The notes beneath the pieces were generated by a model. The model was not told the DNA's origin. It ran no database searches and worked only from the letters and a program-made list of their open reading frames with translations. Of a stretch of 64,000 bases of DNA, positions 1 through 64,000 are shown one piece after another. Source of the stretch: Okeanomitos corallinicola TIOX110 (lineage in GTDB: Bacteria > Cyanobacteriota > Cyanobacteriia > Cyanobacteriales > Nostocaceae). Location: contig NZ_CP150886.1 in assembly GCF_038050375.1 (NCBI RefSeq), positions 372,001 through 436,000 on the forward strand, given 5' to 3'. Both the position numbers and the translations under genes were made by a program. The first letter of the stretch is position 1. Each line of letters opens with the position of its first letter.

Positions 1-1367
1 CTACGGAAGCAACTACAGAAGAAGTTATACCCACTGCTGTCACTGAAGAGCCTGCGGAAACAACCACAGAAGAAGTTATACCCACTGCTGTCACTGAAGA
101 ACCGACGGAAACAACTACAGAGGAAGTCACCCCAACTGCTGTCACTGAAGAACCGACGGAAGCAACTACAGAGGAAGTCAAACCAGTTAGTCAGACACAA
201 CCAGCGACACTATCTTTTTTAGAAAGGGCCGCAGCAGAAAGACAAGCCAAGCAAGAAAGATTGATAGCCAGTGCTGTTGAAGTTCCAGAACCAGAAACAA
301 CAGTAACTTCCACATCAAGTACAAACTCAACAGAAACAGAAGCGGAAATTCCCGATATAGAATTTGATGATGGTTTTATCTGGTCAACAGAAGTTTTAGC
401 AGCCCAAGGTAGACGCGCAGAAGATATTTCCATCGAAGAAATTACCTGGTTGAAGAAACTACGCCAAGGTTTAGATAAAACTCGGCGGAATATTCTTAAC
501 CAACTGAAAGCAATTGTTGGTCAAGGCCCCTTAAATCAGGATGCTGTAGACGAAATTGAGGCATTACTTCTTCAAGCTGATGTGGGTGTAGAAGCTACAG
601 ATTTTATTGTTAATGCCCTCCAGCAAAAATTAAGGGATGAAGTTACACCACCAGAACAGGCGATCGCCTACCTGAAAAAAATCCTCCGGGATATGTTAGA
701 CGCACCCAGTCAAGCAACACCAAAATCTAGCTTTGCCCCAGAAAAAGATCAACTCACAATTTGGTTAATGACAGGGGTTAACGGCGCTGGTAAAACTACC
801 ACTATCGGGAAAATAGCTCATTTAGCCCAAAAATCAGGTTATAAATGCTTAATTGGCGCTGCTGATACCTTCCGGGCTGCTGCTGTCGAACAAGTCAAAG
901 TTTGGGGACAAAGAAGCGGTGTCGAAGTAATAGCTAATCCCGGCAAAAATACAGATCCAGCCGCAGTCGTATTTGATGCGATCGCCGCTGCCCAATCACG
1001 AGGAACGGAATTATTATTAATAGATACCGCCGGACGACTGCAAAATAAAAAGAACTTAATGGACGAATTGAGTAAAGTTCGCCGCATTATAGATAAAAAA
1101 GCACCAGATACCCATGTAGAATCTCTCTTAGTTTTAGATTCAACCTTGGGGCAAAACGGATTAAGACAAGCAGAAGTATTTTCCCAAGCAGCCCAACTCA
1201 GCGGTGTAGTTTTAACAAAACTAGATGGTACAGCCAAAGGTGGTGTCGCCTTAGCAGTCGTTCAACAGTTAGGTTTACCAATTCGTTTTATTGGCGCAGG
1301 AGAAGGAATCGAAGATTTACGTCCCTTCTCTAGCTATGAATTTGTAGAAGCACTATTAAACGGGTAG
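1..1367 (+). CDS. ftsY: Signal recognition particle receptor FtsY (5' end outside window)
   Basis: SRP receptor GTPase, which docks SRP-bound ribosomes at the inner and thylakoid membranes. The frame is open from the first full codon at base 3, so the gene begins upstream; the ATG at 261 is internal. The visible N-terminal part is acidic and has a 17-residue repeat (TTEEVIPTAVTEEPAET type) beginning at bases 12, 63, 114 and 165, the last copy degenerate. The NG domain follows, with P-loop GVNGAGKTTT, DTFRAAAVEQ, DTAGR, TKLDGTAKGG, and the C-terminal GAGEGIEDLRPF that is diagnostic of FtsY rather than Ffh. The GTPase core looks intact. Confidence 0.95.
   Translation, partial: TEATTEEVIPTAVTEEPAETTTEEVIPTAVTEEPTETTTEEVTPTAVTEEPTEATTEEVKPVSQTQPATLSFLERAAAERQAKQERLIASAVEVPEPETTVTSTSSTNSTETEAEIPDIEFDDGFIWSTEVLAAQGRRAEDISIEEITWLKKLRQGLDKTRRNILNQLKAIVGQGPLNQDAVDEIEALLLQADVGVEATDFIVNALQQKLRDEVTPPEQAIAYLKKILRDMLDAPSQATPKSSFAPEKDQLTIWLMTGVNGAGKTTTIGKIAHLAQKSGYKCLIGAADTFRAAAVEQVKVWGQRSGVEVIANPGKNTDPAAVVFDAIAAAQSRGTELLLIDTAGRLQNKKNLMDELSKVRRIIDKKAPDTHVESLLVLDSTLGQNGLRQAEVFSQAAQLSGVVLTKLDGTAKGGVALAVVQQLGLPIRFIGAGEGIEDLRPFSSYEFVEALLNG
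12..185 (+). repeat. 51-bp in-frame tandem repeat in ftsY acidic domain
   Basis: Units start at 12, 63, 114 and 165 and encode a Thr/Glu-rich 17-mer. The first three differ by only a few substitutions and the fourth diverges after TTEEV. The array may extend upstream of the window. It lengthens the FtsY A-domain, a region of variable length in the family. Confidence 0.85.
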
Positions 1368-2534
1368 GGTAATTTAGTGATGGTGGGTCTGGGGTGAAGG
1401 AAAACATCCTATCCTGATTCCTTCCCCTGGGCAAATTTTCCGGGCTGACCCCTAAAAATAAAAATAATTCTTTTTTTTTACAAAAAATGATTAACTTCTG
1501 GTAGAATTGCACACTAAAGCCATTTTTATAACTACCTAATGGTTGAATCTAATACTGGACTAGCATAACTGGCTAACAGCAGAAGATATGCAAACAAGTA
1601 GATGAGAGTGAATAAACTGGCTAGATACTCATAGACTCGTTATCAGGTTCTACTAAAAAAATTACTCACGAATAATGACTATCAACCATGGAGACAATAT
1701 AAATATCATGGTTGTCATAAATTGCCCAGAATAATCTTTGCTTACAAAATTATCGGGTAATTTATTAAATTTGGTTCTATTGAGATAGATTCCAGGAAAT
1801 TTAGTATGGAGCTAAATAACAGATTATGAAACATAGCATCTATTTATTGCATCTAAAAATTGTAAAAAACTCATAGCTAAGTGAATATTCTGGAAATTTG
1901 TGTTATACCAGTTAAATGTTTACAATTCATAACTTATTCTTGGCTTTCACAAATATGAAAATAAGCATTTTTCACTACTGACTTGATTGGAACAGTAGAA
2001 AATTCACTTAGCACTGTTTAGTTAAAGTTTCAAAATAGGGAATATCCAGCCAAGCAATCTTAAAAAATTTAGCCTTAACAATCTTCTACCCCATTTTCAG
2101 GAGGTTGCTACAAAAGGGGGAATCATAACATCAACTATTAGTATTATCATTTCTGCAACTAATGATTCAATGTTGATTAATTAGCCAAAATTTTAGCTAA
2201 TTACTAACAGTACAGCATAGGCTAAGTACATCAAAGACAGCAGTAATTTACAGATTTTCATTCAAAAATAGATATTGTCAGCTATTTCTAGCGTCATCAA
2301 AATTATCATCTGATAGTAGACAAGGTTTTAATACACAAAAACTATAAACTTTAATAAATAGCAGTCAAACTTACCAAACAATGCAAAACTAATTACAATC
2401 AAATCCTCAGTCTTTATACTCTTGCTAAAATCATCAATTTTGCCGAATATGATTGAGCGATACCTAAAATAAGGAATTGATCAAAAATCCTAATTTACCA
2501 TCTGTTAATATCACAAATAATAGTATAAATACCT
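1368..2534. other. Long AT-rich intergenic region, no gene seen
   Basis: About 1.17 kb between ftsY and the phosphatase gene. I found no ORF with recognisable content on either strand and no tRNA-like segment. An imperfect hairpin at roughly 1388-1428 (GGGG..AAGGAA pairing with TTCCTTCCCC) lies just after the ftsY stop and lacks an adjacent T-run. A TATAAAT at about 2523 sits directly in front of the GTG at 2535. Confidence 0.5.
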
Positions 2535-3929
2535 GTGTCTCAATTTCCTCCTCATTCCACAGAAACTAATAATAGTGCCACCACAGATGTCACTCCAGTT
2601 GTGGCATTGAGAGAACTGGTGGCCAGACTTAATCGAGAACAAAATAAAATTCAAGACTTGCTTAGTTCTTTAGGGTTTGCCCTGAGAAGTTTCAATAATT
2701 TGAATCAGTTTTTAGAATTGATTCCTCTTATGGCCACAAGAGTTACCGATGCTGATGGTAGCGCCCTATTTCTTTATAAACCCAATGGTCAAATTAGATT
2801 AGAACAGCTACATTGGCAAGATAGCCAACAAAGAAAAAATATCCGCAAAGCCTTAGAAATTGCCAGTAGTCAAATTACGCTTTTACCCAATTCTGTTCCT
2901 CTAGCGACATCAACAGGGCTTTTAGATGATCAGATGCACAGGTATTTGGGTTCAGATGTACAAATTTTTGGGACAGCAATTTTAGTTAAGCATACAGAAA
3001 GGGGATGGCTTTATGTTTTAAGCCGTGATCCAGAATATAGTTGGACAGAGACTAGACAAAAATTAGTCAGGTTAGTTGCAGATCAAACCGCAGTAGCAAT
3101 TGAGAATGATGAATTAGCAGTAGAACTGAAGAAAAAAGAAAGATTAGATCAAGAATTAGAAATTGGTGCGGAAATTCAACGCCGACTTTTACCACGTCAA
3201 TGTCCTAATATTCCCGGTGCTGTTTTAGCAGCGCGTTGTAAACCAGCTAACCGTGTGGGTGGAGATTATTATGATTTTATTTGTACCAATCACAATCAAT
3301 TAAAATCTAATACTCATACTAGCAGTAAAGAAGATATTAATTGGGCTTTAGTTATTGGGGATGTGATGGGTAAAGGTGTTCCTGCGGGTTTAATTATGAC
3401 CATGTTAAGAGGAATGCTCAGAGGTGAAGTATTACATGGAAATTCAGCTGCGGGAATTCTACAAAATTTAAATCGCGTTATGTATGCGGATTTAGAAAAT
3501 TCCCACCGCTTCGTGACTATGTTTTATTCAGAATATAATCCTTATACCCGTGTTTTATCATATAGCAATGCTGCCCATAATCCACCTTTGTGGTGGCACG
3601 CTGCTACTAAAACAGTTAGTAGATTAGATACAGTGGGAATGCTGATTGGTTTAGATGCTAACAGTCAATACGAGAATGGAGAAGCACAATTAGAACCTGG
3701 AGATACAGTTATCTATTATACAGATGGTTTGACGGATGCAGCGGCGGGTAGTGGCGATCGCTTTGATGAAGATAATTTTATTACTTCTTTGAAAGCTGCT
3801 TGTCGTTATTGTAATGGACCCCAAGAAATAGTTGATTATTTATTTGATAAGGTTGAGGATTTTATCGGCGCTGAACGGCAAAATACTGATGATATGACTT
3901 TGGTGGTTTTACAAATTTTACAGAGTTGA
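2535..3929 (+). CDS. GAF-PP2C (RsbU/SpoIIE-type) serine phosphatase
   Basis: 464 residues. A GAF-like sensor (about 35-200, with TDADGSALFLY) leads through a short charged helix (VELKKKERLDQELEIGAEIQ) into a PPM phosphatase domain (about 220-464). Metal-ligand motifs are visible: GGDYYDF, VIGDVMGKGVPAG, YYTDGLTDA and QNTDDMTLVVL. Such proteins usually dephosphorylate anti-sigma-factor antagonists of the SpoIIAA/RsbV type; no partner gene lies next to it. The GTG start has no clear ribosome binding site and a TATAAAT only about 10 bases upstream, so either the message is nearly leaderless or translation starts further in. The phosphatase class is secure; the signal and target are unknown. Confidence 0.88.
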   Translation: MSQFPPHSTETNNSATTDVTPVVALRELVARLNREQNKIQDLLSSLGFALRSFNNLNQFLELIPLMATRVTDADGSALFLYKPNGQIRLEQLHWQDSQQRKNIRKALEIASSQITLLPNSVPLATSTGLLDDQMHRYLGSDVQIFGTAILVKHTERGWLYVLSRDPEYSWTETRQKLVRLVADQTAVAIENDELAVELKKKERLDQELEIGAEIQRRLLPRQCPNIPGAVLAARCKPANRVGGDYYDFICTNHNQLKSNTHTSSKEDINWALVIGDVMGKGVPAGLIMTMLRGMLRGEVLHGNSAAGILQNLNRVMYADLENSHRFVTMFYSEYNPYTRVLSYSNAAHNPPLWWHAATKTVSRLDTVGMLIGLDANSQYENGEAQLEPGDTVIYYTDGLTDAAAGSGDRFDEDNFITSLKAACRYCNGPQEIVDYLFDKVEDFIGAERQNTDDMTLVVLQILQS

Positions 3930-4035
3930 ATTTTTTGGAGTTGAATTTTTTGGAAATATTTACGCCATTTGTCTAAGCATAGGATAAATCAGGTCATACA
4001 GATATTAGGATTGATCTCAACTAGCATAAATGTAA

Positions 4036-5223
4036 ATGGTATCTGCTCAACCAGGAATGCCAAGTACCCAAAATCAAGCTAAGATTCAAAATAGACAAAA
4101 ATCCTATTTCATGAATATGACATCAACAGTTACTAACGAGTCTCAAACCATGCAAGCTCCAAAACAAGGATTACCAGTAACAATTATTACAGGGTTCTTG
4201 GGCAGTGGAAAAACAACTTTACTCAATCATATTTTAACTAATCAGCAAGGCGTAAAAACCGCTGTTTTAGTGAACGAATTTGGCGAGATTGGCATTGATA
4301 ACGAATTAATTGTATCCACCAATGATAATATGGTGGAACTTAGCAATGGTTGTATTTGTTGCACCATTAATAATGACTTAGTTGATGCAGTTTACCAAGT
4401 TTTAGAAAGGGAAGAAAAGCTAGATTATCTAGTTGTAGAAACCACAGGATTAGCAGATCCTTTACCCGTAGCAATGACATTTTTGGGATCTGAACTGCGA
4501 GATTTAACCAGATTAGATTCCATTGTTACCGTAGTAGATGCAGCAAATTATAGTTTAGACTTATTTAACTCTCAAGCTGCACTTAGTCAAATTACTTATG
4601 GTGATGTAATTCTACTGAATAAAACTGATTTAGTTGATGAAATCACTTTAACAGCATTAGAGAAAAAGATTAATGATGTTAAAGAAGGTTCAAGAATCAT
4701 CAGAACTAAAAACTCTCAAGTTCCACTGCCTTTAATTCTCAGTGTGGGTTTATTTGAATCTGATCAATATTTTGATTCAGAAGAACATGAACATGAACAT
4801 CATGATCATTCTACCTGTGAACATGATCACCATGACCATGACCATTCTACCTGCGGACATGATCATCATGACCATGAACATGACCACCATTCAGATCACT
4901 TAGAAAATGATGGTTTTATTTCTATTTCTTTCCAAAGTGATAAACCTTTCTCTATCCGTAAATTTCAATATTTCTTAGACAACCAACTACCCACAAATGT
5001 CTTCCGTGCTAAGGGTATTATGTGGTTTGAAGAAAGTCCCCAACGTCATATTTTCCATCTGTGCGGTAAACGCTTCACCATTGATGATGATCAGTGGAAA
5101 GGTGAAAAGAAAAACCAAATTGTTTTAATTGGTCAAAATTTAGATCAAGAAGCTTTACTTCAACAATTAGAAAATTGTCTTTGTTTACCTTCAGTTAGTA
5201 AAGGTAAAGGGTTTGGGAAATAA
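4036..5223 (+). CDS. COG0523 (CobW/ZNG-like) metal chaperone GTPase with His-rich segment
   Basis: G3E-family GTPase. P-loop GFLGSGKTT (about 53-61), the metal-binding CICC motif (106-109), NKTD (195-198) and the C-terminal CobW domain are all present. Residues about 250-288 are a His/Asp/Glu-rich stretch with repeated STCEHDHHDHDH-like units, expected to bind zinc, cobalt or nickel. The first about 45 residues look unlike the family; the ATGs at 4111 or 4117 are plausible alternative starts. Zinc-responsive members often have a Zur operator, but I could not see a convincing one upstream. Metal identity is not decidable from sequence. Confidence 0.9.
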   Translation: MVSAQPGMPSTQNQAKIQNRQKSYFMNMTSTVTNESQTMQAPKQGLPVTIITGFLGSGKTTLLNHILTNQQGVKTAVLVNEFGEIGIDNELIVSTNDNMVELSNGCICCTINNDLVDAVYQVLEREEKLDYLVVETTGLADPLPVAMTFLGSELRDLTRLDSIVTVVDAANYSLDLFNSQAALSQITYGDVILLNKTDLVDEITLTALEKKINDVKEGSRIIRTKNSQVPLPLILSVGLFESDQYFDSEEHEHEHHDHSTCEHDHHDHDHSTCGHDHHDHEHDHHSDHLENDGFISISFQSDKPFSIRKFQYFLDNQLPTNVFRAKGIMWFEESPQRHIFHLCGKRFTIDDDQWKGEKKNQIVLIGQNLDQEALLQQLENCLCLPSVSKGKGFGK

Positions 5224-5251
5224 TTATTAGTCATTAGTCATTAGTCATTAA
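5224..5251 (+). repeat. Short tandem repeat (TTAGTCA)n
   Basis: Heptamer repeats of the TTAGTCA type directly follow the COG0523 stop codon. Similar ATTAGTCATTGG-type runs appear after clpS (about 43575-43612) and after the IscA-like gene (about 25110-25140). Confidence 0.6.
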
Positions 5252-5296
5252 TTATATGACTTTTGACTCCTAACTTATTACTAAAAAATATTGAAA

Positions 5297-5643
5297 ATGC
5301 CGATAATTAGGGCTTGCTGAATAAATCTCAAAACATTACAGGTAAACGATTTTAGCGATTTTGACTTTCAAAAAATGCAAGCTTTGATGAGGTGAGAACT
5401 GAAAAACCTTGCATTTAATTCCTGCTTCAAGGAAAAATAGTTCCCATCCAACTCTTGAAACTGTCACCTGTCACCTGTCACCTGTCACCTGTCTCCACGA
5501 CAAGACTTTATCAGCAAACCCTAATTATTCAACGAGTCAAATCATCTCAAGTAACTGTAAATGGCGAAATTATCGGTAAAATTGGACAGGGATTAAATTT
5601 ACTTGTTGGTATTGCCGAGGATGATACTGAGACCGAGTTATAC
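5297..5643 (+). pseudogene. dtd: dtd (D-aminoacyl-tRNA deacylase) split by a small element and 3'-truncated
   Basis: Removing 5310-5527 joins ATG CCG ATA ATT A to TT CAA CGA and restores an in-frame N-terminus reading [19 protein letters not shown], the characteristic start of D-aminoacyl-tRNA deacylase. It continues as [23 protein letters not shown] to about 5643. The remaining two-thirds of the roughly 150-residue enzyme, including the C-terminal GPVT motif, is absent, so the gene is dead twice: by insertion at codon 5 and by loss of the 3' part. The enzyme normally hydrolyses D-aminoacyl-tRNAs; another copy or another deacylase would have to serve this function. Confidence 0.85.
5304..5527. 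mobile_element. 212-bp MITE-like element inside dtd, with 6-bp target duplication
   Basis: Element 5310-5521 has imperfect terminal inverted repeats: GGGCTTGCTGAATAAA at the left against TTTATCAGCAAACCC at the right. It is flanked by TAATTA at 5304-5309 and 5522-5527. No transposase gene is inside, so movement would need a transposase in trans. Near its right end it contains a tandem array of the heptamer CCTGTCA (about 5459-5493). The exact restoration of dtd on excision is strong evidence for these boundaries. Confidence 0.8.
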
Positions 5644-5694
5644 CAATTTAATATGAAGCTGCATAGAAAAGAGCTTCTAGAATAAAGTTATAAA

Positions 5695-5830
5695 AAGTTA
5701 TAAGATGAGATAGATATCACCTCGTCAAATGTAAGTTGCTCGAATAATTGTTGTATGCGATTGCGTAAATATTGCAAAGAAGATAAAAGTTCATTTTTTC
5801 GTATTGTTTAGGGTTTTTTTCCAGCGATTC
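5695..5830 (-). pseudogene. Possible transposase C-terminal remnant
   Basis: Read on the minus strand, about 5810 to 5700 encodes a protein-like stretch including ELLSSLQYLRNRIQQLF and EQLTFDEVIS before a stop. Leucine-rich helical ends of this kind occur at the C-terminus of some cyanobacterial DDE transposases (IS630-type is my guess). It follows the point where dtd homology stops, so it may be what is left of the element that removed the dtd 3' end. Identification is tentative. Confidence 0.3.
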
Positions 5831-6114
5831 TCTCAAATCAAAGCCTCTTGACAAGAGACTTACATCCTTAACTTGTCACCAATGGGATTAAATCATCTTA
5901 TTAGCGCGATGAATGGATTTAACCCCTTTTATTCTTCTGGATAATATTAGTTCATTTACTACTTACTTAATCCCGAAGGTAACAGAACAGGGATAGGGAT
6001 AGTGTTCACCTTTGGGTATTTTAATGTTGGCTGTCACTATGGCGTTAATAATTTTCTCATGTTTTATATCATTTCACAGCATATATTATATCTTTTGAAA
6101 ACTTGCTATGGGGA

Positions 6115-6205
6115 GATGACTATAAACAAGAATAGATTTAATTTTATATTGGTGTGTCGAATAACTGCTTTCTATGGAGGTTTAGCAGAGCTAAACCTTT
6201 TTTTT
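6115..6205 (+). ncRNA. Candidate small RNA, array unit A
   Basis: A short AT-rich unit ends in a strong intrinsic terminator: stem GGTTTAGC/GCTAAACC (6179-6197), loop AGA, then eight T (6198-6205). Upstream, a GGGAGATGACTATAAAC segment resembles the same position in units C and D. Exact 5' end unknown; no convincing ORF. The repeated arrangement, not this unit alone, suggests an RNA gene. Confidence 0.45.
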
Positions 6206-6329
6206 ATTCAATATGTTAGATATTACTCTCCTAAACCATAAAAATATCATTTAACTCTCCTTGAGGTAGTAGAAATTTCCATTTATAGAAATTAAGATTA
6301 ATGTATTAATGCCTGAAAAACGTGTAATT

Positions 6330-6358
6330 GCCCTGGAATTATATTCAGGGCTTTTTTT
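6330..6358 (+). terminator. Intrinsic terminator, array unit B
   Basis: Stem GCCCTG/CAGGGC around the loop GAATTATATT, followed by seven T. It lies between units A and C with no coding region before it, so it probably ends a further short transcript, although the upstream part does not show the GATGA-type block of units A, C and D. Confidence 0.65.
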
Positions 6359-6529
6359 ATTAACAATCTCATATCATCTAGAAATATCATCTAGAAACTG
6401 CGGTTGATTATTTTTTTGCCTGATTACCAATATTTGCACCAAAAGGGTTTTACCGCTAATCATTCATAGCTGCTTTACATAATGAGAATCCGATTCAATA
6501 GCAGTTTTTCTAAATTTTGTACTCACCTA

Positions 6530-6625
6530 ATAGAGAGATGAACGAGAATCAAATATAGTTTAAATTAGTTATATATGGTAAACACCTGGTATATATAGAG
6601 GCTTGGCTTTAGTCCAAGCCTTTTT
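6530..6625 (+). ncRNA. Candidate small RNA, array unit C
   Basis: Contains AGAGAGATGAACGAGAAT, then about 60 AT-rich bases, then a terminator with stem GGCTTGG/CCAAGCC (6600-6620) and five T. Relative to unit D the third stem base pair changes from T-A to C-G on both sides, a compensatory change consistent with selection on RNA structure. Confidence 0.45.
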
Positions 6626-6729
6626 CATGCTCAAGATAGAAGCCTATAGATTTTTATACTTTTGAATAAACCAGACTAGAAGATATTAATAAAATAACGC
6701 CATATCAGTAATCAAGGCATTTGCATATA

Positions 6730-6832
6730 TCCCATAGGAAGATGATTCATAAGCAAACAAGAATTAAATTAATTTAGTACGTTGTTAAGCACAGCAATTT
6801 TAGAGGTTTGGTTAACAGCCAAACCCTTTTTT
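6730..6832 (+). ncRNA. Candidate small RNA, array unit D, adjoining the agmatinase gene
   Basis: Contains CATAGGAAGATGATTCATAAG, resembling unit A, and ends in stem GGTTTGG/CCAAACC (6805-6825) followed by six T. The terminator ends 35 bases before the start codon of the ureohydrolase gene, so it could equally be a leader attenuator for that gene. No known riboswitch consensus was recognised. Confidence 0.45.
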
Positions 6833-6867
6833 GATGTTAATATTGCTATAAATCCAGGATAAATCAA

Positions 6868-7908
6868 ATGATTAATCAAATTTCAGACTACAATCCTAGT
6901 GGCATAGGCGAAGTTAATGGTAATCTTTGGGGACTACCGAAAAACTATGAAACTGCTAATTTAATTATTTTTTCTGTTCCTTGGGAAGTTACTGTTTCCT
7001 ATGGTGCAGGAACAGCTAATGCACCACAAAAAATTTTAGATGCGTCCTATCAAATAGACATCTTTGATTTCGATAACCCTAATGGTTGGAAACAAGGAAT
7101 TTACTTTGCAGAAATACCAGAAGATATATTAGATAAAAATAACTACTATCGTCAACAAGCTGCTAAAATTATCACTAGACAAGAAGAAGGTAAACCATTA
7201 ACAAATACACCAGATTTAACACCTATACTCACAGAAATTAATCAAGCTGGTGAACAGGTAAATCAATGGTTATTTCATCAGTGTCAACAAGCAATGAATC
7301 AAGGTAAAAAAGTTGCTGTAATTGGTGGTGATCATAGTTCACCTTTAGGTTATTTTCAAGCTTTAGCTAGTCAATATGCTGATTTTGGCATTTTACATAT
7401 TGATGCACACGCAGATTTACGCGATGCTTACGAAGGATTTGAATTTTCCCATGCGTCTATTATGTTTAATGCTTTGAAAATACCACAAATTTCTAAGTTA
7501 GTTCAAGTGGGTTTACGGGATATTTGTATTGATGAAGTGGAAATTATTAATAACTCTCAAGGTCGGGTAATTGCTTACTATGATACAATGATAAAACAAC
7601 AAAAATATGCTGGTAAAAATTGGTTAGATTTATGTCAGGAAATCATCTCTAATTTACCAGAGAATGTACATATCAGTTTTGATGTAGATGGTTTAGATCC
7701 TAAACTATGTCCAAATACGGGAACACCTGTTCCGGGAGGATTGGAATTAGAGCAAGTTTATTGTTTATTTCGGGAAGTTGTGAAGAGTGGCAAAAAAATT
7801 ATTGGGTTTGATATTTGTGAAGTTGGTGATGCTGAATGGGATGCTAATGTTGGTTCGAGAATAGCTTATAAGTTAGCTAATTTTTTGGATTTATCCCAAA
7901 AGAAATAA
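6868..7908 (+). CDS. speB: Agmatinase-family ureohydrolase
   Basis: 346 residues, arginase/agmatinase fold with the binuclear metal motifs GGDHSSP (H156), DAHADLRD (D179, H181, D183) and SFDVDGLDP (D272, D274). The family hydrolyses guanidino compounds (agmatine to putrescine, or arginine, or guanidine) with release of urea. The N-terminal about 130 residues, with SYGAGTANAP, match the longer cyanobacterial type. Cyanobacteria have both agmatinases and a nickel-dependent guanidine hydrolase in this family, so the substrate is open; agmatinase is my first choice. The gene stands alone and is preceded by the hairpin array. Confidence 0.82.
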   Translation: MINQISDYNPSGIGEVNGNLWGLPKNYETANLIIFSVPWEVTVSYGAGTANAPQKILDASYQIDIFDFDNPNGWKQGIYFAEIPEDILDKNNYYRQQAAKIITRQEEGKPLTNTPDLTPILTEINQAGEQVNQWLFHQCQQAMNQGKKVAVIGGDHSSPLGYFQALASQYADFGILHIDAHADLRDAYEGFEFSHASIMFNALKIPQISKLVQVGLRDICIDEVEIINNSQGRVIAYYDTMIKQQKYAGKNWLDLCQEIISNLPENVHISFDVDGLDPKLCPNTGTPVPGGLELEQVYCLFREVVKSGKKIIGFDICEVGDAEWDANVGSRIAYKLANFLDLSQKK

Positions 7909-8224
7909 GAATTTTTTTGTCATCATCAAATTCTACAGCAGCTTTTAGCTAACAGCAGTCAGCATTAAAACTCCTTAAATAGTGACAAGGTTTTTGATGT
8001 CAATTTTGTATCTTATGCAAGTACATACCGCTATAAACCTGACAAGTTGTCACAAACAACAACATCGCCGACTCCACCTATTCCTTCGGAACGCTACGCG
8101 AACGTGGACTAATGAAAAATCAAGGCTTCTGAACGCACAAATGTGGGTTTTGTCTGTGTAGCCGCGATTTATAACTGCCCAGAGAGTTATGAATTTAGAC
8201 TTTTCAAACATCCTCTTAGCAAAA
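7909..8224. other. Intergenic region with interspersed palindromic repeat
   Basis: Convergent region between the ureohydrolase gene and the CHAT gene. About 8085-8107 contains CCTTCGGAACGCTACGCGAA, a short palindrome of a kind scattered in Nostocales genomes, followed to about 8200 by sequence that also looks like a dispersed repeat rather than a gene. No coding region supported. Confidence 0.5.
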
Positions 8225-10672
8225 TCAATTTCCCTTATACACAAACTCATACTTACCCACCCTTTCCGCATCGGGTTGTACTTGCACCAAAACTGCATCA
8301 CCAACCCTATCACCCATCCTATCACCATAATGTAAAAACTTAACTGTCCCCGTCGCACCAGAAAACACAAAATTACGACTTAAAACATCTTGAATATCTT
8401 TCCTTTTACTCCCCTTTTTCTCGATAGCATCAGCAATGATTTTAGTCGCATCAAAAGCTGTCGCTGTTCTCCAAGTAATTAAACTGGAATTTCGCCAAAT
8501 TCTATTTGCATTTTCTACAAACTTTTGATTAGGTGAAACAGCAGCTTGCCAAGGAACTGCCATAATCATTCCATTCACAAAACTACCAGATTCTAAGGTT
8601 TTTTGAGTGTGTAAACTAGGATTTCCCAATAGTGAAATTTCACCTTTATTGGCTTTACCAATATCAAAAGCTTTATTAATTCTATCAACTTGAGGATTTA
8701 ATAAAATTGCATCTACTTTTTTCTCTATAGCTTGTTTAACAATCTCTGTACTTTGAAAATTACTATCCGCAAAATCACAATTAATATCATTCATAAATTT
8801 AATACCTTTGCTTGTCATCGCATTGGTAAAAGATATTTCAAAAGACTGGTCAGCAGCTTTAGTATCACTACAAATTAAAATATTATTTTTTTCAGCTTTT
8901 TTAGCATATTCCACCAAATTTTCCGCAATCACAGCAAAGCTAATTACACTTCTATAAATATAATTACCATCAGTTTTATTATTACCGTGAGTTAATTGAA
9001 TTGAGGTACTTGTGGGGGAAATCATCACTAATTTCCCAGCTTGATAAATATTCGACGCAGGTACACTAGCATCACTACTATTATGACCAACTACAGCTAA
9101 AATATCCCGACTTTCTACAAATCTACTAGCGATTTTTTTAGCAATTTTTGGTTGGTTATCATCGTTAGCAATTTGGATTTTTAAAAACTTTTCCCCTATA
9201 CCACCGTCATTATTTATTTCCTGTTGTGCTTGTGCAACTCCCCGTAAAATTTCTAAAGCAACATTAGGATTACTACCCGTAGGTACAGCTACACCTATTT
9301 TTACTGATGGTTGATTTTTAATTTTGGCATTTTCTAAATATATTCTTGCTTCTGCATCATGGGGATAATCTTTTAAATAATCTGTAAAATGTTTAATTGC
9401 TAATTGATGTTTTTTCCACCATAATGCTTTAACTCCTGCTTCTTTATCGAAATCAACATCAGAATCAATTAAAACTTTTTCACCTTCACTAAAACGTTGT
9501 CTAAACTTAAATTCCTCTAGACAATAACCAAAAATAATCATCAATAAAAATATCAAACCTGTCATCATTGATGACTTAAAGATTATTTTATGAACATAAC
9601 GATATTTAGGATATTTCAAAACTGATGCGGCAGGATTTTGGAAAATTACAGGTATCCAAGAAGCACAGGGATATTCTGTTTCTAACTCTTCCTGTAAACG
9701 CACACGGGAATGTTGTACAGAAGTATATAAAGATTCCCCAGATGCAAAAAAGGTGAGAAAATACCTTAAAAAAGATTGTGCCACAATATCAGGTACAGGT
9801 TCACGCATAACAATCATATAAGGGATGCGTAAATCTGATAAATTATGGGCTAAACCCAACCCATCACAGGAATTAAAAATTGCTAATTTTAAACCTTTTT
9901 GGACTGCATATTTTAAAGAATGACGTAAATCAGAAATGGGTAAAGTTTGTTTTTCATTAATTTGAATTTCTCCCAAACTTCCATCTGCTTGACTGCTACT
10001 ATGTCCAGCAAAAAATAGAATATCCCAGGATTGATGCCATAATTTATCTAATAAATCTTCTCTTGATGGTTGTAGTAAAGGTTCAATAATTGCATCTGGT
10101 AATTTTTCCATTAATGAGTGGAAGTCAGATTCAATATTAATATCTTTGTTATTACCAAAAATAGCCAGAATTTTGACAGGACTTTTTAATTTAACTTTGT
10201 CCGGTTTATATTCTGAACTAATGACAACTTCTGGTTTAATATGGTGATCATCAAACACTTCCCATAAATGCCAAGGTAACTTTCTTAATAAAGGATCTTG
10301 TGTTTGTAAAATACACCGCACATTCTCCCATTCACCTATTTTTCTTAAAAATTGTCTTTCTAATTTTCTTACCGATTTTTGATTTAACCAATTATTAAAA
10401 CTTGTGAGAAATTTGTTAGCAGCTTGATGGCAAATTTCTGAAGTAGAGACGTTAGTAATTTGTGCATCAGGAACAGTAATTAACCAATTTCCTGGTAATT
10501 TATTATATGCTGATTGCCATTGATAATAAACTTGGGGAAGTTCGGGGAATGCTGGTAAATTACCATTAATTTCTGCAAAGTGTAGTTTACCTTCTTCCCC
10601 AATTCTGATTTTAACAGGAAATCCTTGTTCAAAATTTCCTTCTCCAATCTCAAATATTACCCGTTTACCCAC
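8225..10672 (-). CDS. CHAT protease - transmembrane - periplasmic-binding-protein sensor fusion
   Basis: 815 residues in three parts. Residues about 100-350 are a CHAT (caspase-like) peptidase with the catalytic pair in FFAGHSS (H224) and FNSCDG (C269). A single membrane segment (about 369-387) follows, then a short helical linker and, from about 456, a type I periplasmic-binding-protein domain of the branched-chain amino-acid receptor type (VKIGVAVPTGSNPN, INNDGGIGEKFLKIQI, ISPTSTS). With one membrane span the protease should be cytoplasmic and the sensor periplasmic. It is the last gene of a minus-strand cluster, 23 bp after the DUF1822 gene. I infer ligand-controlled proteolysis; ligand and substrate are unknown. 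Confidence 0.88.
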   Translation of the reverse strand: MGKRVIFEIGEGNFEQGFPVKIRIGEEGKLHFAEINGNLPAFPELPQVYYQWQSAYNKLPGNWLITVPDAQITNVSTSEICHQAANKFLTSFNNWLNQKSVRKLERQFLRKIGEWENVRCILQTQDPLLRKLPWHLWEVFDDHHIKPEVVISSEYKPDKVKLKSPVKILAIFGNNKDINIESDFHSLMEKLPDAIIEPLLQPSREDLLDKLWHQSWDILFFAGHSSSQADGSLGEIQINEKQTLPISDLRHSLKYAVQKGLKLAIFNSCDGLGLAHNLSDLRIPYMIVMREPVPDIVAQSFLRYFLTFFASGESLYTSVQHSRVRLQEELETEYPCASWIPVIFQNPAASVLKYPKYRYVHKIIFKSSMMTGLIFLLMIIFGYCLEEFKFRQRFSEGEKVLIDSDVDFDKEAGVKALWWKKHQLAIKHFTDYLKDYPHDAEARIYLENAKIKNQPSVKIGVAVPTGSNPNVALEILRGVAQAQQEINNDGGIGEKFLKIQIANDDNQPKIAKKIASRFVESRDILAVVGHNSSDASVPASNIYQAGKLVMISPTSTSIQLTHGNNKTDGNYIYRSVISFAVIAENLVEYAKKAEKNNILICSDTKAADQSFEISFTNAMTSKGIKFMNDINCDFADSNFQSTEIVKQAIEKKVDAILLNPQVDRINKAFDIGKANKGEISLLGNPSLHTQKTLESGSFVNGMIMAVPWQAAVSPNQKFVENANRIWRNSSLITWRTATAFDATKIIADAIEKKGSKRKDIQDVLSRNFVFSGATGTVKFLHYGDRMGDRVGDAVLVQVQPDAERVGKYEFVYKGN

Positions 10673-10695
10673 TGTAATTACCTTAATTTATCTAC

Positions 10696-11835
10696 TTAAA
10701 TGATAAATTTTTCTGTTATGCTAACATCACCTATTTTAACCATAACTTGAAATTTTTCGTTGATTTCTGCACAAAACTTTAACTGAATATAATTATCTTT
10801 TGCTTCTCTTGCTTCAGCTTCTAAAAATGTTTCTCCATTTTCATATAGTCCTAATAATTGCAATCCAGTAGGTAAATATTTTTTATTCCCCATCGGATAT
10901 ACTTTCAATAAAATCGAAAAAGTTTGATTTTTAGTAGGTACAAAAGCAAGCATTAACGCAACTGCATTTCCTCCTAACCACATTCCTAAGTCCATAATTC
11001 TTCTAGCAGCAATAAGAGGATGTTGAGGTGCTATTTCCCATAGTATTTCTGCTACAGTCCAGCGCATTTCTTCATCTGATTCATTCTGCAATAAATAAGC
11101 AAGAGTGTCTGTTAAGAAAATATCTGAATTTGGATCAGAATTAATTCGATTCAATAATTGTGATGGCAGTATTGCTGATAATCTTTTCTGTGGATATAAT
11201 TGTTTAATAGTCTGCCAAACTTCTTGATTACTATCAATTTCTAATCCTCTCAGTGTGAAAGAACGAAATACGACATCTCTATGTTGGTATTTACTAAATT
11301 CTTCAATACTTTGCCATTTAGATGTATAGATCCCTTCCAACCATTGGCGCAATTTGACTAAAGAATGTTGATGATAATATTCTATAAAATCATCAAGTGT
11401 TTGTAATTCTTCTAAATTTATTTCTTGACTGTTAAGCTGTGGTAAAAATCCTCTCAGTTTAGCTTCTTGACAAGTGTAATTTATTTCTACAAACAAATAA
11501 CCAAACTGATTTGTTTGTACTTCCCCAGGAACATAAAAATATAAATCCCCTGTTCTGATATATCTACATTCTAAATTTCCAATTCCTGGTAATACTAAAT
11601 CTGCTGTATCTGCTAGTGTTCTAACCCAGTCATCCCAACTATGACTAGCTTCTAAAGCAGTAGGAATATCTAACATTTGCAAGTAATTATTAACTACTTG
11701 TACTGCTAAAGTATTCAGATAAACTTGTTTAGCTTTTGGTTTATTTGGTTGTTCCTGGGCAAATTTTAAAGCTGTATCTCGAAATTTGGCAGGAATGGGA
11801 ATAGAGATGTATTGTTTTTCGTTATCGTAGTTCAT
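10696..11835 (-). CDS. DUF1822 family protein
   Basis: 379 residues, no signal peptide or membrane segment. The N-terminus (ISIPIPAKFRDTALKFA, then VYLNTLAVQVVNNYL) fits the cyanobacterial DUF1822 family. A middle region has Trp-rich motifs and the C-terminal third is beta-rich (LKVYPMGNKKYLPTGLQL). It lies 30 bp after the sigma-like gene and 23 bp before the CHAT gene, so co-transcription is likely. Function unknown. From its position between a sigma factor and a protease it could be a regulator or protease substrate, which is inference only. Confidence 0.8.
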   Translation of the reverse strand: MNYDNEKQYISIPIPAKFRDTALKFAQEQPNKPKAKQVYLNTLAVQVVNNYLQMLDIPTALEASHSWDDWVRTLADTADLVLPGIGNLECRYIRTGDLYFYVPGEVQTNQFGYLFVEINYTCQEAKLRGFLPQLNSQEINLEELQTLDDFIEYYHQHSLVKLRQWLEGIYTSKWQSIEEFSKYQHRDVVFRSFTLRGLEIDSNQEVWQTIKQLYPQKRLSAILPSQLLNRINSDPNSDIFLTDTLAYLLQNESDEEMRWTVAEILWEIAPQHPLIAARRIMDLGMWLGGNAVALMLAFVPTKNQTFSILLKVYPMGNKKYLPTGLQLLGLYENGETFLEAEAREAKDNYIQLKFCAEINEKFQVMVKIGDVSITEKFII

Positions 11836-11865
11836 AATTCACTCAATATCAAACTAAATTTTAAC

Positions 11866-12531
11866 CTAAATATCAAAGTAACCTTCGTTATCAAAATACT
11901 CCTGAGATTTACCAAAATTGAGCAGCAGAGGAAAACATTGACGTTGATAAAAATTACTCAGAGTAGCGATAGGAATATCAAACTCTGTAGATAAATCAGA
12001 CCAAGATGTTTCCGGTGGTAAACGCCGAGAAATTAACACGTAACAGTTAATATCTGGACGATTTCTAATATGAATACGTTTGAGTTTTTGGTAGTTTGTT
12101 TTTAACCATTCTTCAATTTCATCTAATATTAGTCTTGGTTGTGCAGGTGCAGGAATTAAATCTGTGGGATCTATTTCTTTTTCATCCTTTTCAAAAGGTG
12201 TTGTAAATTGATTCTGTTGTTCATAAAATCTAATTTGTTTATCCTTTAAACGGTAGCGAAGATAGTTGTTTATCCAAGTAAAAATACTACTTTTTTCAGG
12301 ATTAAAAGGTTCTTTTGCGGTAGTTGCTTCACAAAGATTTCTGCAAAAATACCACCAGGTTTCTTGTAATGCTTCTTCTGCATCAGGAATACCCCAACCT
12401 CGAAGTAATTTACCCGTACTTTGAATTAGCATAATTAGTTTGTTTAACCCCTTTTGTCTTTCTGAGCTACCGCTAGGATATTGACAAATTTCTTGAATTA
12501 GTTGGATGATTTTTGCTTCTATTTCAGTCAT
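11866..12531 (-). CDS. Sigma-70-like (ECF-type) RNA polymerase sigma factor
   Basis: 221 residues. A region-2-like segment is seen around 45-105 (DAEEALQETWWYFCRNL, then FTWINNYLRYRLKDK) and a region-4-like helix-turn-helix near 170-205 (SWSDLSTEFDIPIATLSNFY). This layout matches short cyanobacterial sigma-70-related proteins found next to DUF1822 and CHAT genes. It starts 5 bp after the stop of the DUF2207-like gene and precedes the DUF1822 gene by 30 bp. The two regions are weakly conserved, so promoter specificity and even sigma activity are inferred. Confidence 0.75.
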   Translation of the reverse strand: MTEIEAKIIQLIQEICQYPSGSSERQKGLNKLIMLIQSTGKLLRGWGIPDAEEALQETWWYFCRNLCEATTAKEPFNPEKSSIFTWINNYLRYRLKDKQIRFYEQQNQFTTPFEKDEKEIDPTDLIPAPAQPRLILDEIEEWLKTNYQKLKRIHIRNRPDINCYVLISRRLPPETSWSDLSTEFDIPIATLSNFYQRQCFPLLLNFGKSQEYFDNEGYFDI

Positions 12532-12536
12532 GCTTA

Positions 12537-13307
12537 TTATGATTGATTTTTCAGTAGTTTACTCCTGATTATAAAGATTATGATACCTAATAGCAAAAAG
12601 ATAAAGGGTAGAAACAATATTATTTTTTTAAGAATTTCTCTTTGCCAATTAGATTCAGGTATGTTAAGCACATCTTTGGGAAATGTGACTTGAACTTCTA
12701 ACTCTTGTTCTGGTACAACAGGCTGATTCGCTATAAACTCAAAGGCTGTGGGATTGATTTGACGCGATTTAGCTGATACTCCAAAACTCCTAAAATCCAC
12801 AACTTTACCTGCTAATGCTTCCGGTAAGTTTACTCTTACTTTTGCATTTTGAATAGGTGCTGTGCGTTTAGCAAAAATAGCTTTCCAATAAACTAGAGTA
12901 TTTTTATTTTTGGTATGTAATCCACCGATTACACGATAGTTGATCAAAAAAGTATGTGATTCTGGTGCTTTGAGTGGATGTTGCCAACGAATCCAAATGT
13001 AATTGTTTTTAATTCCTGTGGTACTAGGAATAACCTGATTATTTTCCGTGACTGTAATATCTTTGATTTCATCTACTTTATGTAAACGAATATAGCGATA
13101 TCTTTGTTGAGAATATTGAGAAGTAAAAACATATTTTTGTTCTTCAGTTACTAGCATATCGCCATTATTCTGCACATCAATATTTACATTTACATAGTCC
13201 CAATAAAAGGAATTTTGCTGTGCTAATGCTGGAGAAAATGCAACTAGAATTGCCACTAAGATAGTGATTAATGAAAACAAGATTTTTCTGGTTCTTAGTT
13301 TATTCAT
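12537..13307 (-). CDS. DUF2207-like secreted/membrane protein
   Basis: 256 residues: an N-terminal signal peptide (LFSLITILVAILVAFSPALA), an extracytoplasmic beta-rich domain (YWDYVNVNIDVQNNGDMLVTEE and IRWQHPLKAPESHTFLINYR resemble DUF2207) and one C-terminal membrane segment (about 228-248) with a short basic tail. Full-length DUF2207 proteins are usually about 500-600 residues with several membrane spans; this is a short form. Function unknown. It sits 5 bp upstream of the sigma-like gene in the same direction. Confidence 0.65.
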   Translation of the reverse strand: MNKLRTRKILFSLITILVAILVAFSPALAQQNSFYWDYVNVNIDVQNNGDMLVTEEQKYVFTSQYSQQRYRYIRLHKVDEIKDITVTENNQVIPSTTGIKNNYIWIRWQHPLKAPESHTFLINYRVIGGLHTKNKNTLVYWKAIFAKRTAPIQNAKVRVNLPEALAGKVVDFRSFGVSAKSRQINPTAFEFIANQPVVPEQELEVQVTFPKDVLNIPESNWQREILKKIILFLPFIFLLLGIIIFIIRSKLLKNQS

Positions 13308-13354
13308 GGTTAAAAATCATTGATTTTTACAAAAGACTGAAGAGAAAAAATATT

Positions 13355-13445
13355 AGGACTGACGCAAAATATATCTAAAAATCTCCTTTCTCTGCAAACT
13401 CTGCGCCTCTGCGGTTCATTTATTTTTTAATTATGCGTAAGTCCT
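13355..13445. mobile_element. 91-bp MITE-like repeat with inverted ends
   Basis: Ends AGGACTGACGCA (13355-13366) and TGCGTAAGTCCT (13434-13445) are inverted repeats with one mismatch. The interior includes CTCTGCGCCTCTGCGGTTCA, a sequence common in dispersed cyanobacterial repeats. It lies between the Gly/Cys-tailed gene and the DUF2207-like gene and could separate them transcriptionally. No obvious target duplication. Confidence 0.6.
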
Positions 13446-13484
13446 AAACATAAAAATGTCTAATCATAATTTAGAGAAAATTGA

Positions 13485-14309
13485 TCAACCACCACCACCG
13501 CAGCCACCACCACCACCACCGCAGCCACCACCACCACCACCGCAGCCACCACCACCACCACCGCAGCCACCACCACCACCGCAGCCACCTCCACCACCTC
13601 CACCGCTACCTCCACCACCTCCACGAGATGCAAGTTTTATTAATAAAATTACTCCCAGGAAAAATAAAATAACTGGCATTGCGGAAGTTGAAGAATTTTG
13701 AGAATTGCTGTTATTTGATGCTAAGACAATTTGAGAATTAGTAATTATTAATGTGAAGCTAAATAGCAATCCTAAATAAAACTTCTGAGGAATTAAAGCT
13801 GGAATATTGATATGAAGAAATTTAAAGTTTGGTTTAGGAATAACCCAATTATTATTGATATCTACTCTCCGAAAATTGCTTTTAACATCAAAGGGAATAT
13901 TAGGTTTTGTCCAAATATCTGAAGGAGGATTTTCTCCAAAAAATTGTTGATAACTGGCTAGAGTATGCAAATACAAATTATCAAATTTATCTGTTTCTTG
14001 ATTTCCACCACGACTAGGAAAATGATGTAATTTCATACCCAATATTTGACAAAATTCTTGCCAATAAGATTGGGTATATGTTAAATGTAAATGCCAAACT
14101 TGATCTATTGTATCTGATGGTGATACTGAATTTCCTGTCACGGCAGCAATGAAGGCGAATTTTTTATATTCATCAATTGCACGTTGAGTATATTCAGGTG
14201 TCCAGTTGTTTTCTTTTGCTAATTTTTTACTAAAGGAAAAACAGGAGTTTTTTTCATCTAAAGAAAATTCTTGGATACGTTGATATAATTCCGCTTGTTG
14301 AAGATTCAT
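13485..14309 (-). CDS. Membrane protein with long Gly/Cys-repeat tail
   Basis: 274 residues. The N-terminal domain (about 1-130) contains DTIDQVWHLHLTYTQSYW, resembling the His/Trp motif of glycine-rich-domain proteins (PF07173-like; tentative). One membrane segment (about 178-195) follows, a second hydrophobic segment (PVILFFLGVILLIKLAS), and then an extreme tail of Gly runs broken by Cys about every 7 residues, ending at the stop codon at 13485-13487. The tail is encoded by a 21-bp DNA repeat; the proline-rich reading on the opposite strand is its shadow. Tails like this occur on bacterial membrane proteins near DUF2207 genes, and the neighbour here is DUF2207-like. Function unknown. Confidence 0.7.
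   Translation of the reverse strand: MNLQQAELYQRIQEFSLDEKNSCFSFSKKLAKENNWTPEYTQRAIDEYKKFAFIAAVTGNSVSPSDTIDQVWHLHLTYTQSYWQEFCQILGMKLHHFPSRGGNQETDKFDNLYLHTLASYQQFFGENPPSDIWTKPNIPFDVKSNFRRVDINNNWVIPKPNFKFLHINIPALIPQKFYLGLLFSFTLIITNSQIVLASNNSNSQNSSTSAMPVILFFLGVILLIKLASRGGGGGSGGGGGGGCGGGGGCGGGGGGCGGGGGGCGGGGGGCGGGG
13488..13625 (-). repeat. 21-bp tandem repeat encoding GGGGGGC units
   Basis: Repeats of (CCACCACCACCACCACCGCAG) type on the plus strand, about four regular copies followed by degenerate ones. They encode the Gly/Cys tail on the minus strand. Near-identity at DNA level implies recent expansion or conversion; copy number may vary between strains. Confidence 0.85.
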
Positions 14310-14653
14310 AGATTTTAAAGATGTAATCTTAGTTCTATGGGTTCTTCTGTCAATGCAGAGCGGTGTTATCTAAATCTTTACATAACTTAATATTTTTGGG
14401 AAATATGAACATGAGAAAATATAAAGCACCCACTGGGGTATCAACTATTGCTGTATTCCTGGCAAATTAAAATATCAAACCTTGCTAATGATGATTGGTA
14501 TTTCTGCATTTATACTCATAGAACAATGGATTAAATATGGTCAACATAAATGCTTAGGATGAGATGATTAATCATCGAACTTTATGATATGATGATATTT
14601 TTATATATCGCCAATTTAATCATCTAAAAATTCATAAATCAGTCCATCTACTC

Positions 14654-14926
14654 CCTAGTTATTCTCATTTATAATAACGAAGAAAATATGAACTAAATCT
14701 AAAGTCGTTTAACTAAAGTTGATATTCCTGTATCTACAGGATATTTCTATTTAATGGATAGACAGGTAGTAAGTATTCTCACTGCTATGCCAAAATACAA
14801 TCGTTATATTCGGGGTTGATCTGCTTGGGTAGGTTTTGAACAAACATCTGTACTGTTTGAAATAAATCCCCGCTATGCTGGAGATGTAAAATATACGAAA
14901 GAAACTGGAAATTTAATAAAAAACTA
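14654..14926 (+). pseudogene. Degraded family 2 glycosyltransferase
   Basis: Two separated pieces of a GT2 enzyme are readable. About 14654-14695 gives LVILIYNNEENMN then a stop, matching the N-terminal VVIPxYNEExN motif. From about 14701 comes [19 protein letters not shown], then RYIRG, a TGA stop, and SAWVGFEQTSVLFEINPRYAG, the membrane-proximal region of dolichol-phosphate-mannose-synthase-like (GtrB-type) enzymes. The catalytic middle is deleted and an in-frame stop is present, so it is non-functional. Confidence 0.75.
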
Positions 14927-15506
14927 AAAAATTAATTTCCCCAAATTTGTTAAATTCTCAATAAATAGTTATTACTGTGTTCTTGAAGCGTATCTACCCT
15001 AACAAATCAACTAACCTTAATTATGGGAAACTATTTTTAGTTGTTTTAGTCTGTTTTCTTTAGATCCCAGTAAAAACAATATTGGTATCTAAAAAGCTTA
15101 ATTTTTATTTAATAACGAGGTGTAATCTTAGGCAATAAAATATACATTAAAGGTATTGATGCTGAATTAAATTTTATCACGCACCTTTGTTTTTCCTATC
15201 ATTGTACTTGGTAAATAAGTATAATTTTCTAACTAAAATGTGGAATTTATGTAATATTGTATCCATATTTTTATAGACATCAGTAAGCAGATGATCATCT
15301 AATTATCCAGAAAAAATTTTAGTGATCAGCTTGCTGCTAAAAACACATTCAGTCTAATTTGAAAGAGTTTAGTAGGACAATTGACATTCATCTGTTCAGG
15401 TTTTCAACTTCCTACTAACTTCTAAATGCTGAATACTAACAAAAAATGTGTTATAACCTACCGTCAGAAGCGTCATTGACGGTTCAACCCTTGAAGGAGT
15501 TATGCA
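14926..15506. other. AT-rich intergenic region upstream of the deacetylase
   Basis: About 580 bp between the glycosyltransferase relic and the deacetylase gene. No coding region recognised. An AAGGAG ribosome binding site at 15494-15499 serves the GTG at 15507. Confidence 0.5.
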
Positions 15507-16418
15507 GTGGAAAATAATAAGCTATTTTTGTGGCCACAGGGAATATTAATTATTTTACTGTGCCTAACTGGTACAGTAGGTATTGGTGCGATGATGCTAT
15601 TTAAGCCGAAAATATCAGAAGCTCAAAGCCAACAAAATATAGACATAAATAATATTACTGTTAGTGTAGGAACTCAGAAGCGTGTAGAGCAGTTTAAGGC
15701 GGCAATGCTCAATACTTGGCAGCAGGAAGCACAAGCAAAGGGTATCGTTGTTGATGTACCATCAAGGTTTCAAGGCGCAACAATTAAAACTGCTACCCTT
15801 CCTCCAGACAAAAAAGTAATTGCACTTACCTTTGATGATGGACCATGGCCAAAAAGTACAGCCCAAGTATTAGATATTCTTAAAAAAAATGATATCAAGG
15901 GTACATTTTTTGTAGTGGGTAGAAACGTCCAAAATTACCCAGACTTAACTAGGCAAATAGTAGCGGAAGGTCATTCTATTGCTAATCATACCTGGCATCA
16001 TTGGTATCATCACATGAATGCACAAACCGCAGCTTACGAAGTTGCTAATACTTCCGATATTATTCTCAAAACTACAGGGGTAAAAACGGGTTTATTTCGT
16101 CCACCAGGGGGAATAATGACCAATGGAGTTGTCAACTATGCACGTAATAATAAATATGCCGTTATTATGTGGTCTTCTGACTCTATAGATTATTCCCGTC
16201 CTGGTGTACCAAAATTAATCAATAATATTTTTAGATCAGCAAAACCGGGTGGTATTGTCTTAATGCACGACGGTGGAGGCGATCGCACCCGCACCGTTCA
16301 AGCTTTACCAGAAATTATCAGTAGGTTTCGCAAGCAAGGTTATGAGTTTGTCACTGTTCCAGAACTGCTAGAAATGCAAGACGAACATCAAGCCTCACTT
16401 GCAAAGAAGAAGGAGTAA
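15507..16418 (+). CDS. Membrane-anchored or secreted NodB-type polysaccharide deacetylase
   Basis: 303 residues. An N-terminal hydrophobic segment (about 11-32) acts as signal or anchor. The NodB homology domain (about 100-290) has the metal/catalytic motifs TFDDGP (D110, D111), HSIANHTWHH (H161, H164), RPPGG and VLMHDGGGDR. Such carbohydrate esterase 4 enzymes remove N- or O-acetyl groups from cell-wall or extracellular glycans. The GTG start is preferred because AAGGAG lies 7 bases upstream; the overlapping ATG at 15502 is in another frame. Substrate unknown. Confidence 0.9.
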   Translation: MENNKLFLWPQGILIILLCLTGTVGIGAMMLFKPKISEAQSQQNIDINNITVSVGTQKRVEQFKAAMLNTWQQEAQAKGIVVDVPSRFQGATIKTATLPPDKKVIALTFDDGPWPKSTAQVLDILKKNDIKGTFFVVGRNVQNYPDLTRQIVAEGHSIANHTWHHWYHHMNAQTAAYEVANTSDIILKTTGVKTGLFRPPGGIMTNGVVNYARNNKYAVIMWSSDSIDYSRPGVPKLINNIFRSAKPGGIVLMHDGGGDRTRTVQALPEIISRFRKQGYEFVTVPELLEMQDEHQASLAKKKE

Positions 16419-16450
16419 GGGAGAGAGGGTGAGTGGGTGAGTGGGTGAAA
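16419..16450 (+). repeat. Short GTGAGTGG repeat between genes
   Basis: Repeats of GTGAGTGG type directly follow the deacetylase stop, followed by the CCTGTCA-type heptamers (about 16466-16485) also found inside the element in dtd and at about 30655. They are low-complexity dispersed repeats with no gene content. Confidence 0.55.
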
Positions 16451-16491
16451 ATTCTTTATCTGTTCCCTGTCACCTGTCACCTGTTCCCTAA

Positions 16492-19400
16492 CTAAACTGA
16501 ACTCAACTGCTTACTTCCAACTTCCGCGTTAGCTTCAGCACTATCTGCTTCGGAAGGTGGGACAACTTGCCAGAACTTAGGTAAATATTCTGACCAATTT
16601 TGTAAAATTAGCTGTGCTTTGGGTGAACCAGTGCGATCGCCATGAGCTTTAATTAAGTCATGCAATTGTTTCTCACCAGCTTCTGTAACTACACGCTGAA
16701 TTTTGACAATGCTGTGATTTACCAATTCTGGGAAATTACCATCTTCATCTAAGAAGTAACCTAGTCCTCCGGTCATACCTGCGCCGACGTTACGGCCAAC
16801 TTTACCAAGAACCACAACCACACCGCCAGTCATATACTCGCAGCAGTGATCCCCAGCCCCTTCAATGACCGCTGTACCTTTGGAATTACGGACAGCAAAC
16901 CTTTCTCCGGCTAAACCATTGGCAAATAACACACCACCAGTTGAACCGTACAAACAGGTATTACCAACAATCACATTTTCGGCTGAGTTGTAAGTCGCCT
17001 CTGCGGGGGGTTTAATAATAATCTCCCCACCGTGCATTCCCTTACCTACATAGTCGTTAGCTTCCCCATCGAGGGTTAAGGTTAAACCAGGGAGGTTAAA
17101 TGCACCAAAACTTTGACCAACACTACCTTGGAAATTCAAGTTAATTTGACCTTCAAAACCGCTATCTCCATACTTAGAAGCGATCGCCCCAGCAAGTCTT
17201 GATCCTACTGTTCTATCAGTATTCACAACTTTAAAAGTCTTAGTCACAGTCGCCTGATTTTGAATTGCGGCTTGAATATCTCCATCAGCCAAAATCTGAT
17301 CATCCAAAACATCACCATTGCTGTGTACATCTTCATGCACCAACCAGCTACGGTTTGATTTAGCATCTGGTAATTTGGTCAAACAGTCTAAATTCAAAGA
17401 TTGGGTTTTTGTTAACTTGACATCGGAACGCACAGTTAACAGATCCGCCCTACCAGTCAACTCGTTTAAGGAACGATAACCCAATTTTGCCAATAAACTA
17501 CGGACTTCTTCGGCGACAAAATAGAAGAAATTAACCACATTTTCAGGCACACCTGTAAAACGTTTACGTAGTTCTTCCTTCTGAGTGGCTACACCTTTGG
17601 GACAGGTGTTTAAATGACATACCCGCGCCATAATACAACCTTCGGCGATCATGGCAATAGAACCAAAACCGAACTCTTCCGCTCCCATTAATGCAGCAAT
17701 GAGGACATCCCAGCCACTCTTTAAACCGCCATCAACTCTTAATGTGACGCGATCGCGTAAACCATTTTCCATCAATACCCGATGCACTTCTGTTAATCCC
17801 AATTCCCAGGGACTACCAGCGTGTTTAATGGAACTTAAAGGAGAAGCACCAGTACCGCCATCATGACCAGAAATTTGGATGATGTCGGCGTTAGCCTTAG
17901 CTACACCTGCGGCAATTGTACCAATGCCGATTTCTGCGACCAGTTTCACAGATACCTGGGCTTTGGGGTTAATTTGATGCAGGTCAAAAATTAACTGTGC
18001 TAAATCTTCAATGGAGTAAATGTCATGGTGGGGAGGGGGAGAAATCAAAGTCACACCGGGTTTAGAACGGCGCAACATGGCAATGTAGGGGCTAACCTTG
18101 GGGCCTGGTAGCTGTCCACCTTCTCCTGGTTTTGCACCTTGAGCCATTTTAATTTCAATTTGTCTGGCGCTGGCTAAATATCCAGGGGTAACACCAAAAC
18201 GGCCGGAAGCGACCTGTTTGATGGCGCTGGAAGCGGTGTCACCATTTCTTAAACCATTCAAGTGAGGAAGAGTGGGTGAATGTCCAGTGGGATCAACATC
18301 ACTTAAAACGTTGTAACGGACTGGATCTTCGCCACCTTCTCCAGAGTTAGATTTACCACCGATCCGGTTCATGGCGATCGCCAAAGTTTCATGTGCTTCC
18401 CTAGACAATGCACCTAAAGACATTCCCCCAGTACAGAAGCGTTTAGCAATTTCTGCCACTGACTCTACTTCTTCAATGGGGATAGAGGGACGTTCACTTT
18501 GGAAATCCAATAAATCCCGTAAAGCTGTTACAGGACGATTTTGTAAATGTTGTTTATAAACCTCATAATGGTCATACTGCTTACCATCAACAGCCTTGTG
18601 GAGAGACTTCACCAACTCTGGACTATTGCTATGGTATTCACCACCGGGACGGAATTGGACAAAACCTAAATTTTCTAATTTCTTAGTTGTTAATTCTGGG
18701 AAAGCCTTACCGTGGAAAGAAAGAATCTCTTGCGCCAACTCAGCACAACTTAAACCACCAATGCGGGAAGTAGTACCCCGGAAACCTAAATTTAACAACT
18801 CTCCACCGATACCAATAGCCTCAAAAATCTGCGCTGCTTGATAACTAGAAAGGAGAGAAATTCCCATTTTTGAGAGAATTTTCAACAATCCAGATTCTAC
18901 AGCCTGACGATAATTAGCGATCGCCTGATCCAAACTCAGAGAATTAATTTTTCCCCGTTCCATAAACTGTTGAGTCTTAGGATCAGCCCACCAACTCCGC
19001 ACAGTATCCAAAGCCATATAAGGGCAAATCGCACCCGCACCATAGCCCAACAAACAAGCAAAATGGTGGGTACTCCAACATTGGGCAGTATGCACAACCA
19101 AAGAAGTCTGCATCCGTACCCCTTCACGGATCAGGTGATGGTGAACTGCACCCACAGCCAACATCGGCGGAATGTAAGTATATTCAGAAGTTATCCCTGC
19201 TTCACCATTGGGGGCAATCTGATCACTCAAGATCAAAATTTTCGCCCCAGCTTTTACAGACTCAGCCGCTTGTTTTTGCAAAGCTTCTACCGCTACTTTC
19301 AAGCCTTCAGGCCCTGCGGAAATAGAAAACAATGTTGATAATTCAGCAGTACCAAAACCAGATAACTTAATTGCTTCTAACTCAGAATCAGTTAAAACAG

Positions 19401-21168
19401 GAGAATCTAATTTGAGTCTGCGAGCGTGTTCTGCCTTGGGTTCTAGTAAATTACCTCTTTCCCCCAATTCCACCGTCAAGGACATTACCAATTTTTCCCG
19501 TAACGGATCAATCGGTGGGTTTGTTACCTGAGCAAATCTTTGTTTGAAATAGTTATAAAGTAAATGAGGTTTTTCCGACAACACCGCCAGAGGAATATCA
19601 TCCCCCATACAGAAAGTCGGTTCTCCGCCATTTTGCGCCATTGGCTGGATGATCATTTCCACATCTTCGCTGGTGTAGCCAAAAGCAATTTGTTGTTGCA
19701 GTAAGGTTTGTTTATCTACTAGGTTATTAGTCTCTAGTCCATTACTTACATAATGACCATTACCATTGCTAGATGACGACTTGACTAAATCTTTCAACTC
19801 TTGGCGATGTTGTTGCAACCAATCCCCATAAGGATGTAAATTCGCAATCCGCTGTTTAAGTTCCCAATTCTTTAAAATTTCATTGCTGCTTAAATCTACA
19901 GCAATCATCTGTCCTGGTCCAAGTCTGCCTTTTTCCAAAATATTAGCTTCTGGGAAATCAACTACACCCGCTTCTGAACCAACCACAATGTAGTCATCTT
20001 TGGTAATCAGATAACGAGCCGGTCTTAAACCATTTCTATCTAAGGTTGCACCAACTCTTTTCCCATCACTAAATACCAACAGCGCCGGACCATCCCAAGC
20101 CTCCTGTAAACCGCTGTAATATTCGTAAAAATCAGTAATCTCAGGATAGTTTTGCAGAGAAGGTTGATTTTTATAAGCCTCTGGCACCATCATCATTAAG
20201 GCTTCCAAGGGGCTACGGCCAGAACGTACCAGCAATTCCAGCACATTATCTAATGTGGCAGAATCACTACTGTCAATATTTACCAGTGGTTTAAATTCTT
20301 CGGCTCTGCCTTTCCAAATGGGATGATCTAAGGTCGCTTCCCGTGCCATCATCCAGTTAATGTTACCCAAAAGGGTGTTAATTTCCCCATTATGACCTAA
20401 CAACCGCATGGGTTGAGCTAGAGGCCATTTGGGCATGGTGTTGGTGCTGAAGCGGCGGTGATAAACAGCAAAGGCACATTTGAAAGCTGGGTTTTTTAAA
20501 TCTTGGTAAAATTCTCCTAATACTGCCGATCTCACCATGCCTTTATAAACAATGGTGCGGCTGGAAAGAGAACAAACATAAAACTCGTCAGCAATATTTT
20601 TAGCAGCTTTCACCACCCGGCGACGGGTAAGATACATTTCCCGTTCTAATTCATCGCCACTTTTATCAGGTGAACTCAGAAAAACCTGTTCTATATAAGG
20701 TTGGTTTTCTCTTGCTTGCACCCCTAAAACTTCTGGACTGACAGGAACTTCTCGCCAACCTAAAACAGTCAAGTTTTCTTCAGTCGCTACTTGTTCGAAT
20801 ATTGCTTTTAATTTTTTGGCTGATTCTTGCTCTTGGGGTAAGAAAATCATTCCTACGGCTATGTTGCCATTATTGGAAATATTTATTCCTTCTTGCTGAA
20901 ACAATTCCCAAGGAATCGCTGTCAAAATCCCAGCCCCATCTCCTGAATCTTGATCCGCACTACAACCTCCTCTATGTTCTAGACAAGTGAGCGCATCTAG
21001 TGCTTTGGCTAATATTTCATGGTTAGCAATGTTTTGACGATGGGCAATAAAACCCACACCACAAGCATCTCTTTCTTCTACTAACCATCGTTGCCCTGGA
21101 TAAATTTCCGTGTTTTCCATGGTTGATGATGTCTGATTCTGACCCTGATGTAATGATGGATGATTCAT
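16492..21168 (-). CDS. glsF: Ferredoxin-dependent glutamate synthase (Fd-GOGAT)
   Basis: 1558 residues, single-chain glutamate synthase: glutamine plus 2-oxoglutarate plus reduced ferredoxin give two glutamates, the second step of ammonium assimilation. The class II amidotransferase begins at C36 (DACGVGF) after removal of a short propeptide. The FMN-binding synthase domain carries [13 protein letters not shown] and [10 protein letters not shown], the 3Fe-4S cysteines are in [15 protein letters not shown], and the C-terminal beta-helix has GGxxxxGxTG repeats. No small subunit gene is adjacent, as expected for the ferredoxin type. The first ATG gives a 35-residue leader; the ATG at 21120 is also plausible. 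Confidence 0.96.
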
Positions 21169-22075
21169 ATTCTATTCCTGAAATTATTGAGTTACGGATT
21201 TTACTGCTTTGCCTAATGAAAGATAAAAACTTTCAATTTAGCCAAGAAACACATAATCACGAAAATTTAGGGAAAAAAAATTTTAACTTCAGGTTTACTT
21301 TTGGGTTAACCCGTGTTAAAATGTGCACGCTATTTTTTTTTAAGTGTCTACGGCCTACACTGCTATAAAAAGTACCTTTATCTGGACAAACTGCTTTCCC
21401 TGACATTACTTTACATTTACGTTTATTTACGATCTTGAAGCTAAGTATTTTTCCATCCCTTTTAGCCAGATAAAAGGTATTTTTCAGGATAACCTGCTTT
21501 GGTGGTGTACCTGCAATTAATTGTCAAGTCAACATTCTCTTGTCTCCAAAGCCTCAATTATCTTGATGCAGCAGCAAATACAGCGTATTAAGAAATATAA
21601 CACCATATTCCCATTTGTAGGGTTGCGAAAATATCCTAATTGTCATATTTTTGCTGCTGATCCATTGCCACCATTTTCGCTACCAACTTTTACTCAAGTG
21701 GTGACAGCAGCCAATGGTAAACACCAGGCTGTACTATTGGTGATTATGGAATATCTTTATTTTGGTTCACTTACCGGGACTACTATTATAGCCTGTTTGT
21801 AAAAACGTGCTATTTAAAACAGTTGTTAGTAGTTTGGGTGGAAATATTGCTTGCCAGTTTTCACAAAGTATGAATAGCCACGTTAAATATTATCACGTTT
21901 GTTGATGATAAAAGTAATTTTTTTTGAAGATTCCCTGATAATTTAGTGAGGCTTAATTGGAGATGCTAAATTGATAGCAGGGAAAATATGATCAAATACG
22001 GATAACAAATATCTAGCTAAGGATAGTAAAAATGCGTAATTATTCCCAAAAACCCAAAAAATAAATTTTAATCTT
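21169..22075. other. Divergent intergenic region between glsF and the glycosidase gene
   Basis: About 900 bp holding both promoters. GTTACGGATTTTAC at 21191-21204 differs by one base from the NtcA consensus GTA-N8-TAC, but the spacing to a possible -10 is not canonical. A TTG-initiated 93-codon frame at 21521-21802 has no recognisable family content, and I do not call it a gene. Confidence 0.4.
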
Positions 22076-23989
22076 ATGACCATTATTAATCAATTGCTAT
22101 TGATAAAATATTCTCTATTTCCTATTCTTGCGGCTACACTATGTTTTACCACTCATGCTACCAACGCTCAAGAATATCCTCCCAAGGCTAAATCATCACC
22201 CGGTTTGACTTCTGCACTACCAGCAAAGTTTTCTGGTAATCAAATTATTCTCAATGGTAAAACTTTACCGGGAGCATGGTTACAGCAACAGGAAGCATCT
22301 GGTAGATTCATAACTCATATTAGTGATGGGGCGTTAAGACAATTCCTTGGTGTAGATTTGCTCAATACTAGCAATCCTCAGTTACAACCTGTAGAGTGGT
22401 TTTCCCAAAGTACATCATCACCAACTTTCACCGCTAGGTTATTAGGAGGATATCGTTATTTAGATATTTCTAATTTTGCTCAAACCAAGAATTGGCAAGT
22501 CCAAGTTCAAGGTAATAGATTAGTTATTTCCACTCCCCCAGCTAAAATTAATAATATTCGACAGGGAAGACAATCATGGGGCGATCGCCTGGTGATAGAT
22601 TTAGATAATCCTACACCTTGGCAAGTTACACCAGGACAAACTATTAAAGCACCCGTAGAATCTGATAACCCTGACTCCCAACCCCCCGGACAAACTTACA
22701 GAGAATGGATTGTTACTTTAGATAGTACGGCTGATTCTGGCTTAATTCAACGCTACACCCCCCAACCAGCACCACCAAATCAATTAAAACAACTACCATC
22801 AGCAACAGATCCAATACCACTGATTCAAAAAGTGGATCTGGTCAATAATCAAACTAAAATCAGTCTCAGTGTCCCCCTTGGTTCATATCCACAAATTATT
22901 ACCCTCGCTAACCCAAATCGTTTAGTTGTAGATATTCGACCTGATGCTTTAGTTACTAAAGATATCACCTGGTCTCAGGGATTACGCTGGCAGCAAAAAT
23001 ATATAAATTTAGGAGCAGATAAGTTTTCCGTCGTTTGGTTGGAAATCAATCCTCGCACAGCACAGTTAAAAATCAGACCTATTTTTGCTAACTCAGAAAG
23101 CCAAACAGGGATAGCACCTTTAATTCAAACCGCCAAACGTTATTCAGCAGTCGCAGGTATCAATGGTGGTTATTTTAACCGTAATAATAAATTACCTTTA
23201 GGTGCTGTACGTACTGATAATCAGTGGATGTCAGGACCAATTTTAAACAGAGGGGCGATCGCCTGGAATGATAACGGAGAATTTTATTTTGGCCGCCTCA
23301 CCTTAACAGAAAATTTAACTATCAACAACAACGAATCTTTACCAATTCTTTTTCTCAACAGTGGGTTTGTGCAGAATGGTATAGCCCGATATACACGATC
23401 TTGGGGTTCTACTTACACCCCCATCATAGACAACGAAATTATCCTTATCGTCCAAAATAACCAAATTACCAACCAGATCATCGGCGGTAAAGCCAACACT
23501 ACTCCCATTCCCATCCCTGACAACGGCTACCTCCTCACCTTACGCGGTACGGCTACCAATAACGCCTCAAAACTGACACCTGGTACAAAAGTGAGTATTT
23601 CTAGCAATACTACCCCCAGTGAATTTAACCGTTATCCCCACATTATCGGCGCAGGTCCCCTATTAGTCCAAAATCGGCAAATTGTCCTCAATGGTGAAAG
23701 TGAAAAATTTAGTAAAGCCTTTGTTGCGGGAAAAGCAGTTCGTAGCGGTATTTGTACCACATCTACAGGTAATTTAATTATTGCTGCCACACATGATCGC
23801 GCTGGCGGGCCAGGACCAAATTTAGCCGAACACGCTAAATTAATGCAAGCTATGGGTTGTGTCAACGCCTTAAATCTGGACGGTGGCAGTTCTACCAGTT
23901 TATACTTAGGGGGACAACTACTAGATCGTTCTCCTAATACCGCAGCCCGTGTCCACAATGCCATCGGTATTTTCTTAAATACCCCTTAA
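22076..23989 (+). CDS. Secreted phosphodiester glycosidase-like protein (NAGPA/DUF2233 domain)
   Basis: 637 residues with a signal peptide (cleavage near THATNA-QE). The N-terminal half (about 40-300) has beta-rich AMIN-like segments (DRLVIDLDNPTPWQV, NRLVVDIRPDAL). The C-terminal half is a phosphodiester-glycosidase domain, with GINGGYFNRNNKLP, THDRAGGPG and the hallmark ALNLDGGSSTSLYLGG near the end. Family members hydrolyse phosphodiester-linked sugars or act on exopolysaccharide or cell wall; the AMIN-like part suggests a periplasmic, envelope-associated role. Function inferred from domains only. Confidence 0.85.
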   Translation: MTIINQLLLIKYSLFPILAATLCFTTHATNAQEYPPKAKSSPGLTSALPAKFSGNQIILNGKTLPGAWLQQQEASGRFITHISDGALRQFLGVDLLNTSNPQLQPVEWFSQSTSSPTFTARLLGGYRYLDISNFAQTKNWQVQVQGNRLVISTPPAKINNIRQGRQSWGDRLVIDLDNPTPWQVTPGQTIKAPVESDNPDSQPPGQTYREWIVTLDSTADSGLIQRYTPQPAPPNQLKQLPSATDPIPLIQKVDLVNNQTKISLSVPLGSYPQIITLANPNRLVVDIRPDALVTKDITWSQGLRWQQKYINLGADKFSVVWLEINPRTAQLKIRPIFANSESQTGIAPLIQTAKRYSAVAGINGGYFNRNNKLPLGAVRTDNQWMSGPILNRGAIAWNDNGEFYFGRLTLTENLTINNNESLPILFLNSGFVQNGIARYTRSWGSTYTPIIDNEIILIVQNNQITNQIIGGKANTTPIPIPDNGYLLTLRGTATNNASKLTPGTKVSISSNTTPSEFNRYPHIIGAGPLLVQNRQIVLNGESEKFSKAFVAGKAVRSGICTTSTGNLIIAATHDRAGGPGPNLAEHAKLMQAMGCVNALNLDGGSSTSLYLGGQLLDRSPNTAARVHNAIGIFLNTP

Positions 23990-24292
23990 TAAATCCCTGA
24001 TAAACTCAAAAAATATCATTTCAACTCTGCATTTTATATTCTTTGTAAACAAAAGTTTTGGACTTGAAATTTAAAGTTGAGAACAAGCTGACATTTTAAT
24101 TTATGAAGAGTTAATGTAGACCTAATAATTTTGTTATTAAAGGGTTTTTTTCGTTGACTTAGTTTTGATATCGTAATCAAAGAGAATTAAAATTGCTAAT
24201 TTTCCCTTTAGCAATAACACAGATAATTCTGTTAACAGTGTTAACAATTATTAAGAATAATAACTATTTTATAGATTTTTCACGAGGTAATT
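23990..24292. other. Intergenic region, no gene seen
   Basis: About 300 AT-rich bases between the glycosidase and the cupin gene. A CACGAGG ahead of the ATG at 24293 is a weak ribosome binding site. No terminator with a clear stem was found. Confidence 0.4.
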
Positions 24293-24709
24293 ATGGCTCA
24301 ACTAACAGAAACCGTAGCAAAAAATATTTCACCCCTTCCTAGCATCACTTCCAGAGGAATAGCTGCCAGTGAAATGCGTCCTTGGGGTTCGTTTACAGTT
24401 TTAGAAGAAGGCAGAGGTTACAAAATTAAACGGATAGAAGTAAACCCAGGTCATCGTCTTAGCTTGCAAATGCACCACCACCGCAGCGAACACTGGATAG
24501 TTGTTTCAGGTACAGCGAAGGTAGTCTGTGGAGAACAAGAAATTTTACTTAGTAATAATCAGTCAACTTATGTACCGCAATGTACAACTCACCGTTTAGA
24601 AAATCCTGGAGTTATTCCCTTAGTTTTAATTGAAGTTCAAAATGGTGAATACTTAGGCGAAGATGATATTATTCGCTACCAAGATGACTATGCTCGTAGT
24701 GATAAGTAG
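24293..24709 (+). CDS. Single-domain cupin, type II mannose-6-phosphate isomerase C-terminal-like
   Basis: 138 residues. EMRPWGSFTVLEEGRGYKIK and NPGHRLSLQMHHHRSEHW carry the cupin metal motif with conserved His and Glu, followed by GTAKVVCGEQE, PQCTTHRLENPG and EVQNGEYLGEDDIIR. This matches the isomerase domain found at the C-terminus of bifunctional ManC/AlgA proteins, here as a stand-alone protein. Likely role: fructose-6-phosphate to mannose-6-phosphate conversion for GDP-mannose and polysaccharides. Confidence 0.88.
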   Translation: MAQLTETVAKNISPLPSITSRGIAASEMRPWGSFTVLEEGRGYKIKRIEVNPGHRLSLQMHHHRSEHWIVVSGTAKVVCGEQEILLSNNQSTYVPQCTTHRLENPGVIPLVLIEVQNGEYLGEDDIIRYQDDYARSDK

Positions 24710-24789
24710 TAGGGAATTGGGAAAAAATAATTCTTGATTCTGACTCCTGTAATATTGAATATGGATTTTCTCGTCTTTGCCCAAATTCC

Positions 24790-25110
24790 ATGATTCATTT
24801 GAGTCCCGCAGCAACCAGTGAGATAGAAAGATTAAAACGTAAGCAACAGCCGAATATTTTGTTTCGCTTGCACGTGAGACAAGGCGGCTGTTCTGATTGG
24901 ATATACGATATTTCCTTTGATACAGTTGTCAATGCAGAAGATCAGGTTTTTGATGTCAATGATATTCAGCTACTCATAGATAAAGAAAGTATAAGATATC
25001 TTGACAATTTAACTGTAGATTATTCAGAGGATCTTATGGGTGGGGGCTTTCGTTTCCATAACCCCATCGCTACCAGTACCTGTAGCTGTGGTAATTCTTT
25101 TGCTATTTAG
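24790..25110 (+). CDS. IscA/SufA-type iron-sulfur cluster carrier
   Basis: 106 residues of the HesB/IscA family. The three cluster- or iron-binding cysteines lie in VRQGGCSDW and STCSCGNSF. Its place upstream of the rpsL operon is, as I recall, conserved in Nostoc relatives. The variant CSDW in place of the usual CSGx and a slightly divergent core suggest the cyanobacterial stand-alone type rather than SufA proper. Role: delivery of Fe-S clusters to apo-proteins. Confidence 0.88.
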   Translation: MIHLSPAATSEIERLKRKQQPNILFRLHVRQGGCSDWIYDISFDTVVNAEDQVFDVNDIQLLIDKESIRYLDNLTVDYSEDLMGGGFRFHNPIATSTCSCGNSFAI

Positions 25111-25278
25111 TTATTGGTCATTGGTTATTCGTCATTGGGAAAAATCTTTTTTCCCTCTCCCCTCTTCTCCTGACTCCTTGATATCCTCCCAAAAATAATA
25201 ATTGACGTAAAAACACCAAAAACGCTATAATCAGGATTTGTTAAAATATAACATAAGCAGCTTCACGCGCTGTCACTC

Positions 25279-25662
25279 ATGCCAACAATACAGCAATTAA
25301 TACGTAGTGAACGCGAACTAGCGCGTCAGAAAACCAAATCTCCCGCTCTGAAAGAATGTCCCCAACGTCGGGGTGTTTGTACCAGAGTCTACACAACTAC
25401 ACCAAAAAAACCTAACTCAGCCCTCCGCAAAGTGGCAAGGGTAAGGCTTACCTCTGGATTTGAAGTCACAGCTTACATTCCAGGAATTGGCCACAACTTG
25501 CAAGAACACTCTGTAGTCATGATTCGTGGTGGTCGGGTAAAAGACCTACCTGGTGTGAGATATCACATTATCCGTGGCACACTCGATACAGCTGGAGTTA
25601 AAGACCGGAAACAAGGACGTTCCAAATATGGGACAAAGCGCCCGAAAGAAGCGAAAAAATAG
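25279..25662 (+). CDS. rpsL: Ribosomal protein S12
   Basis: 127 residues, typical length. [20 protein letters not shown] and [17 protein letters not shown] contain the lysines of the decoding centre (TPKKPNS) where streptomycin-resistance substitutions occur; here the wild-type-like Lys is present. First gene of the str operon rpsL-rpsG-fusA-tuf-rpsJ. Initiation is at ATG after a GC-rich CTTCACGCGCTG leader with no strong ribosome binding site. Confidence 0.98.
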
Positions 25663-26022
25663 GATATAGGCGGTTAATCACATAAAAAACGATTAATCGT
25701 CTTAACCTGGACCCTGATAAAAGAAAGAATCTCACGTCTCTTCTTGTTGATAAATAAATCTGTACCCTGTACTCAGGTGCGACTGTCAGGGTTGTCAATC
25801 ACGATAAATTAAGCGATAGCTACACTTTGATGTAAATATTAAAGTTGATAATGTTATCGTCTTACCTGTCTAGTAGAGCATTAAGAGATCCATTGGTTGA
25901 TCTTTAATTAATACTGGAAGAAAAAATCAAGGGAACGAGAGTGGTTAGTTATACCACTATCAAGACCCTATGTTCTGATACTATATAATTTCGTTGCCAA
26001 ATTCCGAATTCAAGGATGAAGT
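25663..26022. other. Leader or spacer between rpsL and rpsG
   Basis: 360 bp, longer than usual inside a str operon. It contains a TTGATCTTTAATTAATACTGG segment and several short inverted repeats but no gene. It may carry a separate promoter for rpsG-fusA-tuf; not provable here. Confidence 0.4.
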
Positions 26023-26493
26023 ATGTCTCGTCGTGGAGTTAGTCAAAGGCGGCCTGTTCCGCCTGACTCAGTTTATAATAGTCGTCTCGTTAGCATGATG
26101 ATGCGGCGGATAATGCGTCATGGAAAAAAATCCCTTGCTGCCAGGATTGTATATGATGCCATGAAAACCATTGAAGAGCGGACAGGTAGCAATGCCCTAG
26201 AAGTATTTGAAAGAGCAGTCCGCAACGCAACACCCCTAGTTGAAGTAAAAGCGCGAAGAGTAGGGGGAGCGACCTATCAGGTACCTATGGAAGTACGCTC
26301 TGATCGTGGTACAACTCTAGCATTACGCTGGTTGGTAAGATTTTCCAGAGAAAGAGCAGGACGAACCATGGCTGGTAGACTAGCAAATGAATTAATGGAT
26401 GCTGCTAACGAAACAGGCAGTTCCATTCGTAAGCGTGAAGAAACGCACCGGATGGCCGAAGCCAACAAAGCATTTGCACACTACCGTTACTAA
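26023..26493 (+). CDS. rpsG: Ribosomal protein S7
   Basis: 156 residues, full length for the family. [20 protein letters not shown] and [19 protein letters not shown] are characteristic, as is [21 protein letters not shown]7 nucleates assembly of the 30S head and binds the 3' major domain of 16S rRNA. Start ATG follows CAAGGATG with an AAGGA site. Confidence 0.98.
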
Positions 26494-26631
26494 GTGGAAC
26501 AACGATATATCGCTCAACAGAAAGCGGTATATCGCCAGAGTTTTAGTAAAGACGGTTTTCCGTAAAAGTATAGAATCTTAACAAAGAGTAATATACAAGA
26601 TATCATGAGGCAAAAATTATAGGAGGTTACT

Positions 26632-28710
26632 GTGGCACGCACAAACCCGCTGGAGAAAGTACGCAATATCGGCATTGCGGCGCATATAGATGCGGGAAAA
26701 ACAACTACAACAGAGAGAATATTATTTTACTCTGGTATAGTTCATAAGATCGGTGAAGTTCACGAAGGAACTGCCGTTACAGACTGGATGGCACAGGAGC
26801 GGGAGAGAGGAATTACCATTACTGCTGCTGCGATTAGTACCAGTTGGAAAGATCATCAAGTTAACATTATTGACACTCCAGGTCACGTTGACTTCACCAT
26901 CGAAGTTGAACGCTCCATGCGTGTTTTAGATGGTGTAATAGCTGTATTTTGTTCCGTAGGTGGTGTACAACCCCAATCCGAGACAGTATGGCGGCAAGCA
27001 GACCGTTATAAAGTACCTCGGATTGCGTTTGTTAACAAAATGGATCGCACAGGTGCGAACTTTTACAAAGTTCATGAGCAAATGCGCGATCGCTTGCGAG
27101 CAAACGCCATTGCTATTCAAATACCCATTGGTGGTGAAAGCGAATTCCAGGGCATCATTGACCTGGTAAAAATGTGTGCATACATTTACACCAATGACCT
27201 GGGAACAGATATTCAAACAACAGATATTCCTGCCGAATTGCAAGAAAAGGCAGCAGAATACCGCACCAAGCTGATAGAAGCTGTATCAGAAACTGATGAT
27301 GAACTGATGAATAAGTACTTCGAGGGCGAAGAACTTACAGAACAGGAAATCCGTACAGCTTTACGTAAAGGTACAATTAAAGGAACAATTGTACCTGTGC
27401 TTTGTGGTTCAGCCTTCAAAAATAAAGGCGTGCAGTTGATGTTAGATGCAGTTGTAGACTATCTGCCAGCACCAACAGAAGTACCAGCAATTCAAGGCAC
27501 ACTGCTAGATGGTGAGTCCGTTGAGCGTCACGCTGATGACAACGAACCACTAGCGGCTTTGGCATTTAAGATCATGGCTGATCCTTATGGTCGCCTCACA
27601 TTTATTCGTGTTTACTCTGGTGTACTTAAAAAAGGTAGTTACGTCCTTAACGCCAGTAAAGGTAAGAAAGAGCGTATTTCTCGTCTAGTGCTGATGAAAG
27701 CAGACGAGCGCCAAGACGTAGATGAACTACGGGCTGGTGACTTAGGTGCAGCAGTAGGATTGAAAGATACCTTAACCGGTGACACCTTATGTGATGAAGG
27801 ATCACCTGTAATTCTGGAATCTTTATTTATTCCTGAACCTGTAATCTCGGTTGCGGTTGAACCCAAAACCAAGAATGACATGGACAAATTGTCCAAAGCA
27901 CTGCAATCTTTGTCAGAAGAAGATCCCACCTTCCGTGTCAGTGTTGATCCAGAAACCAACCAAACCGTAATTGCCGGGATGGGAGAATTACACCTAGAAA
28001 TTCTGGTAGATCGGATGTTACGTGAATTTAAGGTAGAAGCTAATGTGGGCGCACCCCAGGTAGCTTACCGTGAGACAATTCGTAAACCAGTCACCAAAGT
28101 AGAAGGTAAATTCATTCGTCAAAGTGGTGGTAAAGGTCAATACGGTCACGTAGTTATTGACTTAGAACCAGCAGAACCAGGTGCTGGCTTTGAATTCGTT
28201 TCCAAAATTGTAGGTGGTACTGTACCAAAAGAGTACATCAACCCCGCAGAGCAGGGAATGAAAGAATGTTGTGAATCTGGTGTAGTAGCTGGCTATCCAC
28301 TAATTGATATCAAAGCCACTTTAGTAGATGGTTCTTACCATGATGTAGACTCCTCTGAAATGGCTTTCAAAATCGCTGGTTCAATGGCGATGAAAAACGC
28401 CGTATCAAAAGCTTCACCTGTCCTTCTAGAGCCGATGATGAAAGTTGAAGTAGAAGTTCCTGAAGACTTCCTTGGGGATGTCATGGGCGACCTCAACTCT
28501 CGTCGTGGACAAATTGAAGGAATGGGATCTGAAGATGGTCTAGCGAAAGTGACAGCTAAAGTACCATTGGCAGAAATGTTTGGCTATGCCACTGTTATCC
28601 GTTCTAAGACTCAAGGACGGGGCATATTCTCAATGGAATTTAGCCATTACGATGAAGTACCTCGCAACGTGGCTGAGGCAATCATCGCCAAAAGTAAAGG
28701 GAACGCATAA
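26632..28710 (+). CDS. fusA: Elongation factor G
   Basis: 692 residues. P-loop [15 protein letters not shown], switch motif [25 protein letters not shown] and the C-terminal domains IV-V are intact. It catalyses GTP-dependent translocation on the ribosome. The GTG start at 26632 has a strong AGGAGG site (26621-26626), which decides the start. Situated 138 bp after rpsG and 22 bp before tuf. Confidence 0.98.
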
Positions 28711-28732
28711 TTAAAAAAGGAAACAATCATTC

Positions 28733-29965
28733 ATGGCACGCTCAAAGTTTGAAAGAAATAAACCCCACTTAAATATTGGTACTGTTGGCCACGTTGACCA
28801 CGGTAAAACAACTTTAACAGCAGCTATCACTATGACTTTGGCAGCTGCTGATGAAAATAATAAAGGTAAAGGATACGCTGACATTGATAATGCACCCGAA
28901 GAAAAAGCACGGGGTATTACAATTAATACTGCCCACGTTGAGTATGAAACTGGAGAACGTCACTATGCTCACGTAGACTGTCCTGGTCACGCTGACTATG
29001 TGAAGAATATGATTACTGGTGCAGCGCAAATGGATGGAGGTATCCTGGTAGTGGCTGCTACTGATGGTCCCATGCCCCAAACCCGTGAACACATTCTCTT
29101 GGCAAAACAAGTAGGTGTTCCCAGCCTAGTTGTTTTCTTGAATAAAGAAGACATGGTAGATGATGAAGAATTGATGGAGTTGGTAGAACTCGAAGTTCGG
29201 GAAATACTTTCTCAGTACGACTTTGACGGTGATAATATTCCTATTATCAAAGGATCTGGTCTAAAGGCTCTAGAAGCAATGACAGCAAACCCCAAAACTA
29301 AAAAGGGGGAAAATGAGTGGGTTGATAAAATCTATGAATTGATGGATGCTGTAGATTCTTACATACCCACTCCCGAACGTGATGTTGATAAAGACTTCTT
29401 GATGGCGGTAGAAGACGTATTCTCCATTACAGGTCGTGGTACAGTTGCGACTGGTCGGATTGAACGCGGAAAAGTTAAAGTTGGTGATAACGTTGAATTG
29501 GTAGGTATCAGAGATACCCGTGCTACCACCGTTACCGGAATTGAGATGTTCAAGAAGAGTCTTGATGAAGGTATGGCTGGTGATAACGCTGGTGTATTGC
29601 TACGCGGTATCCAAAAGGCAGATATCGAGCGCGGTATGGTAATTGCCAAGCCTAAATCTATTACTCCTCACACTCAGTTTGAAGGTGAAGTTTATATTCT
29701 GACTGAAAAAGAAGGAGGACGCAAAACTCCCTTTTTCGCTGGTTATCGTCCTCAGTTCTATGTACGTACAACCGATGTAACTGGAACTATTACCGCATAC
29801 ACCGCAGATGATGGCAGTGACGTAGAAATGGTTATGCCTGGTGACCGGATTAAAATGACAGTTGAACTGATTAACCCTATTGCGATTGAGCAAGGTATGC
29901 GTTTTGCTATTCGTGAAGGTGGCCGCACTATTGGTGCTGGTGTAGTAGCTAAAATCCTGAAATAA
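28733..29965 (+). CDS. tuf: Elongation factor Tu
   Basis: 410 residues. [15 protein letters not shown], the switch [34 protein letters not shown] (split across the G3 region) and NKEDMVDD are all present, as is the C-terminal GRTIGAGVV. It delivers aminoacyl-tRNA to the ribosome. It follows fusA by 22 bp with AAAGGAAAC upstream, so it is co-transcribed. Confidence 0.98.
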
Positions 29966-29992
29966 TACTCACCTTTTTGCTCTGATCACAAG

Positions 29993-30028
29993 GGAGCAGA
30001 GATGGTACAATTCATCTCTGCTCCTTTT
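29993..30028 (+). terminator. Intrinsic terminator after tuf
   Basis: A perfect 12-bp stem GGAGCAGAGATG/CATCTCTGCTCC with an 8-base loop is followed by TTTTATTT. It lies between tuf and rpsJ, so rpsJ probably depends on read-through or its own promoter. Confidence 0.9.
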
Positions 30029-30121
30029 ATTTCTGATCAATGGTTTTAGATTTGCGATAGTATCTAAAATCTTACACTTCAACACACAATCTAAAAATTA
30101 ACAGAACCTGGAAAACTAAAG

Positions 30122-30439
30122 ATGGCAACTTTACAGCAGCAGAAGATTAGAATTCGCTTACAAGCTTTCGACCGACGTTTATTGGATACATCTTGCGAGA
30201 AGATTGTAGATACAGCTAACCGCACTAACGCTACAGCTATAGGTCCGATTCCTTTACCCACAAAACGAAAGATATATTGTGTCCTGCGCTCACCTCACGT
30301 AGATAAAGATTCCCGCGAACATTTTGAAACCCGTACTCATCGTCGGATTATTGATATTTACCAGCCTTCTTCTAAGACTATTGATGCGCTGATGAAGTTA
30401 GATTTACCATCTGGTGTAGATATCGAAGTGAAATTGTAA
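30122..30439 (+). CDS. rpsJ: Ribosomal protein S10
   Basis: 105 residues. [20 protein letters not shown] and [20 protein letters not shown], then [17 protein letters not shown] are typical. Component of the 30S head, and NusE partner in antitermination in other bacteria. Last gene of the str cluster, as commonly found in cyanobacteria. Confidence 0.98.
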
Positions 30440-30535
30440 TTAGTCTGTGATTAATGATCATCTGTCAGTTGTAGAAAAACTGACTCAAAATTGATGATTG
30501 CAAGTTTACTTACATATAGTGTTAATCTTAACTAA

Positions 30536-30565
30536 GCTCTGAGCAGATTTCTCTCAGGGCTTTTT
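30536..30565 (+). terminator. Intrinsic terminator after rpsJ
   Basis: Stem GCTCTGAG/CTCAGGGC (one G-T pair) with a 9-base loop, followed by TTTTT. About 100 bp after the rpsJ stop. Confidence 0.8.
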
Positions 30566-30775
30566 ATTTATAGCAATGGACAAGGCGGTTAGGACATTAA
30601 GCAGAACTAAAACTTAGACACTGAAAGACTTCTGTCTATGTCACCGTGGCGTAGCACCTGTTCCCTGTCACCTGCTATACCTAGTAAAATTAATGTTAAA
30701 ATAACAAAGTATGGGAAAAGTAGGGAAAAATATATTTTAAGAATAAATAAGAATAAAATTTATATCCAAATAACA
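30566..30775. other. Short spacer with dispersed repeats
   Basis: Spacer between the rpsJ terminator and the Lon-N gene. Contains CCTGTTCCCTGTCACCTGC (about 30656-30674), a CCTGTCA-type repeat. An upstream in-frame ATG at 30638 would extend the next gene through this repeat and is unlikely to be real. Confidence 0.45.
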
Positions 30776-31426
30776 ATGACATCTTCTTCTAAAATTGCCG
30801 TCCGTGAATTACCTCTGTTTCCATTGCCTGAAGTGGTTCTTTTTCCTACTCGACCATTACCTTTACATATCTTTGAATTTCGTTACCGAATCATGATGAA
30901 TACGATTTTGGAGAGCGATCGCAGGTTTGGCGTTTTAATGGTCGATCCAATCCAAGGTACAATTGCTAACGTTGGTTGCTGTGCAGAAATTATTCATTGT
31001 CAGCGTCTACCTGATGACCGAATGGAAATGTTAACTCTGGGACAGCAAAGGTTTAGGGTTTTAGAGTACGTTCGTGAAAAACCCTATCGTGTGGGTTTAG
31101 TAGAATGGATTGAAGACCAACCAACATCTGATGATTTACACTCTTTATCAACAGAAGTAGAACAATTACTACGTGATGTTGTTCGTCTTTCAGCTAAGTT
31201 AACTGAAAAAGATATTGAACTACCAGAAGATTTACCTGATTTACCTACTGAGTTGTCTTACTGGGTAGCGAGCAATCTTTACGGTGTCGCTCCTGAACAG
31301 CAAGCGTTGTTAGAACTACAAGATACATCGGCTCGTTTGCAAAGAGAAGCAGAAATTTTAACTTCTACTCGTAATCATCTGGCTGCACGCTCTGTTTTAA
31401 AAGACACTTTTAATAATATGGGTTAG
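30776..31426 (+). CDS. Lon N-terminal (LON substrate-binding) domain protein
   Basis: 216 residues from the ATG at 30776. ELPLFPLPEVVLFPTRPLPLHIFE and RYRIMMNTILESDRRFGVL form the PUA-like LON N-domain, and there is no ATPase or protease domain. Stand-alone Lon-N proteins are conserved in cyanobacteria and near rpsJ; function is not established. I chose 30776 because conservation starts there, whereas the longer frame from 30638 begins in a dispersed repeat. Confidence 0.88.
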   Translation: MTSSSKIAVRELPLFPLPEVVLFPTRPLPLHIFEFRYRIMMNTILESDRRFGVLMVDPIQGTIANVGCCAEIIHCQRLPDDRMEMLTLGQQRFRVLEYVREKPYRVGLVEWIEDQPTSDDLHSLSTEVEQLLRDVVRLSAKLTEKDIELPEDLPDLPTELSYWVASNLYGVAPEQQALLELQDTSARLQREAEILTSTRNHLAARSVLKDTFNNMG

Positions 31427-31483
31427 TTATTAACTTTCAAAACTTCAATCCGTTTTTGTTTTGGTTACTTGTTGGTAATTGAC

Positions 31484-31663
31484 CAAAAGAATGGGATACA
31501 AGCCCCGTCCTTCTAGGACGGCTTTATGGTAAAATTTAGGTATAGTCGCCATAGGGCATTGGGAGACTCTAAACGGACATGGAGGGACGGTAAGACCACT
31601 TGTGGCGCATTCCAGCGAAGTGTCAAGGAATCCTCGCTCCTTTAGGACGAGGAGGTATGTCAA
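31484..31663 (+). mobile_element. 180-bp non-autonomous IS200/IS605-type element, copy 1
   Basis: Begins CAAAAGAATGGGATACAAG with the left hairpin GCCCCGTCC/GGACGGC and ends with the right hairpin TCCTCGCTCC..GGACGAGGA plus GTATGTCAA. It is the same length as 51699-51878 and differs at only a few bases. Both ends match the TnpB element at 58165-59528. The interior contains GCATTGGGAGACTC, readable as the ALGD that aligns with GLGD near the TnpB C-terminus, so the 3' part of a tnpB is retained. It follows TTGAC (31479-31483), a candidate target/TAM motif, and ends 2 bp from the pheA stop codon. Confidence 0.8.
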
Positions 31664-31665
31664 AG

Positions 31666-32523
31666 TTATTTACTAACAGTCAATACGCTATAACTACCAA
31701 AAATCTTTAAAACCTCTGTGCAACTGGTTAACTCTGCTAAGGCTGATGCCATTAAAGTTGAGTTAACTGGTGCTTCTATATCTAGAAAAAATAAGTATTC
31801 TCCCAGAGAACGCTTGGTAGGCCGGGATTCAATGCGACTGAGATTTATTCCCAAGTGGGCAAATACTTCTAAAGCTTTAACGAGTGCGCCAGGAATATTT
31901 GCAGGGGTGCTAAAAGCTAACGATGTGTGAGTGGGCGTGAATAACTCCTGTTCCTGACTTGCTTGAGCCACTACCCAAAAACGTGTACAGTTTTCAGGAT
32001 AGTCGTTAATCTCGCTGGCAAGAATGGGTAAATTGTAAAGTTGGGCTGCCCTATGGGAAGATATTGCTGCTGTTGTAGGTATTTGGGGAATTCGTTCTAG
32101 TGCTTCAGTGGTAGAACTGCTAGGAATTAAATTTGCATTGGGGAGAAATTTTGCCAACCACTGTTGACATTGTGCTAATGCTTGGGGATGAGAAAATACC
32201 GTTTCAATTTTATCCCAGCTATCGGCACAGGAAATTAAAACGTGATTGATGGGTAAAACTAAAGCCTGTTGAATTCTTAAACTGTCAAGTTGCCAAAGAC
32301 TATCCATTGTCATACTAACGCTACCTTCAATGGAATTTTCAACGGGTACGACAGCTATTTGAGTTTGTTCTGTGGTAACAGCTTGTAATGATTTGACAAT
32401 GGTAGGGTAAGCAGATAAGGTTGCGTCTGTCCCTTGATTAGTTTTGAGCCAGTTGAGATAGAAAGAGGCTGCTTGTTCGGAGTAAGTCCCTGCTGGTCCT
32501 AAATGGGCAATCGCTAAACTCAT
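31666..32523 (-). CDS. pheA: Prephenate dehydratase
   Basis: 285 residues. AIAHLGPAGTYSEQAA, VPVENSIEGSV, SHPQALAQC and NCTRFWVV are the catalytic motifs (prephenate to phenylpyruvate in phenylalanine synthesis). A C-terminal ACT regulatory domain carries ESRPTKRSLGEYLFFLD, the usual feedback site. No chorismate mutase domain is fused. A mini-element sits immediately after the stop codon but does not alter the protein. Confidence 0.95.
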   Translation of the reverse strand: MSLAIAHLGPAGTYSEQAASFYLNWLKTNQGTDATLSAYPTIVKSLQAVTTEQTQIAVVPVENSIEGSVSMTMDSLWQLDSLRIQQALVLPINHVLISCADSWDKIETVFSHPQALAQCQQWLAKFLPNANLIPSSSTTEALERIPQIPTTAAISSHRAAQLYNLPILASEINDYPENCTRFWVVAQASQEQELFTPTHTSLAFSTPANIPGALVKALEVFAHLGINLSRIESRPTKRSLGEYLFFLDIEAPVNSTLMASALAELTSCTEVLKIFGSYSVLTVSK

Positions 32524-32808
32524 AATAGTTTACAAATTTTTTACAAATTGGAGATTGAATATAAAAAATTTTGGGTTTGCACTGAGTGCTAAAGTTACAT
32601 AAGTTACAAAATCAAAACTCTATTTGCTCTCAGAAATCAAGTATTTTAGAGGCTTGAGTCCTTAATCCTCAAACAAGAATTCTTGACTACATATATCACT
32701 AATTTACTGACTATTCTGAGTGATTATGAATAAATCTGTTGATTTTGTGGAAATTATCTTACTTTGTTAAAAAATATTAAAATTAAAACATAATTATCTC
32801 ATCTACTT
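32524..32808. other. Divergent promoter region pheA/DUF1997
   Basis: About 285 bp of AT-rich DNA between divergent genes. GACTACATATATCACTAATTT and GTTAAAAAATATTAAAATTAAAA resemble promoter-like AT tracts, but no operator could be recognised. Confidence 0.35.
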
Positions 32809-33396
32809 ATGCCTACCAAGTTTACCGCCTCTCAATCAGTCGAAATTGCTGTACCCAAGCAACCTATACCTATTCAACACTACTTGCGTCAGCCCCAACG
32901 TCTGGTGAGAACTTTGGCTGACAATAGTAGAATTCAACAACTATCAGAGGATGTATTTCGCTTAAAAATGCGACCTCTGAATTTTATGTCTTTGAAAATT
33001 CAACCTACTGTAGATATGAGAGTTTGGGCAGATACCCAAGGAACTATTTACTTACGCTCTGTAGGTTGTGAAATCCGAGGTTTTGAGTATATTAACCAGC
33101 GGTTTTCTCTGAATTTAAAAGGGTATCTATCACCCTACCATAATAATAATGAAACTTGGCTACATGGAAAGGCTGACTTAGAAGTGTTGGTAGATATTCC
33201 TCAACCATTTTCCCTGACCCCAAAAGCAATTTTGGAAGCTACAGGTAATGGCTTACTCAAAAGTGTTCTATTAACAATCAAGCAAAGATTATTACATCAT
33301 CTACTATCAGATTATCGCTATTGGGTAATATCTCAAACACAAAATATTGATGTGAAAAGTGATAATACTGAAATCACACTTCTTAACTTTGAATGA
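32809..33396 (+). CDS. DUF1997 family protein
   Basis: 195 residues, no signal peptide or membrane segment. Conserved features include QHYLRQPQRLVRTLADNSR, EDVFRLKMRPLNFMSLKIQP and the C-terminal YRYWVISQ. DUF1997 is confined largely to cyanobacteria and plastids and has a START/lipid-binding-like predicted fold by my recollection; function unknown. Located between pheA and an IS4 element. Confidence 0.85.
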   Translation: MPTKFTASQSVEIAVPKQPIPIQHYLRQPQRLVRTLADNSRIQQLSEDVFRLKMRPLNFMSLKIQPTVDMRVWADTQGTIYLRSVGCEIRGFEYINQRFSLNLKGYLSPYHNNNETWLHGKADLEVLVDIPQPFSLTPKAILEATGNGLLKSVLLTIKQRLLHHLLSDYRYWVISQTQNIDVKSDNTEITLLNFE

Positions 33397-33531
33397 TTAT
33401 TAAGCTCATACCCCGGCTGAAGCAAGGGGGATTTCGCGGGCATGGGCCATGGCGCATAGCGCATTGGGAAGAAATCCAATGCCCAATGCCCTTTGCCCAA
33501 GACGGCGGACGGCGATTCCTCCCACCCCTGT
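33397..33531. other. Structured repeat region at the IS4 insertion site
   Basis: Contains CCCCGGCTGAAGCAAGGGGG and GACGGCGGACGGCGATTCC. The latter would pair across the IS4 element with AGGAATGTGC and CGCCGTC at 35694-35715. The ends may be those of another small palindromic element, on the minus strand, interrupted by the IS. Confidence 0.4.
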
Positions 33532-33611
33532 CAATACTGCTCGGTTAAGGAAAACGAGGGGGTAAGATCAGGAGAAAAGAGTTCGCGTTTTATTTACGAG
33601 AACTAACAAAT

Positions 33612-34049
33612 TTACTTTTTCTCTTTGAGGCTATCGTATAATTCCACCCAATTTTGCCTAAGAGAATCAATACAAGACTGCAAGTGGTCAATTTGGGTTC
33701 GTCTGGCAACTGAGAGGACAGCATGAATATGATTGGGGCTGCCAGCCTTGCCTAAATGCTTATATTTGCTGAGTTTATCAGGTTGTTGAGTAGGGAAGAT
33801 AGGTTTATTAGCCTGCAACTTGTAATACCAATAAGTACCCTGTTTACCCCGTGCTTGGTAACGCAAAACACAACATCCAGGAGGTGCTACCTCCCCAGAA
33901 GCCTGAATTTGTTGAATAGATAGTTGTAAAGTCGCAATAGCTTGTTGTATTAATTCGGCTCTAGAAATAATATCTGAGTCTTTTGCAGGCATTGACTTAC
34001 GGGGGGAATGAGAAAAAATTACTTGTTCGCGGATTAAGTACGAGAACAT
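33612..34049 (-). CDS. Passenger protein of the IS4 element
   Basis: 145 residues, predicted soluble, with a helical N-terminal half (IISRAELIQQAIATLQLSIQ) and a conserved-looking core PGCCVLRYQARGKQGTYWYYKL, followed by YKHLGKAGSPNH. The core looks like an RNA/DNA-binding beta element of the kind found in short transposon-linked proteins. An internal ATG at 33992 is an equally good start. It diverges from the transposase gene, and the two starts are 50 bp apart. Function unknown; not essential in typical IS4 elements. Confidence 0.6.
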   Translation of the reverse strand: MFSYLIREQVIFSHSPRKSMPAKDSDIISRAELIQQAIATLQLSIQQIQASGEVAPPGCCVLRYQARGKQGTYWYYKLQANKPIFPTQQPDKLSKYKHLGKAGSPNHIHAVLSVARRTQIDHLQSCIDSLRQNWVELYDSLKEKK

Positions 34050-34099
34050 TAACCCATTTATTCTATACTATTTTACAACTAAAATGAAACTGAACAGGG

Positions 34100-35494
34100 G
34101 TGCAAATGTCACTAATCAACTTTGAAGTCATTACAGCATCAGTGGCCAAAGCACAATTGCTGGTGGCGTTAGAACAAGTCATTCCCGCTCAAACTATACA
34201 CAGAGCAATCATTAATACTTCGTCTCAAGAGCGAAGAGAACGAATACTACCCACTCACGTAGTTGTAGCTTTAGTCATTGCCATGAGTTTTTGGTCAACT
34301 GACTCCATAGTTGATGTCTTCAAAAATTTGATTCAAGGTTTGAGTAGTTTACAAATACCCCATCGTCTACGTTTTACTGCACCAACTTCTTCATCTATCA
34401 GCGAAGCACGTCAAAGAATCGGTCCTGCTGTGATGACTCGTTTGTTTGAAATGGTAGCAAAACCCCTAGCTACAATACAAACACCAGGTGCTTTTTTGGG
34501 AAACTTAAGATTGATGGCTATAGACGGAACAGTTTTTGATGTTCCTGATACTCCAGCCAATGCTAAAGTATTTGGTTATCCTGGTTCAAGACCGGGTACA
34601 TATCCAGCTTTTCCCAAAGCTAGATTGGTTTTCTTAGTAGAAGCAGGAACTCATGTAATTGTTGATGCTCTATTGAGTCCCTATCGAATTGGCGAAAGAA
34701 AAAGAGCGATTCAAATTCTTCGCAGTGTTGGGGAAGGAATGTTGTTAATGTGGGATAGGGGATTGCATTCTTTTAAAATGGTTCATGCCGCAATCAAACA
34801 AAAGTGTCATATCCTTGGTCGTGTACCAGCGAATGTGAAATTTGAGGTAGTTAAGACTTTGGCTGATGGTTCTTATTTGTCTTGGATTGCACCTGATGGT
34901 AAATCTAAAAAGAAAGGTGCAACCAGAATTCCTATTCGTGTCATTGAATATGTGATTGAAGATAATGGTTCTGAGAAAGTATACCGTTTGATTACTGATT
35001 TAATGGATATTTCGGCTTACCCAGCACTGGTTTTGGCTCAAGAATATCATACTAGATGGGAAGCTGAAAATACTTTGGATGAATTAAAGGTGCATCTATT
35101 GGGGCGCAAAACTCTGGTTCGTTCTAAGAATCCTCGTGAAGTCATTCAAGAAATTTATGGTTGGTTGTTGGGACATTTTTGTATTCGTTGTTTGATGTTC
35201 CAAAGTGCTGCCGAAGCTGGTATTTCTCCATTACGTTTGAGTTTTACTGGTAGTTTACGATTAATTCGACGTGCTGTTCCTCAATTCCAACAAGCTGCTG
35301 CTGAAGATTTACATCTATTTTATAGTTGGTTAGTTGCAGAAATTTTAGATTTAGAAATCCCTCCTCCTCAATTTAGAAGTAATCCTAGAGTTTTGAAAAA
35401 GACGCGCTCCAAATTCCTCAGTAAAAAACGATGTCATCGTGGTAGTACCACTATCAATCAACCTTCTTTTATGATTAAAAAAATTGCTAGTTAG
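34100..35494 (+). CDS. IS4-family DDE transposase
   Basis: 464 residues. The N-terminal region has THVVVALVIAMSFWSTDS and SSSISEARQRIGPAVMTRLF. The catalytic acids are in MAIDGTVFDVPDTP (first D), LLMWDRGLHSF (second D) and YHTRWEAENTLDELK (E), the last matching the IS4 YREK signature Y-x2-R-x3-E-x6-K. The frame is undisturbed. Start ATG at 34100 lies within MQMSLINFE; the second Met is also possible. Confidence 0.93.
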   Translation: MQMSLINFEVITASVAKAQLLVALEQVIPAQTIHRAIINTSSQERRERILPTHVVVALVIAMSFWSTDSIVDVFKNLIQGLSSLQIPHRLRFTAPTSSSISEARQRIGPAVMTRLFEMVAKPLATIQTPGAFLGNLRLMAIDGTVFDVPDTPANAKVFGYPGSRPGTYPAFPKARLVFLVEAGTHVIVDALLSPYRIGERKRAIQILRSVGEGMLLMWDRGLHSFKMVHAAIKQKCHILGRVPANVKFEVVKTLADGSYLSWIAPDGKSKKKGATRIPIRVIEYVIEDNGSEKVYRLITDLMDISAYPALVLAQEYHTRWEAENTLDELKVHLLGRKTLVRSKNPREVIQEIYGWLLGHFCIRCLMFQSAAEAGISPLRLSFTGSLRLIRRAVPQFQQAAAEDLHLFYSWLVAEILDLEIPPPQFRSNPRVLKKTRSKFLSKKRCHRGSTTINQPSFMIKKIAS

Positions 35495-35749
35495 TCTGAT
35501 TATATTTTCGCTTTCTTACCTTTATATTTGAGCAATTGAATATTATTTTATTCATAGGGACACTGTTCTGTGTTCACGGTGTGGCTTTTCTGTTTTCTCT
35601 CGGCTCTTAGTTCTCGTAAATAAAACGCGAACATATTTCCCTTGATCTTACCCCCTCTTTTTCCTTAACCGAGCAGTATTGCCACCCCTGTAAGGAATGT
35701 GCTTCCTCGCCGTCTTCTGTGATTGGGGAAATTTGTCTTCTCCTCTTTC

Positions 35750-36427
35750 CTATTGTCTAATTCCAGGTATTTGACAAGGACGAAAAGAAAGACGATGTAA
35801 GGGTGATGGACCGTATTTTTGTAAAGCCAGTAGATGTCTTTGGCTGCCATAACCCTTATTGCGCTCTAATTCATACATAGGATATTTAGCACCTAAGCGT
35901 AATATGAGGTCATCTCGCCAAACTTTAGCCATGATACTGGCCGCCGCAATGTTAAGCGATCGCTGATCTCCTTTAATCAGAGTTTCTTGTGGTATATTTA
36001 AACCTCTGATGAACTGATTGCCATCAACTAAGCAGAGTTCAGGCACAACTTTTAACTTGATTACAGCCCGTTTCATGGCTAACAGTGTCGCTTGTAAAAT
36101 ATTCAGACCATCAATTTCCGCAGTGGAAGCATAACCAATTTTCCAATCTACAGCTAATGTAGCAATTTGCTTTGATAACTTATTTCTCCGAGAACTAGAT
36201 AACTTTTTACTATCTGTGATTTTCTCGGCGATTAGTTGTGGTAAAGCCTCTGTTGGCAAAATCACCGCCGCTGCGACTACTGGGCCAAATAAAGCACCAC
36301 GCCCTACTTCATCTATACCAGAAACCCACCCACGAACATCAGAGTAGGTGGAAAATTCCCACCAACTAGACACTGCTGAGGGTGGGGTTACACAAACAGG
36401 CGTAGATGTTAGCTCTGTTTCTGCCAT
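35750..36427 (-). CDS. rnhB: Ribonuclease HII
   Basis: 225 residues. VSGIDEVGRGALFGPVVAAAV provides the first catalytic Asp-Glu, followed by KITDSKKLSS, LVDGNQF and SIMAKVWRDDLI. It removes RNA from RNA-DNA hybrids and misincorporated ribonucleotides. It starts 13 bp after the rne stop on the same strand, so the two are probably co-transcribed. Confidence 0.96.
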   Translation of the reverse strand: MAETELTSTPVCVTPPSAVSSWWEFSTYSDVRGWVSGIDEVGRGALFGPVVAAAVILPTEALPQLIAEKITDSKKLSSSRRNKLSKQIATLAVDWKIGYASTAEIDGLNILQATLLAMKRAVIKLKVVPELCLVDGNQFIRGLNIPQETLIKGDQRSLNIAAASIMAKVWRDDLILRLGAKYPMYELERNKGYGSQRHLLALQKYGPSPLHRLSFRPCQIPGIRQ

Positions 36428-36439
36428 AAATAGAAGTGA

Positions 36440-38533
36440 TTAACCATCCTCTGAATCTGGATTTGAAGCCGAAGAACGGCGACGACGACGACGATTAGGA
36501 GTAGTAGAGGTTTGATTTGTTTCTTCTTCGTTTGTAAAAGATTCAAATCCAACGTTTGGAGAATCTTCTGAAGATGGTTCTTCTGTCTCAGCTTTTGGTG
36601 TGGTAATTTTTACTTTGTTAACTTCAGGCTTTGGTGTTTCTGAAACTGGTGGTTCTGAAGTTAATTCAGTTATACTATTGCTTGGTTCTTCTCCTGGTTG
36701 AACCACGTTAAAAATCACAGATTTGGGATTTTTAACTTCTGATTCTAATTTGACTCCTGGAGAGATTCCCATCAAAGCAAACATATCTTGCTCTTGGGAA
36801 GACATTTCTATAGAAACAATCTGTGGTGGTTCTACCACTGGTTTGACAGGATCTATTTTCAGCTTGGCACGTTCTGGTTTCTCACTCCAACCGGATTTGA
36901 TCAAACTGGGTGTACGTGTAGTGTCTCGGTCTGACACATCAGGGAGGAGAGATGAATTTTCTGATGAAGAATTGATTTCACCATCACCATCCAAGTCTAA
37001 ATCTGAATCGTGAGGAAAACCACTTAATCGGATTTCATCTTTGCCATTAGTCCCATTGATACCGATCCGACTCCTGCGGGTACGGCTACGACGTTTGTTA
37101 TCTCCTAGTTCTTGATAACTAGGATGGTTAACAAGGTTAACAGGACTCAATTCTGTATCATCAAATCCTTCTCCAAAACCATCATAGGCTTCCCGTGGTT
37201 CGGAAATGCGTGCAGTGGGCATTCTCTGTTCTCTTTGCGGCATGGGTGTAAACCGCTCTGGAATGTCTGCTGCGGGAATAGGCATCCGGTGTTCTATTTC
37301 CCCTGGTAAGCGTACGGTGTGTCCTAAACCACCACAGGTTGGACAAGGTTCACCAAATAATTCATAAATGTTTTGACCTTGGCGTTTGCGGGTCAGTTCT
37401 ACTAAACCTAGTTCAGTTAATTGGGCAATTTGTGGACGGGCTTTGTCTGCTTTTAGGGCTTTGTTAAAATGTTCTAAAACTTGTAGTTGGTCACGTCTTG
37501 ATTCCATATCAATGAAATCAACTACAATCACACCGGCAATGTTTCGCAGACGCAGTTGACGGGCAATTTCTGTAGCTGCTTCACAATTTGTCCACAAGAC
37601 AGTTTCTCTAGCTGTTGCAGAACGAGTAAAAGAACCGGAGTTAACGTCAATTACTGTTAAAGCTTCTGTGGGTTCGATAATGATGTAACCACCGGAAGGT
37701 AAGTCTACTCTGGGTCGGAGGGCTTCACGAATAGCTGCATTGATGCGGAAGTATTCTAAAATGGGTGAGCGATCGCGGTGATGGTCAATTAATACGCCCT
37801 GTGGTGTTTGACCTCCACTCCAGTTTTGTAAATACTGTTTAACTCTTCTTAAACCAGTGCTGGAATCAGCAACTATGCGATTCACATCTGCACCGTACAT
37901 ATCCCGCAATACCCGCTGGATAAAGTCATCATCCCGATTCAGTAAGGCAGGAGCGCGGGTAGATTGGGCTTCTTGCTGAATTACTTCCCATTGTCTTTGT
38001 AGCAATTCTAAGTCTTCAATGATTGCTTCTTCTGGTTTTCCTTCAGCTTCTGTCCGCACCAAGACACCCATACCGGCAGGTTTAATTAAAATTGCTAGGG
38101 CGCGGAGACGGTTGCGCTCACTTTCACTTTTAATCCGTCTAGACAGATTTACCCCTCTACCGTAGGGCATTAGCACTACATAACGTCCTGGCAAGGTAAT
38201 ATTACCTGTTAGCCTTGGGCCTTTTGTGCCAGTCGGCTCTTTCATTACTTGCACTAATACTTTTTGCTGTGGTGTCAGCAATTCAGTAATAGCTGCGGAA
38301 CTACGCTTAATTTTTAACGGTCCTAAGTCAGTAACATGAATAAAACCGTTGCGTTCTGGATCGCCGATATTGACGAAAGCTGCATCTATACCAGGTAATA
38401 CATTTTCTACAACACCTAAGTAGATATCACCAATTTGATGATGACCAGTGGCAACAACGAGTTCTTGGATTTGATCTTCGGAAAATACAGCAGCAATCTG
38501 ATGTTGCTCTGCAATAATAATTTGTTTTGGCAT
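36440..38533 (-). CDS. rne: Ribonuclease E/G
   Basis: 697 residues. An S1-type domain (about 35-120), the catalytic DNase I-like domain (EALTVIDVNSGSFT, VVDFIDME) and the Zn-link CPTCGGLG are present. The rest (about 415-697) is low-complexity and acidic, ending in NRRRRRRSSASNPDSEDG. The arginine stretch matches the C-terminal element reported in cyanobacterial RNase E as binding polynucleotide phosphorylase, so a minimal degradosome is expected. It cleaves 5'-monophosphorylated AU-rich RNA. Confidence 0.96.
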   Translation of the reverse strand: MPKQIIIAEQHQIAAVFSEDQIQELVVATGHHQIGDIYLGVVENVLPGIDAAFVNIGDPERNGFIHVTDLGPLKIKRSSAAITELLTPQQKVLVQVMKEPTGTKGPRLTGNITLPGRYVVLMPYGRGVNLSRRIKSESERNRLRALAILIKPAGMGVLVRTEAEGKPEEAIIEDLELLQRQWEVIQQEAQSTRAPALLNRDDDFIQRVLRDMYGADVNRIVADSSTGLRRVKQYLQNWSGGQTPQGVLIDHHRDRSPILEYFRINAAIREALRPRVDLPSGGYIIIEPTEALTVIDVNSGSFTRSATARETVLWTNCEAATEIARQLRLRNIAGVIVVDFIDMESRRDQLQVLEHFNKALKADKARPQIAQLTELGLVELTRKRQGQNIYELFGEPCPTCGGLGHTVRLPGEIEHRMPIPAADIPERFTPMPQREQRMPTARISEPREAYDGFGEGFDDTELSPVNLVNHPSYQELGDNKRRSRTRRSRIGINGTNGKDEIRLSGFPHDSDLDLDGDGEINSSSENSSLLPDVSDRDTTRTPSLIKSGWSEKPERAKLKIDPVKPVVEPPQIVSIEMSSQEQDMFALMGISPGVKLESEVKNPKSVIFNVVQPGEEPSNSITELTSEPPVSETPKPEVNKVKITTPKAETEEPSSEDSPNVGFESFTNEEETNQTSTTPNRRRRRRSSASNPDSEDG

Positions 38534-39109
38534 TCAAGTTCCTCAAAAATTGGCAGCACCAATGGGGATTAGAAGGAGCTTATTTTATACCTCTAGCCCC
38601 TACTGGCAGCCCTACAAGGCGCTACTGGTAATAAAAATTCAAAATCTAAGATTGCTTCCCACAGTTGAAAGCTAGTAAAAACACTGTAATTGCGTTTACA
38701 CGCCTGATTATTTCAGAACGGCTGCATAAGTTTTAAGTAATTAAATCAACCGTCTATGGTTGATCTCTGAGCCAATACTTTATACCGTCTGGGGTAAAGG
38801 CATTGGTGCAGGTGTTGAAAAAAGCATAGAGTTAGATTTCAGGCGTAAAGCTATTGTTGGTCACTGATTCACACTGTAGCTATAGAGAGTGTTTTTCAAT
38901 CTGCCTCAGTTTGTCTGGGATACAATCCTAGAAACTACACTCTAGTTATGTTTGCTTGCACTCCCTGGTTTTCAGGGCAGTGAATCAGAATCATTCAACG
39001 CAGCGCCAGAAAATTTCTCTTCGCTTCATTCTAGCGCAACCTTGCTAAAAATCAATTCATAGCGAATATAGTTATTCCGAGTAACTACTAGCAAGTTGCC
39101 CTTGAGAAA
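38534..39109. other. rne 5' leader and spacer
   Basis: 576 bp between the radical SAM gene and rne, both on the minus strand. In other bacteria the rne 5' leader is long and autoregulatory, and the length here would allow that. Several T-rich stretches are visible, but no specific element was identified and no gene found. Confidence 0.45.
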
Positions 39110-41830
39110 CTATCTCCCTAAAACTAGCTGATTGCGGTGGATATGCAAAAGGTGAAATTCTTGACAAGCCACTATTCCTAGTATAGACAATATTTGCTCA
39201 GGACGCAAGTTCACACCATCGTGACGACAGCTACCCACATAACGCAAGATAGCCTGGGATTCACTAGGGGATGTGTCTACTTGTACTAGCTCAATTTCAA
39301 ACAGGCGATCGCGCAGATTTATTATCTGGTGTTTGCCTGATTTAGTCGTATGTTCTGAGAGAATTTCCTCTCTAGCGATAATTTCCTTGATCCATGCTTG
39401 CCATGTTGCTGATGTTACTTCACTTAGTGTAGAAACTGTCACTAAATACTCTGCGGCTACCATTGCTTGGTTAGCGGCGGGTGCTTTCAGATGTATCTCT
39501 TCTACTTTGTAGATGGGAATATCAGAGGGTAACTGACTCACCAACTGAGTGCGAAAAGTTTCCACATCCATTGGTTGAGTTAGTTCAAAATCTACTATTT
39601 CTCCACTACTTGTACTTCCCAAGGATAAAGCACTGGCTACCGCAATTCGGGGATGGGGATGAAATCCACCACTAAATGCTACTGGTAAATCTGCTCGTCG
39701 CATGACTCGATCCAACAAACGCATTAAATCGAGGTGACTTACCAAAGCCATATTACCTTGTTTACCAAACCATACCCTTAACCGCTGGGCTTTGGTGGTA
39801 TTGGCAACAAAATCACCAGAAAATTCTGGAATTGTCGGTGGTTCAATCACAATATTGTGACCAAAATCAGGGCTACAGACACCGCAATGGGAACAACCTT
39901 CAAAAGAACAATCAGGAACAATTGCTGCTTCTAGAGCGCGGTTTAAGTCTTCTTGCAGCCATTTTTTATCAATCCCGCTATCAATGTGATCCCAAGGTAA
40001 GGGAACGTCAAAAGGTGACAGGTGAGCCAGCGCGGTCTTGGGGGTTTCCCCCATAAGCGACTGGTGAACCCCGAAGGGGTGACAGGTTACAGGTGACGGT
40101 GTTTTTTCTTCTTTGTGTTCTCCAGAGAAAATATTCCATTCTCCGTTTTCAACTTGACGGTATTTCCAGTCTAAACCAGCTTCAGCTATTGCCTTTTCCC
40201 AAGCATTAAAAGCTGTTTCTACACTGTCATACCAAGAGTCCATCCCTGCGCCTAATTCCCAAGCCCGACGGAGAACTTTACCTAGAGAGCGATCGCCCCG
40301 GCCTATAAAGTCTTCCATGGCAGAAAGGCGAATATCAGTGAAGTTCACTTTGATATTGCGGATGCGGCGAAATTCTTGCCGTAGCAATTCCTGTTTGCGT
40401 TGAAACTCAGAGGTAGAAACGGAGTGCCATTGAAAGGGTGTGTGGGGTTTGGGTGTAAAGTTGGAAATCGTTAAATTAAAATTCAGAGGTCTTCTACCTC
40501 TACCCCGACATTCTCGCTGTAACCATCTCACCGTTTCTGCTATCCCAATCACATCTGCATCTGTTTCTCCTGGTAAACCAATCATAAAATACAGCTTGAT
40601 TTTATCCCAGCCTTGTTCCCAGGCAGTTTTTATCCCCCGCAATAATTCCTCATTAGTTAACCCTTTATTAACAATATCTCGCATTCGCTGAGTACCGGCT
40701 TCTGGGGCAAAGGTTAAGCTACCTTGACGTGTACCTCCTAAGATATTGGCAATATTCTCATCAAATCTATCTACTCGCTGAGACGGTAATGATAAGGTAA
40801 TATTTTCATTTTTGAGGCGATTCTTTATTTCCATCCCTACTGCGGGTAAGGATAAATAATCAGAACAACTCAGAGATAACAGGGAAAATTCATTGTACCC
40901 TGTTGCTCTCATTCCTGTTTCTATGGCTTCTACTACTTTTTCTGGTTCTACATCCCTCGCTGGACGGGTTAACATTCCTGGCTGACAAAAGCGACAACCA
41001 CGGGTACAACCACGGCGAATTTCTATGGTTAGGCGATCATGAACTGTTTCGACGTAGGGAACTAAACCAATAGAATAGGCGGGAATAGGTGTTGCTACCC
41101 TTCTAATAATTTTTTCTGGTACATCTGGATGCAGGGGTTTAACTGCCCCATTTTCCCCCATCTCATAAAACTGCGGCACATACACACCAGGAACTTGTGC
41201 TAGGTCTAATAAAAGTTCTTCTCTAGTTAAACCTGCTGTTTTCCCTTCTGCTAAAACTAAACCAATCTCTGGTAATAGTTCTTCCCCATCTCCTAAAACA
41301 ATAAAATCAAAAAAATCTGTGTACGGTTCGGGGTTAGATGTAGCTGTTTGTCCACCTGCAAAAATCAGGGGATATTGGTGATTGGTGACTGGGGAACATT
41401 GATCTTTGTTGCCAATTGCTGAACTCCTCTCTTGCCAGGTTAGGGGAATACTGGCTAAATCTAACATTTCCAGGATGTTGGTTGCCCCTAATTCATAACT
41501 GAGGCTAAAACCTAAAATATCAAATTCTCTGAGGGAGCGTTTTGACTCGACGGCAAACAGGGGTGTTTGAGTTTCTCTAAGTTTTGCTCCTAAATCTGTG
41601 CCTGGGAGATAGGCGCGATCGCAAAGTTGACTAGGTTGGGCATTTAAAATGTTATAGAGAATGATATGTCCTAGATTTGATGCCCCTACTTCATACACTT
41701 CTGGGTAGGTTAGCACCCAACGGACTGTAGCTGTATCCCAAGGCTTATGTACTGCTAAACGCTCATTTCCCAGGTAACGAGCAGGTTTTAAAATATCCGA
41801 TGTTATTAATTTTTCTACTAAAACAGCCAC
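39110..41830 (-). CDS. B12-binding radical SAM protein fused to DUF2344
   Basis: 906 residues. A cobalamin-binding-like N-terminal domain (about 25-190), a radical SAM core with IEIRRGCTRGCRFCQPG (C275, C279, C282) and a C-terminal DUF2344 domain (about 690-880, VWFGKQGNMALVSHLDLMRL) correspond to TIGR03960 and TIGR03936, which are often adjacent genes near RNase E/G genes; here they are fused and rne lies downstream. Residues about 578-608 are repeat-derived (see 40014-40100). Reaction unknown; an RNA- or ribosome-related modification is only a guess from context. Confidence 0.85.
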   Translation of the reverse strand: MAVLVEKLITSDILKPARYLGNERLAVHKPWDTATVRWVLTYPEVYEVGASNLGHIILYNILNAQPSQLCDRAYLPGTDLGAKLRETQTPLFAVESKRSLREFDILGFSLSYELGATNILEMLDLASIPLTWQERSSAIGNKDQCSPVTNHQYPLIFAGGQTATSNPEPYTDFFDFIVLGDGEELLPEIGLVLAEGKTAGLTREELLLDLAQVPGVYVPQFYEMGENGAVKPLHPDVPEKIIRRVATPIPAYSIGLVPYVETVHDRLTIEIRRGCTRGCRFCQPGMLTRPARDVEPEKVVEAIETGMRATGYNEFSLLSLSCSDYLSLPAVGMEIKNRLKNENITLSLPSQRVDRFDENIANILGGTRQGSLTFAPEAGTQRMRDIVNKGLTNEELLRGIKTAWEQGWDKIKLYFMIGLPGETDADVIGIAETVRWLQRECRGRGRRPLNFNLTISNFTPKPHTPFQWHSVSTSEFQRKQELLRQEFRRIRNIKVNFTDIRLSAMEDFIGRGDRSLGKVLRRAWELGAGMDSWYDSVETAFNAWEKAIAEAGLDWKYRQVENGEWNIFSGEHKEEKTPSPVTCHPFGVHQSLMGETPKTALAHLSPFDVPLPWDHIDSGIDKKWLQEDLNRALEAAIVPDCSFEGCSHCGVCSPDFGHNIVIEPPTIPEFSGDFVANTTKAQRLRVWFGKQGNMALVSHLDLMRLLDRVMRRADLPVAFSGGFHPHPRIAVASALSLGSTSSGEIVDFELTQPMDVETFRTQLVSQLPSDIPIYKVEEIHLKAPAANQAMVAAEYLVTVSTLSEVTSATWQAWIKEIIAREEILSEHTTKSGKHQIINLRDRLFEIELVQVDTSPSESQAILRYVGSCRHDGVNLRPEQILSILGIVACQEFHLLHIHRNQLVLGR
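40014..40100 (-). repeat. Dispersed palindromic repeat inserted in frame
   Basis: About 87 bp flanked by GGTGACAGGT-type direct repeats and containing the palindromes CTTGGGGGTTTCCCCC and GAACCCCGAAGGGG. It encodes the odd stretch SPVTCHPFGVHQS and MGETPKTALAHLSP within the radical SAM-DUF2344 protein without breaking the frame. The segment lies in the linker between the SAM core and the DUF2344 part, where an insertion can be tolerated. Confidence 0.65.
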
Positions 41831-42435
41831 TTTGCTATCTTTTAGCTAACTTAATTTACAACTTATTCCCTTGTATTGTAACTCAGAATTGTTTGATTCA
41901 AAATTAAAATCAAATTACATGATATCTGATATCAAAAAATTAACCACAGATCAACCCAGCTTATCTATTGATTAGATTAACCTGTTAAAAAATGTCACAA
42001 AAAGTAAATTAACCTAAGCAGTCAATACAAACCTTTTTTCCTGGATTAACTAAACTGGAGCTTTCTTTATTGAATCTTTATTGCATTAATAACGTTGTTT
42101 AAAGATTACCATGATCACACTATAAAGTGTGTTTATAAATACATTTTTTTTCTTCAAGTTACAAAACAATCTACATAGACAGCCAAAAAACTAATTAATT
42201 TTGTACCGTAGTCAGAAATTTTGATTTAGCCTTGTCTGATAATGGTTTAAGTCATAATTTACTCCTTGATTAACCGCGTCATCACTTAATTGATGGTCAA
42301 AAGTCTAGCAGTAATACAACTATGTATCTCAAAACTTATTGTGATCTAAATCACTTAAATTAAGTTACTTGGCTCACTCTTTATACTGTAGTACATCTTC
42401 GATAATAGTTAGTAATTAAAGTTGGTTTATTCTCT
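41831..42435. other. AT-rich intergenic region, no gene seen
   Basis: About 600 bp between divergently oriented genes. AGTGATTTAGATCACAATAAG-like and CTTGGCTCACTCTTTATACTG segments may be promoters for the 65-residue gene at 42436, but no operator could be assigned. No ORF with protein-like content. Confidence 0.4.
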
Positions 42436-42633
42436 ATGAACACACCATACGCAATTCGTCAACTGGTAGAAAAAGCTTTACACATCAAAAAGTTAACACC
42501 AGAGATAGAAAATGAGATCAACTCAGAACTAACTCAGTTAGGTTACATATCAGACGTTGACTATGAAGCTTTAGAACTGTTAATGGCTGAAATGGATGCG
42601 GGTAGAGTTCAATTAGTTCCCCGCTGGGGCTAG
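42436..42633 (+). CDS. Small conserved-type cyanobacterial protein
   Basis: 65 residues, largely helical and acidic: AIRQLVEKALHIKKLTPEIE, then NSELTQLGYISDVDYEALEL and a terminal VQLVPRWG. Length, ATG start and codon use look genuine. I recall similar short proteins in many cyanobacteria, but no function is known. No transmembrane segment. Confidence 0.65.
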   Translation: MNTPYAIRQLVEKALHIKKLTPEIENEINSELTQLGYISDVDYEALELLMAEMDAGRVQLVPRWG

Positions 42634-42677
42634 ATTGTAATTAACCCTCAATTATTCTCAATAACTAAATTCTGCAT

Positions 42678-43043
42678 TCAAGAATTTTCCAATTTTTTGC
42701 CGTCTTGGTAAGCTTGCCAGGCTTGGTAAATAAACTGTTGGAGTTTGTGTTGGGCAACATTATCAATATTAACTTTAGATTCTTTAGGCACAAGTTGGCT
42801 CAAGAGACTAATTACTTCTGTGTCGAGTGCAGGCCGAAATAAACCAATAGGCCACAGCAAGTCAGAAGCATCTCGCAAATCAGTAATTAAAGGTTGTTCT
42901 TGGATAAATTCAGCTAGTAGTAAAGGACGAACCCAACCAATATCACGGGAAGTTATGACTTGAATAACTTCACAATAGAGATTTCTGTTGCCACAATCCA
43001 ATGATAAAATTTGTCCCAGTTGAAAGTTGGGGTGGATACTCAT
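42678..43043 (-). CDS. Conserved hypothetical cyanobacterial protein
   Basis: 121 residues, soluble. The N-terminal half (FQLGQILSLDCGNRNLYCEV, then RDIGWVRPLLLAEF) may form a small beta domain; the C-terminal half is helical (VNIDNVAQHKLQQFIYQAWQ). No known domain was recognised. It is convergent with the small gene at 42436. Confidence 0.6.
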   Translation of the reverse strand: MSIHPNFQLGQILSLDCGNRNLYCEVIQVITSRDIGWVRPLLLAEFIQEQPLITDLRDASDLLWPIGLFRPALDTEVISLLSQLVPKESKVNIDNVAQHKLQQFIYQAWQAYQDGKKLENS

Positions 43044-43293
43044 ATAAACAGAGGAGAATAAATGATTTTGCGGTGGTTGGTTGTTTTTATTTGAGGAGCA
43101 ACTTCATAAATCACACTCATCAGTTTAATATTATAATCTGAATAGATATTTTCTATTTTTACTTTTTCTAGGAAAATCAGTTTTTGCCTAGAATATAAAA
43201 GCAATCGTGTTATAGAATTAGGTAAACAACTGTTAAGCTGATGTTCAACAGAAGCTATATTGTAGTGAATAAAAGATCAAAGAGCCAAGAGCC

Positions 43294-43575
43294 GTGTCAG
43301 TAGAAACTATTCAAAAGCCTTCCACAACCCGTAAACTTGCGCCTCGGTATCGCGTGTTACTCCATAATGACGATTTTAACTCTATGGAGTATGTCGTTCA
43401 AGTCCTGATGACCACCGTACCCAGTATTACCCAGCCCCAAGCTGTTAGTATTATGATGGAAGCTCATCAGAACGGATTAGCTTTAGTAATTACCTGTGCT
43501 TTAGAACACGCTGAATTTTATTGTGAAACTTTAAAAAGTCATGGTTTAAGTAGCACCATTGAACCGGATGAATAG
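43294..43575 (+). CDS. clpS: ATP-dependent Clp protease adaptor ClpS
   Basis: 93 residues. APRYRVLLHNDDFNSMEYVV contains the NDDxN residues that bind N-degron amino termini, followed by VSIMMEAHQNGLALV and CALEHAEFYCETLKSHGL. It delivers N-degron substrates to ClpC-ClpP. The GTG at 43294 is chosen because it gives the normal family N-terminal extension; no ATG is available upstream. Confidence 0.93.
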   Translation: MSVETIQKPSTTRKLAPRYRVLLHNDDFNSMEYVVQVLMTTVPSITQPQAVSIMMEAHQNGLALVITCALEHAEFYCETLKSHGLSSTIEPDE

Positions 43576-43649
43576 TTATTAGTCATTAGTTATTGGTCAT
43601 TAGTCATTAGTAGTATATTGTTGACTGATAATAGATAACTAAATAAATT

Positions 43650-44465
43650 ATGAAAATTAATTTAGCTAAACTTTCTCAAAGTCCCGCCCCTTTTAGGGTG
43701 GGTTGTTTTATTTTATGTTTATTAGTATTATGGCTGCCTTTTGCCACACCGATATATTTGTTGGTAGATGATTCTAATTTAGAAAGTATATTGACAATGG
43801 TGCTGCTTTATGCAGAGTTTATTATTCTACTCAAATTGTGGGGTAAGCAAGTTTATCAGCAACCCAAAATATTAACTAATTACGGTTTAGAATTTTCTAG
43901 TCTTAACGGTATTAATTTTATTCAAGGTTTGGCTATTGGCTTAATTAGTATTTTAATTGTGTTTGGTTTACAGGGTTTATTCGGTTGGTTAATATGGCAA
44001 CAACCCCAAGCCTTTTTACTAAAGATAATTTTAGAAGGTTTGTTAGTTGGTTTTGGTATTGGGTTTGCAGAAGAATTATTATTTCGTGGTTGGTTATTGG
44101 ATGAGTTAGAGAGAGACTATAACTTAAATTTAGCAGCTTGGATAAATGCTATTTTATTTGCTGTTGCCCATTTTATTAAACCACTAGAGGCAATTATTCA
44201 TACTTTACCTCAATTTCCAGCTTTGGTATTATTAGGGTTAACGCAAGTATGGGGGAAACGGAGTAAAAAAGGACGTTTAGGTTTACCTATGGGTTTACAT
44301 AGTGGTTTAGTCTGGGGTTATTACATTGTTAATGTGGGAGAATTGATAAAGTATCCGGGTGTAGTTCCTGACTGGATAACAGGTGTGAATAATAATCCTT
44401 TACAGGGGATAATGGGGATATTATTTATGGGTGGAATGGCTTGGTGGATGAAAAATAAGTCGTAA
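43650..44465 (+). CDS. CPBP-family intramembrane glutamic endopeptidase
   Basis: 271 residues with about seven membrane segments. The family motifs EELLFRGWLLDEL (EExxxR), FAVAHF and GLHSGLVWGYY provide the glutamates and histidines. Related to Rce1-type prenyl proteases and bacteriocin self-immunity proteins. Follows clpS by 74 bp in the same direction. Substrate unknown. Confidence 0.88.
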   Translation: MKINLAKLSQSPAPFRVGCFILCLLVLWLPFATPIYLLVDDSNLESILTMVLLYAEFIILLKLWGKQVYQQPKILTNYGLEFSSLNGINFIQGLAIGLISILIVFGLQGLFGWLIWQQPQAFLLKIILEGLLVGFGIGFAEELLFRGWLLDELERDYNLNLAAWINAILFAVAHFIKPLEAIIHTLPQFPALVLLGLTQVWGKRSKKGRLGLPMGLHSGLVWGYYIVNVGELIKYPGVVPDWITGVNNNPLQGIMGILFMGGMAWWMKNKS

Positions 44466-44479
44466 TTTGTAATTTACTG

Positions 44480-44773
44480 ATGATTAAATATCTGCTAATT
44501 TTACTATTTTTAATTTTGTCTTTTTCATTCACATCACCAGCTTCGGCTATGGTGTGTAGAAAATATCAAGATCAAGAAATTTGTATTTTGAGTATCAAAC
44601 GTAGTGCTAAAAAGTATTGGGAATACAGAGCATCTGTAAGTATTAATGGTGTTAAAACTCCTGTAGAAATTTATAATTGTCGTGGTAAGTTTAAAATTAA
44701 TAAAGATGGAACTGTAACTCAATTTACAGAAAATAGTCCAGGGGAAATGATTTGTAGTTTTTTTCAAAAGTGA
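44480..44773 (+). CDS. Small secreted protein
   Basis: 97 residues. A clear signal peptide (LLILLFLILSFSFTSPASA) is followed by a mature about 70-residue part with four cysteines (VCRKYQDQEICIL, YNCRGKF, MICSFF). It lies 14 bp after the CPBP gene and is probably in the same transcript. No family recognised; the cysteines suggest disulfides outside the cytoplasm. Confidence 0.7.
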   Translation: MIKYLLILLFLILSFSFTSPASAMVCRKYQDQEICILSIKRSAKKYWEYRASVSINGVKTPVEIYNCRGKFKINKDGTVTQFTENSPGEMICSFFQK

Positions 44774-44821
44774 TAACAATGATCATGGCGGGCAAGATGC
44801 CCACCCCACAAGAGTTTTAGG

Positions 44822-45259
44822 CTAATTTTTGTCGTATTCGTCAATAACTTTAGCTAAACTTGGTACAGCTTCTTCAATGTGTTGTTTAGCTGAATTACGT
44901 AGCTTATTATAAACACCTTTAACGGCTGTATTATTGCTTTTTTTAATGCGAATATCGGTAATACTCAGTAATAAATCTGCTGTGCGAGAACTATTGTTAG
45001 TAATATGTTTGACAGGATCACCTGTTTGTAAACCCTCATCCCATAAAGGATCAAGTACAGCAAAAGACTCTGGTAAAAGACGCTCAATAGCACCAGCACA
45101 GTATCGGGGGCTAATTCCTTTAATAGCAGCATAACCAGCTTTAATAGCTAAACCAGAAATTCCGCTTTTAGCTGCAACTTGTTCATCCAATAAAGTTGTG
45201 CAGTTGTCAACGAGTTTTTTTCTTTTTTGATTATCTGCTAAACCGTCAATTAATGCCAT
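44822..45259 (-). CDS. DUF6918-like cyanobacterial protein
   Basis: 145 residues from the ATG at 45259 (MALIDGLADN). AAKSGISGLAIKAGYAAIKG and AGAIERLLPESFAVLDPLWDEG resemble the DUF6918 family, which I recall mainly from actinobacteria and cyanobacteria. AAGGA about 9 bases upstream supports 45259 over the longer frame from 45301. Function unknown; no membrane segment. Confidence 0.7.
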   Translation of the reverse strand: MALIDGLADNQKRKKLVDNCTTLLDEQVAAKSGISGLAIKAGYAAIKGISPRYCAGAIERLLPESFAVLDPLWDEGLQTGDPVKHITNNSSRTADLLLSITDIRIKKSNNTAVKGVYNKLRNSAKQHIEEAVPSLAKVIDEYDKN

Positions 45260-45340
45260 TTTAATTTTCCTTATTACCAATGCTTTGAGTTTATATTCCA
45301 ATCAGTTTATCTAATAAATAGGAAACTATAAACTGATTTA

Positions 45341-45445
45341 TTATTTACTTTTTGTAGTGAAAACCTGCCACATAACAAACCCAGCAAATGCTAAATATGC
45401 AAATACTGTCAGCCATTCTTGGGCGCGGCTAAAAGTATCATTCAT
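45341..45445 (-). CDS. 34-residue single-pass membrane microprotein
   Basis: The minus-strand ORF reads MNDTFSRAQEWLTVFAYL, then AFAGFVMWQVFTTKSK. It has a short polar N-terminus, one hydrophobic helix and a basic C-terminus, the pattern of small thylakoid or membrane-complex subunits. It lies upstream of the DUF6918-like gene in the same direction. The ribosome binding site is weak. I do not recognise it as a known photosystem, cytochrome b6f or NDH-1 subunit. Confidence 0.5.
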   Translation of the reverse strand: MNDTFSRAQEWLTVFAYLAFAGFVMWQVFTTKSK

Positions 45446-45545
45446 GATATGTTTATAAAGATTTTTATTGGTTGTTTGTGAGTTAGTTAGAGTCGAGGTT
45501 TACCTAAAAATGTCTTCCTATCTCACGCCAATTTTTCAGGAAGAT

Positions 45546-46187
45546 TTATTGAGGCAATTTTTCCAGGATTGTACCTACTATACAAGCTCTTTCTAAATTT
45601 ACTCCAGTCAAATTGGCAGATTCTAATTCACTACAAAGTAAATTAGCTCCGGTTAAATTTGCACCTGCTAAGTTTGCTCCGCGCAAGTCCGCTTCTTCTA
45701 AATTAGCTTCACTCAATAAAGCCCCTTGTAAATCAGCCCGACTCAAGTCTGCACCTTTCAGATTTGCTCCTGAGAGGTTAGCACCTCGTAAATCAGCAGC
45801 GCGAAAGTCAACACTTTGGAGATTGACACTCATTAAATTTGCACCACTTAAAAAAGCACCTGCTAAGGAAGCATCTTTGAGGTTAGCACTCATTAGGTTT
45901 GCACCCCGGAGGTTACTACCCCTCAGATCAGCGTTTGTCAAGTCTGCTTGCATGAGGTTTGCACCCATTAAGTTAGCTCGCAGATCAGTTTCTTGCAGGT
46001 TTGCACCCATTAAGTTTGCACCTTCAAAATGGGCGCCTTCAAGTTTAGAACCACAGAAATTAGCGCCCACTAAGGTAGCACCTGCTAGGTGGATGTGGTT
46101 TAAATCGAGTTGGGATAAATCCTCATCTTCTAAGTCTGTACCTGAAAGTTGCTTAATTTTCCCTAGTCGAATGGCTTCTATATTCAT
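45546..46187 (-). CDS. Pentapeptide-repeat protein
   Basis: 213 residues. After an about 20-residue start it is made almost entirely of A(D/N)LxG/A-type pentapeptides (about 35 in a row, for example ANLMGANLQETDLRA), which fold as a right-handed quadrilateral beta-helix. No signal peptide. One local irregularity (ETDLRANLMGA) suggests deletion of part of a repeat unit. Roles of such proteins in cyanobacteria are mostly unknown. Confidence 0.9.
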   Translation of the reverse strand: MNIEAIRLGKIKQLSGTDLEDEDLSQLDLNHIHLAGATLVGANFCGSKLEGAHFEGANLMGANLQETDLRANLMGANLMQADLTNADLRGSNLRGANLMSANLKDASLAGAFLSGANLMSVNLQSVDFRAADLRGANLSGANLKGADLSRADLQGALLSEANLEEADLRGANLAGANLTGANLLCSELESANLTGVNLERACIVGTILEKLPQ

Positions 46188-46225
46188 GGATGATTAATTT
46201 TGCGTGATGATATTTGTATTTGTAG

Positions 46226-47614
46226 TTAACTGACGACGTTTAAATTTTGACTGCCCTGGCGACTGTCCCAACGGTTATCAAGTAACCAGATACTACTACT
46301 AACTTTGGGTGTCATTAAAGGTAAATCTAGACCTTGTTGTAAACCCATGACTAGCAGTGTGAGAGTATCTACAAGTTTAGGATCAAAACGGATGGATTGT
46401 TGCTGTCTACATTCTTCTAAGGCTTGGGTAAAGATTTCTTCCCGGCTTTTACCAGATGAACTTTGCTGGTTGACTCGCCATTGAAAGTCTGCAATTAAGG
46501 CTAAGATTCTTGATTCTAGAGGGATTTCATCACCACTTAAACCTGCGGGTTCACCTGTACCATTCCACCATTCGGTTTGGTGGGTGATAATTTGGGCAAC
46601 TGCTCGTAATCTTGGCATTGTTCTCAGTGCTTGCGCTCCTGGAACTAGGGGACAGGTTAAAGGACAACTGGGGGCATCTTCTTGGTAGTGGGTAGATTGG
46701 GGTGAGAGTACACTGTCTGCTTTTTGCAGTGGATCTATGCGATGTAGTAGTGCTGCAAGACGCAATCTTTTAATTTGCCATGCGGGTAGATCTAACATTT
46801 GTCCGATGGTTTCAGATAGTGCGACAACTTCGGTGGCAGCCCTGGGATTGTTAATATCTGCTAAATCCATGATCTGCGCCATTCTCAGGAAGGCTTGGAC
46901 TTCGTTGGAAGCCAAGTTGCGATCTAGGGTTTGTTGTCCTTTGTTGGTGGTAAAATCTAGATTTTCTTGCCCTGTTTGCAGGTAGTTGACGACGCGAGTA
47001 ACTACTTGAGTGAGGTCTATGGCAGATTTGCGGATGGGGGAAATTGCTTGGGTGTGGGTTTTGAGTTTTGCGGCTAGTTCTGGGTTGTAGGTCTGGATAT
47101 GAGCGATCGCCAATTCTACGGTTTCTCTCACCAGTGCTGGTTCAAATGTCCAAAAACCATAAAATTTGCGCTCTACATCCGATCCAGGTAAACCACCAAC
47201 GATATAGTCAGCTTCTGATAATTCTTGACAAATTACCATAGCTGTGTATTCAGAAGATAAAATAATTAAATGCCATTCTTGGGCAACTGGATCATCTGTT
47301 TGCAAACCGACTAAATTGACATTAGATAGTTGACTGGTAGAATGTTCAGAGAAACCGGAATCAGCAGCAGCCATGATCGCAATTTCACTACTTTTTTGGG
47401 CAATGTCTGCGTACCTATTTGCTTCTTGTAAATACCATTTACCTTGTTGAAAGGCTGTAATTACTAAAGGTTTATCATCTGTTTCTAAAATTTGATCTTC
47501 TAAGGCGTGACATAGAGCAACTAAAGTATTTTTATAATACACCCCAAAGTTAATCGGTCTGGTACTTTGGCGATGGGCTGTTTCTAGTTTTTGCAGTATT
47601 GAACCTTGTAACAT
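46226..47614 (-). CDS. DICT sensory domain - HD domain protein
   Basis: 462 residues from the ATG at 47614. The N-terminal half (about 15-180, FGVYYKNTLVALCHALEDQ, PLVITAFQQGKWYLQEANRY) matches the DICT domain, associated with light or cyclic-nucleotide signalling proteins. The C-terminal part has an HD-type helix region (LRLAALLHRIDP, HQTEWWNGTGEPAGLSGDEIP, ILALIADF) like HD-GYP/HD domains but with degenerate metal ligands. A longer frame from 47692 would translate the GGGCATG microsatellite and is unlikely. Confidence 0.8.
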   Translation of the reverse strand: MLQGSILQKLETAHRQSTRPINFGVYYKNTLVALCHALEDQILETDDKPLVITAFQQGKWYLQEANRYADIAQKSSEIAIMAAADSGFSEHSTSQLSNVNLVGLQTDDPVAQEWHLIILSSEYTAMVICQELSEADYIVGGLPGSDVERKFYGFWTFEPALVRETVELAIAHIQTYNPELAAKLKTHTQAISPIRKSAIDLTQVVTRVVNYLQTGQENLDFTTNKGQQTLDRNLASNEVQAFLRMAQIMDLADINNPRAATEVVALSETIGQMLDLPAWQIKRLRLAALLHRIDPLQKADSVLSPQSTHYQEDAPSCPLTCPLVPGAQALRTMPRLRAVAQIITHQTEWWNGTGEPAGLSGDEIPLESRILALIADFQWRVNQQSSSGKSREEIFTQALEECRQQQSIRFDPKLVDTLTLLVMGLQQGLDLPLMTPKVSSSIWLLDNRWDSRQGSQNLNVVS

Positions 47615-47632
47615 AATGGGTAATGGGTAATG

Positions 47633-47674
47633 GGGCATGGGGCATGGGGCATGGGGCATGGGGCATGGGGCATG
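47633..47674. repeat. (GGGCATG)n heptamer microsatellite
   Basis: About six copies of GGGCATG immediately upstream of the DICT-HD start codon. The array sits in the probable leader and could change length by slippage. Frame on the coding strand reads PCPMPHA repeats, an artefact of the unit. Confidence 0.75.
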
Positions 47675-47724
47675 GTAAAATCTTTCACCCACTCACCCCC
47701 TCACCCACTTACCCCCTCACCCCC

Positions 47725-49317
47725 TCATTTAACACCTGCTAGTTCTTGCTTAGGTGTTTCAATCGGTGCGGTAAGTGCTGTTTCTAATTCAGCGCAACCC
47801 AATTTTTCCTCTAGGATGTTCATTACTTCCCTACCGAAGTCATTGGGGTTTTGTCGCCAAGCTTGTAAACAAACTTCCCCAAAAAATGAACCTAGTGGTT
47901 CAGGATTCCACAGTAGTTTTTTGGCTGTCCAAGGCATTAAACTCATAGGATTATACCCTGGTTTAAGAATACCTTCTTTAAAAGCATATTCTTCTAAGTG
48001 GGTATGGGGTTGGAGTCCAATAAAAAATATGGCTGGTTCAACTTTATCCGCACCAAAGATTTTTTCTAGTTCTCGGTGATAAGCGATGGTTTGACGGATG
48101 GTTTCTGAGCGCTCGTCAATGACGTTAAATGAGTAATTCACGGAAACCATGTCATTAAAACCGGCGGTTTTCAAATCTCGACAATTTTGTAAAACTGTCC
48201 GCAGGTTATAACCCATCCGCATTTTCCGTACTAATTCTTGTGAACCGCTGGTAATACCGATTTCAAAATAATTCATGCCGGTTTTAGCCATCAACTCACA
48301 CAGTTCTGGTGTTAAGTTATCTGCTCTAATATATGCTGCCCAGTTAATATCTGTCATGCCAGAATCTACTATTTTTTGCAATAGTTCGATGGCATCATCC
48401 ATATATTTACGGGCGGGGATAAATTGAGCATCGGTAAACCAGAAGTTCCGTACACCACGATTATATAGTTGGCGAATTTCTGCCACAACTTCATCGGCGG
48501 GATTAATGCGGACTTGTTTTCCTTCTACTACAGTATAAACACAGTAACAGCAGTTATGAGGACAACCGCGTTTAGTTTGCACTCCTATATAGAAATCTTT
48601 ATCTTGCAAGTAATAATTAATTTCTGGCCAGATGGTTTCTATATAGTCATAGTTACAGGCTGTTTTTTCTAGAGGTGTGGGTTGTTCGTGGATAAGGCGT
48701 TCTCTGGGTTGGTTTTCTCTGACTACATAACAACGTTCATCCCGAAATTCTGCACCACTCAAATATTTACTTAGTAGGGTTTCACCTTCACCGACAGAAA
48801 TAATTGTTCCTGTGGGTAAACTTTTTCCTAACTGTTCATAAAATACGCTGACAGCACCACCACCAACCACTGCACGGGCTTGGTTATGATATCTTTGGGC
48901 GCGTTTTAAACCCCGTTTGATTAATCCCAAGTTTCGCCATAGTTCTACATAGTAAGCGATGAAGATCCGCAAACCGCCCAATGCACCCCGTAATTTAATC
49001 AAGGGGTTTTTGGCATAGTAAAATTCAAAGGCATTTTGGAGGGGGTTTCCACCTCTTCCTCCCACTGGTGCATAGATTTGGATATCTCGCCAAGAAAAGA
49101 CTAGGAGTGTGGGTTTAAATTCATCAATACAACTATCTAAGGCGGTGGCGTAATCTAAAGGTGGAACTGTGCCTAAATCAAAGATTTTTTGTTCGATGTT
49201 AGGAAATTGTTTGTGGACATGATCCGATAGATAGACAACCCCAATGGGAAAGATGGGGTTACAGGGAAGGCGAACGTAAAGGATTCGATTTTCCGTCATG
49301 GTTGTTTCAACTGCCAT
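47725..49317 (-). CDS. B12-binding radical SAM protein of unknown substrate
   Basis: 530 residues. The N-terminal cobalamin-binding-like Rossmann domain (about 10-230, ILYVRLPCNPIFPIGVVYLS, VVGGGAVSVF) is followed by a radical SAM core with RGCPHNCCYC (CxxxCxxC) and downstream ITSGSQELVRKMRMGY. Such enzymes often methylate unactivated carbons. Its 5' end was copied into the tandem duplication to its right. No neighbouring pathway genes identify the substrate. Confidence 0.83.
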   Translation of the reverse strand: MAVETTMTENRILYVRLPCNPIFPIGVVYLSDHVHKQFPNIEQKIFDLGTVPPLDYATALDSCIDEFKPTLLVFSWRDIQIYAPVGGRGGNPLQNAFEFYYAKNPLIKLRGALGGLRIFIAYYVELWRNLGLIKRGLKRAQRYHNQARAVVGGGAVSVFYEQLGKSLPTGTIISVGEGETLLSKYLSGAEFRDERCYVVRENQPRERLIHEQPTPLEKTACNYDYIETIWPEINYYLQDKDFYIGVQTKRGCPHNCCYCVYTVVEGKQVRINPADEVVAEIRQLYNRGVRNFWFTDAQFIPARKYMDDAIELLQKIVDSGMTDINWAAYIRADNLTPELCELMAKTGMNYFEIGITSGSQELVRKMRMGYNLRTVLQNCRDLKTAGFNDMVSVNYSFNVIDERSETIRQTIAYHRELEKIFGADKVEPAIFFIGLQPHTHLEEYAFKEGILKPGYNPMSLMPWTAKKLLWNPEPLGSFFGEVCLQAWRQNPNDFGREVMNILEEKLGCAELETALTAPIETPKQELAGVK

Positions 49318-49655
49318 CTTGCCAATTTTGAGGGTATTTGTGAGCTTAATATTAATTTACCAATATTTAATTTTATTTTGGTGAGGGGATTTTTTTGTCT
49401 ATCGGCAATTTTACTTACTGCAAGGTAATGTAAATAAAAATTTGCTCTATCAATTGACGGGTATTTTGTAGTGACATGAAATACAACGAAATCAGCATAA
49501 ATTCAATAAATTTCCGTAAATATGCTAGACATCTTTGTCCTTTTCTCGTAAAATACGCTTAATGTCCTCATACTTAGGTGTTCAAGTTTTTACTGGGCTT
49601 TGCATCACCTTGTTGTGACTGACGTTATTTGCAAACTTTAAAAAAGGACAATGTA

Positions 49656-50264
49656 ATGAAATTATCTCAGATTCTGCCTTTGGTGGTTGGTGGCGCTGTG
49701 GCTGGTATGGTTCTTAGTGGTGCATCTCCAGCGCAAGCATTAAGCTATACTTTCAGTTTTAGTAATGTTGAAGGTACAGTTCCTGGTACTGTATCGGGTA
49801 CAATTGTATTGCCAGATGGTGATGGAACTTCTGCCGCTACCTCTGTACTGATTACATCTGCTCCTGGTGGATTAGGTTATGATCCTACAGGATTTGATTT
49901 TGTTAGTAACACTGTCGAAAACTTATTCGTTGTATCAGGTGGTAACATAGATGCTGCAAATAGTGCTTTCATCGGTTTCTTTAATGGGGGTACAGCACTT
50001 TCACTTAAAAATACTCTTGCTGACGGCTCTACATTCCTAGATGCTCTAAATGGATCAAATTTGGGTGCTACAGGTGTCAGAGATGCTTCTTCAGCAACAT
50101 TGACTTATGGCGCAGCATCAACCCCCGTACCTTTCGACACTCCCGCAGGTCAAGCTATGGCCACAGTCGGTTCTCTGTTTGCTCTAGGGTTGATGAGACA
50201 AGCTAAAAAGCGTTTAGCAGTAAAGAAACTTGTTGTTAATCCTATGGAAACTGTGGTTTCATAG
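49656..50264 (+). CDS. Secreted protein with PEP-CTERM-like C-terminal anchor, copy 1
   Basis: 202 residues from the ATG at 49656 (AAAGGA 7 bases upstream). Signal peptide ILPLVVGGAVAGMVLSGASPAQA; mature part beta-rich and low in charge. The C-terminal VPFDTPAGQAMATVGSLFAL then GLMRQAKKRL has the motif-hydrophobic-basic layout of PEP-CTERM-type sorting signals, in a cyanobacterial VPFD variant. Expected to be exported and processed at the membrane. Function unknown. Confidence 0.8.
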   Translation: MKLSQILPLVVGGAVAGMVLSGASPAQALSYTFSFSNVEGTVPGTVSGTIVLPDGDGTSAATSVLITSAPGGLGYDPTGFDFVSNTVENLFVVSGGNIDAANSAFIGFFNGGTALSLKNTLADGSTFLDALNGSNLGATGVRDASSATLTYGAASTPVPFDTPAGQAMATVGSLFALGLMRQAKKRLAVKKLVVNPMETVVS

Positions 50265-50909
50265 ATTGTCAGAAATGGCTAACGCCTCCCGTTAGGGATA
50301 CAGAATATCCAGGATTTGAGGATATTCAGGATGATTTGTTAGTGTGCGTTAGATGTTAAGAGTTTGACGCACTTTATTTTGTCAGAATCAGGATGTCCAG
50401 GATTTGAGGATTTACGGGATGGTTTAGTCGGTTGCTTTGGATATTAAAAATCTTGTTTTTTTGATGAATTTATCTAGTCTGACTTTTTATTTCCCCAACG
50501 GGATGTCCTGATTCAGACATTCGATTTTCCATCATGGTTGTTTCAACTGCCATCTTGCCAATTTTGAGGGTATTTGTGAGCTTAATATTAATTTACCAAT
50601 ATAGGAATAATATTTAATTTTATTTTGGTGAGGGGATTTTTTTGTTTATACGCAATTTTACTCACTGCAATGTAAATAAAAATTTGCTCTAAATTTACTC
50701 TATTAATTGACGGGTATTTTGTAGTGACATGAAATACAACGAAATCAGCAGAAATTCAATAAATTTCCGTAAATATGCTAGACATCTTTGTCCTTTTCTC
50801 GTAGAATACGCTTAATGTCCTCATACTTAGGTGTTGGAGTTATTACTGAGCTTTGCATCACCTTTTTTGTGACTGACGTTATTTGCAAACTTTAAAAAAG
50901 GACAACGTA
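50265..50909. other. Duplicated intergenic segment with dispersed repeats
   Basis: Contains a CTAACGCCTCCCGTTAG hairpin (about 50279-50295), GGATTTGAGGAT-type dispersed repeats at about 50311 and 50404, the duplication junction at about 50498-50520, and then the copied upstream region of the secreted-protein gene. No other gene. Confidence 0.6.
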
Positions 50910-51479
50910 ATGAAATTATCTCGGATTTTGCCTTTGGTGGTTGGTGGTGCTGTCGCTGGTATGGTGGTTAGTGCTGCATCTCCAGCGCAAGCTTTGGAGT
51001 TTAATTGGACAATTACTAATTTAACATTTGCTGATGGAAGTACCGGGAGTGGTACATTAACTTACGACGATGTACTTGGACAAATAACTGACGTTAACAT
51101 AAATATATCGAGTGTGCCACTTGGTAATATTTCTTTAGTTGCACCTCCTAGTAGTAACATTGCGTCAAGCTCAAGCTCAGTCTTGCAAATCTTCTCAACG
51201 GCAGGAACTTTTGAAGGTTTGCAATTGAACTTTTCTCCAGTTTTAAATACAGCAAACCCAGGAATTACTGCGGGATTTTATGGAAATACTGTTGCTGGTG
51301 TGAACTCTAGTTTGACAAGTGGTACTATCGCTTCTGCCGCTGTACCTTTCGACACTCCCGCAGGTCAAGCTATGGCCACAGTCGGTTCTCTGTTTGCTAT
51401 AGGATTGATGAGACAAGTTAAAAAGCGTTTAGCAGTAAAGAAACTTGTTGTTAATCCTATGGAAACTGTGGTTTCATAG
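50910..51479 (+). CDS. Secreted protein with PEP-CTERM-like C-terminal anchor, copy 2
   Basis: 189 residues from the ATG at 50910. Signal peptide (ILPLVVGGAVAGMVVSAASP) and the C-terminal VPFDTPAGQAMATVGSLFAI anchor are almost identical to copy 1, as is the last MRQVKKRLAVKKLVVNPMET. The mature core differs (EFNWTITNLTFADGSTGSGT). The upstream region and ribosome binding site match copy 1, so expression should be similar. The core has the sequence style of PEP-CTERM proteins of no known function. Confidence 0.8.
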   Translation: MKLSRILPLVVGGAVAGMVVSAASPAQALEFNWTITNLTFADGSTGSGTLTYDDVLGQITDVNINISSVPLGNISLVAPPSSNIASSSSSVLQIFSTAGTFEGLQLNFSPVLNTANPGITAGFYGNTVAGVNSSLTSGTIASAAVPFDTPAGQAMATVGSLFAIGLMRQVKKRLAVKKLVVNPMETVVS

Positions 51480-51698
51480 ATTGTCAGAAATGGCTAACGC
51501 CTCCCGTTAGGGATACAGAATATCCAGGATTTGAGGATATTCAGGATGATTTGTTAGTGTGCGTTAGATGTTAAGAGTTTGACGCACTTTATTTTGTCAG
51601 AATCAGGATGTCCAGGATTTGAGGATTTACGAGATGGTTTAGTCGGTTGCTTTGGATATTAAAAATCTTGTTTTTTTGATGAATTTATCTAGTCTGAC

Positions 51699-51878
51699 CA
51701 AAAGAATGGTATACAAGCCCCGTCCTTCTAGGACGGCTTTATGGTAAAATTTAGGTATAGTCGCCATAGGGCATTGGGAGACTCTAAACGGACATGGAGG
51801 GACGGTAAGACCACTTGTGGCGCATCCCAGCGAAGTGTCAAGGAATCCTCGCTCCTTTAGGACGAGGAGGTATGTCAA
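51699..51878 (+). mobile_element. 180-bp non-autonomous IS200/IS605-type element, copy 2
   Basis: Same length as, and almost identical to, 31484-31663, with the same left hairpin, tnpB-3'-like interior and right end ...GTATGTCAA. It follows CTGAC (51694-51698) exactly at the point where unit 2 of the tandem duplication stops matching unit 1. It has no ORF of its own; a read-through protein reading is not credible. Confidence 0.8.
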
Positions 51879-51975
51879 CTCCCAAAATCCTAACCTCACA
51901 ACAAATCAATCCTGTTAATCCTTTAATCCTCAAAATCCTGATTCTGACAAAAGCACAATAGAGAGTATTGGGGGG

Positions 51976-52004
51976 TTGACAAAAGATTTTAGATTTGTTA
52001 TTAT
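51976..52004 (+). promoter_or_regulatory. Strong sigma-70-type promoter
   Basis: TTGACA (51976-51981), 17-base spacer, TATTAT (51999-52004). It should start transcription near 52011, directly ahead of a hairpin-terminated short unit. Confidence 0.7.
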
Positions 52005-52010
52005 GAAAGC

Positions 52011-52085
52011 GATAAGGAAGAACTATCCTATAATAATACTTTAACTACAAGCTGGTAGTGGTTTGGCAGTGCTAAACCCTTACTT
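52011..52085 (+). ncRNA. Candidate small RNA related to the array at 6.1-6.8 kb
   Basis: Lies downstream of the promoter at 51976. It contains AAGGAAGAACTATCCTATAA, similar to the AGGAAGATGATTCATAAG block of unit D, and ends in GGTTTGGC/GCTAAACC (52060-52078), nearly the stem of unit A. The T-run after the stem is weak (CTTACTTAT). No ORF. Confidence 0.5.
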
Positions 52086-52335
52086 ATATAATCAATAATT
52101 AATAGTAGAGCAACAAACAAAAGATCGTTCATGTTTGAATTTTCGGCGATCGCTAATCTTGACGATCTCTCCGATAATGATGATTTTCGTGGATAAAACA
52201 CAACATAACTTTAGATAGAAATATGGCAGAAAATTTCAGTTGGTAGTGGCAGTTACAGTAACTGGGGATCATCAAATGTTAGTTTGACAGGTGTAATGTG
52301 AAATAAAATAGTGGCGTAAAAGCTCCTCAGCAGTT

Positions 52336-52770
52336 ATGGCTCAAATATTAGATTCTCTACCACCGGAGCAATCGGGGAAAATTCTCTGCTGCTACGTCAA
52401 TGCTACGAATAAGATACAGGTGGCTCGTATCTCCAATATTTCTAACTGGTACTTTGAAAGGGTGGTGTTTCCTGGACAACGACTGGTTTTTGAAGCTCCG
52501 AAAGTAGCTCAGATGGAGATTCATACGGGAATGATGGCTAGTGCGATTTTATCGGATACGATACCATGCGATCGCTTGGCAATTAGTGAACCTGATAGTA
52601 ATGGATGTCAGCAAGAGTCAGCGTCAGGCAGTAAACCTAGCAATACTGATGTAATGGTTTCGGCAGTTCATACACAAGTTGAAGATACCACAAAACCTTT
52701 ACAAAATATTACACCTAGCATGAGAATGAATCAGTCTCAGCCGGGGTTTTTATTAAATCTGGGAGCTTAA
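52336..52770 (+). CDS. DUF1830 family protein
   Basis: 144 residues. The N-terminal about 85 residues (KILCCYVNATNKIQVARISN, NWYFERVVFPGQRLVFEAPK) match the cyanobacterial DUF1830 family; the C-terminal about 55 residues are polar and probably disordered. No membrane segment. Function unknown. Separated from the upstream sRNA candidate by about 250 bp with no gene. Confidence 0.85.
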   Translation: MAQILDSLPPEQSGKILCCYVNATNKIQVARISNISNWYFERVVFPGQRLVFEAPKVAQMEIHTGMMASAILSDTIPCDRLAISEPDSNGCQQESASGSKPSNTDVMVSAVHTQVEDTTKPLQNITPSMRMNQSQPGFLLNLGA

Positions 52771-53203
52771 ATTCTGGGATTTTTTAACCTTTGTCAACGT
52801 TCAAAAATTGCTTGATTAGTATTTTCTGATTAAAAACAATGTTTGTAAATTTTCGGGTTGCTCAGTTCAGCAACCTTTTTTGTTTGATATTTGTGACAGA
52901 ATTTTAGTTTTAATCAATTTAATTTAGTTTAGCTATGTTTTACACAGTTAAAGCTGCATAAGTATTACCACGGACTTTAATATTGATAGATTTGAAATAT
53001 TCTAAGTAATATTCAGGTTGATATATTTTTTTTTAGGATTATCAAATAACAGAACAAAATATAGATATATCTAGTCTCAAGTATCAGCCGTCATTCCTCG
53101 ACTAAAAATAAATTTTAGCCTAGTATTGGAGTCTTGAAAAATGTATAATTCACTTGTGTTTACACCGGGAAGTGTCAAAAAAAATGGATAATTGGGAAAG
53201 AAA
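52771..53203. other. Intergenic region upstream of rsbQ-like gene
   Basis: About 430 AT-rich bases with no gene. A CTCAGTTCAGCAACC / GGTTGCTCAGTTC-like hairpin lies at about 52856-52880 followed by TTTTTTG, which could terminate the DUF1830 transcript. Confidence 0.4.
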
Positions 53204-54010
53204 ATGAATCAAGATATTATTACTCGTAATCATGTAAATATTTTGGGGCAAGGTAAACAACCCATGCTTTTTGCCCATGGATTTGGCTGCGATCAAAATA
53301 TGTGGCGTTTTATAACACCAGCTTTTGAGAAAGATTACAAAATTATTTTATTTGATTATGTAGGATCTGGAAAATCTGATCTTCAGTCCTATAGTGTAGA
53401 ACGTTATAGCCATTTGCATGGTTATGCTCAGGACATTCTGGAAATTTGTAGAGAATTAGATTTAAAGGATATAATTTTTGTGGGTCATTCTGTTAGTAGT
53501 ATGGTAGGTGTTTTAGCTTCTATTCAAACTCCTGAGATTTTTAGCCGCCTTATTTTTGTTGGGCCTTCACCTTGCTATATTAATCATCCACCTGATTACA
53601 TAGGAGGTTTTGAAAAACAAGATATTGAAGATATGCTAGATATCATGGATAAAAACTACATTGGCTGGGCAAATTTTTTAGCCCCTGTGGTGATGAAAAA
53701 TGAAGATAAACCAGAACTAACTCAAGAGTTAGAAGCTAGTTTTTGTTCTACAGATCCGATTATTGCAAAGGCTTTTGCTAAAACTACTTTCTTTTCTGAT
53801 AATCGGGGTGATTTACCACAGGTAACAATACCTTCGTTAATTTTACAATGTGCTGAGGATGCGATCGCTCCTACAGAAGTTGGATACTATTTAGCTAGTC
53901 ATCTATATAAAAGTACATTAAAACTGATGAATGCTACAGGTCACTGTCCACATTTAAGTCATCCACAAGAAACTATTGATTTGATCAGAAATTACTTGAC
54001 TTTTACTTAA
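53204..54010 (+). CDS. RsbQ/KAI2-type alpha/beta hydrolase
   Basis: 268 residues from the ATG at 53204. FAHGFGCDQNMWRF (oxyanion region), VGHSVSSMVG (nucleophile Ser in GHSxS), an Asp in CAEDAIAP and the catalytic His in ATGHCPHLSHP complete the triad. RsbQ-type hydrolases activate the PAS-containing phosphatase RsbP in Bacillus. Here the next gene, 12 bp downstream, is a PAS-GAF-GGDEF protein, so a small-molecule-to-PAS signalling pair is likely. A TTG frame start at 53192 is less likely than this ATG. Confidence 0.87.
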   Translation: MNQDIITRNHVNILGQGKQPMLFAHGFGCDQNMWRFITPAFEKDYKIILFDYVGSGKSDLQSYSVERYSHLHGYAQDILEICRELDLKDIIFVGHSVSSMVGVLASIQTPEIFSRLIFVGPSPCYINHPPDYIGGFEKQDIEDMLDIMDKNYIGWANFLAPVVMKNEDKPELTQELEASFCSTDPIIAKAFAKTTFFSDNRGDLPQVTIPSLILQCAEDAIAPTEVGYYLASHLYKSTLKLMNATGHCPHLSHPQETIDLIRNYLTFT

Positions 54011-54022
54011 TTGGTTTACAAA

Positions 54023-55582
54023 ATGAACCATCACATAAACGAGCTACTGAATAATGCACCCTGTGGCTTTCTTTCATTTACTGATGACGGTACTATTGTG
54101 ATGGTTAATGCAACTTTATCAGCTTTACTAGGGTATGAAAATGATGAATTAAATCGCAGAAAAATAGAAACTATTTTACCAATTGCTAGTAAGATTTTTT
54201 ATCAAACTCATTTCTTCCCCATGTTAAAGATGCAGGGTAAGGTAGAAGAAATTTACTTTTCTTTGCGCTCCAAGCAGGGAAATAATATACCTATACTTGT
54301 GAACGCTATACGTCATCATCATTTGGATAGTTTTATTACTCATTGTATATTCGTAGCTATTCACCAACGGATAAAATATGAGGATGAAATTCTCAAAGCT
54401 AAAAAAGCTGCTGAGGAAGCTATTCGTTCTCAACGTGAAGCAGAAAACGCATTGAGACAAGAGTATGAGAGAAGTTTATTAGTGCAAAAAATTACTCAAC
54501 AAATTCATGAATCTATGGATTTGCAGGAAATTTTTAAAAATGCTTCGGCTGGTATTTATCAATGCTTACAGGCTGACCGCGTAGGAATTTTTAAGTTTAT
54601 TAATAACTCTAATTTTCACAGTGGGGAATTTATTTTTGAAACTTTAAATTCTCAGTTTGACTCAGCCATGGGGACTATTATTCATGACCATTGTTTTGGT
54701 GAAAAATATGCTATTTCGTATCAAAAAGGTAGAATTCAGTCCATATCAGATATATATCAAGCTAATTTAAGTGAATGTTATCGTCATATTTTGACGGAAT
54801 TTCAAATTCGCGCTAATTTAATTGTACCATTAGTCAAACTTGGCAATTTGTGGGGTTTGTTGTGTGTTCATCAATGCTCTAAAGCTCGTGAATGGAAGGA
54901 TTTTGAAATTGATTTTGTACAACAAATTGCTAACCAGTTAGCGATCGCTATTCACCAAGTAGATTTGTTTAACAAGTTACAAGAAGAACTAATAGAACGA
55001 AAACAAGCTGAAGCTAAATTAAAGCAAACTAACCAAGAATTAGCTCATACAACCCTGTTATTAGAAAAACTTGTGAATACTGATGGGTTAACTAAAATTG
55101 CTAATCGTCGTTGTTTTGATCACCGTTTAGAATATGAATGGGAAAGACTCTATAGAGAAGCAGAATCTCTGTCTTTAATCTTATTTGATGTTGATTATTT
55201 TAAGCGCTATAACGATTATTATGGTCACCAAATGGGAGATGATTGTTTAATTAAATTAGCTCAAGCTACTCAATCTGCTGTCTCTCGTTCTACAGATTTG
55301 GTAGCTAGATATGGAGGAGAGGAATTTGTGATAATTTTACCTAAAACTGATCTCCAGGGAGCAATTACTGTAGCTACAAAAATTCATGCTTCTATTAAAA
55401 ATTTAGCTATTCCTCATCAAGCTTCTGAAGTTAGTGATATTGTTACTATTAGTCTTGGTATTTCCACTCTTATACCTAATCCTTATTCATCAATAGTAGA
55501 TTTTATAGAACAAGCTGATAAAGCACTATATACAGCTAAACAACAAGGACGTAATCAATCTGTGGTATTCTCTGGGAAGTAG
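54023..55582 (+). CDS. PAS-GAF-GGDEF diguanylate cyclase
   Basis: 519 residues from the ATG at 54023. PAS (about 5-115, NAPCGFLSFTDDGTIVMVNA), a coiled-coil linker, GAF (about 155-325, with CLQADRVGIFKF and VPLVKLGNLWGLLCVHQC; cysteines present, but a bilin role is not certain) and GGDEF (about 350-515). The active site RYGGEEF is intact and the RSTD five residues before it fits the product-inhibition I-site RxxD. It makes cyclic-di-GMP, probably under control of the adjacent RsbQ-like protein. Confidence 0.9.
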   Translation: MNHHINELLNNAPCGFLSFTDDGTIVMVNATLSALLGYENDELNRRKIETILPIASKIFYQTHFFPMLKMQGKVEEIYFSLRSKQGNNIPILVNAIRHHHLDSFITHCIFVAIHQRIKYEDEILKAKKAAEEAIRSQREAENALRQEYERSLLVQKITQQIHESMDLQEIFKNASAGIYQCLQADRVGIFKFINNSNFHSGEFIFETLNSQFDSAMGTIIHDHCFGEKYAISYQKGRIQSISDIYQANLSECYRHILTEFQIRANLIVPLVKLGNLWGLLCVHQCSKAREWKDFEIDFVQQIANQLAIAIHQVDLFNKLQEELIERKQAEAKLKQTNQELAHTTLLLEKLVNTDGLTKIANRRCFDHRLEYEWERLYREAESLSLILFDVDYFKRYNDYYGHQMGDDCLIKLAQATQSAVSRSTDLVARYGGEEFVIILPKTDLQGAITVATKIHASIKNLAIPHQASEVSDIVTISLGISTLIPNPYSSIVDFIEQADKALYTAKQQGRNQSVVFSGK

Positions 55583-55822
55583 TTGATTTTCTTGATTTTC
55601 TTCATCTTAGTTCTATAAATTACCTGATTCTTGAATAATTAACCACAGAGACACAGAGAAAAAATATAGGATATCTCATCAAATCAAAGTTTTGATAATT
55701 TATGTTTTTGCTCTTTTTTATATACTTGAAATATTTTGTCAGTAGTTTTTAGTGGTAAGTTTTAATTACAAATTGTAAATTACAAGTTACAAGTTACAAA
55801 TTACAAATTACGAGTTAATATC
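55583..55822. repeat. Spacer with tandem (TTACAAA/G)n heptamers
   Basis: Between the cyclase and DUF4079 genes. About 55765-55815 is a run of TTACAAG/TTACAAA heptamers; about 55643 has ACCACAGAGACACAGAG, a common dispersed cyanobacterial repeat. No gene. Confidence 0.65.
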
Positions 55823-56284
55823 ATGCACCTACCTTCTTTTTTATGGTTATGGAAAATAGCCGCCTGGTCTATGGGTTTATCAATTCTAGCTTATGCTATT
55901 TTAGCAATGTCTGGTTTTTGGTTATGGCAAGTTAGAAATACAGGACGTTCTCCCATAGGTGTGATTTTACCAAGGGGAAATAATTTTGTTAAGCAATTTC
56001 ATTATGCTATCGGTATCACTATGGTTAGTTTGGTACTGCTACTTTTAGCTGTTGGAATTGTTGGTACGTTAGGACATTTTGGTTCTTTGGGTCATTCTTC
56101 ACATTTAGTTGCTGGTTTAATAGTAGTAGCTTTAGTTTTAGTTTCTGCTTTTAGTGCAACTCAAATCAGTGCGGGTAAATTTTGGGCTAGACCTTTACAT
56201 ATTACATTGAATGTGATTCTGTTTGTTGGTTTTACCTGGGTATCCCTGACTGGTTGGGATGTAGTGCAGAAGTATTTACCATAA
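55823..56284 (+). CDS. DUF4079 family membrane protein
   Basis: 153 residues with four membrane segments (about 8-35, 60-85, 93-112, 125-145). The loop motif RNTGRSPIGVILPRGNNFVK and HYAIGITMVSL with conserved histidines (H59, H84 region, H92) recall the cytochrome-b561-like DUF4079 family of cyanobacteria and plastids. Haem binding is suggested by the paired histidines but not established. Confidence 0.8.
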   Translation: MHLPSFLWLWKIAAWSMGLSILAYAILAMSGFWLWQVRNTGRSPIGVILPRGNNFVKQFHYAIGITMVSLVLLLLAVGIVGTLGHFGSLGHSSHLVAGLIVVALVLVSAFSATQISAGKFWARPLHITLNVILFVGFTWVSLTGWDVVQKYLP

Positions 56285-56302
56285 ATTGATGATGTTTTAC
56301 TG

Positions 56303-56860
56303 ATGCGTTTGTTATTAGTTGAAGATGAAAAAGATTTAGGAGTGAGTATTCATAATGCTCTGACTAAGCGAGATTATATAGTAGATTGGGTCGAAGATGG
56401 ACAGACTGCTTGGGATTACCTAAACGAAGAATTATTATCTTTGTCTATAAATGCAGAAGTTTTATTATCTAGTCATATTCCTGATCAATCTTGTTTTTAT
56501 ATTCAAGGAAATGAAAGTCAAATTTATCGAATGTTGTTAAATGTGGTAGGTAATGCTATTAAATATACTCCTGTTGGTGGGGAAGTAAAAATTAATCTTT
56601 TAGCAAATAATAATCAAGGTATAATTACTATTCAAGATACAGGAATTGGTATTCCTGCTGTTGATGTTCCCCACATTTTTGATCGCTTTTATCGAGTTAA
56701 TAGTGATCGTTCTCGAAATACTGGAGGTTCGGGTTTAGGTTTAGCTATTGCTTTAGCTATTGTCCAAACTCATCAGGGTAAATTGGAAGTAGAAAGCCTG
56801 GTTGATCAGGGTAGTAAGTTTACTGTTATTTTGCCACTAATTTCCAAGATAAACAAATAA
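56303..56860 (+). pseudogene. Response-regulator/histidine-kinase deletion chimera
   Basis: 185 residues in one frame. The first about 43 are the start of a response-regulator receiver (MRLLLVEDEKDLGVSIHNAL, DGQTAWDYLNEE) and stop before the phospho-acceptor Asp. From there, SLSINAEVLLSSHIPDQSC continues as the C-terminal ATPase of a histidine kinase (NVVGNAIKYTPVGGEV, DTGIGIP, GGSGLGLAIA). An adjacent regulator-kinase gene pair (RppA-RppB-like order) evidently fused by internal deletion of about 1.5-2 kb. It lacks phospho-acceptor residues and the HisKA domain, so signalling function is doubtful. Confidence 0.8.
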
Positions 56861-58148
56861 CTTCAACTATCATTGATGCGATCATAGCAATGGCGGCGGC
56901 TGTTGCACCTTTTAGACCATTATTGATAGCTAAACTAGCAATTATTAATAAAGTTCCTGTTCCTAACCATGTAGATAGATTAACATGACTTGTACGATTT
57001 TCGCTCACTAAAAATCCCTGAATTGCATTTTGTAATGCTACTAATAATGGGACAATTGTACAGATTAGAATTACTGGTTTGATACTGTTCGCTAGGGCGA
57101 TATCATTACCGATAAAACTTTGTACTATGCGATCGCCTATTGGTGTTAAACTCATGAACAATAATAAAGCAGAACAAGCAGCACCTACACTAATAGCAAA
57201 AGTCAATAATTGGCGATAGCGCAAGCGCTGACTTGTCAGTTCGCTGGTTTGATGGCAATATTTAATCACAATTTGCTGTACCATGCGGGTAGAATTGGCA
57301 ATGACTAACACCAAACCCCAGGCCGCAGACCAACCAGCAATGGCAATTGTAGCATCTTCAGCACGGGCAAGAATGCTAATTAATATAGTTCTACCGCCCC
57401 AAACCACCATCATCGTATTAGCTAAGGGTAAATAGAATTTCCACACCTGGGCTAAATTGCGGGGTAAATTAGGTTGGGTAACTGCTTCCGGTGGTATGGT
57501 TGCTCCAGTTTTACGAGCAAAAATTGTTACAGCTATTGCTTCGACTATCACCCCACTCATGAGAGCAGTTCCGGCTAGGACACCTCCAGATACTTGTAGT
57601 AAAAAACCACATCCGAGAATTATAATTAACGTCAGAAGCCTAAAAATACTAGCTTTAGCCACCGCACGGGGTTGACCGTGGTAAATTAATAAACCTTGAA
57701 AATAACGCCGCCAAGCGATCGCAAATGGCCAACCGCAAGCTATTAATAATACTTGACTAACTGTAGCTAACATTGCTGGGGGAACACCTAACAAACTCAC
57801 ACCAACAGCATTAAATATAATAGGTATACCCAACAAACCTAATAAAAAACTCAGTCCTCCACCCAAAAATAAATTAAACCGCCATAATGCTTTACGTGAA
57901 GATTGAGAACCTGCCAAAGCATTAGCAGCGTGCAGAATCATAATAATCGGACTTTCAAAAAATATCGCCAAAGATTTGGCAATACCTACAGAAGCAAGGT
58001 TATTTTGAGCATCAGGAAGGTGAGCTAATGTAGTAGTCATCATCGGATCACCACAGGCCATAGTCACATCACTGAGGGATAAAGGCAAAAATTCCCGCCA
58101 TAAAGTCCTTAAACTTACTTGTTTAGATGGAGATTCTTCTAATTTCAC
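56826..58148 (-). CDS. Polytopic membrane transporter-like protein (MATE/ANK-like)
   Basis: 440 residues with about 12 hydrophobic segments, two similar halves (REFLPLSLSDVTMACGDPMM and QVWKFYLPLANTMMVVWGGR). The pattern resembles MATE/MurJ-type flippases or ANK-type exporters; I cannot assign a substrate. It converges with and overlaps the preceding chimera by 35 bp, perhaps because the chimera's 3' end was preserved when the deletion occurred. Confidence 0.7.
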   Translation of the reverse strand: MKLEESPSKQVSLRTLWREFLPLSLSDVTMACGDPMMTTTLAHLPDAQNNLASVGIAKSLAIFFESPIIMILHAANALAGSQSSRKALWRFNLFLGGGLSFLLGLLGIPIIFNAVGVSLLGVPPAMLATVSQVLLIACGWPFAIAWRRYFQGLLIYHGQPRAVAKASIFRLLTLIIILGCGFLLQVSGGVLAGTALMSGVIVEAIAVTIFARKTGATIPPEAVTQPNLPRNLAQVWKFYLPLANTMMVVWGGRTILISILARAEDATIAIAGWSAAWGLVLVIANSTRMVQQIVIKYCHQTSELTSQRLRYRQLLTFAISVGAACSALLLFMSLTPIGDRIVQSFIGNDIALANSIKPVILICTIVPLLVALQNAIQGFLVSENRTSHVNLSTWLGTGTLLIIASLAINNGLKGATAAAIAMIASMIVEVICLSWKLVAK

Positions 58149-58177
58149 GTTACTTCTTATTTACCAAAAAAATGGGT

Positions 58178-58324
58178 CTAAAGCCCCGTCCTTCTAGGAC
58201 GGCTTTTCTTTAAATTGCGGATCAACTCTCTAAGTACATCATTTTGAGTACGGCTTGTTTCTGAGCAATACTCCACAAGTAGTTTATATTCCTCCTCTGA
58301 ACATCTGATAGTTAATTTTTTCAT
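58178..58324 (-). CDS. Ribbon-helix-helix (Arc/CopG-like) protein in the TnpB element
   Basis: 48 residues: LTIRCSEEEYKLLVEYC, then SETSRTQNDVLRELIRNL and a basic end RPRRTGL. The beta-strand plus two-helix pattern matches short RHH DNA-binding proteins. The last codons are formed by the left-end hairpin itself. It faces away from tnpB, with 38 bp between start codons, so it may repress tnpB or act as an antitoxin. AGGAGG-like sequence is not evident upstream. Confidence rests on the pattern and position. Confidence 0.6.
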   Translation of the reverse strand: MKKLTIRCSEEEYKLLVEYCSETSRTQNDVLRELIRNLKKSRPRRTGL

Positions 58325-58350
58325 GCCGTCATATTGCCGTTAACTTGTGA

Positions 58351-58356
58351 TATAAT
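58351..58356 (+). promoter_or_regulatory. -10 element ahead of tnpB
   Basis: TATAAT 6 bases before the ATG at 58363, so transcription would start inside or at the coding region (near-leaderless). No good -35 at 17 bp. Shared spacer with the divergent RHH gene makes this a natural operator region. Confidence 0.5.
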
Positions 58357-58362
58357 ACTAGC

Positions 58363-59511
58363 ATGAAAACACTAAAGTTTAAGTTATACGAACACAAAAG
58401 GAATAGACACCTCAAGCGAATGATTAATGCCGCAGGGGTGATCTACAACCATTGTATTGCCCTGCATAAACGGTATTACCGAATGTGGGGTAAACACTTA
58501 AACTGTGCAAAACTTCAGTCGCATATTGCCAAACTAAGAAAACGCAATGCTTTCTGGCAGTCATTAGGTTCTCAGGCAGTACAAGATATTTGTCAAAGAA
58601 TAGACAAAGCATACCAATTATTCTTTAAACACAACAAAAAAGGAGTGAGACCACCAGGGTTTAAGAAAGTTAAGAAATATAAATCTTTCACTCTTAAACA
58701 AGCTGGTTATAAATTATTGGATGGTAATAGAGTAAAAATCGGGAATCGAGTTTATCAATTTTGGAAATCTAGAGAAATAGAAGGAAAGATTAAAACAATA
58801 ACCATAAAGCGTACCGCATTAGGTGAAATGTTTATGGTTATTGTAGTTGATAATGAGCTAGAACCAGAAATCAAATCAACGACTGGTAAGATAGCGGGGT
58901 TTGATTTTGGATTAAAAACCTTCCTGACTTGTTCTGATGGAACTAAAATTGATTCTCCAGAGTTTCTAAAACAATCTCTAAATGCTATTAAGAAAGCTAG
59001 TAGACATCATTCCAAAAAGGTAAAAGGTTCAAACAACAGAGAAGGAGCTAGAAAGAATTTAGTTCGTAAACACGAAGATGTTTGTAACAGAAGACGTGAT
59101 TGGTTTTGGAAACTAGCGCATACATTGACTGACAAGTTTGATGTTTTATGTTTTGAAACTTTAAACCTCAAAGTTATGCAACGTCTTTGGGGTAGAAAAA
59201 TATCAGACTTAGCTTTTGGAGAATTTATACAAATATTAGAATGGGTAGCCAAAAAGAAAAACAAACAACTTGTTTTTGTGGATAGGTGGTATCCATCTAG
59301 TAAAACTTGTTCTTGCTGTGGTCATGTTTTAGAAAGTCTAGATTTGGCGATTAGACAGTGGCGTTGTCCATCTTGTAATTCAGTCAATGGACGTGATGAA
59401 AACGCTGCTAGAAATATTCAAATGGTTGGGGCATCAACCATTGGTTTAGGCGATGTGAGACTGGCTATAGCCAGCAATTGCTGTTTGACCCCAGAATCCT
59501 CACCCTTTTAG
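58363..59511 (+). CDS. tnpB: RNA-guided nuclease TnpB
   Basis: 382 residues. The RuvC-type residues are IAGFDFGLKTF (D), VLCFETLNLK (E) and NGRDENAARN (D); the zinc ribbon is CSCCG...CPSC. N-terminal helices match the TnpB RNA-binding domain (KLYEHKRNRHLKRMINAAG). All catalytic residues are present, so it is probably an active nuclease guided by the omega-RNA from the element's right end. The C-terminus (GASTIGLGDVRLAI) overlaps the omega-RNA region. Confidence 0.93.
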   Translation: MKTLKFKLYEHKRNRHLKRMINAAGVIYNHCIALHKRYYRMWGKHLNCAKLQSHIAKLRKRNAFWQSLGSQAVQDICQRIDKAYQLFFKHNKKGVRPPGFKKVKKYKSFTLKQAGYKLLDGNRVKIGNRVYQFWKSREIEGKIKTITIKRTALGEMFMVIVVDNELEPEIKSTTGKIAGFDFGLKTFLTCSDGTKIDSPEFLKQSLNAIKKASRHHSKKVKGSNNREGARKNLVRKHEDVCNRRRDWFWKLAHTLTDKFDVLCFETLNLKVMQRLWGRKISDLAFGEFIQILEWVAKKKNKQLVFVDRWYPSSKTCSCCGHVLESLDLAIRQWRCPSCNSVNGRDENAARNIQMVGASTIGLGDVRLAIASNCCLTPESSPF

Positions 59512-59528
59512 GGTGGGGAGTATGTCAA

Positions 59529-59688
59529 AAGATTCTAGTTTTAAATATAAATGATGATGTTGACAACTGGGATGAATTTTATTTAACTGGACAATAGGAA
59601 CTTTACCTAATGCTTCGGTAACATTTTCAAACAGTAGTGATGATGGTAAACTTTTTCTGATGGTTGGTTCTGGAGAGTAAGTAAGCAT
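59529..59688 (-). pseudogene. N-terminal stub of a cysteine-synthase-family (PALP) gene
   Basis: Read on the minus strand from 59688: MLTYSPEPTIRKSLPSSLLF, then ENVTEALGKVPIVQLNK and HLYLKLESF. ENxxEAxGxxPxVxLN and the following YxKLESF are the standard start of cysteine synthases and SbnA-like enzymes, just before the usual NPGGSVKD lysine motif. The TnpB element's right end lies at exactly this point. The rest of the gene is not present on its other side, so the target has been lost. Confidence 0.75.
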
Positions 59689-59838
59689 TTTTATTTGGCT
59701 CCATACTTTTCAACTCTCAAGATGCCAAACTGTGATGAAATGAAGATGAAATGAATAATTGGTAATTGGTAATTAAAAAAATCCTGACCTCTGATATTTG
59801 TGTTTACAATAAGAAAGAAAAACCATGAAAATCGAGCC

Positions 59839-60399
59839 GTGACAGCAAATTTAACTGATAGTTCAACCTCTATTTTTCGTCTCTCTCCAGTAATTAGAAT
59901 TACTCTGTTAACTTTGTACATATCGTTAACAATTCCCTTACCATTTTTAGCGGAAGTAACTCAAGCACCTACACCACCGACATTGTTATGGATAGGAATT
60001 GCTATTGGTTTTGTGGGATTATATGCAGTGTTAACGGAAAGAGTAATAATCAATGACCAAGAAATTAAAGTTACTTACCCGGTTTGGGTTCCCCGTTTTT
60101 TTCGCAAAGGTTGGTCTTTATCTTGGTCTGATGTTAAAAGTTTAAAACCTCGCACTACAGGACAAGGAGGTTTAGTGTATTATTTCCTCAGTCAAGATGG
60201 TAAGGCTTATTTATTACCCATGCGTGTAGCGGGTTTTAATCGGTTGGTAAATTTTGTCCAAGCAAAAACAGGTATTGATACCACCGATGTCCGTCCTTTA
60301 GCTCAACCTTGGATGTATGTAATTTTATTTTTTTGTACTCTGTTATTGTTATTAGTAGATGCTTGGACGATTAATACTGCTATTTTGGGTAATTGGTAA
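59839..60399 (+). CDS. Hypothetical membrane protein, probable ABC partner
   Basis: 186 residues from the GTG at 59839 (MTANLTDSS; an earlier frame start at 59800 is possible). Three membrane segments (about 20-40, 52-70, 160-180) flank a cytoplasmic PH-like loop (ERVIINDQEIKVTYPVWVPR, WSLSWSDVKSLKPR). It overlaps or adjoins the ABC ATPase gene downstream. Function unknown. Confidence 0.6.
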   Translation: MTANLTDSSTSIFRLSPVIRITLLTLYISLTIPLPFLAEVTQAPTPPTLLWIGIAIGFVGLYAVLTERVIINDQEIKVTYPVWVPRFFRKGWSLSWSDVKSLKPRTTGQGGLVYYFLSQDGKAYLLPMRVAGFNRLVNFVQAKTGIDTTDVRPLAQPWMYVILFFCTLLLLLVDAWTINTAILGNW

Positions 60400-60437
60400 T
60401 TAAGTCATTAACCTCCCACTCTCCCCCTCTCCCCATC

Positions 60438-61205
60438 ATGCTCAGACTAGAGCAAGTTAACCTATTTACAAGGCTGAAAAGTCAGACTACGAATAATTTA
60501 CCTGGATATCCGATTTTACAGGATATTTCTTTGGAAGTGTTTCCAGGCGATCGCATCACTATTGTTGGTCATAATGGTGCTGGTAAAACTTCTTTATTAC
60601 GTCTGATCAATCGTTTAGCTGAACCTACCAGCGGTAAAATGTATCTGGAAAATCAGGAGTATCAGCAAATTCCTGTAATTGCTTTGCGTCAACAGATCAT
60701 GCTGGTACAACAAGAAGCAAAATTGTTGGGGATGACAGTGAGGGAGGCTTTGGCTTATCCTTTATTTGTGCGGGGTTTATCCAAGCAGGAAATCCAGGAA
60801 AGAGTAAGTTATTGGAGCGAACAACTGCAAATTCCTGATGAGTGGTTAGGACGCACTGAAGTACAGCTTTCAGCTGGACAGAGACAATTAATAGCGATCG
60901 CTCGTGCTTTAGTTGTCCAACCTAAAATTTTACTCCTAGATGAGCCTATTTCCGCCTTAGACCCTGGTAAAGCCACCCTTGTTATCAACATCATCACCCA
61001 ACTAACAGAAGTCTCTTCTCGACCCTTTAAAACCGCTGTTTTCATGGTAAATCACCAACTTGACCTGGCTCAAGAATTTAGCACCCGTTTGTTACATCTC
61101 CAGCAAGGTCAAATTGTGTCAAATCTTCCAGCCACTGAAATTAACTGGGAGGAATTAAAAACCAATTTGATAACGGCACAAAATCAAGTAGATGAAAATT
61201 GGTAA
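60438..61205 (+). CDS. ABC transporter ATP-binding protein
   Basis: 255 residues from the ATG at 60438. Walker A GHNGAGKTS, Q-loop, signature LSAGQRQL, Walker B ILLLDEP and H-switch NHQ are all present. Order with the membrane protein upstream suggests a small exporter or uptake system, but no permease of standard type is adjacent. The alternative start at 60393 would translate low-complexity sequence. Substrate unknown. Confidence 0.9.
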   Translation: MLRLEQVNLFTRLKSQTTNNLPGYPILQDISLEVFPGDRITIVGHNGAGKTSLLRLINRLAEPTSGKMYLENQEYQQIPVIALRQQIMLVQQEAKLLGMTVREALAYPLFVRGLSKQEIQERVSYWSEQLQIPDEWLGRTEVQLSAGQRQLIAIARALVVQPKILLLDEPISALDPGKATLVINIITQLTEVSSRPFKTAVFMVNHQLDLAQEFSTRLLHLQQGQIVSNLPATEINWEELKTNLITAQNQVDENW

Positions 61206-61237
61206 ATTCAATTATCAGTTATCACTGTTCCCTGTAA

Positions 61238-62008
61238 CTAAGAACTTTGAGTAGCCAGGGTAGAACGTTGATTAGTGAATTTTTCTTTTGGTAACTTCGA
61301 TGGTGATTGTGGAACATTGGCGTTCAAAATTTCCATATTAAATCGGTATCCAACATTGCGGATAGTTTGAATTAAATTGGGTTGACGCGGATCAAGTTCC
61401 ACTTTTTTGCGTAATGATAAAACGTGAGTATCAATAGTACGCGGATTATCAATAGCATCCGGCCAAGCACGGCGCAGTAATTCCGACCTACTTAAAGGTG
61501 TTCCACCTGCTTGCGCTAACACATACAGCAAACTAAATTCCTGGGGTGTCAAATCTATAAACTCCCCTTGGAAACGAACACGGCGCTGTACTAAATCAAT
61601 TTGTAAAGTGCCATAATCTAAGTAAGCTGGTGCAGTTGGTGTCCTTCGACGGCGAATTAAAGCTTCTACTCTAGCCAGAAATTCTTGCATTCCGAAAGGT
61701 TTGCTTAAATAATCATCTGCTCCTGCTTTCAAGCCAGTAACAATATCCGCTTCGTTGTTACGGGCAGATAACATGAGAATTAAAGGCTGTTGTTGAAGAT
61801 GTAACCAACGGCAAAATTCAATCCCATCTCCATCTGATAAGTCCGCATCTAAAATAACCAGAGTTGGTTGATGACTGAGAAAGACTTCTCTTGCTTGGTA
61901 AATACTAGCGGCCTGATGGACGCGGTATTCTAGTTGTTGCAAGTGCCAACCCAGTAACGACCTCAGATGGGGATTCCCCTCAATGATTTCAATACAAACC
62001 GAACCCAC
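61238..62008 (-). CDS. OmpR/PhoB-type response regulator
   Basis: 256 residues. Receiver domain (about 1-120; phospho-acceptor Asp in LVILDADLSDGDG and Lys in DDYLSKPFG; the first acidic pair is reduced to EG) and winged-helix domain (about 135-230, LTPQEFSLLYVLAQAGG, RTIDTHVLSLRKKVE). No kinase gene is adjacent. The degenerate acidic pocket hints at unusual phosphorylation behaviour. Function unknown. Confidence 0.88.
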   Translation of the reverse strand: MGSVCIEIIEGNPHLRSLLGWHLQQLEYRVHQAASIYQAREVFLSHQPTLVILDADLSDGDGIEFCRWLHLQQQPLILMLSARNNEADIVTGLKAGADDYLSKPFGMQEFLARVEALIRRRRTPTAPAYLDYGTLQIDLVQRRVRFQGEFIDLTPQEFSLLYVLAQAGGTPLSRSELLRRAWPDAIDNPRTIDTHVLSLRKKVELDPRQPNLIQTIRNVGYRFNMEILNANVPQSPSKLPKEKFTNQRSTLATQSS

Positions 62009-62633
62009 AGTGGCAAGACCCCTTAGCGTCGATGACTTTCAAATTAACAATCTCAAGCTGAAGGTTTTGTAGTCTTTGTTACGTCCCTTACTATTATCTT
62101 TACATTTTCCCAAAGAAATCCTTGCAATAAATTTAAATATTTAAAAATATCCCCAAAAATATCCCCAAAAATGTCTCAAAAACTTAATGATATTTTAGCT
62201 TTTCTGATGTCTAATTTTCTGGGTTTAAAATAATTTGTTCGCAAGACTGAGCCAAAATTTTTTTTTCATCCAGCACCTAACCCCAGGATTGTAGTAAACT
62301 AGAGTAGCAATCTATCAGAAGGTATATTTATTTTACAATTCCAATTTTTCTAAGTCTGACGGCACGGAAAATTTGCATGAAACTCAAATAAGCCGATGCT
62401 GTTGCCAACTTTTAAAATTGTTTAATTCCCAGCTAAAACATAAAAATAGTTTACATAACTATCCTTGACTAAGTTTCCCCATTAAAATCTAATCAGCAGG
62501 TTTTTAGCTGCTGGGGGGTCTGACCCAACGTCAAAATATTAACTTTGGGTTAATACTAAAGAAGGAAGTCAAACTTCACTTTCAAGCGTGAATCATATAC
62601 AATTCCCATTCTACAGAGATTAACACAGCAGTT
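62009..62633. other. Long leader/intergenic region
   Basis: About 625 bp between divergent genes. AAAAATATCCCCAAAAATATCCCC (about 62144-62169) is a short tandem repeat. CTGCTGGGGGGTCTGACCCAAC (about 62510-62530) is hairpin-prone. No gene seen. Confidence 0.4.
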
Positions 62634-62888
62634 ATGCTCCAAGACACACAAACCATTCGCTATTACCAAAGACTTACTGACGCCTTCGTCGAGTTATGGA
62701 ATCGCGGTTATCGTACGGATGATATGCGGATGTATTTGGATGGATTTTTAGCCGCACTGCGACAGAGTAACGCCATTGAACCTTATCTGATTCACCGGTT
62801 AGAGGAGGAAGCAAGCCGTTACTTGTACGATGGGTCAAATTTCGCAATGGTACAACCAGAACCAGAACCACAGCACGGATACTACTAA
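62634..62888 (+). CDS. Small conserved cyanobacterial protein (DUF6761-like)
   Basis: 84 residues, helical: QTIRYYQRLTDAFVELWNRG, then DDMRMYLDGFLAALRQSNAI and YLIHRLEEEASRYLYDGSNF, with a short Pro/Glu tail. Similar proteins are widespread in cyanobacteria; I associate it with DUF6761 but am not certain. No known function. Confidence 0.7.
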   Translation: MLQDTQTIRYYQRLTDAFVELWNRGYRTDDMRMYLDGFLAALRQSNAIEPYLIHRLEEEASRYLYDGSNFAMVQPEPEPQHGYY

Positions 62889-63011
62889 ATACCGTTAATT
62901 GGTTTTTTGATTACTACCGCACATCACCGCAGATGATTATAGCATAATTTTTGCATTGGTCAACTGTATCCAACGGTATGAAATTTTGTAAATACTGTAT
63001 TGAAAAGGTGT

Positions 63012-63045
63012 ATCCCCTTAGCATTATGCGGCTGAGGGGATTTTT
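63012..63045 (+). terminator. Intrinsic terminator between 84-residue gene and synthase gene
   Basis: 11-bp stem ATCCCCTTAGC/GCTGAGGGGAT (one G-T pair) with an 8-base loop and T-run at 63041-63045. Confidence 0.85.
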
Positions 63046-63065
63046 GGGTGATACGAATATTAAAT

Positions 63066-64000
63066 ATGATTAGAATTCTTGACTCAACTTTAAGAGAAGG
63101 TGAACAAACGCCAGGGGTATATTTTTCTCCTGATAAAAAATTATATATTGCTCAAATGCTAGATCAGATTGGGGTTGATATTATTGAAGTTGGAAATCCT
63201 GCTGTAGATAATGAAATTGCCTTAGCTATTCAACAAATTGCTCATGCTGGCTTGAAAGCAAAAATTGGCGCTCATTCACTATGTAGAATAGATAATGTGC
63301 AAAAGGCTTTAGATTGTGGAGTGAATTTTTTAGGTATATTTTTTAGTGTTTCTCAAAAAAGATTAGAAAATGATTATAATATCTGTTTAAATCAAGCAAT
63401 TGAGAAAATAGTAGAAGTAATTAGTTATGCAAAATTACAACAACCGGATTTACTAATTAGATATACACTAGAGGATACTGTGCGATCGCCGATAGAAAAT
63501 GTTATTGATGCGGCTAGTGCAGCGGTAAAAGCGGGAGCGAATATCATTAGTATTGCCGATACCACAGGTTACGCTACACCATTTCATCCCTATCGCAGTA
63601 TTTATTTTCATGTTCAAACTTTAAAAGCAGAATTAGGAAATCTTGGGTTATTTCCGCAAATAGAAGTACATTGTCATAATGACAAAGGTTTAGCATTAGC
63701 AAATGCCCTAGATGCTTATCGAGCAGGTGCTGATATTATTGATGTAGCTATCATGGGACTAGGAGAAAGAGCAGGAGTGGTTGATTTAGCAGAATTACTC
63801 ATAAATTTAATAGATATGGGAGAAGAAGAAAAACTCTGGCAACTTACCTATTTAAGTAATTTATATAATTTTGTGAGTGAAAATTCTCATATTCCTATTC
63901 CTCCCCATCAACCAATAACGGGTAAAAATGCCTTTACTCATTATGCAGGTGTTCATGTTAAAGCTATAGCTAAAGATGAGAGATTATATCAAAGTTTAGA
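63066..64000 (+). CDS. Homocitrate/2-isopropylmalate synthase-like protein (3' end outside window)
   Basis: At least 311 residues, frame open to the end of the window. LDSTLREGEQTPGVYFSPDK is the N-terminal DRE-TIM-barrel metallolyase signature, with EVHCHNDKGLALANALDA providing the HxH metal ligands. TRYTLEDTVRSP-like and GLGERAGVVDLAEL also fit. Candidates are NifV (homocitrate for nitrogenase cofactor), LeuA/CimA relatives, or HphA-type benzylmalate synthase used for homo-aromatic amino acids of cyanopeptides. I lean to NifV/HphA-like. The following genes would tell. Confidence 0.85.
   Translation, partial: MIRILDSTLREGEQTPGVYFSPDKKLYIAQMLDQIGVDIIEVGNPAVDNEIALAIQQIAHAGLKAKIGAHSLCRIDNVQKALDCGVNFLGIFFSVSQKRLENDYNICLNQAIEKIVEVISYAKLQQPDLLIRYTLEDTVRSPIENVIDAASAAVKAGANIISIADTTGYATPFHPYRSIYFHVQTLKAELGNLGLFPQIEVHCHNDKGLALANALDAYRAGADIIDVAIMGLGERAGVVDLAELLINLIDMGEEEKLWQLTYLSNLYNFVSENSHIPIPPHQPITGKNAFTHYAGVHVKAIAKDERLYQSL

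Follow-up and report, generated by a model that had tools for sequence, protein, structure and literature searches.

In the RseA/DegS and RsiW systems, an envelope signal reaches a sigma factor via proteolysis, and the membrane protein there is the anti-sigma factor. A CHAT protease can also control a sigma factor, as proven for the TPR-CHAT protein Csx29, whose cleavage of Csx30 relieves the inhibition of CASP-sigma (PMC10028731). A third and closer system was described by Kaur, Iyer, Burroughs and Aravind (eLife 2021, PMC8195603), who found EACC2 proteins in which a constant EACC2 and caspase module is joined to a variable C-terminus, one form of which is an extracellular CHASE2 domain behind transmembrane helices. 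The majority of their TRADD-N-independent neighbourhoods also contain an ECF sigma factor and DUF1822, the latter labelled a TPR protein, and autopeptidase activation with a transcriptional output was proposed for these systems (PMC8195603).

The window analyzed here is a stretch of 64,000 nucleotides from the cyanobacterium Okeanomitos corallinicola TIOX110. On its minus strand, three genes lie head to tail: one for a sigma-70/ECF-like protein (positions 11866–12531, an ORF of 221 aa), one for a DUF1822 protein (10696–11835, 379 aa; PF08852, E 3e-74) and one for a protein of 815 aa (8225–10672) that carries both a CHAT and a Peripla_BP_6 domain. The gaps are 30 bp between the sigma-like and DUF1822 genes and 23 bp between the DUF1822 and CHAT genes. 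The original prediction had given this layout, and had placed an intact CHAT dyad, one membrane span and a type I periplasmic-binding-protein (PBP) domain in a single polypeptide; its gene coordinates and gaps match the ORFs exactly, the three parts of the polypeptide were all recovered, and the dyad is where it had been put. The EACC2-type domain, the TPR-like stalk and an adjoining DUF2207 gene, all described below, were absent from it. The CHAT-PBP gene starts with GTG at position 10672, a start codon that is supported by a Dolichospermum relative having ATG at the same residue.

The N-terminal 160 residues of the CHAT-PBP protein (10193–10672, minus strand) form an EACC2-type alpha+beta domain, conserved together with the CHAT domain in an alignment of 42 rows. 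Its EACC2 identity is assigned by position in the protein, and the module of residues 1–350 is conserved across 42–92 relatives. The CHAT protease domain follows at residues 161–350 (9623–10192, minus strand), with a Pfam CHAT match at residues 185–339 (E 2e-9). The catalytic histidine H224 in a GH motif (codon 10001–10003) and the catalytic cysteine C269 in an NSC motif (codon 9866–9868) are unchanged in all 92 relatives compared, which indicates that the protease is under selection. When residues 1–354 were modeled from two sequences, the result was poor overall (pLDDT 53), with residues from about 160 to 335 mostly at 60–88; a Foldseek search with the CHAT model gave the SAVED-CHAT filament 8tl0 as best match (E 4e-7), followed by the caspase Dronc. 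A CHAT fold resembling SAVED-CHAT and caspases is thus predicted from the model. The EACC2-CHAT profile had no match in the PDB. CHAT domains occur at about 24 places in this genome, and a local expansion of seven CHAT-domain matches within 30 kb was seen at 1447–1476 kb of contig C1.

The other half of the protein has the parts of a receptor. A hydropathy scan found one hydrophobic span at residues 363–381 (9530–9586, minus strand), with basic residues just before it. Between the membrane and the PBP domain lies a TPR-like stalk at about residues 390–455 (9308–9505, minus strand), conserved in the alignment. The type I PBP domain, of the branched-chain amino-acid binding type, takes up residues 456–799 (8276–9307, minus strand) and matches Peripla_BP_6 with E 4e-25 over model positions 1–339 of 343, the length of the fold. 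Searched against the PDB, the PBP family profile found 4mlc (E 7e-39) and LIV-binding proteins (about E 1e-25). Nearly all of the CHAT-PBP proteins scanned have one span, a single protein having none above threshold, and in most members the positive charge is higher on the CHAT side of the span. Three genomes encode CHAT proteins of 1234–1250 aa (L150–L152, in G540, G518 and G557, respectively), which are long enough to accommodate a second PBP copy and still have one span; a second PBP match was found in the long protein of G518.

The receptor end is an exchangeable part. Among 74 C-termini we counted CHASE2 in 36, Peripla_BP_6 in 29, TPR in about seven and WD40/nSTAND1 in two, the Peripla_BP_6 share being enriched because these proteins were searched for by choice; in a sample centred on DUF1822, CHASE2 was again the commonest (33) and PBP was found in eight. 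On a quick tree of the CHAT module with many open forks, the PBP label needs five changes, three of them forced by starred branches, and all labels together need 13. Receptors have thus been exchanged while the protease stayed, and such swapping points to the C-terminus as the input. A paralogue of the receptor half (38%) also exists in the same genome as a separate protein of span, stalk and PBP, in which Pfam TPR is matched. Its gene (L040:5598–7004, contig C1 near 1.88 Mb) follows, at a distance of 55 bp, a Ser/Thr kinase-like gene (L040:4109–5542) named from sequence motifs. The original prediction of a ligand outside the membrane controlling a protease inside therefore gains support from the exchange of receptors on a constant protease, from the single predicted span and from the basic residues on the protease side; the topology itself, with the PBP domain outside and the protease in the cytoplasm, is a predicted one.

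The fused CHAT-PBP form is widespread, with at least 49 of the 391 genomes of the order, in nine families, containing it by hand count of a whole-protein search. In 20 further CHAT-PBP regions, the order of sigma, DUF1822 and CHAT-PBP was found in nearly all that were long enough to tell, and in some regions the place of the sigma gene is taken by a longer one of about 490 aa that has no label. Four loci have two to four tandem CHAT-PBP genes behind one DUF1822 gene. A clear exception comes from the window genome's own family, in which Dolichospermum sp. ST_sed8 has an intact CHAT-PBP gene with no adjoining sigma or DUF1822 gene, and no remnants of either were found upstream of it; the protease may therefore have other substrates. 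A second sigma-DUF1822-CHAT cassette, with a CHAT protein of 1582 aa, is located at 2581–2585 kb of contig C1 in the O. corallinicola genome.

Upstream of the sigma gene, the window has a DUF2207 membrane protein gene (12537–13307, minus strand, 256 aa) that ends 5 bp from it, and beyond it a Gly-rich gene of 274 aa, the two together covering 12537–14309 on the minus strand. DUF2207 is also found upstream of the cassette in genomes G064, G534 and G553, and in G534 and G553 it is accompanied by a gene close in size to the Gly-rich one (275–277 aa). We considered DUF2207 as a general fourth member and rejected it, as most cassettes lack it and it is also encoded away from any cassette. The DUF2207 and Gly-rich genes are probably an independent unit, a neighbour of the cassette and not part of it. 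No conserved promoter or DNA block was found 5′ of the sigma gene when the upstream DNA of seven relatives was aligned.

The pairing of DUF1822 with a sigma-like gene extends beyond the PBP version. A match to PF08852 was found in 164 of the 244 phylum genomes, many of the matches, in one distant family, being weak; in that family, with genomes of about 2 Mb, most of the sampled genomes that matched carry a single, weak hit to DUF1822 (E about 1e-4 to 1e-17). We inspected 105 DUF1822 neighbourhoods, consisting of 100 fetched regions plus the second copy of the own genome and representing the strongest listed hits in a non-random draw. A sigma-like gene lies directly upstream on the same strand in 85–90 of them, the lower figure counting two clusters with sigma-family matches and the higher including also a cluster of five, the representative of which matches no Pfam sigma family. 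The gap between the two genes has a median of 24.5 bp. Directly downstream of DUF1822 is an EACC2-CHAT gene in 62 of the 105 and another CHAT gene in four; DUF928, which is not in the window, is found downstream in 27. The three-gene order thus recurs in many genomes. Rare adjacency and a dyad not conserved among orthologues were two of the three conditions named as refuting the original prediction, and it passed both checks. Among the 43 neighbourhoods in which no EACC2-CHAT gene adjoins DUF1822, 39 still have a sigma gene beside it (a count that includes the five-member upstream cluster), a pattern suggesting that DUF1822 is the sigma factor's partner and that CHAT was added as an input.

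What the two partners are is less evident from their own sequences. The sigma-like protein of the window has no significant family match, its TIGR02937 hit (E 0.07) being below significance. Among 29 relatives, 13 match TIGR02937 (best E 4e-10) and five match Sigma70_r4_2. The sigma assignment therefore rests on the family, the window protein itself being divergent. For DUF1822, a profile search of the PDB gave chance hits with E values up to 10 and no significant similarity, no TPR family was among the matches of 29 relatives, and no membrane span was predicted. A single-chain AlphaFold model of sigma and DUF1822, made with no alignment, had a mean pLDDT of 38 and a pTM of 0.24 and was set aside as uninformative. 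The three cassette proteins have correlated pairwise distances (r 0.55–0.69), a result that does not discriminate contact from co-inheritance and could reflect plain vertical inheritance. An insert in DUF1822 with the motif RWxxAExLW was found in 20 of 28 PBP cassettes, the type to which the window protein (10696–11835) belongs, and in none of 39 CHASE2 cassettes. It was rejected as a receptor-linked feature: it seems to track lineage, since several of the PBP cassettes without it branch elsewhere in the CHAT tree.

From these observations we propose a mechanism for the cassette. The PBP domain would bind a small ligand in the periplasm, probably an amino-acid-like compound, and the signal, relayed by the TPR-like stalk and the one span, would alter the EACC2-CHAT protease in the cytoplasm. 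This enzyme would then act on the sigma-DUF1822 pair encoded just upstream, where DUF1822 would most likely be cut as the sigma factor's inhibitory partner, and the freed sigma factor would reprogram transcription. The gene unit is real and conserved, and the mechanism is plausible. In its general form, that a sensor-controlled CHAT protease feeds into a sigma factor, we consider the proposal probable. The whole account, in which one protein serves as receptor and protease and is linked to a sigma factor by cleavage of DUF1822, is advanced tentatively and with slightly less than even confidence. That DUF1822 is the cleaved inhibitor is a possibility about which we are somewhat doubtful; it is drawn by analogy with Csx30, the inhibitor of CASP-sigma that is cut by Csx29, and for DUF1822 as an anti-sigma factor gene order alone speaks. 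The most specific version is more speculative still: a caspase-like protease receptor in which an extracellular small molecule may directly switch CHAT, cutting DUF1822 and freeing a dedicated sigma factor, with the receptor as a plug-in that is exchanged with CHASE2 and also found beside a Ser/Thr kinase.

The strongest alternative is that the stimulated CHAT domain cleaves the chain to which it belongs, or an adjacent subunit of an oligomer, and frees the cytoplasmic module, so that DUF1822 and the sigma factor would respond to the freed module and not to a cleavage of their own. Self-processing is what was proposed for EACC2 proteins (PMC8195603), and the link between EACC2 and CHAT is evidently dispensable, since the two are encoded by separate adjacent genes in three genomes (EACC2 of 163–166 aa and CHAT-PBP of 663–684 aa; L161, L162 and L172, in G475, G487 and G493, respectively). 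The proven sigma-linked CHAT example, however, cuts a separate protein, and we regard self-processing as unlikely, if worth keeping in mind. The cassette could instead be a module for defence or cell death, in which a danger signal triggers CHAT as a toxic effector and the sigma factor does no more than turn the cassette on. EACC2 proteins have been placed among conflict systems (PMC8195603), and nSTAND1 and WD40 domains occur in some relatives, but PADLOC had no match for any of the proteins, the EACC2-CHAT profile found no relative in viral contigs, and the receptor ends are mostly CHASE2 or PBP, which are small-molecule sensors; we consider this reading improbable. Least probable of all, and in our view very much so, is that CHAT cuts the sigma-like protein itself or that this protein is an adaptor no longer working with RNA polymerase, for although it is very divergent, and its profile match to the other sigma factors of the genome is weak and short (27 columns), almost half of the family can still be recognized as sigma factors and region 4 is found in several members.

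To our knowledge, the abundant CHAT domains of cyanobacteria are mostly without known inputs or substrates. A sensor-controlled CHAT protease acting on a sigma factor, as we propose, would have its input, protease and likely target in one expressible operon-like unit, and signaling from a bacterial caspase-like protease to transcription could therefore be tested directly in a setting other than CRISPR. The receptor swaps seen in nature further suggest that a ligand could be read out through transcription with chimeras.

The proposed cassette shares with RseA/DegS and RsiW the use of regulated proteolysis to link an envelope signal to a sigma factor. It differs from them in that the proteases are unrelated and the protease and receptor are one protein, with DUF1822 having no predicted span. 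HetF is likewise a cyanobacterial CHAT protein, and a weak local match to its NCBIfam model (E 3e-4) covers 90 residues (186–275) that hold H224 and C269, yet the match scores 19 against a cut-off of 1200. The original prediction that no characterized system has this architecture was too strong, given the cassette type predicted by Kaur et al. (PMC8195603) and the proven Csx29/Csx30 switch (PMC10028731). Like the window cassette, the latter encodes together a CHAT protease with a His-Cys dyad, a sigma factor and a third protein; its input, in contrast, is RNA through Cas7-11 and not the extracellular ligand proposed here, and no type III-E Cas7-11 effector is among the ORFs listed at window positions 4036–16418. 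The EACC2-caspase system is closer, sharing the N-terminal alpha+beta and caspase-type module, the variable C-terminus and the sigma and DUF1822 neighbours. It differs in the TPR label given to DUF1822, which none of the 29 relatives bears out, and in that its main text, figures aside, mentions no PBP receptor (PMC8195603). The cassette type is therefore one that was already predicted in 2021, and the version with a PBP receptor is a widespread variant of it.
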